A stretch of DNA of 36,376 nucleotides, from contig NZ_UNRA01000012.1 of the NCBI RefSeq assembly GCF_900537075.1, positions 1 through 36,376 of the forward strand. Reading direction: 5' to 3'. The stretch comes from Tropicibacter sp. Alg240-R139 (GTDB lineage: Bacteria; Pseudomonadota; Alphaproteobacteria; Rhodobacterales; Rhodobacteraceae). Position numbers and translations under genes: made by a program. Positions within the stretch are counted from its first letter, which is position 1. Each line of letters opens with the position of its first letter. Of this stretch, positions 1 to 36,376 are shown one piece after another. The notes beneath the pieces are model-generated. The model did not search any database and had not been told where the DNA came from. It worked only from the letters and a program-made list of their open reading frames with translations.

Positions 1-1
1 C

Positions 2-235
2 GATTGGTTCAGAGAAGCGTTGAAAGACAAAGGGATACGTGCCTGCATCCCGGGTCGAAAACAACGGAAGAAGCCGATCAAGTACGACAAGCGTCGCTAC
101 AAACGGCGCAACCGGATCGAGATCATGTTCGGCAGGCTCAAGAACTGGCGGCGTGTGGCAACCCGATACGACCGCTGTCCCAAGGTCTTCCTCTAAGCCA
201 TCGCACTAGCTGCCCTCGTCATCTGCTGGCTGTGA
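2..235 (+). pseudogene. IS5-family transposase, C-terminal fragment (left edge cut)
   Basis: Reading from base 2 gives the C-terminal part of an IS5-family transposase of the IS427-like group, with DWFREALKDKGIR, CIPGRKQRKKPIKYDKRRY, RIEIMFGRLKNWRRVATRYDR and a hydrophobic tail ending ALAALVICWL. An in-frame TAA at 194-196 replaces the codon after KVFL, where relatives read on into AIALAALVICWL. This copy therefore looks inactive, unless a stop there is tolerated. The catalytic glutamate region (RIEIMFGRLK) is present. The upstream part lies outside the window. The same protein family is encoded by the decayed copy on the minus strand at 8254-8959. Confidence 0.85.
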
Positions 236-242
236 AATTCAA

Positions 243-258
243 TGAGTCCAGACCCTAG
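243..258 (+). repeat. Right terminal inverted repeat of the IS5-family copy
   Basis: TGAGTCCAGACCCTAG follows the transposase tail by a few bases. It matches 14 of 16 positions of TGGGTCCTGACCCTAG, the outer end of the related copy at 9010-9025. I infer that this is the right end of the element and that the IS stops at about base 258. Confidence 0.7.
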
Positions 259-330
259 GAAGGAAAAACTTTGGACCTGTCGCGGTTTGATGCCGCTGCT
301 GTGATAACATCTACTGCATGTATGGATGTA

Positions 331-342
331 TATGGACCCCGC
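331..342 (+). repeat. Subterminal inverted repeat, transposase-distal end
   Basis: TATGGACCCCGC here is the exact inverse of bases 1694-1705. The pair brackets the IS110-family transposase. Confidence 0.65.
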
Positions 343-611
343 GTTATTGCAACAGTCTGTTTGGAGCAGGATCGGTGATCACGATTGCTGACGTATATCC
401 GGTTTTTTGAGCGGCCCGATAGATCGTCGCCGCGAGCCCCGATGGATTTCCGCGCGCTTCTCCCTCAATGCCCCCAAGACATCGGCATTGGCCGTGCTGG
501 TCCACACATCAGGTTCGAGAAGCGGTCGGGGTGACCTTTCCTCCATCTCCTGGCAGTTTGCTGCAATATTCCGGGATAAGCTTCCTTGTCTCTGTTGTTT
601 TGTGGCCGAAG
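343..611 (-). ncRNA. Candidate bridge-RNA region of the IS1111-type element
   Basis: About 270 bases lie between the transposase stop and the distal repeat, with no convincing reading frame. In IS1111-group elements the guide (bridge) RNA is encoded downstream of the recombinase gene, so this is where one would be expected. I did not resolve the paired loops by eye; the call rests on position and family knowledge only. Confidence 0.3.
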
Positions 612-1642
612 TCAGATTGCTGATGTCGCCTGAACAGGGCGATATTCTTCTCCACGAGATAAGATCGACCAGATGATTCTAGCGTTCTTGTTTGCGAGTG
701 CGACAGCGACTACATTCGGATGTCGCCGCTCGCGCATCCGGCCAATCCACTGACTTCGTGGATCGGTCTTCCCACCTGCTTTACCAAGAACAGCTCGGGC
801 ACCATGAATAATCAGCGTACGCAGGTATCGATCACCGCGCTTACTGATGCCAAACAGCCTGGTCTTCCCGCCGCTCGATCGTTGTTTTGGAACCAACCCC
901 AACCAAGCGGCAAACTGGCGACGATTCCTGAAGCATGTTCTGTCACCAACCGCCGCGACCAGTGCTGTTGCCGTGATCGGCCCAATGCCTTCGATTTTTC
1001 CGATGCGTTGGCACATCTCGTTGGTGCGAAAGAGGTCTCGTATCCGACGGGTGTATGCGGTGACACGCTGATCACGCTCGCTCAGCTCGTCGAAAACGCC
1101 ACGTACCAGATCCCGGAACATATCAGAGAGGCCATCATCAGCCCCATTCGCAATCTGGCCACTGGCGCGCCGAAAACGAGAGATGTCTCGGGCGATGACG
1201 ACACTATGCTCGGCCAGTAGCCCGGGGATCTGGTTCACTAGCCGGGTTCGATCTGACACCAGTCGCTGGCGGATCCGATGAATAGCTTGGATTTCCAACT
1301 GTTCCGTTGATTTTGGCGGTACGAAGCGCATAGATGGCCGCCTGATCGCTTCACAGATCGCTTCTGCATCGTTGCGATCATTCTTGTTCGATTTGACATA
1401 TGGCGTCACGAACTGGGGTGAGATTAAGCGAACCTCATGCCCGAGGTCGGATAACACCTTTGCCCAGTAATGCGCGCCGCTGAAGGCTTCCATCCGACAA
1501 CACAAGCAGGCATCTCGGCAAAGAATTGCGGGACCGCATCCCGACGTAGCGTTTTTCGCAGTACGGTATTGTGCTGCGCATCCACACCGTGAACTTCAAA
1601 AACGTATTTCGCCAAGTCCCGTTCTATCCGAACGATCTGCAT
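612..1642 (-). pseudogene. IS110-family (IS1111 group) transposase, frameshifted
   Basis: The reading frame starts at ATG 1642 (MQIVRIERDLAKYVFEVHG, matching the usual GIDLAKxxFxVHGxD start of the family). It runs to about base 1500 and then shifts: the expected VGMEAFSGAHYWA continues in another frame (SGAHYWAKVL, YVKSNKNDRNDAEAICEA). That second frame runs to the stop at 612. The C-terminal half carries the family's GIGPITATALVAAVGD and FRNRRQFAAWLGLVPKQ segments. Restoring one base near 1500 would give a protein of about 340 residues, normal for the family. The lesion could in principle be a sequencing error, so 'pseudogene' depends on the assembly being right. Confidence 0.85.
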
Positions 1643-1693
1643 GATACTTCTCCTTTCGCATAATTGACATTTGAAAGCTCGCCCCTGGGAGGG

Positions 1694-1705
1694 GCGGGGT
1701 CCATA
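1694..1705 (-). repeat. Subterminal inverted repeat, transposase-proximal end
   Basis: GCGGGGTCCATA is the inverse of bases 331-342. Just inside lies a strong small hairpin, GCCCCT-GGG-AGGGGC at 1681-1695, which overlaps the repeat by two bases. Confidence 0.65.
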
Positions 1706-2307
1706 CCATTGCCCCCATTGGTGCAAGAGGTTTCTGAACGGTTTGAGTGTGTGATCGGATGCGGTCATGTATCAGGCCCGTCGTTGCGGCGATTGATACA
1801 GCCGCGGGCCGGTATGGCGAAGCGCGAACCAAAGACAGATCAACAAATCGAGCTCATTGACTCCTGCAGTAAAACTGTTTTGTCTGGTCCGGACCTTTCC
1901 GATCATTATCCCTTACTGTCCTTCGATCTCCTCACACACTCAAGTCCCGAGTGTTGATGTACGTTGCGTTGCGCTTATGCCGGTGCCCTACTCCATGTGC
2001 AGCGCTAATCATATCAAGCGCATAGGCCGAACTTCGGTTGTGAGGCGCCGCCGCAGACTGGACGCCTTCGTCCATTGTACAGGGATACAGGCAGGCTTGT
2101 GTGTGAAACGGGGGGGTATTGGCCTCGGTCCGTAGGTTGCTTTTTGGCGGGATCGGACTGTAAGGCGTTGTCAGATCAAGCAAATTATCCGTTCGCCTAG
2201 TGAACTTACGTTGGCAATCTCTTTCAAGTTCTGGAGAAATATGGGAGCTAAAATCAAACGCCCCAACGACGTTTTTCACCTCAACCTATGATTCCAACTC
2301 TTCCAGT
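1706..2307. other. Gene-free stretch upstream of the molybdenum enzyme
   Basis: No frame here resembles a known protein. Two inverted repeats are interleaved at 1768-1810: TGTATCA (1768-1774) with TGATACA (1794-1800), and GGCCCG (1775-1780) with CGGGCC (1805-1810). The two stems would form a pseudoknot or alternative structures if transcribed. The promoter of the downstream operon should lie in this stretch, but I could not identify a convincing -35/-10 pair. Confidence 0.4.
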
Positions 2308-2311
2308 GGAG
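2308..2311 (+). promoter_or_regulatory. Ribosome binding site supporting a TTG start
   Basis: GGAG at 2308-2311 is seven bases from the TTG at 2319. No in-frame ATG with a comparable site is available upstream, so this site decides the start of the large molybdenum subunit. Confidence 0.5.
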
Positions 2312-2318
2312 CCTCAAC

Positions 2319-5300
2319 TTGCAAATTCTCTCCTCAGTGCTGTTTTCGGTTGGCGCCATCCTCAGAGTTGCGCCGAAATTGGACAGATCACTTTCACAGT
2401 GGGTATCGACCGGAGGAGAATATTCAGCGGTCATCCGGACCAAAAGCGAAGGTATCGGCCGTACATTCTACGTGGCTAACGGCAAGATTCGCTCCAAGGC
2501 TGGTATCGACCCAAAAGCAGACATCGACCTTGCATTCTTGACCGTGAAAGATGCTCTTTCATCAATTCTACCTCCTGTTGATTGGCTCGAACGGCTTCAC
2601 GCCGGAAAGAACTTTAAGTTTGTGGCATCAGGAGAAGACGAGAAAATATATCACTTCATGCAAATTCTGGCCGGTCTCAATCGCATAGGTTGGAAATTTG
2701 GTATGAAGCAACCAGATGGAACGCAGAGATACACCACGATGACGAACGGCGGCCCGTTGTTTGTCTTTGCCAAAGACGGCAAAATTGTCCGTACTACACC
2801 CATCAGCCTTACCGAAAAAGACCCCAAATCTTGGTCAATTAACGCGCGCGGAAAGGTCTTTACGCCGCCGCGCAAGGCGACCGTATCTCCGCATGCCCTG
2901 CAATGGCGTTCAATCGTTTATTCGAAGGATCGCAACCTGTATCCAATGAAGCGCAAAGACTTCGATCCTAACGGAGAACGCAATCCGCAGAACCGTGGGA
3001 TCTCAGGATATGAACGGATCTCGTGGGACGAAGCCGAAACTATTGTTGCTAACGAAATTGAGCGGGTTAAGCGCGAGCACGGTGCCAGCGCCATTACATT
3101 CAATCACCCGTCACATCACACATGGGGAAACTTGGGCTATTGGATCAGTAGCCTAAATCGCTTTGCAAACGCCATCGGTCACACAAAAGTCAGCCACAAC
3201 CCTGACAGTTGGGAGGGCTGGTACTGGGGAGCGATGCATCACTGGGGTAACTCGCTGCGCCTTGGGGTTGGGGAACCCTACGGAACCGTCGAGGATCTGC
3301 TTCAGGAAGCGGAAATGCTTGTTCTCTGGTCCAGTGACCCCGAAGCAACCTCGGGGTTATACGGCGGGTCGGAAGGAACAATCCGGCGCATGTGGCTGAA
3401 GGAACTAGGTATTCCGATTGTGCACATCGACCCATATTTCAATCATACTGCAGCTTTCATGGGTGGAACGTGGATAGCGCCCAAGCCAGGGACGGACACG
3501 GCTCTGGCGCTTGCAATCGCCTATGTGTGGCTACAAGAAGGGCTTTATGACAAATCCTTTGTAACCAAACGCACCCATGGCTTTGAAGCTTGGAGCAAGT
3601 ATATCTTGGGTGACGAAGATGGCGTCAAGAAGACCCCGGAATGGCAAGAAGAAATTACTGGCGTCTCCGCCGCAGAAGTTCGTACTTTGGCCCGGCTTTG
3701 GGGCAAACGAAAAACGTATCTGGGAGCTGGTGGTAGCGGCAACGCATTTGGTGGGGCATGCCGAGGTCCGACCGGGCACAGTTGGGCCAGATCAATGGTT
3801 TGCCTGATGGCCATGCAGGGCATCGGTCGACCGGGTGTGAACTTCGGGAACCTTCAGTGGAGCACGCCTGTCGACCACCATTTTTGGTTTCCAGGCTATG
3901 CCGAGGGCGGAATATCGGGAGATTTGGCCAACACAGGCTCTCCCGTGAACGTCTATCAAAGGATGCCCCATCTTCTTTCGATGAACTCGGTCGCGGCACC
4001 GCCGATCCCCCGCCTGAGATTGCCGGAAGCGATCCAGGGTGAACCAGTTTCGGGCCAAACGCGCGATCCACGTTCAATCGAGGCGCAATTCAATGCGCCG
4101 CGCTATCCAGGGAAAGGTCATTCGCCAGTCCGCATGATGTATAAGTACGGAAGTAGCAACTTCAGCACGATGCCACAAAGTAATCGCTACGCCGATATGT
4201 ACCGTTCGGAGAATCTAGAATTTGTCGTTAACCAGAGCATCTGGAACGAACAGGATTGTCATTTCGCAGATGTGATCCTGCCAGCCTGCACAAGCATGGA
4301 GCGGTGGGATATTGGAGAATGGGCAAATGCGAACGGCTTCATTCCGCACAACCACACGCAGGTAAACCATAGGGTGATTGCAGTGCAGCACAAATGCATC
4401 GAGCCTTTGGGTGAAAGCCGGTCTGACTACAACATCTTTCTGTCTATTGCGAAACGCCTGGGCCTTGGAATGTATTTTTCCGAAGGCATGAGCGAATTGG
4501 ACTGGGTGCAGCGCATTTTCGAGTCGTCTGACCTTGCAAAAGAAATTTCCTTCAAGAAGTTGCTCAAACAAGGTTATTACGTTGTCCCGAACCCCCCAGA
4601 ATCTGAACGCACGACAGTGGCCAATCGCTGGTACTACGAAGGGCGGGAAAAGGATGTCCCAGAAACAATGCCCCTGCCTTCAGAGTACCGGGGCAAGTAT
4701 CTGAAAGGCTTGCAAACCCCGAGTGGCCTTTTCGAATTCGAAGCGCAGACGCTAAAGCGGTATGACAAGGACGACCCAGAGCGCCCTCCAATCGTAAAAT
4801 ATGTAGAATCTCCTGAATCGACAAATACCGAACGCGCGGAGTCCTTCCCGCTTCAACTTTTGACGCCTCACCCCCGCTTCAGCTTCCACACACAAGGGGA
4901 TGGTAAGGACGGGTTCTTGAACGATCTGGAAGACCACAGAGTCTGTGTGGATGGTCGTTTCTATCTGATTTTGCGTATGAATGCACAGGATGCATCGGCG
5001 CGCGGCATTCGCAAGGACGACTTGGTGAGAATCCACAACGATCGTGGCGCCGTTATCTGTGCTGCCCAGCCGACCGGGCGTTTGCGCCCAGGCATAGTAC
5101 ACGGCTATGAATCATCGGCCCGCTATGAGCCGACAGGGGAACCAGGGAAAAGCGACGATATCGGCGGCTCTCTGAATACGCTGACATCTGGAAAATCGCA
5201 GATCAAGCAGGGTCATTCTATGGGTTCCAGCAACAGCCTTGTGCAAGTGGAACTGCTCAGCGCCGAGGAATACAAGGCGCTGTTTTCTGACAGATCCGCC

Positions 5301-5327
5301 GCGAAGGAGTTCAATAAGAATGTCTGA
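2319..5327 (+). CDS. Transhydroxylase/resorcinol hydroxylase-type molybdopterin large subunit with SCP2-like N-terminus
   Basis: This 1002-residue DMSO-reductase-family subunit matches the pyrogallol-phloroglucinol transhydroxylase large chain of Pelobacter (about 875 residues) along residues 141-1000, for example INARGKVFTPPRK, NRGISGYERISWDEA, NPDSWEGW, FPGYAEGGISGD and LLTPHPRFSFHTQGDGK. Resorcinol hydroxylase of Azoarcus is the other characterised relative. By position, H266, Y274, D296, S297 (Mo ligand), W298 and Y527 correspond to Pelobacter H144, Y152, D174, S175, W176 and Y404. Two pocket residues differ: R153 is W275 and W354 is F477. Numbering is from memory of the Pelobacter protein. 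There is no Tat signal and no cysteine motif for an N-terminal Fe-S cluster, so it should be cytoplasmic, as in Pelobacter. Residues 30-125 form an extra domain resembling SCP2 (sterol-carrier-like). The start is TTG with GGAG seven bases upstream. It overlaps the small-subunit gene by eight bases. The exact substrate is unknown. Confidence 0.88.
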   Translation: MQILSSVLFSVGAILRVAPKLDRSLSQWVSTGGEYSAVIRTKSEGIGRTFYVANGKIRSKAGIDPKADIDLAFLTVKDALSSILPPVDWLERLHAGKNFKFVASGEDEKIYHFMQILAGLNRIGWKFGMKQPDGTQRYTTMTNGGPLFVFAKDGKIVRTTPISLTEKDPKSWSINARGKVFTPPRKATVSPHALQWRSIVYSKDRNLYPMKRKDFDPNGERNPQNRGISGYERISWDEAETIVANEIERVKREHGASAITFNHPSHHTWGNLGYWISSLNRFANAIGHTKVSHNPDSWEGWYWGAMHHWGNSLRLGVGEPYGTVEDLLQEAEMLVLWSSDPEATSGLYGGSEGTIRRMWLKELGIPIVHIDPYFNHTAAFMGGTWIAPKPGTDTALALAIAYVWLQEGLYDKSFVTKRTHGFEAWSKYILGDEDGVKKTPEWQEEITGVSAAEVRTLARLWGKRKTYLGAGGSGNAFGGACRGPTGHSWARSMVCLMAMQGIGRPGVNFGNLQWSTPVDHHFWFPGYAEGGISGDLANTGSPVNVYQRMPHLLSMNSVAAPPIPRLRLPEAIQGEPVSGQTRDPRSIEAQFNAPRYPGKGHSPVRMMYKYGSSNFSTMPQSNRYADMYRSENLEFVVNQSIWNEQDCHFADVILPACTSMERWDIGEWANANGFIPHNHTQVNHRVIAVQHKCIEPLGESRSDYNIFLSIAKRLGLGMYFSEGMSELDWVQRIFESSDLAKEISFKKLLKQGYYVVPNPPESERTTVANRWYYEGREKDVPETMPLPSEYRGKYLKGLQTPSGLFEFEAQTLKRYDKDDPERPPIVKYVESPESTNTERAESFPLQLLTPHPRFSFHTQGDGKDGFLNDLEDHRVCVDGRFYLILRMNAQDASARGIRKDDLVRIHNDRGAVICAAQPTGRLRPGIVHGYESSARYEPTGEPGKSDDIGGSLNTLTSGKSQIKQGHSMGSSNSLVQVELLSAEEYKALFSDRSAAKEFNKNV

Positions 5328-6168
5328 TAAGTGGGTTACGATTTTCGATATCGATAAATGCACGGGCTGCTGCAATTGTGTGCTAGCGACGATGGATGAG
5401 CACGTCAACAATCCGCACGAAGGCTACAGTACCGGCATTGAGCTGCACGGCGAACAAATACTCGACATAACTTGTGTTGAACGCGGCTCCTATCCCGTGA
5501 TTGACGTGAACTACGTTCTGCGTACATGTCAGCACTGCGTCGATGCGCCCTGCGCGCAGAAAGCGCCAGATGTCATTGAGGTGCGGTCGGACGGGATCGT
5601 ACGCATACGGCCAGAAAAGGCCAAGGGCCGGCGAGATGTTGTCGAGGCTTGTCCGTTTGGCGCCGTCGCTTGGAACAGCGAACTGGACATGCCGCAGATA
5701 TGGACGATGGACGTGCATCTTCTGGAACAGGGTTGGACCGAAAGCCGGGCCAGTCAGGCTTGCCCCACCGGGGCGCTTCAGACACGAAGGGTGGATGTTG
5801 CGGAACTGGAAGATATGAGAAGATCCGGTGACTATCGGTCAATTGATTCAGATATCTCAATCAACACCAATGTTCTCTACCGAAACTCTCATTCTCTTGA
5901 ACCACTGTGCTTAAGCGGGCGCGTCGTTCATACGGTAAACGCCGAGCAGGAGTGTCTTGCTGGCGTGTCTGTTTCGCTGGTATCCGGCTCTGACAATACC
6001 GTTCTTGACGTTGCTCGCACTGATGATTTCGGGATCTTCCGATTTGAAGGTCTGGTGGAGGCAGAAGGGTCAGCTAGGCTCGTTATAGAAGTGAGTGAAA
6101 AAAGACGCGTAGAGTTTGAAACATCAATCGGCCCAAACAAGTTCGTCGGGGTCATATCCGCGGACTGA
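5320..6168 (+). CDS. Transhydroxylase-type iron-sulfur small subunit, one cluster lost
   Basis: This 282-residue electron-transfer partner of the preceding subunit resembles the Pelobacter transhydroxylase small chain (about 275 residues). An N-terminal ferredoxin-like part (1-155) is followed by a beta-rich transthyretin/carboxypeptidase-regulatory-like domain (about 200-282). Cysteines C14, C17, C20 plus C148 can bind one [4Fe-4S] cluster, and C70, C73, C78 plus C111 a second. The four positions expected for the third cluster (fourth Cys of motif I and the first three of motif IV) are T24, W128, D131 and A144. ATG 5320 is chosen because AAGGAG lies about 11 bases upstream and the ferredoxin domain starts there. 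The longer frame from 5239 would extend into the large subunit. The 8-base overlap implies translational coupling. Confidence 0.88.
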   Translation: MSDKWVTIFDIDKCTGCCNCVLATMDEHVNNPHEGYSTGIELHGEQILDITCVERGSYPVIDVNYVLRTCQHCVDAPCAQKAPDVIEVRSDGIVRIRPEKAKGRRDVVEACPFGAVAWNSELDMPQIWTMDVHLLEQGWTESRASQACPTGALQTRRVDVAELEDMRRSGDYRSIDSDISINTNVLYRNSHSLEPLCLSGRVVHTVNAEQECLAGVSVSLVSGSDNTVLDVARTDDFGIFRFEGLVEAEGSARLVIEVSEKRRVEFETSIGPNKFVGVISAD

Positions 6169-6270
6169 GACATATTTGTGGGTTTTTGCATCTGTTGGAG
6201 GAGCCTAGATAGGCTCTAGCCCACCAACGCTTGCCTAGCTTCAGACAGCAATCTTACTCGGGAGGAAGTC

Positions 6271-6795
6271 TTGTTCACGCTAGCTAAAATTTCGCGGTTG
6301 ACCGCACGAATTGTAGGCCTCTTAGGTGCGATCGTGATCGTCGCTATGATGCTTCACATCACCGCTGACGTCATTGCGCGGTACGCCTTAGGATCTCCGT
6401 TGTCCGGAACTCTCGAAATAGTATCGCGATACTACATGGTGGCGATCGCCTTTTTGCCGTTGGCCTGGGTCGAACACCGAAACCAAATGATAAGTGTCTC
6501 GGCATTTGACTCCCTTTTGTCTCGGCGCGTAGTCCAAATCCGAGACGTTGTCGTTGCATTGATTTCATTTGGAGCATTTGGCCTTTTGGCCTGGGCAACA
6601 TGGGGCAATGCGCGCGAGGCGATTGAGCGGAAAGCATTTGTTTTGGCGCTTGGCGAACGCATACCCGTCTGGCCGACCTATCTGCTGCTTCCAGTTGGAT
6701 TTGGTCTGGTCGCAATTATCGTACTGATCCGCGTTGTTTCTATCATTGGAACGGACAGTACTGCTGAAGAAATCGAGCTGGGAGTGGGAAAATAA
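6271..6795 (+). CDS. dctQ: TRAP transporter small membrane subunit (DctQ family)
   Basis: This 174-residue protein has four predicted membrane spans (about 15-37, 48-68, 90-112 and 132-155) and the DctQ-type arrangement RYALGSPLSGTLEIVSRYYM followed by a basic loop. DctQ partners the large DctM permease in sodium-driven uptake of organic acids bound by a periplasmic DctP protein. The start is TTG at 6271 with an excellent GGGAGGA site at 6260-6266. The stop codon shares one base with the dctM start (TAATG). No dctP gene is visible in the window. Its position directly behind the molybdenum enzyme suggests it imports that pathway's substrate. Confidence 0.88.
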   Translation: MFTLAKISRLTARIVGLLGAIVIVAMMLHITADVIARYALGSPLSGTLEIVSRYYMVAIAFLPLAWVEHRNQMISVSAFDSLLSRRVVQIRDVVVALISFGAFGLLAWATWGNAREAIERKAFVLALGERIPVWPTYLLLPVGFGLVAIIVLIRVVSIIGTDSTAEEIELGVGK

Positions 6796-8096
6796 TGTCA
6801 GTAGCAACCGGCTTTGTCGGCATTTTTGTTTTGTTGGGACTCTTGATAATACGTGTACCGATTGCGATCGCATTGATCCTCGTTGCATTTTTTGGTGTGA
6901 CTTCCATGATCGGCCCGGACGCCGCCGTGAGCTTGTTAGCCGCCGGACCATATGATTTTGCTGCCAGTTGGACTCTCAGCGCTGTTCCGATGTTCTTGTT
7001 GATGGGTTTCATCGCTTACCATTCTGGGATGACATCCGGATTGTTCACTGCGGCCAATGTCTTCCTGCGCCGAATCCCAGGGGGGCTTGCGCTGTCGTCA
7101 ATTCTTGCATGCTCAGGTTTCGCCTCGGTTTGCGGCTCTTCAGTCGCCTGTGCCGCCGCGATGGGGCGCATCGCTATCCCCGAGATGATAAAGGCCGGCT
7201 ATAGGCCGGGGTTCGCATGCGGCACCGTCGCTGCTGGTGGCACAATTGGCGCACTCATTCCTCCTTCCATTCTTATGATTGTTTACGGGGTCTTCGCGCA
7301 AGCATCCGTCACAAAGATTTTTCTTGGCGGTGTGGTAGTTGGCGCTATGACTGCAATTAGTTACGCAATTGTAGTTTTCTTGGTTGCAGCGTTCTCGCCA
7401 GCGACCATCCCTCGTCAATCACAACAGGTCGCTTACTCGGCCGACGAATATGCAGATGCGATTCGCGCGGTTTGGCCTGTTTTCGTTCTGGTGATTGTGA
7501 CGTTTGGCGGCCTGTTTCTTGGCATCTTCACCGCAACCGAAGCCGGTGCGGTGGGTGCCACCACTGCCACCCTTCTCGCCCTAATCACTGGTAAACTAAC
7601 ACGGAATGCGGTGAATTCCGCGCTTGTCGAAACAATGAGCACGACGGCAAGTCTTTTCGTTATCGCCATCGGGGCTTCATTGTTCACGCGCTTCTTGGGG
7701 CTCAGCGGCTTCTCGAGCTATTTGACGTCATTTGTGACTGGGCAAGATCTTTCAATTGCGGTTGTATTGCTTGCTATCATTCTGATCTATCTAGCCTTGG
7801 GTATGTTCATGGAGCCGTTTGGTGCAATGCTGGTAACCCTCCCGGTGTTCCTCCCTGTGATCGAGTCCCACGGCGTATCCTTGATCTGGTTCGGCGTTCT
7901 GGTTGTAAAGCTTCTCGAAATCGGAATGATAACGCCACCAATGGGCATGAACATCTTTGTGATCAAAGCTATCTCCTCCAGAGATATTTCCCTCGGTCGG
8001 ATTTTTAAGGGTGCGGGTTTCTATTTGCTGGCAGATATAGCTCTCATTGCCATTATTTGTGCATTTCCCTCCGTAGTGCTCATTCTAACAAATTGA
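6795..8096 (+). CDS. dctM: TRAP transporter large permease subunit (DctM family)
   Basis: This 433-residue, strongly hydrophobic protein has about 12 membrane segments and typical DctM motifs: AVPMFLLMGFIAYHSGMT near the N-terminus, GTIGALIPPSILMIVYG in the middle, ATEAGAVGA, and EIGMITPPMGMNIFVIK near the C-terminus. It forms the transport channel of a TRAP system. Length and motif order are normal, and no frameshift is seen. It is cotranscribed with dctQ. Downstream lies a hairpin and then a decayed insertion sequence, so a binding-protein gene may have been lost or may lie elsewhere. Confidence 0.93.
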   Translation: MSVATGFVGIFVLLGLLIIRVPIAIALILVAFFGVTSMIGPDAAVSLLAAGPYDFAASWTLSAVPMFLLMGFIAYHSGMTSGLFTAANVFLRRIPGGLALSSILACSGFASVCGSSVACAAAMGRIAIPEMIKAGYRPGFACGTVAAGGTIGALIPPSILMIVYGVFAQASVTKIFLGGVVVGAMTAISYAIVVFLVAAFSPATIPRQSQQVAYSADEYADAIRAVWPVFVLVIVTFGGLFLGIFTATEAGAVGATTATLLALITGKLTRNAVNSALVETMSTTASLFVIAIGASLFTRFLGLSGFSSYLTSFVTGQDLSIAVVLLAIILIYLALGMFMEPFGAMLVTLPVFLPVIESHGVSLIWFGVLVVKLLEIGMITPPMGMNIFVIKAISSRDISLGRIFKGAGFYLLADIALIAIICAFPSVVLILTN

Positions 8097-8135
8097 GGTG
8101 CTCCCGGATTTGTAGACACTGTTTTGGTAATTTGG

Positions 8136-8158
8136 TCGGTTGCAGACCGCGCAACCGA
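8136..8158 (+). terminator. Hairpin after dctM, possible transcription end
   Basis: TCGGTTGC and GCAACCGA form an 8-base perfect stem with a 7-base loop, 40 bases after the dctM stop. No T-run follows, so it is not a classical intrinsic terminator. It may protect the mRNA 3' end. Confidence 0.35.
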
Positions 8159-8240
8159 AAAGGCGGCTGTCTGGGCGGCTAGGACACCTCAAACTCCGTT
8201 GAATAGGGATGCGATTGCCAAGCGATCTTCTTGTTGCATG

Positions 8241-9025
8241 CTAGGCTCAGGACTCATAACCAATAGATGACGGTTGCAGCGAGTGCGAAGAGGAGAACTG
8301 TGGACACCTGACGTATCGGGTTGCGACGCGCCGCCAGTCTTTCAGTCTGCCGAATACGATCTCGATGCGGCTTCGCCCCCTCTATCTACGTTTGTCGTAC
8401 TTCACCGGATTCTTGCGCTGTTTTCGACCCGGGATGCAGGGACGTATTCCTTTGTCTTTCAACGCTTCTCTGAACCAGTCAGCATTGTAACCTCGATCCC
8501 CGAGCAGCCAAACGACATCCGCTAGCCTGCTCAGTTAGGCCCGTGCGCCGACGTAGTCGCTGACCTGTCCGGCGGTGACGAATAGGTTCAGCGGACTACC
8601 TTGGCTGTCGCAGATTTCATGCAGCTTCGTGTTCATCCCACCCTTGGTGCGTCCGATCAGACGATCACGCTCCCTTTTTTTGCGATCATGACAGTCTTCT
8701 CTTCGCCGTGATCTGCCGCCAGCCCGACCATCATCTGCGCGAAGATACCCTTTTCACTCCAGCGCTTCCAAGGGTTGTACAACGTCTGGTGTCGGCCGTA
8801 CTCCTTGGGAGCATCACGTCAGCTTAAGCCATTGCGATTGTTAAAAATAATCCCGCTCATGACTCGTCGATCTTCAACGCGAGGCTTGCCGTGGGACTTC
8901 GGGAATTAGGACTCAAGACGCGCCATTTGCGCGTCCGTTAGCCGGAAAAGATCAGACATGTTCACCGATCGCTTTTCGAACCGTGAATCACGCCAATCAA
9001 CAAAAATCAATGGGTCCTGACCCTA
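8241..9025 (-). mobile_element. Decayed IS5-family (IS427-like) insertion sequence
   Basis: The element is bounded by CTAGGCTCAGGACTCA (8241-8256) and TGGGTCCTGACCCTAG (9010-9025), which match as inverted ends at 14 of 16 positions. Both ends carry CTAG, compatible with insertion at a short TA/CTAG target. The length of about 785 bases is near normal for the group. It carries the same transposase family as bases 2-235 but in opposite orientation, so the two copies have their right ends facing the transhydroxylase-TRAP block. Confidence 0.8.
8254..8959 (-). pseudogene. IS5-family transposase, multiply disrupted
   Basis: Translation from ATG 8959 gives MSDLFRLTDAQMARLES, a stop, then FPKSHGKPRVEDRRVMSG, NNRNGLS, a stop, and YGRHQTLYNPWKRWSEKG. 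It continues in other frames with TKGGMNTKLHEICD, DVVWLLGDRGYNADWFREAL and RSRIEIVFGRLKDWRRVATRY, and ends ALAATVIYWL. At least three internal stops and one or more frameshifts are present, so it is dead. The better preserved fragment at 2-235 shares the DWFREALKDKGIR and GRKQRK segments. Confidence 0.82.
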
Positions 9026-9151
9026 GCGCCATTACATTAGGTGAGAAGGTAGCCCATCAGCACGTGTCTGAAACAAAGATTCTGTGGCGTTACCGAGATG
9101 CATTATGGAGTGCGATGACGCTCCGCCGTACCCCGGATATGTTGCAAAATG

Positions 9152-9970
9152 CTAAGCTTCAAACATGCGGAGGGACTGTTCTGATATCGCAGAAGCTGTT
9201 TCAAACGCTAGCTCAATTTCACGCACAGCTTTTTGCAGAGGTTCAAAGAATTTTTCTTCAGCCTTCGCCGGATTGAACGCTGCGCGGAACACCACCACGT
9301 TCACTGCACCTGCTACTTTTTGACCCCGATAGACTGGAAGCGCTATAGCGCAGATCCGAGGCGTTGCCTCTTCAATCGAAAGCGCATATCCACGTTTCTC
9401 GAAATCGTTCACAATATGATTGAGTAGACCGGGTTGGTTAGCGTCGCTCCAGTTTTGGCCGCCATATTCTTCAACCTCAGCCAACAATCGACCGCGCTCA
9501 TCCTCGTTCATACCAGCGAAAATGGCTTTCCCGAGCGCCGTGCGAAAAATCGGTCTGGTTTCGCCAACAACATTCCGAAAGAAAGTCATTGTTGTATGGT
9601 GGTGACTTGAATCCACGATCGTGAGTTGCCCGCCGGATACCGTACCGTAATCGCTAGGCCAGTAGATATGCTTGGTCAATCTTGCGAGCGCTGGCGACAC
9701 GAGTAGAGACTCGTCGTCTTCGACTAAGATGCTTCTGCTGATGTAGCGAATCTTCTTAGACAAGAAAAAACGCCCGTCTTGCTCGCGTCGAACTACGTAG
9801 CCGCAATTTACAAGCGAAACGAGCAGCCGATAGATAGTGCTTCTGTCAATGCTGGTTGCATTTGCCATATCTGTAGGCGTCATCCATCCGGATTCGCCCA
9901 TGGCATCCAACAGGGCCAGAGCCCGATTAACCGCCCTGACTTCTTTCACCGGTTGAAATTTTTTTGTCAT
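9152..9970 (-). CDS. IclR-family transcriptional regulator
   Basis: This 272-residue regulator has an N-terminal winged helix (about 10-75; TPTDMANATSIDRSTIYRLLVSLV is the HTH) and a C-terminal IclR effector domain (about 85-260), with the family segments FRTALGKAIFAGM and RGYALSIEEATPRICAIALPV. IclR proteins commonly control aromatic-acid and alicyclic-acid catabolism, often from a divergent promoter. It is transcribed away from the ThDP-enzyme operon across a 149-base gap containing inverted repeats, so it probably regulates that operon and itself. The effector cannot be read from the sequence. A decayed IS ends about 125 bases beyond its stop. Confidence 0.92.
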   Translation of the reverse strand: MTKKFQPVKEVRAVNRALALLDAMGESGWMTPTDMANATSIDRSTIYRLLVSLVNCGYVVRREQDGRFFLSKKIRYISRSILVEDDESLLVSPALARLTKHIYWPSDYGTVSGGQLTIVDSSHHHTTMTFFRNVVGETRPIFRTALGKAIFAGMNEDERGRLLAEVEEYGGQNWSDANQPGLLNHIVNDFEKRGYALSIEEATPRICAIALPVYRGQKVAGAVNVVVFRAAFNPAKAEEKFFEPLQKAVREIELAFETASAISEQSLRMFEA

Positions 9971-9973
9971 ACT

Positions 9974-10003
9974 TTGTGATCCGGAAAAGTGGCTTTTTCA
10001 CAA
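9974..10003. promoter_or_regulatory. Candidate operator between the IclR gene and the ThDP operon
   Basis: TTGTGA (9974-9979) and TCACAA (9998-10003) form outer arms around GAAAAG (9984-9989) and CTTTTTC, an imperfect palindrome just upstream of the regulator start. Position and symmetry suit autoregulation and divergent control. The 13-base core GGAAAAGTGGCTT (9983-9995) recurs at 12948-12960, upstream of the CoA ligase operon. Confidence 0.35.
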
Positions 10004-10119
10004 TACCTCGTTCACCTAGCAAACGCAAGAAGCTCAACTGTTGGAAGCCCTTAGCCCGATTGTTACCAATGAGCTGAACTAACTCCGTCATGCGTTGAAA
10101 AAGCTAGGTATTTGTCGAA

Positions 10120-11835
10120 ATGAAGAAAACCACAGTAGCAGACACTCTAGCTGCGGCAATGAAGCGCCATGGCGTCGAAGTTGTTTTTGGCCAAAGCATT
10201 CCATCTGCCTTCGTGTTAGCGTTGCCACAATTTGGCATCCAACAGATCGGTTATCGCACCGAAAACGCTGGAGGCGTGATGGCCGATGGCTATGCACGAA
10301 CCTCAGGCAAGGTCGGCGTTGTTTGCGCCCAGAACGGGCCTGCGGCGACGTTACTTGTCGCGCCAATGGCCGAAGCACTTAAGGCTTCAGTGCCTATGGT
10401 AGCGATTGTTCAGGACGTGCCTGACAACATGGTCGATAAGAACTCCTTTCAGGAATTTGACCATCTAGCACTTTTCCACGGTTGCACAAAATGGGCGCGG
10501 CGCGTGGACCGGGCTGACCGGTTGGACGATTATGTCGATATGGCGTTCACGGCGGCCACCAGTGGGCGCCCAGGCCCTGTAGCTCTGATCGTGCCAATGG
10601 ATGTTCTTCGCCAAGAAGGTGTTCCTAACTCGAGTAGAAAAGCCAATCTGGGGTCGTTTCCACTGGACAGGATGGTCGCCGACCCTACGCGTGTAAGTGA
10701 GGCTGCCAATCTGCTCTCGGATGCGCATAGACCAATCATTATCGCAGGCGGCGGCGTTCATCTGTCAGGGGCGCACAATGAGCTTCTGGATTTCGCCGAA
10801 AAGGCATGCATACCGGTTGCGTCAACGAATATGGGTAAAGGCGCAATTGCTGAAAATCATCCGCTGGCGCTTGGCGTATTCACCAGCAATCTTCAGTCAG
10901 GCAATCGCGCTGGCGAGCTCAAGGATTACCTGACCGACGCCGATGTCGTATTGTTAATCGGAACACGGACGAACCAGAACGGCACCGACAGCTGGAAAAC
11001 CTATCCAACTGGCGCAAAGTTCATTCACATAGATATTGATCCGCAGGAAATCGGTCGCAATTACGAAGCCCTTCGCCTCGTAGGAGATGCCAAAACCACG
11101 CTGTCAGCTCTGACGGAAGCATATACATTCGCGCCAAAGTCGGACCTCAAAATCATCGGCGAACGCACCAAGGGTGCTGCTGAGAAGGTTGCGCGATACG
11201 TCAAAGAGGTTGGTGCAGGATCGAACGGACGATTGCGTCCAGAATTCGTGATGGATCAACTCGCCACGCTGATCGGTCCGCAGGACATAGTTGCAGCGGA
11301 TGCGAGCTACTCATCTAACTGGATCACCACCTATCTAGACGCGCAGCGTGGTGGACAACGCTTTCTTGTCCCACGCGGACTTGCTGGGCTTGGTTGGGGT
11401 ATGCCTATGGCGATGGGGGCAAAAATTGCTCACCCGGATGCCCGCGTGGTTGCTCTGGTAGGTGACGGCGGCTTTGGGCATTGCTGGCAAGAGCTTGAAA
11501 CTGCGCGCCGCATTGGATTGCCGCTGACGGTTATCGTTTTGAACAATAGTATCCTCGGGTTTCAATATCATGCCGAGAACATTCACTATGGTTTCCATAG
11601 CAACTCGGTTGACTTTGCCGAAGTTGATCACGCAGCCATAGCCCGAGCCTGCGGTTGCAGGGGGGTGCGCGTTTCCGAAGCGAAAGAGGTATTGTCGGCT
11701 CTTACCGATGCGTTTGCTTCTGACACGGCTACTTTGATCGAAGTCATGACTGATCCGGATGCATTTCCTCCGATTAGCCTGTTTGATGGCCCAAGCAAGG
11801 AACGCATCACTAATCTACAGACGGTGACAACATGA
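10120..11835 (+). CDS. ThDP-dependent enzyme of the acetolactate synthase family
   Basis: This 571-residue protein has the three-domain layout of ThDP enzymes such as acetolactate synthase: an N-terminal PYR domain (1-170) with catalytic E48 in RTENAGGVMADGYA, a central domain (about 190-330; IIIAGGGVHLSG), and a C-terminal PP domain with the cofactor motif GDG at 448-450 and NN at 475-476. The family includes decarboxylases, carboligases and ring-opening hydrolases (IolD, cyclohexane-1,2-dione hydrolase). It is not a typical IlvB: there is no IlvH partner and the neighbours are catabolic. I infer a catabolic C-C bond cleavage or carboligation role. It overlaps the SDR gene by four bases (ATGA), so the two are translationally coupled. 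The start ATG has only a weak AGG upstream. Confidence 0.85.
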   Translation: MKKTTVADTLAAAMKRHGVEVVFGQSIPSAFVLALPQFGIQQIGYRTENAGGVMADGYARTSGKVGVVCAQNGPAATLLVAPMAEALKASVPMVAIVQDVPDNMVDKNSFQEFDHLALFHGCTKWARRVDRADRLDDYVDMAFTAATSGRPGPVALIVPMDVLRQEGVPNSSRKANLGSFPLDRMVADPTRVSEAANLLSDAHRPIIIAGGGVHLSGAHNELLDFAEKACIPVASTNMGKGAIAENHPLALGVFTSNLQSGNRAGELKDYLTDADVVLLIGTRTNQNGTDSWKTYPTGAKFIHIDIDPQEIGRNYEALRLVGDAKTTLSALTEAYTFAPKSDLKIIGERTKGAAEKVARYVKEVGAGSNGRLRPEFVMDQLATLIGPQDIVAADASYSSNWITTYLDAQRGGQRFLVPRGLAGLGWGMPMAMGAKIAHPDARVVALVGDGGFGHCWQELETARRIGLPLTVIVLNNSILGFQYHAENIHYGFHSNSVDFAEVDHAAIARACGCRGVRVSEAKEVLSALTDAFASDTATLIEVMTDPDAFPPISLFDGPSKERITNLQTVTT

Positions 11836-12578
11836 GCAAGCTTGCGTGGGTGACAGGAGGATCAAGCGGGATCGGTTTCGCGATCGCGGAACGTTTGATG
11901 CGTGACGATTGGAAAGTAGCAATCAGCGGGCGCGATCGAGTACGGTTGGACGCCGCTGTGGAGAAACTGGGCGACAACGCGATCCCTCTGCAGCTTGACG
12001 TTACCGACGCAAAGGCGATGAAGTATGCGGTCGAAAGGCTGACTTCAGAGCATGGCACCGTAAACACGCTGGTGGCTAACGCGGGTATGAACGTCGGAAA
12101 ACGTGCATGGGGCGAAGTTTCAAACACTGATTTCGAAGGAATCGTATCGGCAAACCTTGTTGGTGTTTTTTCTTCCATCGATGCCGTTCTTGACGGGATG
12201 CGAGCAAAGAAAAATGGGCGGATAGTTGTCTTGTCATCCTTCGCTGGATGGCACATTACGCCACAGCCTGGGCCCGCATATTCAAGCTCAAAAATGGCGG
12301 TACGTGGTCTTGTCGACAGCCTGAATATGTCCGAATTACGTAACGGAATCGTGGCAACGTCACTATGCCCTGGCGAAGTCGCAACGCCGGCCATGGAGCG
12401 GCGCGTGCCACCACCGTCGCCTGAAACCTTAGCGCGAATGTTGCAGCCCGAAGATATTGCTTCTGCGGTTCACTATATTTTGAGTCAACCCGAGCGGGTG
12501 GCGATTAATGAGATGGTTATCTCACCTTCATGGAACAACGCCTACAATCGTGTCCCTGGGCCAAGCCCAGACAGCTAA
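11832..12578 (+). CDS. Short-chain dehydrogenase/reductase
   Basis: This 248-residue classical SDR has the cofactor motif TGGSSGIG at the N-terminus, NAG near residue 84, and the catalytic tyrosine and lysine Y150 and K154 (YSSSK) preceded by the SSF serine. The family oxidises hydroxyl groups or reduces ketones with NAD(P). The ATGA overlap with the ThDP enzyme indicates a shared step, for instance oxidation of the acyloin or aldehyde product. The substrate is not evident. The protein extends past the usual end with a proline-rich tail (NRVPGPSPDS). Confidence 0.9.
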   Translation: MSKLAWVTGGSSGIGFAIAERLMRDDWKVAISGRDRVRLDAAVEKLGDNAIPLQLDVTDAKAMKYAVERLTSEHGTVNTLVANAGMNVGKRAWGEVSNTDFEGIVSANLVGVFSSIDAVLDGMRAKKNGRIVVLSSFAGWHITPQPGPAYSSSKMAVRGLVDSLNMSELRNGIVATSLCPGEVATPAMERRVPPPSPETLARMLQPEDIASAVHYILSQPERVAINEMVISPSWNNAYNRVPGPSPDS

Positions 12579-12596
12579 TAGCAAAGAAAAATCGCA

Positions 12597-12911
12597 ATGA
12601 TATATGAAATGCGCACCTACACAGCCAAACCCGGCGCTTTGCGGTCCTGGCTCAGTGTTTATGAAGAAACAAGATTGCCTATCTTGAAACAGCATCTGGG
12701 ACGTCTCGTGGCCGCGTTTATCCCGGACACAGGCAATATCAATCAGCTCGTTCAGATTTGGGAGTACGAAAATGCAGAGGATCGAGAGCAGCGTCGTGCG
12801 GCACTTTGGGCTGATCCTGCGTGGACTGATCCAAAAAGCAACACTGCGGAAGCATTGGTTCATCAAGAAAGCGTCCTGCTAAAACCAACAAGCTTTTCGC
12901 CGCTGAAATAG
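12597..12911 (+). CDS. NIPSNAP-family protein
   Basis: This 104-residue protein begins MIYEMRTYTAKPGALRSW and contains the NIPSNAP ferredoxin-like fold features: IYEMRTY strand, LVQIWEYENAEDREQRRAALWADPAW helix, and a C-terminal LKPTSFSP strand. Such proteins are small dimeric alpha/beta-barrel-like units often found in catabolic operons with unknown biochemical roles. It starts 18 bases after the SDR stop with no strong ribosome site, so it is probably read as the last gene of the ThDP-SDR operon. Length is normal for single-domain bacterial members. Confidence 0.82.
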   Translation: MIYEMRTYTAKPGALRSWLSVYEETRLPILKQHLGRLVAAFIPDTGNINQLVQIWEYENAEDREQRRAALWADPAWTDPKSNTAEALVHQESVLLKPTSFSPLK

Positions 12912-13021
12912 CTTTCGGGGTCGATAGTCAAAGCTTCCGCGACTGAGGAAAAGTGGCTTCCCTGCACTTGTTAGACAGTCCAAGGCGCAACCATGGGGTC
13001 GAGTCATGTACTGCATCTTTA

Positions 13022-13035
13022 GACCTACTTAGGTC
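13022..13035. promoter_or_regulatory. 14-base palindrome upstream of the CoA ligase
   Basis: GACCTA-CT-TAGGTC is a perfect dyad in the 278-base gap before the ligase. Its size and symmetry are those of a dimeric regulator site; the regulator is unknown. Confidence 0.35.
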
Positions 13036-13053
13036 GATTCTGACACAGTGCTG

Positions 13054-13090
13054 CATCAGCGATACCCACCCTTTCGAACCAGCGCTGATG
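13054..13090. promoter_or_regulatory. Inverted repeat in the ligase upstream region
   Basis: CATCAGCG (13054-13061) and CGCTGATG (13083-13090) form perfect 8-base arms 21 bases apart, about 100 bases before the ligase start. It could be a paired operator or an mRNA hairpin. No clear promoter boxes were seen around it. Confidence 0.3.
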
Positions 13091-13189
13091 TGTAGATTTG
13101 GTTACCGCCGACGAACATCATGCGGCGAGGTCTATGCACACAAACACTAAGAATTTTAACAAAGCGGCAAGACCCTGGAGGGGTAACAA

Positions 13190-14884
13190 ATGACTGAAAA
13201 CACGGCACACTCATCTATTAGCGTTGGCCCAAAGCGCATAGCGAAACGAGTGTTTTCGGACAAGCTATACGATGGATTGGCGCGTTCTGCCCACCGTTTT
13301 CCCGACAAGCCAGCACTGATATTCTATGGAGCCCGTCTATCGTTCGGGGCGTTACACGATCAAGTCAATTCACTTGCTGGTTATCTCCAGAATCACTGCC
13401 AAGTAACGCCCGGGACGCGGGTTTTGCTCCAATTGCAGAGTTCGCCGCAATTCGTGATTGCCTACTATGCTGTTTTGCGGGCGCAAGGTGTTGTCGTACC
13501 GATCAACCCGATGAACAAAACTGAAGAAGTTCGACACGTGGCCGACGACTGCGACGCCAAGACTATCATTCTAGAGCAGTCGACACTGGACCAAGTTGCG
13601 CCTCTGCTCGACGACGGCACACTCAAAACTGGTGTTGTCGCCACCTACAGCGACGCGTTGTCGATAGATAAAGAGAATCCCGTTCCAGATTTCCTGAATG
13701 CTCCACGCAAGTCGCTGGAGAGACAAGATTGTATTGAATGGGCCTATGTCTTGGAAAAGGGGCTGCTCCCAAATTTCTATGCAGCTCACCCCGATGACTT
13801 GGCTGTACTACCCTACACTTCCGGATCAACGGGGCTACCGAAAGGATGTCGCCATACGCATGCAACAACGATTCAAGCGATGGAAAGTGTTGCAGGATGG
13901 TTTGAGCACGACAGTGAAGATGTGTTTCTCGCGGTGGCTCCGTTCTTCCATGTCACCGGAATGCAGACCTCGATGAATGTGCCGATCGGCCTTGGTTCGA
14001 CAACCGTGATCTTGCCACGCTGGGACACCCGTGTCGTGGCCAACCTCATTCAGAAACACAAGATTAGCGTGTGGCCCGCCATTCCCACGATGGCGGTGGA
14101 TTTATTGGCGCTACCGGACATCGATAACTTTGATCTTTCGTCCATTAAAAGCATGTTCGGCGGCGGTGTTGCGATGCCGGAGGCGGTTGCGGCGCGATTG
14201 CACAAGCAATATGGAATAAGCTTTCTCGAAGGCTTCGGAATGACAGAGGCCATGGCCCCGATTACAGGAAATCCGATTGAAAACCCTAAAAGGTCGAGCG
14301 CAGGGCTCCCAGTTCATGAAACACAGCTTCGAATTCTTGCTTTAGATGGGCCTGAAACTCTTAAACTGGGTGAAGTTGGCGAAATTGCAGTGTCGGCTCC
14401 CCAACTTTTCAAAGGATATTGGGGCAATGCCGGAGCCGATGAAGAGTTCTTTTATATAGATGGAGAAAAGTTCTTCCGCACCGGCGATCTTGGGCGGTTG
14501 AATGAAGACGGGTTTCTATTTGTGGTCGACCGTCTAAAACGTATGATTAACACGGCCGGCTATAAAGTCTGGCCAGCCGAAGTTGAGGCCATATTGTTCT
14601 CACACCCAGGCATTCAGGAGGTTTGTGTCATTGCTGCTCCCAGTGACCGTAGCGGTGAAATCGTAAAAGCTCTGGTGGTTCCGCGGCCGGATGCGAAATC
14701 GCCCTCTTTGGCGACAGATATCGTCGCATGGGCGCGGGAAAACATGTCTGCCTACAAGGTCCCCCGAATAGTCGAGATCGTCGACACGTTGCCCCGTTCG
14801 GCATCGGGCAAGGTGGATTGGCGCCAAATTCAGGAGCAAGAACTAAGCTCCGTCTCTGATCACCACACGCTCTCACCCAAGTAA
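13190..14884 (+). CDS. Acyl-CoA synthetase (AMP-forming CoA ligase)
   Basis: This 564-residue member of the ANL adenylating superfamily has the phosphate-binding motif YTSGSTGLPKG from residue 209, the GFGMTEAMAP motif, FFRTGDLGRLNEDGFLFVVDR with the hinge region, INTAGYKVWPAEVE, and the C-terminal catalytic lysine K541 in SASGKVDWRQ. It would activate a carboxylic acid to its CoA thioester with ATP. It resembles medium-chain and aryl-alkanoate ligases, but the acid is not predictable. The start has a strong GGAGGGG site. An acyl-CoA dehydrogenase follows after 18 bases, so the two probably act in sequence. Confidence 0.92.
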   Translation: MTENTAHSSISVGPKRIAKRVFSDKLYDGLARSAHRFPDKPALIFYGARLSFGALHDQVNSLAGYLQNHCQVTPGTRVLLQLQSSPQFVIAYYAVLRAQGVVVPINPMNKTEEVRHVADDCDAKTIILEQSTLDQVAPLLDDGTLKTGVVATYSDALSIDKENPVPDFLNAPRKSLERQDCIEWAYVLEKGLLPNFYAAHPDDLAVLPYTSGSTGLPKGCRHTHATTIQAMESVAGWFEHDSEDVFLAVAPFFHVTGMQTSMNVPIGLGSTTVILPRWDTRVVANLIQKHKISVWPAIPTMAVDLLALPDIDNFDLSSIKSMFGGGVAMPEAVAARLHKQYGISFLEGFGMTEAMAPITGNPIENPKRSSAGLPVHETQLRILALDGPETLKLGEVGEIAVSAPQLFKGYWGNAGADEEFFYIDGEKFFRTGDLGRLNEDGFLFVVDRLKRMINTAGYKVWPAEVEAILFSHPGIQEVCVIAAPSDRSGEIVKALVVPRPDAKSPSLATDIVAWARENMSAYKVPRIVEIVDTLPRSASGKVDWRQIQEQELSSVSDHHTLSPK

Positions 14885-14902
14885 CGTTAGGTAGGAATTC
14901 CA

Positions 14903-16654
14903 ATGGACAGCTACACCGCCCCGCTCGAGGATATGAAGTACGTATTGTGGGATCTACTTCAGGGGGAAGATCTACTCAAACTCCCTGACTATAGCGATTT
15001 TAGCGCGTCCGAGATTTCCATGGTTCTTGAAGAAGCAGGCAAATTTTGTACCAATGTGCTCGCTCCGATCAATAGCGCGGGCGATCAACACGGGTGTCAG
15101 TTGGAAGCGGGGACGGTCCGGACGCCCCCGGGCTTCGCGGAGGCCTACGCTCTTTATCGTGAGGGTGGTTGGCCGGGACTGCTTGCGAACCCAGATGATG
15201 GCGGGCAGGGTCTCCCTCATTCAGTGCAAGTCATGACTGAGGAAATGTCCAGCGCGGCCAACCTGGCTTTCACGGGGTATTCGGGGCTGACCTTAGCAGC
15301 GTACCAAACGCTCCGCGAACATGGGTCTCCGGAACAGAAAGCCCTCTGCCTCGAACATCTAGCCAGCGGACACTGGACAGGAACCATGTGCTTGACGGAG
15401 CCCCAATGCGGCAGCGATCTGTCGATGGTTCGGACCCGGGCCGAGCCAACAGGAGACGAGACGTACAAAATCTTCGGCACGAAGATCTTCATCACGTCGG
15501 GCGACCACGATCTTTCGGAGAACATTGTGCATCTGGTGCTAGCGCGCCTTCCGGATGCGCCAGTCGGCACCAAGGGATTGAGCTTATTTCTGGTTCCTAA
15601 ATTCGCGATCGAAGCGCCATCCAGACTAGGTGCGCCCAACAATGTGGTAACGGTCGCAGTAGAGCACAAGATGGGCAGCAAAGGGTCTGCGACATGCCAG
15701 CTTTCATTCGAGGGCGCACTCGGAACGCTCATCGGCGAGCCGCACAAGGGCATGAGCGCGATGTTCTCGATGATGAACATTTCTCGCCTTTCGGTCGCGA
15801 CCCAAGGTCTCAGCACTGCCGAAGCCGCATTGCAAGCCGGATTGGGCTACGCACGGACACGCCTTCAGGGCCGCTCTGCCGCCGGTGATGGGTCGCCCGA
15901 GCCGATCATCCGCCACGCAGATGTGAAACGCATGCTCCTAACGATGAAGTCTTTGACTGAAGGGATGCGCGCACTCACGATTTGGATCGCCATCCATACC
16001 GATCTGCGCTATAAGCACCCCGACCCGAAAAAGCGGGCCGAGGCTGAAGACTTCATTTCGCTGCTGACTCCAATCGCCAAGGCCTTTTGCACAGATGCAG
16101 GCTTTACCTGCGCCAACCTTGCGGTGCAGATTCACGGCGGTCATGGATACATTCGCGAAACTGGGATCGAGCAGTTGGTACGCGATTCACGTATCAGTTC
16201 TATTTATGAGGGCACAAATGGCATTCAGGCAATTGACCTGGTCGCCCGCAAAGTACTGGGTGATGGAGGTAGGCGGCTCTCCTGCGTCTTCGCACCCATT
16301 GAACAGTTTCTGGATGAGAACGCTGAAAATGAGAAACTCGCACCTATGGTTTCCGCTATCGCCACGTCTTACCAGCGCCTAAGATCGGTTACCGACCTTA
16401 TCGCCCAAAGCCCCTCAACTGGAATAGTTGGCGCGCAAGCTTACCTCAACCTCTTCGGGCTCGTACTCCTTGGGTATTTGTGGGGACGGATGGTTGTCAC
16501 TTCAGCCGATCGACCGGAACCCTTCCATATGGCAAAACAGGCAACTGCGCGCTTCTTCTTCACGCATATTCTGTCGCAGGCAGACTACTATGCCTCTGTT
16601 GTGGAAGGAGGGGAGGATGCATTGGTAGAGTATGAAGAGCAATATTTCGGCTGA
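14903..16654 (+). CDS. Acyl-CoA dehydrogenase, long DmdC-like type
   Basis: This 583-residue flavoprotein is of the longer acyl-CoA dehydrogenase class that includes 3-methylmercaptopropionyl-CoA dehydrogenase DmdC. It starts YTAPLEDMKYVLWDLL, carries LCLTEPQCGSDLSMVRTRA for FAD and substrate contacts, and has the catalytic glutamate E436 in IYEGTNGIQAIDL. A C-terminal helical extension (about 455-583) is characteristic of this class. It introduces an alpha-beta double bond into an acyl-CoA and passes electrons to ETF. DmdC itself is only one possibility; there is no DmdA, DmdB or DmdD set here. The gene lies in the ligase operon. Confidence 0.92.
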   Translation: MDSYTAPLEDMKYVLWDLLQGEDLLKLPDYSDFSASEISMVLEEAGKFCTNVLAPINSAGDQHGCQLEAGTVRTPPGFAEAYALYREGGWPGLLANPDDGGQGLPHSVQVMTEEMSSAANLAFTGYSGLTLAAYQTLREHGSPEQKALCLEHLASGHWTGTMCLTEPQCGSDLSMVRTRAEPTGDETYKIFGTKIFITSGDHDLSENIVHLVLARLPDAPVGTKGLSLFLVPKFAIEAPSRLGAPNNVVTVAVEHKMGSKGSATCQLSFEGALGTLIGEPHKGMSAMFSMMNISRLSVATQGLSTAEAALQAGLGYARTRLQGRSAAGDGSPEPIIRHADVKRMLLTMKSLTEGMRALTIWIAIHTDLRYKHPDPKKRAEAEDFISLLTPIAKAFCTDAGFTCANLAVQIHGGHGYIRETGIEQLVRDSRISSIYEGTNGIQAIDLVARKVLGDGGRRLSCVFAPIEQFLDENAENEKLAPMVSAIATSYQRLRSVTDLIAQSPSTGIVGAQAYLNLFGLVLLGYLWGRMVVTSADRPEPFHMAKQATARFFFTHILSQADYYASVVEGGEDALVEYEEQYFG

Positions 16655-16771
16655 CGATCAACCGCCACTCGTGCTTGGGGGCGGCATGGCATTGTTCCTG
16701 AACAAGAGTGGACCTGTCGCTGAATTGTTGCGCTCCTATGACTTGGTATTTTGCCTCAAAGGAGAACTAAC

Positions 16772-16864
16772 ATGGCACAGAAACCAACCCCAGTATGGAG
16801 TCTTTTCGGTCATGTGAGATGGGCAACGTACTTTCGGTACTCTGGCAACGTGAAAATCAAATAG
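16772..16864 (+). CDS. Small open reading frame with strong ribosome site (30 residues)
   Basis: ATG 16772 follows AAAGGAG at 16758-16764. The frame reads MAQKPTPVWSLFGHVRWATY and ends at TAG 16862. I do not recognise it. It could be a true small protein, or the stub of a gene deleted between the dehydrogenase and the sulfatase. The rest of the 16655-17068 gap shows nothing recognisable, and it is AT-richer than its surroundings near 16910-17040, where a sulfatase promoter would lie. Confidence 0.3.
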   Translation: MAQKPTPVWSLFGHVRWATYFRYSGNVKIK

Positions 16865-17068
16865 CGGATATCTAAACGGCTGGAGCCAAGATCGCATGGG
16901 CGGGACATTTTTGCCGTTTTTTGTTGCCTCAGCTCCACATTGTGAAGCAATTTGTAATTAAAAAACTAGGAAGTTAATGTGTTGTTCATACTCGAACTGA
17001 GAATACTTGGTGTGTTGGGAATAAACTGAAGAAGAATTCCGTAAGTGATAAAGGGAAAGAGAATTCAG

Positions 17069-18631
17069 ATGAAAAAATGTTTAACACTGGCAATCGGCCT
17101 CAGCGTCGCTGCGTCTCACGTTTGGGCAACCGAAGATCCCCGCCCCAACATCCTCGTAATCATGGCTGACGATGTGGGCTGGGCGAGCTTGGGCTCTTAC
17201 CACGGTGGTATCAAGAGTATCGAGACGCCAAACCTTGACCAACTTGCGATGGGCGGTGCGCGCTTGACAGATTATTACGCCGAACCAAGCTGTACGGCCG
17301 GGCGCTCAGGCTTCATGACTGGACAGATGCCTATTCGGACAGGGATGCACACGGTTGGTCTGCCCGGTGACCCAGTCGGCCTACACCCCGATGATCCGAC
17401 CCTTCCGATGTTCCTAAAACAACAGGGATACACGACAGGACAATTTGGCAAGAACCACCTTGGAGATTTGAACGAGTTCTTACCCACGACCAAAGGGTTC
17501 GATGAATATTGGGGGTGGCTGTATCACTTGAACGCAATGGAATACACGTCCGACCCGGACTGGCCGGATGATCCTGAGTTTGAGGCGCAATTTGGTCCGC
17601 GCAATCTCATTCATTCCTTTGCCACCGACGAAGACGATGAAACAATCGATCCCCGTTTCGGAAAAGTCGGCAAACAACGGATTGTTGACGATGGCCCTGC
17701 CCCTCCAGAGCGGCAAAAGACGCTGGACGATGAGGTGACAGCTCACACAAAGGACTTTATTTCCCGTGCGGTTGAAACGGACACGCCCTTCTTTGTCTGG
17801 ATGGCTCCAGCGCGCGCTCACGTTTGGACGCACCTCAGCCCGAAGTACGAAGAGATGTTGGGTGACGGTCGCGGGCTTCAAGATGTGATAATGAAAGAAC
17901 TGGACGACAATGTCGGCAAAGTTCTCGCCCACCTCAATGATCTCGGTATTGCCGACAACACAATCGTCATGTTCACAGCGGACAACGGTCCTGAAACGAT
18001 GACATGGCCTGATGGTGGAACAACGCCATTTCATGGCGAAAAAGGTACGACTTGGGAAGGCGGATTCCGGGTTCCCGCGATCATCCGCTGGCCAGGGCGA
18101 ATTCCCGAAGGCCAAGTCCTGAATGGGATATTCAGCGGAATGGATTGGATGCCGACTCTTGTTGCCGCTGCGGGTGGCCCTGCCGACCTAAAGGAACAGC
18201 TTTTGGAAGGGTACGAGGGATACAAGGTGCATGTGGATGGGTATAACCAGCTATCTTACCTGACCGGCGAGGCCGAAAAGAGCAGCCGGAAGGAGTTGAT
18301 CTACTATCAGGGTACTGACCTTCAGGCAGTGCGCTACAACGACTGGAAAGCTCACTTTGTAGTTCAGAACCACGGCTGGTCTGGTCCAAAAGAAGAACTG
18401 GTTGCACCCTTGCTGTATAACCTCCGTCGGGATCCGTACGAAAAGGCCGCAGACGAAAGCGGCATGTACGTCCGTTGGATGGGCAACAAAATGTGGGCCT
18501 TCGGTCCCGCTGCACGAATTGTGCAAGCCCATCTTGCTACTTTTGCAAACTTTCCACCTCGTGGAAAACCGGTGGCTAACCAAGCTCATGTGGAAGAACA
18601 AACCTCGACGGAAGGCGGCATTTCTCAGTGA
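17069..18631 (+). CDS. Exported arylsulfatase
   Basis: This 520-residue sulfatase of the alkaline-phosphatase superfamily has a signal peptide MKKCLTLAIGLSVAASHVWA, and the mature enzyme starts near TEDPRPN. Metal-ligand segment ILVIMADDVGWASLG is followed by the maturation motif C75-TAGR (SCTAGRSGFMTGQ), whose cysteine must become formylglycine. FGKNHLGD and MFTADNGPETM are further active-site segments. The CTAGR form has alanine instead of the proline of CxPxR and is common in one arylsulfatase subgroup. No maturase gene is in the window. ATG 17069 is preferred over GTG 17045 because it begins a standard signal peptide. It would remove sulfate from a sulfate ester in the periplasm. Confidence 0.92.
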   Translation: MKKCLTLAIGLSVAASHVWATEDPRPNILVIMADDVGWASLGSYHGGIKSIETPNLDQLAMGGARLTDYYAEPSCTAGRSGFMTGQMPIRTGMHTVGLPGDPVGLHPDDPTLPMFLKQQGYTTGQFGKNHLGDLNEFLPTTKGFDEYWGWLYHLNAMEYTSDPDWPDDPEFEAQFGPRNLIHSFATDEDDETIDPRFGKVGKQRIVDDGPAPPERQKTLDDEVTAHTKDFISRAVETDTPFFVWMAPARAHVWTHLSPKYEEMLGDGRGLQDVIMKELDDNVGKVLAHLNDLGIADNTIVMFTADNGPETMTWPDGGTTPFHGEKGTTWEGGFRVPAIIRWPGRIPEGQVLNGIFSGMDWMPTLVAAAGGPADLKEQLLEGYEGYKVHVDGYNQLSYLTGEAEKSSRKELIYYQGTDLQAVRYNDWKAHFVVQNHGWSGPKEELVAPLLYNLRRDPYEKAADESGMYVRWMGNKMWAFGPAARIVQAHLATFANFPPRGKPVANQAHVEEQTSTEGGISQ

Positions 18632-19617
18632 ATGATGTGCAGCCTCCCTGATGGCTCATGGAGTGCTGAACTGACATCCGGCATTGACGACCGGGTGTCC
18701 CGCTGTAGAGCGATATTGCTCCAATCTGTGCGTGGCGCAGAATTGATAAAAAAGGGCCCGGCCGCGGAATCCACCGCGCTTTGTGCGAACGGCGGATTTG
18801 CCGAAAACCCTTAGACCAGATGAGCGTTTTTGCGGCGAGCGTATCGACTGTGGTTCTCTCGGCAAACATAGTTGTGTTTGACGTAGCAAGTACAAATGAA
18901 CAAAGCACCTAATTTGGGCTTGGATGTCCACACATTGGAGCTGGATTTCCATATCTGCCCAGTTTCCAAGAATGCCTTCAGTTGTTGAAGCAGACGTTGA
19001 TCGCGAAACCAACGGAAGCTCAAATCGAGCGTGTCGCCCATGGATCGACTGTGAGGGGAAATCGCGGATCTTACCCATTCTCGAAGCTCAGCACGATTAT
19101 GTTCCGGGTGCTCGGAAAGGCCCAGATGTTTGGCAACCTCCAATTTGTACCGACGCGCAAAGCAGCCAAGAAGCAGCTGACAGGGCCGAATCGGCTGCAT
19201 ATCCGGTTGTGAAATAACATGCTCGATTGCTTCGTCATCTACACCCGCCCAATCTTCGGTGAGCCCCCCAGTATTGCGAACGCTGAAAGTCTGAAGAGAC
19301 TACTCCAGACAAACTGATTGAAGCAGTAACGAAAAAAATTCTAGGTTCTAAAAGGACAATCTCCGGTCGCGTGCCGCAGTAACGTCCATCCGCTTACCTC
19401 AAAATACCGATTGAAAGCAAATGGCTACAGCATTTCAAAGTCATTACAGAATTACTCATTCACAGATGTTCAAAATTTTGGCCACTTTTTCTCGTTCGAC
19501 CCAGTTAGGCCAATCTGGGCTATAGTTTCCTTCACATTAAAACTTGTAAGGTGTATAAAAAAACTTGCTTGGTGGAAAATATTGTGGTTCTAATCGCATC
19601 CAAAGATAGGGCGCACC
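18632..19617. other. Gene-poor stretch between sulfatase and TetR gene
   Basis: Nearly 1 kb without a gene I can support. The longest frames (18811-19200 and 18656-19078, both minus) overlap each other and show no family motif. The first contains WVRSAISPHSRSMGD and a cysteine-containing tail, which I do not recognise. The stretch may hold a decayed gene. From 19300 onward the sequence is AT-rich and probably contains the TetR promoter. Confidence 0.4.
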
Positions 19618-20262
19618 ATGAACGCACATGAAAAAACGTCACCATCCAAAGGCGAGTCGACCCGCAAGGATATCCTTGAGGCCGCTATCTCGTTTTTTTC
19701 GGCTCGCGGTTATGAAGGGGCGAGTATCCGTGACATCGAGCAGCGCGCCGGTGTCAATCGGGGGTTGGTAACCTATCACTTCAGAAACAAGGAGGAGCTG
19801 TGGAAGGCAACATTCGACTATGCTTTCCGGCCTTATTTTGACGACCAACGGTCGAAGCTGCGAATGATCCGCGGGCTCGACTCGGAAACCCGGCTAAAGC
19901 TGGTTATCGGAAACCTCATTCGCGCGTCCGCCGAACGTCCCTACATGAATCAGCTGATGATGCAGGAAAACTTCGAACCCTCGTGGAGGTTCGACTGGAT
20001 CGTCGATCAGTTCCTCAAGCCGACGGCAAAGATGGAAAGCGATCTGGGCAACCACGACCCCTGGGTTCACGTGATCATGACCAATCCGCATGTGCGTTAC
20101 ATGCTAGTCGGTGCCTGCACGACTCCCTTCTCGCTATCTGCCGAGGTAAGCGCCCTCTTTGGAAAGAACGCATTCAGCGAAACCTTCATTAATGACCATA
20201 TCGAGATGGTAACAAGAACACTGCTGCCGCTTCTCAGAGAACTCGGTCAACGGAAGAGTTAA
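19618..20262 (+). CDS. TetR-family transcriptional regulator
   Basis: This 214-residue protein has an N-terminal helix-turn-helix typical of TetR (TRKDILEAAISFFSARGYEG, SIRDIEQRAGVNRGLVTYHF, NKEELW) and a variable C-terminal ligand domain. The C-terminal domain resembles those of TetR proteins regulating fatty-acid or acyl-CoA catabolism (ENFEPSWRFDWIVDQFLKP). It stands first in the beta-oxidation block on the same strand, so it is a likely repressor responding to an acyl-CoA or acid. I could not place an operator with confidence. From here to about 28335 the G+C content of third codon positions looks higher than in the preceding blocks, which suggests a separate origin. Confidence 0.92.
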   Translation: MNAHEKTSPSKGESTRKDILEAAISFFSARGYEGASIRDIEQRAGVNRGLVTYHFRNKEELWKATFDYAFRPYFDDQRSKLRMIRGLDSETRLKLVIGNLIRASAERPYMNQLMMQENFEPSWRFDWIVDQFLKPTAKMESDLGNHDPWVHVIMTNPHVRYMLVGACTTPFSLSAEVSALFGKNAFSETFINDHIEMVTRTLLPLLRELGQRKS

Positions 20263-20263
20263 G

Positions 20264-20518
20264 ATGTATGACTCTTATCCGGAAGTGATCGCAGGGCTGG
20301 CCCTGGTCAAGATCCTGCTCACCGTCGTGGCCTTCGAATTCTTTAGGCCAATCAAACTCGACTTGGACGAAACGCATCTCTTCAATCCCGATTGTGTGGG
20401 CCACGAGCGGTTCCACCTAGTCTGGCACCTCGGGGTACCTCGGGAAGAAGTTCTTTGCCGAGATCGCGACCCTCTGTCTGATCTGGGCGTCATGGAAACC
20501 AAGATCGTTGGGAGCTAA
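20264..20518 (+). pseudogene. Small membrane-protein remnant
   Basis: This frame starts two bases after the TetR stop (MYDSYPEVIAGLALVKILLT) with one likely membrane span (about 10-27). It then has a polar stretch, LDLDETHLFNPDCVGHERFH, which ends in VWHLG. After that the frame loses sense. The repeated ACCTCGG at 20427-20441 marks a plausible frameshift or small duplication, after which another frame reads KKFFAEIATLCLIWASWK, again membrane-like. I read it as a broken short membrane protein. The product is unknown. Confidence 0.4.
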
Positions 20519-20521
20519 GCA

Positions 20522-21718
20522 ATGGATCTGCACTACACCGAAGAAGAACAAGCTTTCCGCACTAAAGTCCGTGAGTGGCTGGCCGAAAACCTGCCCCATG
20601 CCCTGAGTGAGAAAATCAGGCTGGGTAAACGCCTGACAAAAGCCGACTATGAGCTCTGGCACCGCCTGCTGAATGAACGTGGCTGGCTGGCGCAGAACTG
20701 GCCGCGGGAGTACGGCGGGGCGGAATGGAACGCCGTGCAACGCCAGATTTTTGAGGAAGAGTCCTGCCTCGCCAACGCGCCGCACATCGTACCCTTCGGC
20801 CCGACGATGCTGGGGCCGGTTTTGCTGGCCTTTGGTTCGGAAGAACAGAAACGACACTATCTGCCTCGCATCCTGAACGGTGAAGACTGGTGGTGTCAGG
20901 GTTATTCCGAACCTGGCGCTGGGTCAGACCTGGCAGCGATCAAGACGACCGCGATGCGCGATGGGGATCACTACGTGGTCAACGGCCAAAAGACCTGGAC
21001 GACCCTTGGCCAGCACGCCGACTGGATCTTTTGCCTGGTTCGCACCGATCCCGGCGCAAAGAAACAGGAAGGCATCTCGTTCCTCCTGATCGACATGAAG
21101 ACGCCAGGCATCACGGTGCGCCCGATCACGCTGATCGACGGGGATGCAGAGGTCAACGAGGTGTTCTTTGACGACGTGCGCGTTCCGGTGGCGAACCGCG
21201 TTGGCGAAGAGAACAAGGGATGGACCTACGCCAAGTACCTGTTGACCCATGAACGCACCAATATCACCGGTGTCGGCTTTTCGACCGCGACGCTGAAAGC
21301 GCTCAAGAGTACCGCCGCGCAGGTGCAGTCCGGCGGGCGGCCGTTGTCCCAGAACCCGCTATTCGCCGCGCGCATGGCCCAGGTGGAAATCGACCTCATG
21401 GCGATGACGACGACAAACCTGAGGGTGGTGTCGGCCGCATCCAAGGGGCGGGCGCCAGGGGCCGAAAGCTCGATGCTGAAGGTGAAGGGGTCAAGGATCC
21501 GGCAAGAGTTGACCTCGTTGATGCGCCGGGCGTTCGGTCCAGATGCGATGCCCTTTCAGAACGACTACCTGGAGGGTGGTGACAATCTCGATGCCCTTGG
21601 TCCGGAAAACGCTGCCAGCGCGGCGCCGACCTATTTCAACATGCGCAAACTGTCGATCTTCGGCGGTACTAACGAGGTGCAGCGCACAATCATTACCAAA
21701 ACGATGCTGGGCCTTTGA
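20522..21718 (+). CDS. Acyl-CoA dehydrogenase, PimC-like large subunit
   Basis: This 398-residue acyl-CoA dehydrogenase resembles PimC of the pimeloyl-CoA system. It has an N-terminal helical domain with NWPREYGGAEWN, a middle beta domain with CQGYSEPGAGSDLAAIKTTA and GQKTWTTLGQHADWIFCLVRT, and a C-terminal domain ending LSIFGGTNEVQRTII. The position that carries the catalytic glutamate in MCAD (YEGT) is glycine (FGGT), as in other members of this subgroup, so the base lies elsewhere or comes from the paired subunit. It starts after GGGAG, four bases past the previous frame. The next gene encodes its likely partner. Expected substrate: a dicarboxylyl- or alicyclic acyl-CoA. Confidence 0.9.
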   Translation: MDLHYTEEEQAFRTKVREWLAENLPHALSEKIRLGKRLTKADYELWHRLLNERGWLAQNWPREYGGAEWNAVQRQIFEEESCLANAPHIVPFGPTMLGPVLLAFGSEEQKRHYLPRILNGEDWWCQGYSEPGAGSDLAAIKTTAMRDGDHYVVNGQKTWTTLGQHADWIFCLVRTDPGAKKQEGISFLLIDMKTPGITVRPITLIDGDAEVNEVFFDDVRVPVANRVGEENKGWTYAKYLLTHERTNITGVGFSTATLKALKSTAAQVQSGGRPLSQNPLFAARMAQVEIDLMAMTTTNLRVVSAASKGRAPGAESSMLKVKGSRIRQELTSLMRRAFGPDAMPFQNDYLEGGDNLDALGPENAASAAPTYFNMRKLSIFGGTNEVQRTIITKTMLGL

Positions 21719-21730
21719 GGGGGAATAATC

Positions 21731-22852
21731 GTGGATTTCAATCTAACTGAAGAACGCGGAATGCTCCGCGATACCCTGGGACGGTTCCTGCGTGACAAAT
21801 ACGATCACGGCTTGCGCAGGCGACTTGAGGCGTCGGGGCAAGCCTATTGCCCTGACGTGTTCGAAGGATTGGCCGAACTAGGTGTCCTTGGCGCGCTGTT
21901 CAGCGAAGAACACGGGGGCTTTGGCGGGTCCGGTTTCGATCTTGCCGTGGTGTTCGAGGAACTTGGCCGCGCTGGGACGCTCGAACCCATTCTGCCTGCT
22001 GTTCTGGCTGGCGGCCTGATTGCCGAAGCAGGGCGTACCGACTTGGTGGAAGAGATCATCGCCGGAACGACCGTCGCGACGTTGGCCCATGGAGAAGCCG
22101 GGGCGCGATATGACCAGAGCCACGTGACAACATCGGCCAAGGTAGACGGCGACCAGATCGTTCTAAGCGGGACCAAGAGCCATGTCCTGAACGGGGCGCA
22201 AGCCCGGCTACTGGTGGTGTCGGCTCGCGAATCCGGCGCGGTGATGGATGAAGCCGGGATTTCTCTGTTCCTGGTGCCCAGCGATGCCATCGGTGTGACC
22301 ATCACTGACCACGTCAACTTGGACAGCACGTCCGCGGCGACCGTGGTTTTGGACAGCGTGCGACTGGACGCGTCAGTACGCATCGGCTCCGCCGGTGAGG
22401 GGTTTGAGCTGCTCGAAGCAAGCATCGCCCGGGGCGTGACAGCACTTTGCGTCGAAGCCCTCGGGGCGATGGAGGCGGCCAAGACCCTGACTCTCGAATA
22501 TCTCAAGGAGCGCAGGCAGTTCGGCGTGCCGATCGGGTCGTTCCAGGCGCTTCAGCACCGCATGGCCGACGTGCTGATCGAGATTGAGCAGGCGCGTTCG
22601 GCAGTGATCAACCTTGCGGGTAATCTGCACCGGCCTCGCCTTGAGCGTGAGCGCCATGTCAGCGCCGCCAAGAACATGATCGGGCGCGTCGCGACCCTGG
22701 TCGTAGAAGAGTGCATCCAGTTGCACGGCGGCATCGCCATGACCGAAGAATACGCCTTGTCGCATTTCGCGCGTCGGTTGACGATGATCGATCACCTCTA
22801 TGGTGATGTGGATCACCACCTCGAACGCTTCATCACGCTGAGCGCGGCCTAG
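21731..22852 (+). CDS. Acyl-CoA dehydrogenase, PimD-like small subunit
   Basis: This 373-residue divergent acyl-CoA dehydrogenase lies 12 bases after its PimC-like partner. It starts MDFNLTEERGMLRDTLGRFL and has the C-terminal segments RRQFGVPIGSFQALQHRMAD and CIQLHGGIAMTEEYALSHFARRL. The middle FAD-contact region is degenerate compared with the large subunit (no GSDL motif), as is usual for the PimD-type member of such pairs. The two proteins probably form a heteromer that desaturates one acyl-CoA. GTG 21731 is used as start, with GGGGG just upstream. Confidence 0.9.
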   Translation: MDFNLTEERGMLRDTLGRFLRDKYDHGLRRRLEASGQAYCPDVFEGLAELGVLGALFSEEHGGFGGSGFDLAVVFEELGRAGTLEPILPAVLAGGLIAEAGRTDLVEEIIAGTTVATLAHGEAGARYDQSHVTTSAKVDGDQIVLSGTKSHVLNGAQARLLVVSARESGAVMDEAGISLFLVPSDAIGVTITDHVNLDSTSAATVVLDSVRLDASVRIGSAGEGFELLEASIARGVTALCVEALGAMEAAKTLTLEYLKERRQFGVPIGSFQALQHRMADVLIEIEQARSAVINLAGNLHRPRLERERHVSAAKNMIGRVATLVVEECIQLHGGIAMTEEYALSHFARRLTMIDHLYGDVDHHLERFITLSAA

Positions 22853-22855
22853 GCC

Positions 22856-23279
22856 ATGCCCCGCCACCCCTGCCCCACCGAGCCGATCGCCTTGTTTCAG
22901 TTTCTGGGCATGGCGCTCGAAATCGACCTGGAGCGCCTGCAAGCGCATTGCGTTCTGGAGGTGTCGGACATGGTTCGAAACCGGCAGAGGGTGCTGTATG
23001 GCGGTGTGATCCCAACAGTGCTGGACGCCGCGAGCGGCATCACGGCGTCCTTGAGTTGCGATCCCGAGGGGCTGGCTCCGTTTGCGACGGTCTTGTTGAA
23101 CATCAACTACATTGCACCCGCTAAACAGGATGCGTTCCACGCAACGGGCCGCACCGCCCGAGGGCGGGCTGGGCACAAAGTTCGTCCATTGCGAGATAAC
23201 CGACGAAACGGGACACGTCATCGCGGCATCGAGCGGCGTTTTCAAATGGCAACACCAACACACACCGGAGGGCACATGA
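22856..23279 (+). pseudogene. Hotdog (PaaI-like) thioesterase, frameshifted
   Basis: The frame from ATG 22856 reads a PaaI-type hotdog thioesterase: VLYGGVIPTVLDAASGITAS and FATVLLNINYIAPAKQDAFH. Near 23155-23170, in a GC-rich run, the sense moves to another frame that continues GTKFVHCEITDETGHVIAAS followed by SGVFKWQHQ. It stops at TGA 23277-23279. That natural stop overlaps the next ATG (23276) as ATGA, in keeping with the other overlaps of this operon, so the shifted frame is clearly the original end. Restored length is about 141 residues, normal for the family. In its present form the protein runs on into the crotonase fragment. A sequencing error in the G-rich run is possible. Confidence 0.75.
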
Positions 23280-23431
23280 CCGAAGTCGTCAGAACAGAGC
23301 GCCGGGGGCACGCGCTGATCGTCTGGAACAACAACCCAAGGCGACGCAACCCGGTCTCACCCGAGTATTACCAAGCGCTTGTGGCAGCCTTGGCGCGCGT
23401 TCGCGGCGCACAGCAGGAGTATGTCGCATGA
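23276..23431 (+). pseudogene. Enoyl-CoA hydratase N-terminal fragment
   Basis: MTEVVRTERRGHALIVWNNN followed by PRRRNPVSPEYYQALVAALA is the first strand and helix of a crotonase (compare the RxGxVAxITLNRPxxxNAL start). After about 48 residues the frame ends at TGA 23429-23431, so the CoA-binding and catalytic parts are missing. The stop overlaps the ligase ATG (ATGA). The fragment therefore looks like the residue of an internal deletion that kept the operon's coupling intact. Confidence 0.65.
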
Positions 23432-24951
23432 AGAACCGCATTCATGAACTCTTGATTGGCGCTGCCGAGGCTGGCCCCAACAAACTCGCGGTGATCGACC
23501 ATGACGACACCAAGTACGCGTGGGGCGATGTGCTTGTTGCCGCCAACGAGGCCGCCGCCATGCTGAAGGCGCGGGGCGTCAAGCCTGGAGACCGGGTCGT
23601 CATCGTCGGCGAGAACTGCATCGAGGTCGTCGCGTTCTTCTTTGGCACCGGTTTTCTGGATGCTTCGGTGGTGTCGATCAATGCCCGGTCCACCGCGGTT
23701 GAGCTGGATCGGATCCTCTCACATTCGGACCCAAGCGCGGTCGTGTTCCCGACGAGGCTATCCAAGGCCGCCCGCGACCACGCCCAGCGTTTCGAGACAA
23801 CGCAGCAAACCGGCGCATTCGGGGCTGTCGATATTCTGACGTGCGCGAATGCCTCGCCCGAGCAGGTCTTTGACGACCCCGCCGAGCAGGTGGCGCTGTT
23901 GCTTTACACCTCGGGGACAACCGGAACCCCCAAGGCAGCAATGCTGACCCATCAAAACCTCTATGCCGCGGCCCTTTGCGCCGCGCAGATCCACGGCGTT
24001 CAGGAAAATGACGTGAACTTCCTGGTGCTGCCGCTCAGTCACGTTTTCGGCGTCTTCGTGCTGATGACGGCAGCCTATGGCAAGACCGCCCTGCGACTGG
24101 AGGCGCAGTTCACGCCCCAGCGGCTGTTCGATGCCCTAAACCAGGACGTGACGCTGCTTTCAGGTGTGCCGCAAATGCACGCGCATCTGTTCAACTATGC
24201 CCAGGCCCACGGGATGCCCAGATACAACGCGGGCAAGCTTCGGTTCGTGGCGTCCGGGGGGGCACCGCTTGACGCGAGCTGGAAATGGCAAGCCGAAGAG
24301 TTCTACGGTATCCCGATGCAAAACGGGTATGGGCTGACGGAAAGCACCGCTGGGGTCTGCGCAACCAACAGCGAGATGGGTGACACTGATGTAAGCGCCG
24401 GTCCGATCATCGGGGCGAATACGATGAAACTGGATTTCGCCGCGACCGGTGCTTCGCCAGATGACGGGGTGGGAGAGATCCTTCTTGGCGGGCCACAGAT
24501 TACCAAAGGCTATTTCCGCGATCCCGAACAGACGGCCATGGCCTTTGACCCTGACGGCTACTTTCGCACCGGTGATCTGGGGCGACTGGACGAGCAGGAG
24601 CGTTTGCACATTGTCGGGCGCAGCAAGGAGCTGATCATTCGCTCGGGCTTTAATGTTTATCCCGCAGAAGTCGAAGCGGCCTTGACAGAGCACCCCGAGG
24701 TCGTGCTTGCGGCGGTTGTTGGACGTAAAGTCAAAGGAAATGAAGAGGTTATGGCATTCGTTTCGGCTCGACCCGGGTGTGTCCTGACCGAGCAGGCCCT
24801 AAAAAACTTCCTCCAAGACAGACTGGCTCCCTACAAACAACCCTCCCGGATCGTTGCTGTCGATGCACTGCCGACAGCACCAACAGGAAAGATCATGAAG
24901 TCAGAGTTGCTGACAACATTTGCCGAGCAACTGGCGGAGCATGAGGCGTGA
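23428..24951 (+). CDS. Acyl-CoA synthetase (AMP-forming), PimA-like position
   Basis: This 507-residue ANL-family CoA ligase has the phosphate loop YTSGTTGTPKAAM from residue 160, NGYGLTESTAGVC, YFRTGDLGRLDEQERLHIVGR, IIRSGFNVYPAEVEAAL and the catalytic lysine K488 in PTGKIMKSEL. It would activate a mono- or dicarboxylic acid for the neighbouring beta-oxidation enzymes. In the R. palustris pim operon a ligase (PimA) occupies the equivalent functional slot. It starts by an ATGA overlap and ends in a GTGA overlap with a small frame. Confidence 0.9.
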   Translation: MKNRIHELLIGAAEAGPNKLAVIDHDDTKYAWGDVLVAANEAAAMLKARGVKPGDRVVIVGENCIEVVAFFFGTGFLDASVVSINARSTAVELDRILSHSDPSAVVFPTRLSKAARDHAQRFETTQQTGAFGAVDILTCANASPEQVFDDPAEQVALLLYTSGTTGTPKAAMLTHQNLYAAALCAAQIHGVQENDVNFLVLPLSHVFGVFVLMTAAYGKTALRLEAQFTPQRLFDALNQDVTLLSGVPQMHAHLFNYAQAHGMPRYNAGKLRFVASGGAPLDASWKWQAEEFYGIPMQNGYGLTESTAGVCATNSEMGDTDVSAGPIIGANTMKLDFAATGASPDDGVGEILLGGPQITKGYFRDPEQTAMAFDPDGYFRTGDLGRLDEQERLHIVGRSKELIIRSGFNVYPAEVEAALTEHPEVVLAAVVGRKVKGNEEVMAFVSARPGCVLTEQALKNFLQDRLAPYKQPSRIVAVDALPTAPTGKIMKSELLTTFAEQLAEHEA

Positions 24952-25088
24952 AAGGACTGCTGGTAACGATTTGGACCAACCCGGCCCAAGACAGAGTGAC
25001 TGCAGCGCATGCACAAGGTGCCCGGCTGGAATTGAACCAAAAGGTGAACGCTCCCCCTATGAACAAACATAGCGAGACTGCCAGATGA
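24948..25088 (+). CDS. Small frame (46 residues) overlapping both neighbours
   Basis: GTG 24948 overlaps the ligase stop (GTGA), and the frame ends at TGA 25086-25088, overlapping the start of the next gene (ATGA). It reads MKGLLVTIWTNPAQDRVTAA and ends NKHSETAR. I recognise no family. The double overlap is the pattern of a real coupled gene, but it could also be the scar of a deleted one, as with the crotonase fragment upstream. Confidence 0.35.
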   Translation: MKGLLVTIWTNPAQDRVTAAHAQGARLELNQKVNAPPMNKHSETAR

Positions 25089-27166
25089 CTATTCGATACG
25101 AACGCGACGGAGATATCGCCGTATTGGTTGCCGATAACCCGCCGTTGAACACGTTGGGTGAACAGACCCGCAAGGGGTTGAGCAAAGGCATCACGCGCGC
25201 AATTGGCGAAGGTGCAAAGGCCGTCGTTATTTATGGCGACGGGCGCTCATGGTTTGCCGGAGCCGACATCCGCGAATTTGGCAGACCCCCGGTCACGCCG
25301 TACTTGCCAGATGTTTGCAATCAGATCGAAGCCTGCCCTGTCCCAGTCATCGCGGCCATGCACGGTACTGTGCTCGGCGGTGGGCTAGAGATTGCATTAG
25401 CCTGCCACTACCGGGTCGCTGTGGAAACGGCAAAGATGGGTATGCCAGAGGTCAATCTGGGTGTAATTCCGGGCGCGGGCGGAACCCAAAGACTCCCGCG
25501 TTTGGCCGGGTTTGCGCCAGCGATTGAAATGATTACCGGTGGGCGCTCGATTTCGGCCTCCAAGGCGCTGAAACTCGGAATAATCGACAGGATCGCCGAG
25601 GGGAATCCAAAGGAAATCGGTCTGGACTATGCCGCCTCCCTGTTGCGCGACGATCAAGGGCCACGACCGGTGAGCGCCATGAACACCCCGCAGCAGGTGG
25701 ACTTTGCCGCCGCCAAGGCCAAGGTCAAGCAAACCGCGCGCGGCCAGCTTTCGCCCCTTGTGGCACTGGACGCCATCGAGGCCTCGTCGCGGCTTTCGTT
25801 CGCCGAAGGGTTGGCCGTGGAACGGCGACTATTCCATTCGTCAGAGGAAACCGGCCAGTGCAAGGGCATGATCCATGCGTTCTTTGCCGAGCGACAGGTT
25901 TCCAACCTTCCTGAACTGAGGGGCATCATGTCCCGCGAGGTCAGCGAAATTGGTGTGATCGGCGGCGGAACGATGGGTGCCGGTATCGCCACTGCGGCAT
26001 TGCTGGCAGGGCTTCGCGTGACGCTGATCGAGATCACCCGTGATGCGACCGAGGCAGCCAAAGCCCGCATCGGCGGCAATCTTTCGGGGGCGTTGAAGCG
26101 CGGCAAGATCAGCGAGGCCCAATATGACCGGATATTTGCTGAAAGCCTGACCCTGTCCACGGAGTACGGTGATTTGTCAGATACCGATCTGATCATCGAA
26201 GCTGTGTTCGAAGACATGGCAGTTAAGAAACAGGTCTTCGCCCAAATCGAGGCGATTGCCAAACCCTCTGCGATCCTGGCCAGCAACACATCCTTTCTGG
26301 ATATCAACGAGATTGCCGCCAGCACCGGGCGGGCAAGAAACGTTATCGGGCTGCACTTCTTTTCGCCCGCGCATGTGATGCGGTTGCTGGAAGTCATCGT
26401 TGGCGATGAAACCGCGCCCGATGTGGTCGCCACAGGCTTTGCCCTGGGCAAGCGGCTTAACAAGATTGCCGTGCGTTCGGGTGTCTGTGACGGGTTTATC
26501 GGCAACAGGATCCTGTCGAGATACAGCACCGCAGCGGACCACATGGTGCTTGACGGCGCATCGCCCTACCAGATCGACCGTGTCGTCGAAGGGTTCGGTT
26601 TGCCGATGGGCCCCTTCGCCATGGCCGACCTTGCGGGCCTCGACATCGGCCAGGCCACGCGCAAACGTCTGGCTCCGACGCGCGACCCCCGCGACCGTGT
26701 GCCAACCTACGCCGATACCCTTTGCGAAAAAGGGCATCGGGGCCAGAAAACCGGTCGCGGTTACTACGCGTATGACGGCCGCGCGAGAACCGAAAACGCG
26801 GATGTTCTACCACTAATCGACGCTGAACGCGAAAGGCTGGGTATCAAGGCCAGAACCTTTGACGATGACGAAATCCTGCGCCGGTACATGGCTGCCATGG
26901 TGAACGAAGCCGCAAGGGTTGTTGGCGAGGGCATCGCCCGCCGTCCGCTCGACGTCGATGTGGTCTTGCTGATGGGGTACGGCTTTCCGCGCTACCACGG
27001 CGGCCCCCTGAAATGGGCCGACATGCAGGGGCTATCGGGCATTTTGTCCGACATCCAGGAATTCGCCAAGGACGACTCCTATTTCTGGCAACCGGCTCCG
27101 CTACTCGAGCAGCTGGTCGCGCAGGGGCGCACGTTTGACGATCTAAACAAGGAACAATCCGTATGA
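25085..27166 (+). CDS. Bifunctional enoyl-CoA hydratase / 3-hydroxyacyl-CoA dehydrogenase (FadJ/PimF type)
   Basis: This 693-residue protein carries out the second and third steps of beta-oxidation. The N-terminal crotonase domain (1-190) has GTVLGGGLEIALACHYRVA and MPEVNLGVIPGAGGTQRLP, containing both catalytic glutamates. A linker leads to the NAD-binding domain from about residue 290 (IGVIGGGTMGAGIATAALLA), the HFFSPAHVMRLLEVI segment with the catalytic histidine, and C-terminal helical domains (about 480-690). Length and order match FadJ/PimF. It starts at ATG 25085 and overlaps the thiolase by four bases (ATGA). Confidence 0.94.
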   Translation: MTIRYERDGDIAVLVADNPPLNTLGEQTRKGLSKGITRAIGEGAKAVVIYGDGRSWFAGADIREFGRPPVTPYLPDVCNQIEACPVPVIAAMHGTVLGGGLEIALACHYRVAVETAKMGMPEVNLGVIPGAGGTQRLPRLAGFAPAIEMITGGRSISASKALKLGIIDRIAEGNPKEIGLDYAASLLRDDQGPRPVSAMNTPQQVDFAAAKAKVKQTARGQLSPLVALDAIEASSRLSFAEGLAVERRLFHSSEETGQCKGMIHAFFAERQVSNLPELRGIMSREVSEIGVIGGGTMGAGIATAALLAGLRVTLIEITRDATEAAKARIGGNLSGALKRGKISEAQYDRIFAESLTLSTEYGDLSDTDLIIEAVFEDMAVKKQVFAQIEAIAKPSAILASNTSFLDINEIAASTGRARNVIGLHFFSPAHVMRLLEVIVGDETAPDVVATGFALGKRLNKIAVRSGVCDGFIGNRILSRYSTAADHMVLDGASPYQIDRVVEGFGLPMGPFAMADLAGLDIGQATRKRLAPTRDPRDRVPTYADTLCEKGHRGQKTGRGYYAYDGRARTENADVLPLIDAERERLGIKARTFDDDEILRRYMAAMVNEAARVVGEGIARRPLDVDVVLLMGYGFPRYHGGPLKWADMQGLSGILSDIQEFAKDDSYFWQPAPLLEQLVAQGRTFDDLNKEQSV

Positions 27167-28335
27167 AACAGGCTGTTATCCTCGCGGCTGGTCGCACCGG
27201 TCTTGCAAAATCTTTCCGTGGTTCATTCAACCAAACCCACGGAGCCAGCATGGCCGCCCATGTGATTGGTGAAACGGTCTCCCGATCAGGTCTGGAGCAG
27301 AGCGAGATCGAGGACGTGGTGATGGGCTGCGGCTATCCCGAAGGCGAAACCGGTGACAATATTGCGCGTCAGGCCGGTTTTCTCGCGGGTTTGCCGAAAA
27401 CATCCGCCGGACAGACCGTCAGCCGGTTCTGTGCTAGCGGTTTGCAGGCAATCGCCACGGCAGCCAACGCCATCACTACGGACGCTTCCGGGCCGCAAGT
27501 TGCAGGTGGTGTCGAGAGCATCAGCATGGTCCAACCCCAGGTCCGGCGCGCGCCCGAGGCTGTGCTCTTGAAAGAGATGCCCGAGCTGTACCACACGATG
27601 ATCGAAACCGCCGATCTGGTGGCAGAACGCTATGGCATCAGCCGCGACGCGCAGGATGAGTTCAGCCTGATTTCCCAGCAGCGCATCGCCAGCGCCCAGG
27701 CAAACGGTCTCTTCCGCGACGAGATCCTGCCCATGCAGACCGTCATGGCGATCAAGGACAAGGAAACGGGCGAAGTCTCGACACGAACTGTCACAGTCGA
27801 TCGGGACGAGTGCAATCGCCCTTCAACGACTCTGGACGGTCTTCGGGGCCTAACACCGGTGCGAGACGGAGGGCTCGTTACGGCGGGCAATGCCAGCCAG
27901 CTTTCGGACGGTGCCGCTGCGGTCGTACTTATGGCCGCTCTAGATGCAGAGAAGCGTGGGCTGGAACCGCTTGGCGCATTCAAAGGCTTTGCCGTCGCGG
28001 GCTGCGGTCCCGAGGAAATGGGTATCGGCCCGGTGTTTGCGGTGCCTCGGTTGTTGGCACGGCATGGGCTCAGGGTCGACGATATCGACATATGGGAGCT
28101 AAACGAAGCGTTCGCAAGCCAGGCTATCTATTGCCGCGACAAACTCGGGATCGATCCTGACAAACTCAATGTAAACGGCGGCTCTATCGCCATCGGCCAC
28201 CCATTCGGCATGACCGGCGCACGGTTAACCTCCCATATCTTGCATGAAGGCAAGAGACGTGGTGCCAAGCTGGGCGTTGTGACCATGTGCATTGCCGGGG
28301 GCATGGGGGCCGCTGGCCTGTTCGAGATTTATTAG
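27163..28335 (+). CDS. Acetyl-CoA acyltransferase (thiolase)
   Basis: This 390-residue degradative thiolase has nucleophile C90 (SRFCASGLQAIA), H346 in GGSIAIGHPFGMTGAR and second cysteine C376 in MCIAGGMGAAG. It would release acetyl-CoA from the 3-ketoacyl-CoA made by the preceding fusion enzyme. All catalytic residues and the length are normal. It is the last gene of the tightly coupled operon that starts at 20522. No intrinsic terminator is visible after it. Confidence 0.95.
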   Translation: MKQAVILAAGRTGLAKSFRGSFNQTHGASMAAHVIGETVSRSGLEQSEIEDVVMGCGYPEGETGDNIARQAGFLAGLPKTSAGQTVSRFCASGLQAIATAANAITTDASGPQVAGGVESISMVQPQVRRAPEAVLLKEMPELYHTMIETADLVAERYGISRDAQDEFSLISQQRIASAQANGLFRDEILPMQTVMAIKDKETGEVSTRTVTVDRDECNRPSTTLDGLRGLTPVRDGGLVTAGNASQLSDGAAAVVLMAALDAEKRGLEPLGAFKGFAVAGCGPEEMGIGPVFAVPRLLARHGLRVDDIDIWELNEAFASQAIYCRDKLGIDPDKLNVNGGSIAIGHPFGMTGARLTSHILHEGKRRGAKLGVVTMCIAGGMGAAGLFEIY

Positions 28336-28407
28336 ACGGCGACCCCAATGAACAGCGCCTGAGGCATGAGCAGAAGTGCATGCTCTATGTCGGCAAGGAG
28401 CGAAACA

Positions 28408-28539
28408 ATGAACTACGGGAAATGGAATACTGACAATGAAAATCCTGTAACTCTTGGCACGATTACTATCGTGGCCTTGGGATTCGGCGCACTAGCAAAC
28501 ACTACCTGCCCGCAACGATTACCTCGGTATCTGCTCTAG
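28408..28539 (+). CDS. Small membrane-like frame (43 residues)
   Basis: ATG 28408 has AAGGAG at 28395-28400. The frame reads MNYGKWNTDNENPVTLGTIT and then a hydrophobic stretch to about residue 31, ending at TAG 28537. One membrane span is possible. I do not recognise it. It may be a small membrane peptide or a truncated gene. The rest of 28336-28719 shows nothing else except the ribosome site of the channel gene. Confidence 0.3.
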   Translation: MNYGKWNTDNENPVTLGTITIVALGFGALANTTCPQRLPRYLL

Positions 28540-28719
28540 AGTTTCTGCCTTTCTGCTGACCAGCTCTGCGGAGGAGGCACCAAGCGTGATGCGACACGAA
28601 TCTGAGATCCTGCGGAGTTTCAGTGGGCAGAGTAATCAGTCGGACCTCCAAAACCTCATCCGCAACCCCATCCCAAGAATAGAAAACGCAACTAATCAAC
28701 CATCAAAAGGAGAACGTTG

Positions 28720-29646
28720 ATGCTTAAGAGAAAAACTTACGATGTTTCAAGAGCGGGGGGCATCTTTGCAGCACTTATTGCTTTGGTCGGCAGTGCAGCA
28801 GAAGCCCGTGAGCCCGGAGTTCCCCCCTCAGTCCCACCTGGCAGTACAATCGGAATACCAATTGCCGCCAACCCGCCTCCCGGCTTCTACCTCAGTAGTT
28901 TGAACAATTACAATAACCTCGAACTGAAAGATAACAACGGCGACGACGTCGGTGTGGGCTTGGACGTCGCCAGCACCGCACTTCACCTGATGTGGGTCCC
29001 AGGAATCAATCTGCTAGGAGGCGACTTCCGTGCTCACATCGTTCAACCGTTTCTGCATGTTGATCAGTCCTCCAGCTTTGGGCCCATCTCAAGTGGTACT
29101 GAATTTGATCTGGGAAATACGCAAATCTCGCCCGTTGGTGTATCCTGGGCCATCGCCCCGGGCCAATCCGTCGCCGCGGACCTGGTTTTCGTCGCGCCGA
29201 CCGGAAAATGGACCGCGGCAGACCCGGTTAACACGGGCGCAAATTTCTGGACCTTTGCACCTTCGCTTAGCTATACCTACTTCACAGATGACTGGAATGC
29301 GTCGGTACAACTGCAATACTTCACAAACACCGAGAACAAGAGCAACAATTACAAGTCCGGCGACGAAATCCTTGCCAACTTTACTGCGCTCAAAGACATC
29401 GGCGGTTTCAAGATTGGTCCCGTGGGGTATTACCGCAAACAGGTTAGCTCCGACACGAACAGCGGGACGGCCTTTGGTGGTACGATATCGGGTAAGGCTG
29501 AACAACTCGGCCTCGGTCTTGGATTATCGACTAGAGTTGGTCCCGTGGGTGTTGTCGGGCGGCTGACGCACGACGTTAAAGCGAAAAACGCGGCCGCAGG
29601 GACCAGCTTTGCGGTCAGCTTCATCATTCCAATGGGCAAGAAATAG
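28720..29646 (+). CDS. Outer-membrane channel of the phenol MetA-pathway family
   Basis: This 308-residue secreted beta-barrel protein has a signal peptide with basic start and hydrophobic core (GGIFAALIALVGSAAEA, cleavage before REPG) and alternating strands ending in the aromatic/hydrophobic C-terminus of outer-membrane proteins (SFAVSFIIPMGKK). LNNYNNLELKDNNGDDVG and FWTFAPSLSYTYF fit the 'MetA-pathway of phenol degradation' (SphA-like) family, thought to help hydrophobic or aromatic compounds cross the outer membrane. ATG 28720 is preferred to the TTG three bases earlier because AAAGGAG is well spaced. The location beside catabolic operons supports a substrate uptake role. Confidence 0.85.
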   Translation: MLKRKTYDVSRAGGIFAALIALVGSAAEAREPGVPPSVPPGSTIGIPIAANPPPGFYLSSLNNYNNLELKDNNGDDVGVGLDVASTALHLMWVPGINLLGGDFRAHIVQPFLHVDQSSSFGPISSGTEFDLGNTQISPVGVSWAIAPGQSVAADLVFVAPTGKWTAADPVNTGANFWTFAPSLSYTYFTDDWNASVQLQYFTNTENKSNNYKSGDEILANFTALKDIGGFKIGPVGYYRKQVSSDTNSGTAFGGTISGKAEQLGLGLGLSTRVGPVGVVGRLTHDVKAKNAAAGTSFAVSFIIPMGKK

Positions 29647-29665
29647 CACCCTGATGCAGGCTACC

Positions 29666-29721
29666 CTGAAGTGCGACTCCGGTTTGCAAACAAACTCCAT
29701 CTAACAGGAGTCGCACTTCAG
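29666..29721. repeat. Perfect 15-base inverted repeat after the channel gene
   Basis: CTGAAGTGCGACTCC (29666-29680) and GGAGTCGCACTTCAG (29707-29721) are exact inverses 26 bases apart. The loop contains the small palindrome GTTTGCAAAC (29682-29691). It begins 20 bases after the channel stop. A long hairpin would form in the mRNA, but no T-run follows, so a terminator role is only possible. Confidence 0.6.
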
Positions 29722-29799
29722 AATACCAGCTGGCGCCTAGCGTCCGCCACGATGGTGCTAACGTCAGGCAGGGTGCCGCCATATCCTGATTGAACGCGT

Positions 29800-29905
29800 T
29801 GAACAGAAATTACCCCCATCAAGTACTTGAATACTTCGCTTGGGACGATCCGTTTCTCCTGAACGATCGGCTCACCGAGGAAGAGCGTATGATCCGCCAC
29901 AGTGC
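29800..29905 (+). pseudogene. Glutaryl-CoA dehydrogenase N-terminal fragment
   Basis: The frame reads HQVLEYFAWDDPFLLNDRLT followed by EEERMIRHSA, closely matching the start of glutaryl-CoA dehydrogenase (FxWxDPxLLxxxLTxDERMIRDxA). About 30 residues remain, and then the sequence changes to Tn3 transposase. The full enzyme (about 395 residues) converts glutaryl-CoA to crotonyl-CoA, the step expected after a pim-type pathway. The gene is destroyed here, so the host needs another copy. Confidence 0.7.
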
Positions 29906-29914
29906 TTTGCCTGA

Positions 29915-30420
29915 CCGAACTGGGCAGCAAAATATTCGCATACGCGATCTGAAATCCAAGCGCCTCTGCGTCTTCGAATTCAAAGATGTCCTAAATCAAC
30001 TGAAAGGTCTGGTCGGGGCAAAGCCCGAGAGCAAATCCGCATTGATAACTGGCCCGATGTATTGAGATGCATCGCCAAATAGAGATCCGGAAGGACGCCC
30101 CCAAGCCAACTGCCCAAAAACTGTCGGCGCGGCCGCGCGAGCATAACCTCGCCGCCGCTTTAGGGGGAATCGGACGGATCGAACGCACGCTGTTCATGAT
30201 GGAAAGGGCCCTAGAAATCGTCATGCAGTGCCGGGTTCATATGGGTTTAAACAAAGGAGAGGCTCACCACACGTTGAAAAATGCTTTGCGGATCGGACGA
30301 AAAGGTGAAATCCGGGATCGCACAACCGAAAGCCAGCATTTCCGAATAGCGGGTTTGAACCTGCTCACCGCCATCACAATACACTGGAATACCAAACACC
30401 TCGGCAAAAAGGTCGCGTAG
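29915..30420 (+). pseudogene. tnpA: Tn3-family transposase, C-terminal fragment
   Basis: Segments of a Tn3 transposase are visible in three pieces: IRIRDLKSKRLCVFE near 29935, NWPDVLRCIAK near 30050 in another frame, and from 30067 KLSARPREHNLAAALGGIGR, ERTLFMMERALEIVMQ, GLNKGEAHHTLKNALRIGR and IAGLNLLTAITIHWNTKHLG. At least one frameshift lies near 30050, and a stop at 30418-30420 precedes the normal C-terminus. It is inactive. Confidence 0.85.
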
Positions 30421-30532
30421 CAGAGAAATGTCGGGCAAGACCAGTGTATCTATCGCGGCATGTGTTGCCGCGCGGAAGCGAGCACATTCTGCTCATCGGA
30501 GTCTGTTTGGCGAAAAATGAGCGCCGAAATCG

Positions 30533-30570
30533 CTTAGCGCCCATTTCTAGTCCCTTCCGATTTCGACCCC
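30533..30570 (-). repeat. 38-base Tn3-family terminal inverted repeat
   Basis: Read on the minus strand it starts GGGGTCGAAATCGGAAGGG and ends GGCGCTAAG, the standard GGGG...TAAG form and exact 38-base length of Tn3-family ends. It marks the outer edge of the transposon 35 bases from the cupin gene's stop. Confidence 0.75.
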
Positions 30571-30604
30571 GAAAGGAAAGCGCTTTGGCCGAGTAAAGAA
30601 AGTG

Positions 30605-31216
30605 CTATTGTTCCTTTGACTCTGCTTGCACGAAAACAATGCGCACGACTTCGCTACTGTTGTTGACCCAAGCATGATTGGTTTCCTGCTGAACCACAAC
30701 ATCACCAGCTTTCAAATGAACGGTCGAATCGTCAAGAACCATATCTATCTGGCCGTTCAATACGACTGCAAAGTCGATTGTCTGTGTCCGATGTGTGAAC
30801 GGGTGCACCGGTGGTTTGCCGTTTTTGGGCGCTTCGCCGCCGGCAATCTTCATAAACAAATCCTTTGGCAGCGTGTCTAGGACTTCCTGTGGCGGTGCAG
30901 GCGGGAAATCTACTGTGCGGAAGACCAATTTCTGTGGGCCGGGTCCGAACGCGGCTGTTATTTTCTCTAGGCCCCTGTCCGTAGTCGCAGCGACCGCAGG
31001 GAACTCGTCCAATGACCAGAAATTGCGAACCACCGGCTCTTGTTGGGCGACTGGTTTCGAGAATTCGGAATCCAACAACACGACAGCCTTTCCAGATGGG
31101 TCTAAGCCAGTAACGACTCTACGAACACTGTCTTCTTGTGCCCAAGCACTTCCCGAAAGACCAATAGCTGCCCCGAAAGCAAATGCACCAAAAAATTTCG
31201 TAATTTCGCTTAGCAT
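30605..31216 (-). CDS. Exported cupin-domain protein
   Basis: This 203-residue protein has a signal peptide (FFGAFAFGAAIGLSGSAWA, cleavage before QEDS) and a single cupin near the C-terminus. Motif 1 is HRTQTIDFAVVLNGQIDMVL and motif 2 is KAGDVVVQQETNHAWVNNS, the pattern of a widespread 'MHRTxTIDY...NHAW' cupin family of unknown or dioxygenase-like function. ATG 31216 is chosen because GGAGGAA lies a few bases upstream; the frame could start seven codons earlier. It is the last gene of the minus-strand block, 144 bases after the fusion dehydrogenase. A periplasmic location is unusual for this cupin family, which is mostly cytoplasmic. Confidence 0.85.
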   Translation of the reverse strand: MLSEITKFFGAFAFGAAIGLSGSAWAQEDSVRRVVTGLDPSGKAVVLLDSEFSKPVAQQEPVVRNFWSLDEFPAVAATTDRGLEKITAAFGPGPQKLVFRTVDFPPAPPQEVLDTLPKDLFMKIAGGEAPKNGKPPVHPFTHRTQTIDFAVVLNGQIDMVLDDSTVHLKAGDVVVQQETNHAWVNNSSEVVRIVFVQAESKEQ

Positions 31217-31360
31217 AACTTCCTCCAATTTGTACAAGTTGTTTGTATACCGTTCCTTTGACGCACCTGTTCCGCATCCTCAGTCATTACAGTCTTCCCG
31301 GTGACTTAAATTACGTGAGGGTATAGATGTTCGGCTTAGTCCGGCGTACGCAAAAGGCCA

Positions 31361-33034
31361 TTATGTCGAGTTTCCGGGTGTCGCAGAGCCCAAGGTACCC
31401 CCTTCGACGGCAAGGCGACTCAACAAGGCGGCCGGCGTGAACTCGTCACCGCAAGCGAGCTCCAATCTCGACAGTCTGGCGTGGATTTCAGACAGCCCGA
31501 ACCTATCAGCCCAATACACCGGGCCACCTTTCCAGTTCGGCCAGCCATAGCCGAATTGCCAAACCACATCGATATCACTTGGACGGACGACAATGCCCTC
31601 TTCGATCAGTTTTGCCGCTTCATTGACCATCAGCAAGATCAGGCGGTCCTGGATTTCCTGATCCGAAATCTCACGGCGCTGAATTCCGTAATGCGCTGAT
31701 GCTGCTTCAAAGACGCTAATGGCTTCGTTGTCCAAACGCGGTTTGCGGCTATTTGCTTCGTAGGAGTAGTAACCCTTTCCGGTCTTCTGACCGAGCCGCC
31801 CCTTTGCAAAAAGCTCATCGATTACAAAGTCTTTTTCTCCGGACTCTTGGCGTGACCGATAGTCAAGCTCGATACCGCCCGCCATGTCTTGGAGTTCGAA
31901 TGTCCCCATCGGAAGACCGAACTCCCTCAGTACCCGATCCACTTGATCGGGAAGCGCTCCTTCGAGCAACAGTTTCCCTGCCTGTTTTTCACGCGCAAGC
32001 AACAGTCGGTTGCCCACGAACCCGTAGCAAACTCCCACGAGAACGGGCACTTTCCGAATACGCGTTCCCAATTTCATGGCCCGCGCAATCGTCTCGCCTT
32101 TCGTTTCGCGACCACGCACAACTTCCAGAAGTTTCATGACATGTGCAGGACTGAAAAAGTGCAATCCGATAACTGAGCCGGGCCGATCTGTGACTGCTGC
32201 GATCTCGTCGATGTCGAGCGTTGACGTGTTGGTTGCCAGCGTCGCACCCTTAGGAGCAAATTTGTCCATTTCGGCGAAAATTGTTTTTTTCAACCCCATT
32301 TGCTCATAGACAGCCTCGATGACAAGGTCCGCCCCTGAAATCGCTTGCATCTGAGTATCAGTATTGAGGTTTGCAAGGCACTGCGAGGCTTGCTGTTCCG
32401 TGAGTTTGCCCTTTGAAACACTGACCTCAAGAAGAGAAATAATCCCCTCACGTGCGCCATTTAACGCGTCGGGATCCTGATCGATGAGGATTACTGGAAT
32501 ATCGGCGAGTAACAAGGCAGTTGAGATGCCTGCTCCCATACGACCGGCGCCTATCACAGCTGCCTGAGTGTAATCGGCGGTGTGATCGCCTGGCTCAATC
32601 CCTGGGATGCTCGTGGACGACGTCTGCGCAGTTTCAGAATAGGCGCGCGCCTCTTGCGCGGCGGTTGTTGTGAACGCCAGAGAAGGTAGCGCATCCTTCT
32701 TCTGCTGAAAGGAAACTTCGACGGTGTCGCCGATCTGGACCTGGTGCACGTCGCAATTGACCAACGCAGTTGGAATGCGAGGGCCTTCTTCCAATTCGAT
32801 GATTGCCGTGGCGGCAAGGCGTCTGGATCTCCTGACGATGGAATGCGCATAAACGCTTCCGCGGCCTGACGTGACCACCCATTGTGTCGATGCACTGCCG
32901 CACATCGGGCACAATTGCCGTGGGTAAAAATACAGTTTGTCACAGTCATCGCATTTGCGAAGCGTCAGCTTACCTTCGGTAGCGCCATCCCAGAATTGTT
33001 CTAACCCGTCCAAATGAGAAAAACTTGTTTCCAT
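31361..33034 (-). CDS. DUF35 OB-fold / 3-hydroxyacyl-CoA dehydrogenase fusion
   Basis: This 557-residue two-part protein has at residues 1-135 a DUF35 unit: helix FWDGATEGKLTLRKC, zinc ribbon C28, C31, C42, C45, then an OB-fold (GRGSVYAHSIVRR, IPTALVNCDV, GDTVEVSFQ). Residues from about 165 form a 3-hydroxyacyl-CoA dehydrogenase: AAVIGAGRMGAGISTALLLA, HFFSPAHVMKLLEVV with the catalytic histidine, and GKGYYSYEA. DUF35 proteins normally bind thiolase-like partners (for example Ltp2 aldolase, PhlC), and the next upstream gene encodes such a partner. The fusion would tether a dehydrogenase to that complex. ATG 33034 follows the thiolase-like stop by six bases; GTG 33037 is an alternative start. 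Confidence 0.9.
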   Translation of the reverse strand: METSFSHLDGLEQFWDGATEGKLTLRKCDDCDKLYFYPRQLCPMCGSASTQWVVTSGRGSVYAHSIVRRSRRLAATAIIELEEGPRIPTALVNCDVHQVQIGDTVEVSFQQKKDALPSLAFTTTAAQEARAYSETAQTSSTSIPGIEPGDHTADYTQAAVIGAGRMGAGISTALLLADIPVILIDQDPDALNGAREGIISLLEVSVSKGKLTEQQASQCLANLNTDTQMQAISGADLVIEAVYEQMGLKKTIFAEMDKFAPKGATLATNTSTLDIDEIAAVTDRPGSVIGLHFFSPAHVMKLLEVVRGRETKGETIARAMKLGTRIRKVPVLVGVCYGFVGNRLLLAREKQAGKLLLEGALPDQVDRVLREFGLPMGTFELQDMAGGIELDYRSRQESGEKDFVIDELFAKGRLGQKTGKGYYSYEANSRKPRLDNEAISVFEAASAHYGIQRREISDQEIQDRLILLMVNEAAKLIEEGIVVRPSDIDVVWQFGYGWPNWKGGPVYWADRFGLSEIHARLSRLELACGDEFTPAALLSRLAVEGGTLGSATPGNST

Positions 33035-33040
33035 CACATC

Positions 33041-34213
33041 CTACCCCGCCGCCAAAATAACTGTTCCGGCAGCATGTGCGCCAGGCATGATCCCGCCCGT
33101 CCCATGTGCCAGCACCCAATCATGATTTTTTACTTGCACTTCAGGGTGCGCTTCGCCGCGACATTGTCGCACCGCTTCAAGCAATTTTGTCATGCCTCCC
33201 TTGTTGCCCGGATGGTTGTTGCATAGCCCACCGCCGTCGGTATTGATCGGCATTCTGCCAACACCCGAAATCAGGTTTCCATCGGCAACGAACCGCCCTC
33301 CTGTCCCTTTGTCGCAGAACCCCAGATCTTCCAGTTGGATAAGCACAGTGATCGTGAAGCTGTCGTAGATCGAGGCATAGCGTATATCGCGTGGTGTAAC
33401 GCCCGCTTCTTCGAAGGCAGTCCGACCCGAGGCAACACCGGCCGAAGTCAGGGGATCGAACCAACCCCCGTTGTTGTGATGAAGGGCAGAACCGGTACCG
33501 GCAACCCGCACCCGTGGCCTGTTCAATGACTCTGCAATTTCTTTGCGTGCGATAACAATCGCGCCGCCGCCATCAGTCACGACACAGCAGTCAAGCCTAT
33601 GCAAAGGATCGGCAACCATAGGCGAATTCAATACGTCTTCGACGTCAACGACCTGACGCAGACGAGCATTCTCGTTGTGTTGCGCATGGTGCGAAGCAGC
33701 CACCTTAACCCACGCGAGTTGCTCGCTGGTCGTTCCAAATTCATGCATGTGCCGCTTGGCAACCATTGCGTAACCGTACACAGGCGCGAATGGCACCGGC
33801 GGCATAAATGGTAAATCTGGCGATGCTGAAAAATCGACACCTGCAATGGAATGCCCTGCATTGCCGGCGATCGGCCGGTCTGCCATCGTTATCAGTGCGA
33901 CATTACAGCGACCCTGCGCAATCGCCTGAACGGCATGCTCAACATGCAAAAGATACGAGGACCCGCCCGTCTCGGTGCTGTCGATGTACTTCAGGTTCCT
34001 CAACCCGATGTATTCGGCAATCAACAACGGCCCATGACCGGGCGCATCACTGCCGCAGAAGTATCCATCGACATCATCGAGCGATAGGCCGCAGTCGGCA
34101 AGGGCGCCTTGTGCAACTTCAGCATGCAATCTCGCAGTGGAAACTCCGTCTGCACGGCGGGTTGGATGCTCAAACGCACCCACGATATATGATGAAGTGC
34201 TGTCCCCTAGCAT
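33041..34213 (-). CDS. Thiolase-like protein (SCP-x/Ltp2 type) lacking the nucleophilic cysteine
   Basis: This 390-residue thiolase-superfamily protein has the non-decarboxylating SCP-x-like layout, with TETGGSSYLLHVEHAVQAIA where thiolases have their cysteine. S85/S86 occupy that position. The C-terminal motifs are INTDGGGLCNNHPGNKGG (histidine retained) and HGTGGIM. Members that pair with DUF35 proteins include retro-aldolases of steroid side-chain degradation and acyl transferases such as PhlC. Loss of the cysteine argues against normal thiolysis and for aldol-type C-C cleavage or a structural role. It is followed six bases later by the DUF35 fusion gene, so the two are surely coexpressed. 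Confidence 0.88.
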   Translation of the reverse strand: MLGDSTSSYIVGAFEHPTRRADGVSTARLHAEVAQGALADCGLSLDDVDGYFCGSDAPGHGPLLIAEYIGLRNLKYIDSTETGGSSYLLHVEHAVQAIAQGRCNVALITMADRPIAGNAGHSIAGVDFSASPDLPFMPPVPFAPVYGYAMVAKRHMHEFGTTSEQLAWVKVAASHHAQHNENARLRQVVDVEDVLNSPMVADPLHRLDCCVVTDGGGAIVIARKEIAESLNRPRVRVAGTGSALHHNNGGWFDPLTSAGVASGRTAFEEAGVTPRDIRYASIYDSFTITVLIQLEDLGFCDKGTGGRFVADGNLISGVGRMPINTDGGGLCNNHPGNKGGMTKLLEAVRQCRGEAHPEVQVKNHDWVLAHGTGGIMPGAHAAGTVILAAG

Positions 34214-34411
34214 CGTAAACTCTCTGCCACGAATACCATTTTGCCTATCCTTCTTTTATCTGACCGTAGGCCAGCTATTCATTTACTTCTGAGATCATTT
34301 GGACATTCTTCATCGCTTGCGAATTGGGTGAACGCCTCGTTGCCCAGTCTGCCAACTCACCCACGACGCCAGCGTGAAGATAACAAGTACGCCGCCCTGA
34401 CTGACCAACAC

Positions 34412-35191
34412 TCATGACCAAATCGGAGTACGCTTTTCTATAAACGCACGAGTTCCTTCGGTAATGTCGCTCGAAGCGAGCAGGGCTTTTACGCCCGGAT
34501 ATTCAAACTGCTCGGCAATAGCAGATTTCAGGTCGCTCTGAAGACCTCTCATTACGGCCTCCTTTGACGCGCGAACGGCAAGGGGACTGCTAATGCAAAT
34601 CTCGTTTGCAATCTCTCTTGCCGTGTTCATGAGTTGCTCGGCAGTTTCGACACGATTGACGAACCCAAGATCTTTACCTTCAGCGGCTGTAACACGCCTA
34701 GAAGTCAGTATTATCTCCAACGCCTTTTGGGGACCGATGGCGCGGGGCAAACGATGGAGACCACCAGCCAAGGCGACCAGCCCCACACGTGGTTCCGGCA
34801 AAGCAAAAACAGCATTTTCTTCGGCAACAACGATGTCGCAACAAAGGGCCGTTTCAAAGCCTCCGCCAAAGGCAATGCCATTAACAGCGGCAATGATCGG
34901 CTTATTGAGGTCGAAACGGGATGTCAGGCCAGCAAATCCACTGCGCACTGATTTCAATTCATCTTTGTCAGCTTGTTTAAGATCGTTTCCGGCACAGAAA
35001 GAACGCCCCCCTCGGCCGGTTAAGATAGCAACCAGTTGCTCCGGATCTTGCCCAAAATCGTCGAAAACGGCCTCAAGCTCTAAATGCGCTGGCAAATGCA
35101 GCGCATTTAGAGCTTCTGGACGATCAATCGTTACGACCGTAACCGGTCCATCTCGATCAACTTGCACGTATTTGTATTTTGTGGGGGGCAT
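34412..35191 (-). CDS. Enoyl-CoA hydratase/isomerase family protein
   Basis: This 259-residue crotonase has the oxyanion-hole segments FCAGNDLKQ and GIAFGGGFETALCCDIVVAE, and both catalytic glutamates (GFETALCCD and FALPEPRVGL). It would hydrate an enoyl-CoA, giving the hydroxyacyl-CoA for the downstream aldolase-like protein or dehydrogenase. ATG 35191 (MPPTKYKYVQVDRDGP) is preferred because it aligns with the usual crotonase start; a TTG at 35209 would add six residues. It is the first gene of the minus-strand block, about 200 bases upstream of the thiolase-like gene. Confidence 0.92.
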   Translation of the reverse strand: MPPTKYKYVQVDRDGPVTVVTIDRPEALNALHLPAHLELEAVFDDFGQDPEQLVAILTGRGGRSFCAGNDLKQADKDELKSVRSGFAGLTSRFDLNKPIIAAVNGIAFGGGFETALCCDIVVAEENAVFALPEPRVGLVALAGGLHRLPRAIGPQKALEIILTSRRVTAAEGKDLGFVNRVETAEQLMNTAREIANEICISSPLAVRASKEAVMRGLQSDLKSAIAEQFEYPGVKALLASSDITEGTRAFIEKRTPIWS

Positions 35192-35593
35192 ACGATGTAG
35201 CAACTCCAATTGTCCCGACCGCAGCAGTGCCAGCAGCTCGAAAAAAGTACTGCGTCAGGCCGTAAAGTGACTGGCGCAACCAAGAAGAACACCCGGTTCA
35301 AAAATCAGTTAACGAGGTTAACAGTTCCGCCACAGTCAGCGTGTTTCTTCGCGGAAGTATGCGTGCCCGTATTAGGCGGCGCAAGCCGCGACAAGAGCGC
35401 GTTTGCTTGGTGAACGCACCAACTTGCTACCGTGTCTTCCAACAAATTGAGCGAGACCATAAAGTCTGGACTGAGCGCAATGAGCTCTGGCTCTGATGGA
35501 GTGGACATCCCCTGATCTCTCATCTGATAGGTCTGGGAGAAGGAAAGGTATTGCCAAGTTGTTCAGGCTGAGTGACTCAGCTAAGTCGCGCTT
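35192..35593. other. Intergenic stretch before the IS6 remnant
   Basis: About 400 bases without a supported gene. A minus-strand frame at 35305-35508 (MSTPSEPELIALSPDFMVSL) has a start-like context with GGGG just upstream and could be the beginning of a truncated gene, but no family is evident. The promoter of the minus-strand operon should be near 35200-35300. Confidence 0.35.
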
Positions 35594-35958
35594 ATGAACA
35601 TGTCAACGATTATGCCGCGCCTGAAGGGTTTTCGCTTTCCTCGTGAGATCATCGCCTACGCGGTTTGGGCTTACCACCGCTTTGCGTTGAGCACAGCTGA
35701 CGTCGAGGATCTGTTGGCTGCGAGGGGTGTTATGGTCAGCCGGGAAGCGGTTCGGCAGTGGGTCAATCGCTTTGGGCGACACTTTGCAGATTGCATCAGG
35801 CGGGAACGTCGACGGCCGAATGACAAGTGGCACATGGACGAAGTCGTGATCATGATCCGTGGCAAGAAGCACTGGTTGTGGCGCGCGATCACCGCAAATG
35901 GCGACGTGCTCGACATTCTCGTGCAAACTCGCCGAAACGCCAAAGCTGCAAAGCAGCT
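35594..35958 (+). pseudogene. IS6-family transposase, N-terminal part
   Basis: The frame from ATG 35594 reads an IS6 (IS26-like) transposase: FPREIIAYAVWAYHRFALST, VMVSREAVRQWVNRFG, WHMDEVVIMIRGKKHWLWRA with the first catalytic aspartate, and VLDILVQTRRNAKAAK with the second. It breaks off at about residue 122, where an IS3-family element has inserted, so the catalytic glutamate region is missing. The frame continues by chance into the IS3 OrfA. Confidence 0.85.
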
Positions 35959-35989
35959 TGAGCCTCCCCACCTGAACTGGTCCACCGTT

Positions 35990-36292
35990 ATGTTTAGGAA
36001 ATGGAGGACCAAGAATGGCAAAAAGCGACCCAAGCCTGAAGAGAATGTCTCGAAGTTACGGCAGGTTGAAGTTCTGATGGGGCAAGGGATGTCCCGTCTT
36101 GATGCGATCAGACAGATCGGAGTTGTTGAGCAAACCTATTACCGCTGGCGGAAGAAGTATGGTGGAATGGGTGTTGATCAATTGAAAGAACTGAAACGGC
36201 TTCAGAAAGAGAACGAGCGGCTGAGACGCGCAGTTTCAGATCTGACGCTGGACAAACTGATCCTGACGGAAGCCACAAAGGGAAACTACTGA
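35990..36292 (+). CDS. IS3-family transposase OrfA (IS407-like group)
   Basis: This 100-residue OrfA has an N-terminal helix-turn-helix (VSKLRQVEVLMGQGMSRLDA, IRQIGVVEQTYYRWRKKYGG) and a leucine-zipper tail (LKRLQKENERLRRAVSDLTL) ending ILTEATKGNY, as in the IS407-like group of IS3. It binds the IS ends and joins OrfB by programmed frameshifting. ATG 35990 is the first in-frame start inside the element; the open frame upstream belongs to the IS6 transposase. Confidence 0.88.
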   Translation: MFRKWRTKNGKKRPKPEENVSKLRQVEVLMGQGMSRLDAIRQIGVVEQTYYRWRKKYGGMGVDQLKELKRLQKENERLRRAVSDLTLDKLILTEATKGNY

Positions 36293-36376
36293 GCCCCGCT
36301 CGTCGTCGTGCCTGCATCGATCATGTCCGCAGCCAGCTCAAAGTATCTGAGCGACGCGCCTGCCGCGTGCTTGGAC
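36286..36376 (+). CDS. IS3-family transposase OrfB, N-terminal part (cut by window end)
   Basis: The -1 frame relative to OrfA reads LLSPARRRACIDHVRSQLKV followed by SERRACRVLG, the standard beginning of an IS407-type OrfB with its integrase core still to come. It overlaps the end of OrfA, consistent with a -1 frameshift near the A-rich CACAAAGGGAAAC. The catalytic DDE part is outside the window. Confidence 0.8.

Follow-up and report, generated by a model that had tools for sequence, protein, structure and literature searches.

A transhydroxylase-type molybdenum enzyme pair with an SCP2-fold domain and a lost iron–sulfur cluster, a candidate supplier of extradiol ring cleavage in a roseobacter-like bacterium

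Two overlapping genes of Tropicibacter sp. Alg240-R139 encode a molybdopterin large subunit (LS) and an Fe–S small subunit (SS) of the transhydroxylase type. We read the pair, with a probability a little under one half (about 0.47), as a molybdenum-dependent ring (trans)hydroxylase that works without O2 and supplies extradiol cleavage. Behind this reading stand computed features: the family and its tree, the fold of an added domain, lost residues and cysteines, neighbouring genes and insertion-sequence (IS) structure. LS/SS would be a Mo (bis-MGD) phenol (trans)hydroxylase on a branch of its own within the transhydroxylase family, moving or adding a ring hydroxyl without O2 such that two adjacent hydroxyls result, and a BphC-like extradiol dioxygenase encoded on contig C10 could then open the ring. 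Its probable task is to make phenolic compounds ready for a ring opening that depends on oxygen. Substrate import would probably be served by a TRAP transporter with parts around LS/SS; the N-terminal SCP2-fold domain of LS may bind or present the substrate, and loss of one [4Fe-4S] cluster would favour a redox-neutral transfer of the hydroxyl rather than oxidation with electrons exported along the cluster chain.

Results

The window is the whole stretch of DNA analysed, 36,376 nucleotides; the features given with coordinates below lie on its forward strand except two IS remnants, to which no strand is assigned. LS (2319–5327, 1002 aa) starts at a TTG at 2319, with GGAG 7 nt upstream, and overlaps SS (5320–6168, 282 aa; ATG at 5320). 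Neither reading frame is interrupted or shortened. The closest solved relative is the transhydroxylase AthLS of Pelobacter acidigallici (4v4c; E = 7.1e-277 for LS and 2.4e-37 for SS), which shares the LS–SS pairing, the LS fold (51% identity, TM 0.89) and an SS that aligns over most of its length. LS also scores 92.8 bits (cut-off 27) on Pfam PF21423, 'Pyrogallol hydroxytransferase large subunit-like, domain 1', and is far more distant from acetylene hydratase (E = 4.4e-9). It thereby differs from the catechol dehydroxylases, which an excerpt of PMC7028382 places nearest to acetylene hydratase and not to transhydroxylase. A large-subunit tree, from which four loci with no LS frame picked (L017, L053, L055 and L061) are absent, sets the window within a monophyletic group B (n = 61; FastTree 0.992, IQ-TREE bootstrap 99) and, inside it, in a clade of five, the window clade (support 1.0 and 100, respectively). 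The transhydroxylase type assigned by the sequence-only reading is therefore upheld by structure, profile and tree, and the tree does not place LS in another molybdoenzyme family. The alphaproteobacterial host it proposed also holds: by 16S sequence the host is roseobacter-like and, of the plasmid records compared, comes closest to Pseudosulfitobacter (96.1%).

Residue states were read from a 103-sequence alignment. The H, Y, D, S, W and Y expected from the letters are conserved, Pelobacter H144, Y152, D174, S175, W176 and Y404 corresponding to H266, Y274, D296, S297 (codon 3207–3209), W298 and Y527 of the window; we take the roles of these residues, including S175 as Mo ligand, to be those of the Pelobacter enzyme. 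Two replacements named earlier are likewise present: R153 is W275 (3141–3143) and W354 is F477 (3747–3749). The conclusion drawn from them, a different substrate, does not follow. R153 occurs in Pelobacter only (1/102 readable sequences) and is therefore a poor family mark, and W153 and F354 are the usual states (25/30 and 26/30) in group A, the extension-bearing homologues (54–59% identical to the window LS; e.g., L025, L033, L042 and Moorella L026), many of which come from anaerobic lineages. Phloroglucinol-type genes accompany 13/28 group A loci. A third replacement, absent from the earlier list, is F674 (4338–4340) at Pelobacter Y560: this position is F in 4/5 window-clade members, whereas the branch with the extension has Y in 87/92 sequences and group A in 29/30. 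F674, the SCP2-fold domain and the lost Fe–S cluster are more informative departures than W275/F477. Catalysis may be weakened by F674, a point that counts against the preferred reading. The LS model, with pLDDT < 50 in active-site segments, is a poor basis for pocket modelling.

The LS exceeds Pelobacter AthL by a 136-residue extension, of which about residues 1–125 (2319–2693) form an SCP2-fold domain in the AlphaFold2 model (mean pLDDT 87.7). Foldseek returned UbiJ-SCP2 as best match (E = 2.1e-6), and ranks 1–39 were UbiJ, SCP2 proteins or alkylsulfatase-type proteins, the last presumably through an SCP2-like part. Fold comparison was used because sequence searches gave only DUF2711 (E = 0.31) and two chance PDB matches; a sequence profile of the domain reached no SCP2 chain in the PDB, and Pfam SCP2 was weakly detected in 12/51 members and not in the window's LS. 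A long N-terminal extension, modelled as an SCP2 fold, is present in 91 of the 103 large subunits, a sample gathered by searching with the family of the window itself. Seven tree rows are free of it, two of which represent one gene, L041b being a shortened copy of L106.

The window SS keeps 8/12 cluster cysteines (C14, C17, C20, C148 and C70, C73, C78, C111) but retains none of the four ligands of a further [4Fe-4S] cluster, their positions reading T24, W128, D131 and A144; the allocation of cysteines to individual clusters is our assumption. W128-x-x-D131 (5701–5712), which replaces two of these cysteines, occurs throughout group B. C126 and C129 are lost in all 55 group B small subunits read, while ligands of the remaining two clusters are kept in 50/50 and 48/50; all four ligands of the one cluster are missing in 5/5 of the window clade. 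By contrast, all 12 cysteines are kept in 30/30 group A small subunits read. Among the loci without LS in the tree, C126/C129 are missing from L017, L055 and L061, and the full set of 12 is present in L053.

This loss bears on an alternative that we consider unlikely, namely a resorcinol-hydroxylase-type enzyme performing water-based net hydroxylation of a meta-diol, with electrons leaving through SS to an acceptor: with a whole SS cluster gone, any electron path is shortened. In its favour, the excerpt of PMC10100899 presents RhL as a Ser-ligated member of the family converting resorcinol to hydroxyhydroquinone; that product has adjacent hydroxyls, and the window-clade locus L015 carries Amidohydro_2 and UbiD genes directly after LS–SS. 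A search for RhL in 150 genomes of one order gave three matches, the starting genome included, none recognisable as RhL.

Gene neighbourhoods differ between the two groups. Cyclase, cupin or BKACE clusters occur at 13/28 group A loci versus 0/56 group B loci, and FAH or VOC-dioxygenase clusters at 14/56 group B loci versus no group A locus. The FAH/VOC association thus covers a minority of group B, which weighs against the preferred reading, and 9 of the 14 loci fall into two close-kin groups (four SAR116, five rhizobial/Burkholderiaceae). When group B neighbours were counted by Pfam domain, FAA_hydrolase came up 5 times and Glyoxalase 4 times. The count covered 111 of the 164 neighbours selected, frames that were large or probably antisense having been dropped by eye, and the selection skipped nine group B loci besides the window. 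The sequence-only reading described the family as known from strict or facultative anaerobes. It is not confined to them, as group B names include rhizobia, Burkholderiaceae, SAR116 and other proteobacteria, and from these names its carriers appear to live aerobically.

These counts also bear on a further alternative, a transhydroxylase that turns pyrogallol into phloroglucinol for the reductive phloroglucinol pathway, whose gene families (PGR, a cyclase-type DPGC, TfD and a BKACE-type TAL) are given in PMC10470551. We regard this as quite unlikely in the window. It would fit the W153/F354 pair usual in group A, where many loci have the pathway gene families, and it keeps some standing, to the cost of the preferred reading, because a BKACE on host C4 clears the NCBIfam threshold for 3,5-dioxohexanoate:acetyl-CoA acetone transferase (499 versus a cut-off of 430 bits; group A BKACEs score 388–416) and is followed by an SDR and then a 3-hydroxyacyl-CoA dehydrogenase-type gene. 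The C4 neighbours, however, do not fit, nor does the lack of such clusters near group B loci. No cyclase or cupin matched in the 20 kb surrounding the C4 BKACE, and the cluster begins with choline-sulfatase and a GbcA-like oxygenase. Its SDR reached no solved structure at E 1e-45, and the group A SDR of L042 matches 5g4k, which we take to be phloroglucinol reductase, at 3e-72. For the C4 dehydrogenase the top-scoring models are those of carnitine dehydrogenase, though their cut-offs are not reached; carnitine use, our first interpretation of the cluster, became less secure once the BKACE passed the 3,5-dioxohexanoate model.

Downstream of SS lie the TRAP transporter genes dctQ (6271–6795; PF04290, E = 6.2e-25) and dctM (6795–8096; PF06808, E = 1.4e-80). 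The whole is bounded by one end of an IS5-type element (1–257; 100% identical to C5:269828–270084) and an IS110-type remnant (317–1826; best match 71% identical) on one side, and by an IS5-type remnant (8239–9032), inverted relative to the end at 1–257, on the other. A mobile setting is borne out by these remnants on both sides of the pair and by the lack of a match at E 1e-100 among 36 other genus and family genomes. C5 carries an intact IS5 whose two ends are matched at 100%, and in orientations that fit, by C10:1–370 and window 1–257; no other long copy exceeds 81% identity, and short pieces (36–47 nt) reach 97%. From this repeat, of which a 263-bp section is not covered, we infer that C10 joins the window through a split IS5 copy. 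The missing TRAP component, the binding protein DctP, is encoded on C10 and adjoins a VOC protein at its left end. This protein shares 47% identity with the SAR116 dioxygenase found in a VOC–VOC–FAH–LS–SS run and matches BphC (E = 5.2e-59), with H, H and E kept at what we take to be the iron-ligand positions. Its 264.8 bits on a curated BphC model fall under the cut-off of 366.5, a point against the preferred reading, as is the present separation of the parts by IS elements.

The same layout would suit a gene pair in decay, carried along between IS elements and no longer functional after losing a cluster and a tyrosine of the pocket, which we judge very unlikely. IS remnants lie on both sides and, given the proposed join, between DctP and LS; F674 and the lack of a sigma-70-like site at 1750–2400 point the same way, the latter also counting against the preferred reading. 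Against decay stand two intact, full-length frames, an unchanged Mo ligand together with the five further pocket residues listed above, and losses that recur in the window clade (F674 in 4/5, four cluster ligands gone in 5/5).

Discussion

Returning to the (trans)hydroxylase that would feed extradiol cleavage, the window pair departs from AthLS, whose SS has 12 cluster cysteines and three [4Fe-4S] clusters, by the N-terminal domain, by W at 153 and F at 354 and 560, and by the missing cluster. It shares the extension with group A, and W153/F354 with most of that group, which differs in its intact cysteines, mostly Y560, and phloroglucinol-type genes at 13/28 loci. RhLS of Azoarcus anaerobius, a Ser-ligated relative reported in the excerpt of PMC10100899 to act on a phenol, is likened here by description. 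In ubiquinone synthesis, the SCP2 proteins UbiJ and UbiT serve ring hydroxylation (PMC6747719, excerpt); unlike the window's domain, SCP2 there usually forms a protein by itself, and the hydroxylases it serves have no kinship with molybdoenzymes.

A broader proposal, tentative and in our view somewhat unlikely, is that group B represents a large undescribed class of aerobe-adapted transhydroxylases. The cluster would have been discarded so that only redox-neutral transfer remains, the SCP2 carrier would deliver a hydrophobic or alkylated phenol, and the enzyme would replace flavin monooxygenases before extradiol cleavage in rhizobia, Burkholderiaceae, SAR116 and roseobacters. Among the matches listed in the open-licence literature, no description of an SCP2-fused molybdoenzyme, of the group B branch or of its cluster loss was found. 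The solved transhydroxylase comes from a fermenting anaerobe, and here one branch has shed a cluster; both the need for SS clusters in hydroxyl transfer and the possibility that some aerobes hydroxylate phenols with molybdenum and water, not O2, ahead of ring cleavage are now testable.

Elsewhere in the window, a TPP enzyme considered as a cyclohexanedione hydrolase was rejected, its best solved matches being BbmA and acetolactate synthases. MobA is present in the host genome, in keeping with the preferred reading.

Family placement and domain organization

The window carries an overlapping gene pair of the transhydroxylase type of molybdenum enzyme, both on the + strand: a molybdopterin-binding large subunit (LS; 2319–5327, 1002 aa, TTG start) and an Fe-S small subunit (SS; 5320–6168, 282 aa). 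The closest solved protein to either is the Pelobacter acidigallici transhydroxylase (AthLS, PDB 4v4c), also the top structural match of the LS AlphaFold model (mean pLDDT 75.5; TM-score 0.89 on target). Scanning of genome contigs confirmed at least 539 encoded relatives, and we retained the 80 best; further close relatives (52–56%) lie on eight plasmid records. Retained relatives plus copies from searched genomes, duplicates dropped, gave an alignment of 103 LS, from which FastTree and IQ-TREE trees were built and rooted on three distant sequences. Apart from these three, Pelobacter and seven extension-free rows (six genes; bootstrap 100), the LS form one branch of 92 (bootstrap 100), and 91 of these bear an N-terminal extension of at least 100 residues. 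The exception, L008, is interrupted by an insertion, its upstream part being covered by tblastn; the frame splitting this Sinorhizobium terangae relative (L008:12475–16469) is 30% identical to the IS110 protein of the window.

Within this branch, 61 LS including that of the window constitute group B (support 0.992 in FastTree, 99 in IQ-TREE); IQ-TREE resolves group A (30 LS) together with L073 as a grade, not a clade. The window clusters with L013, L113, L014 and L015 (1.0 and 100, respectively). The genomes carrying L014, L015 and Moorella L026 each encode several paralogues (5, 3 and 4 matches, respectively), not all of which bear the extension. Our search of open-licence papers found no description of the group B branch; PMC4959651 mentions Dehalococcoidia genes previously annotated as pyrogallol hydroxytransferases.

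A model of LS residues 1–147, built with 50 homologues (mean pLDDT 87.7), most closely matched UbiJ-SCP2 (E 2.1e-6) as well as alkylsulfatases and sterol carrier proteins in the PDB. By sequence, Pfam SCP2 gave weak matches in 12 of 51 members (best E 0.0022) and none in the window protein. According to PMC6747719, the SCP2 proteins UbiJ and UbiT serve ring hydroxylation in ubiquinone synthesis. The SCP2-fold domain may bind substrate.

Active-site and cluster-ligand substitutions

The active-site residues listed in a sequence-only reading were borne out in the 103-LS alignment, including the replacement of Pelobacter R153 by W275 and W354 by F477; a further change, Y560 to F674, was absent from that list. 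Position 153 is lysine in all six readable extension-free rows and aromatic in 92/92 of the extension-bearing branch (group A: W 25, Y 3, F 2; L073: F; group B: Y 55, W 6). Position 354 is F in 26/30 of group A and more variable in group B (H 31, F 20, L 5, Y 3, W 2). Tyrosine occupies position 560 in 87/92; the window, L113, L014 and L015 have F there, and L054 has V. These counts assign W275 and F477 to the whole branch and make F674 a mark of the window clade.

The Pelobacter SS contains 12 cluster cysteines, which we take to serve three clusters. All 12 are present in group A (28/28, plus L096 and L103) and in five extension-free genes (L062b, L106, L107, L110 and L117). Among 50 group B SS, C126/C129 are replaced by W/D in 49/50 and Y/D in 1/50, and 17/50, window included, have lost all of C23, C126, C129 and C145, presumably the would-be ligands of one cluster in ferredoxin-type subunits (cf. 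NarH). The remaining eight cysteines persist, one cluster's set in 50/50 and the other's in 48/50; L104, L105 and L109 show the same pattern, as do L113 and L114 by eye, and for six group B members no SS was located. Loss of predicted ligands limited to one cluster throughout a clade is not chance.

Genomic context and proposed reaction

The window makes up the entire contig C12 of the host genome (4.66 Mb), which is roseobacter-like by 16S, and the gene was absent from 36 other genus/family genomes at E 1e-100. LS-SS-DctQ-DctM lies between an IS5 end plus an IS110 remnant on the left and an IS5 remnant on the right. Contig C5 carries an intact IS5; its two ends recur with 100% identity at window 1–257 and at positions 1–370 of contig C10, in orientations that fit the order C10 (reversed)–IS5–window. 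Read toward the window, C10 encodes a BphC-like dioxygenase, then DctP. We infer an ancestral operon, dioxygenase–DctP–LS–SS–DctQ–DctM, afterwards split by IS elements.

At some group A loci (e.g. L025, L033, L037, L042 and L044), LS-SS is preceded by genes for a cyclase, an SDR, a 3-hydroxyacyl-CoA dehydrogenase-type protein and a BKACE, mostly with a cupin as well. A check of these families matched the L042 SDR to 5g4k (E 3e-72), which we take to be phloroglucinol reductase. The Clostridium scatologenes phloroglucinol pathway uses the same families, cupin excepted (PMC10470551). Clusters with cyclase, cupin or BKACE occur at ≥13/28 group A and 0/56 group B loci within the flanks at hand, and at least three of the five families at ≥7/28 and 0/56; these are lower bounds because flank lengths are unequal. 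FAH or VOC-dioxygenase clusters occur at 14/56 loci of group B, whose contexts are varied, and at none of group A.

A less likely role, as a pyrogallol-to-phloroglucinol transhydroxylase feeding a reductive phloroglucinol pathway, may find support in a BKACE on contig C4 of the host, which exceeds the NCBIfam 3,5-dioxohexanoate cut-off (499 vs 430 bits) and outscores three group A BKACEs (388–416 bits). Its adjoining SDR and dehydrogenase do not resemble the group A counterparts, and the surrounding 20 kb gave no cyclase or cupin match. Along that C4 stretch (L128:6370–12473) lie, in a row, a GbcA-like oxygenase, choline-sulfatase, the BKACE, SDR and a carnitine-dehydrogenase-like protein.

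Most likely, the enzyme would catalyze O2-independent ring (trans)hydroxylation, generating adjacent hydroxyls ready for extradiol cleavage; the shortened chain of clusters speaks for redox-neutral transfer. Organic-acid transporters recur in the window clade (TRAP in the window by Pfam and in L014 and L119 by eye; tripartite tricarboxylate components in L015, by eye), suggesting a small aromatic acid as substrate. The SCP2 fold suggests a lipophilic compound, and the two hints contradict each other.

Elsewhere in the window, an IclR regulator is divergent from a TPP enzyme, SDR and, by eye, a NIPSNAP-like small protein (9152–12911). Acyl-CoA ligases, tandem acyl-CoA dehydrogenases, a FadJ-like protein, thiolases and a sulfatase (13190–35209) look like a side-chain degradation set; one 558-aa frame there (31361–33037) joins ChsH2-type zinc ribbon/OB domains to a 3-hydroxyacyl-CoA dehydrogenase. 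A transposase-type frame (35594–36292) lies at the right contig end.
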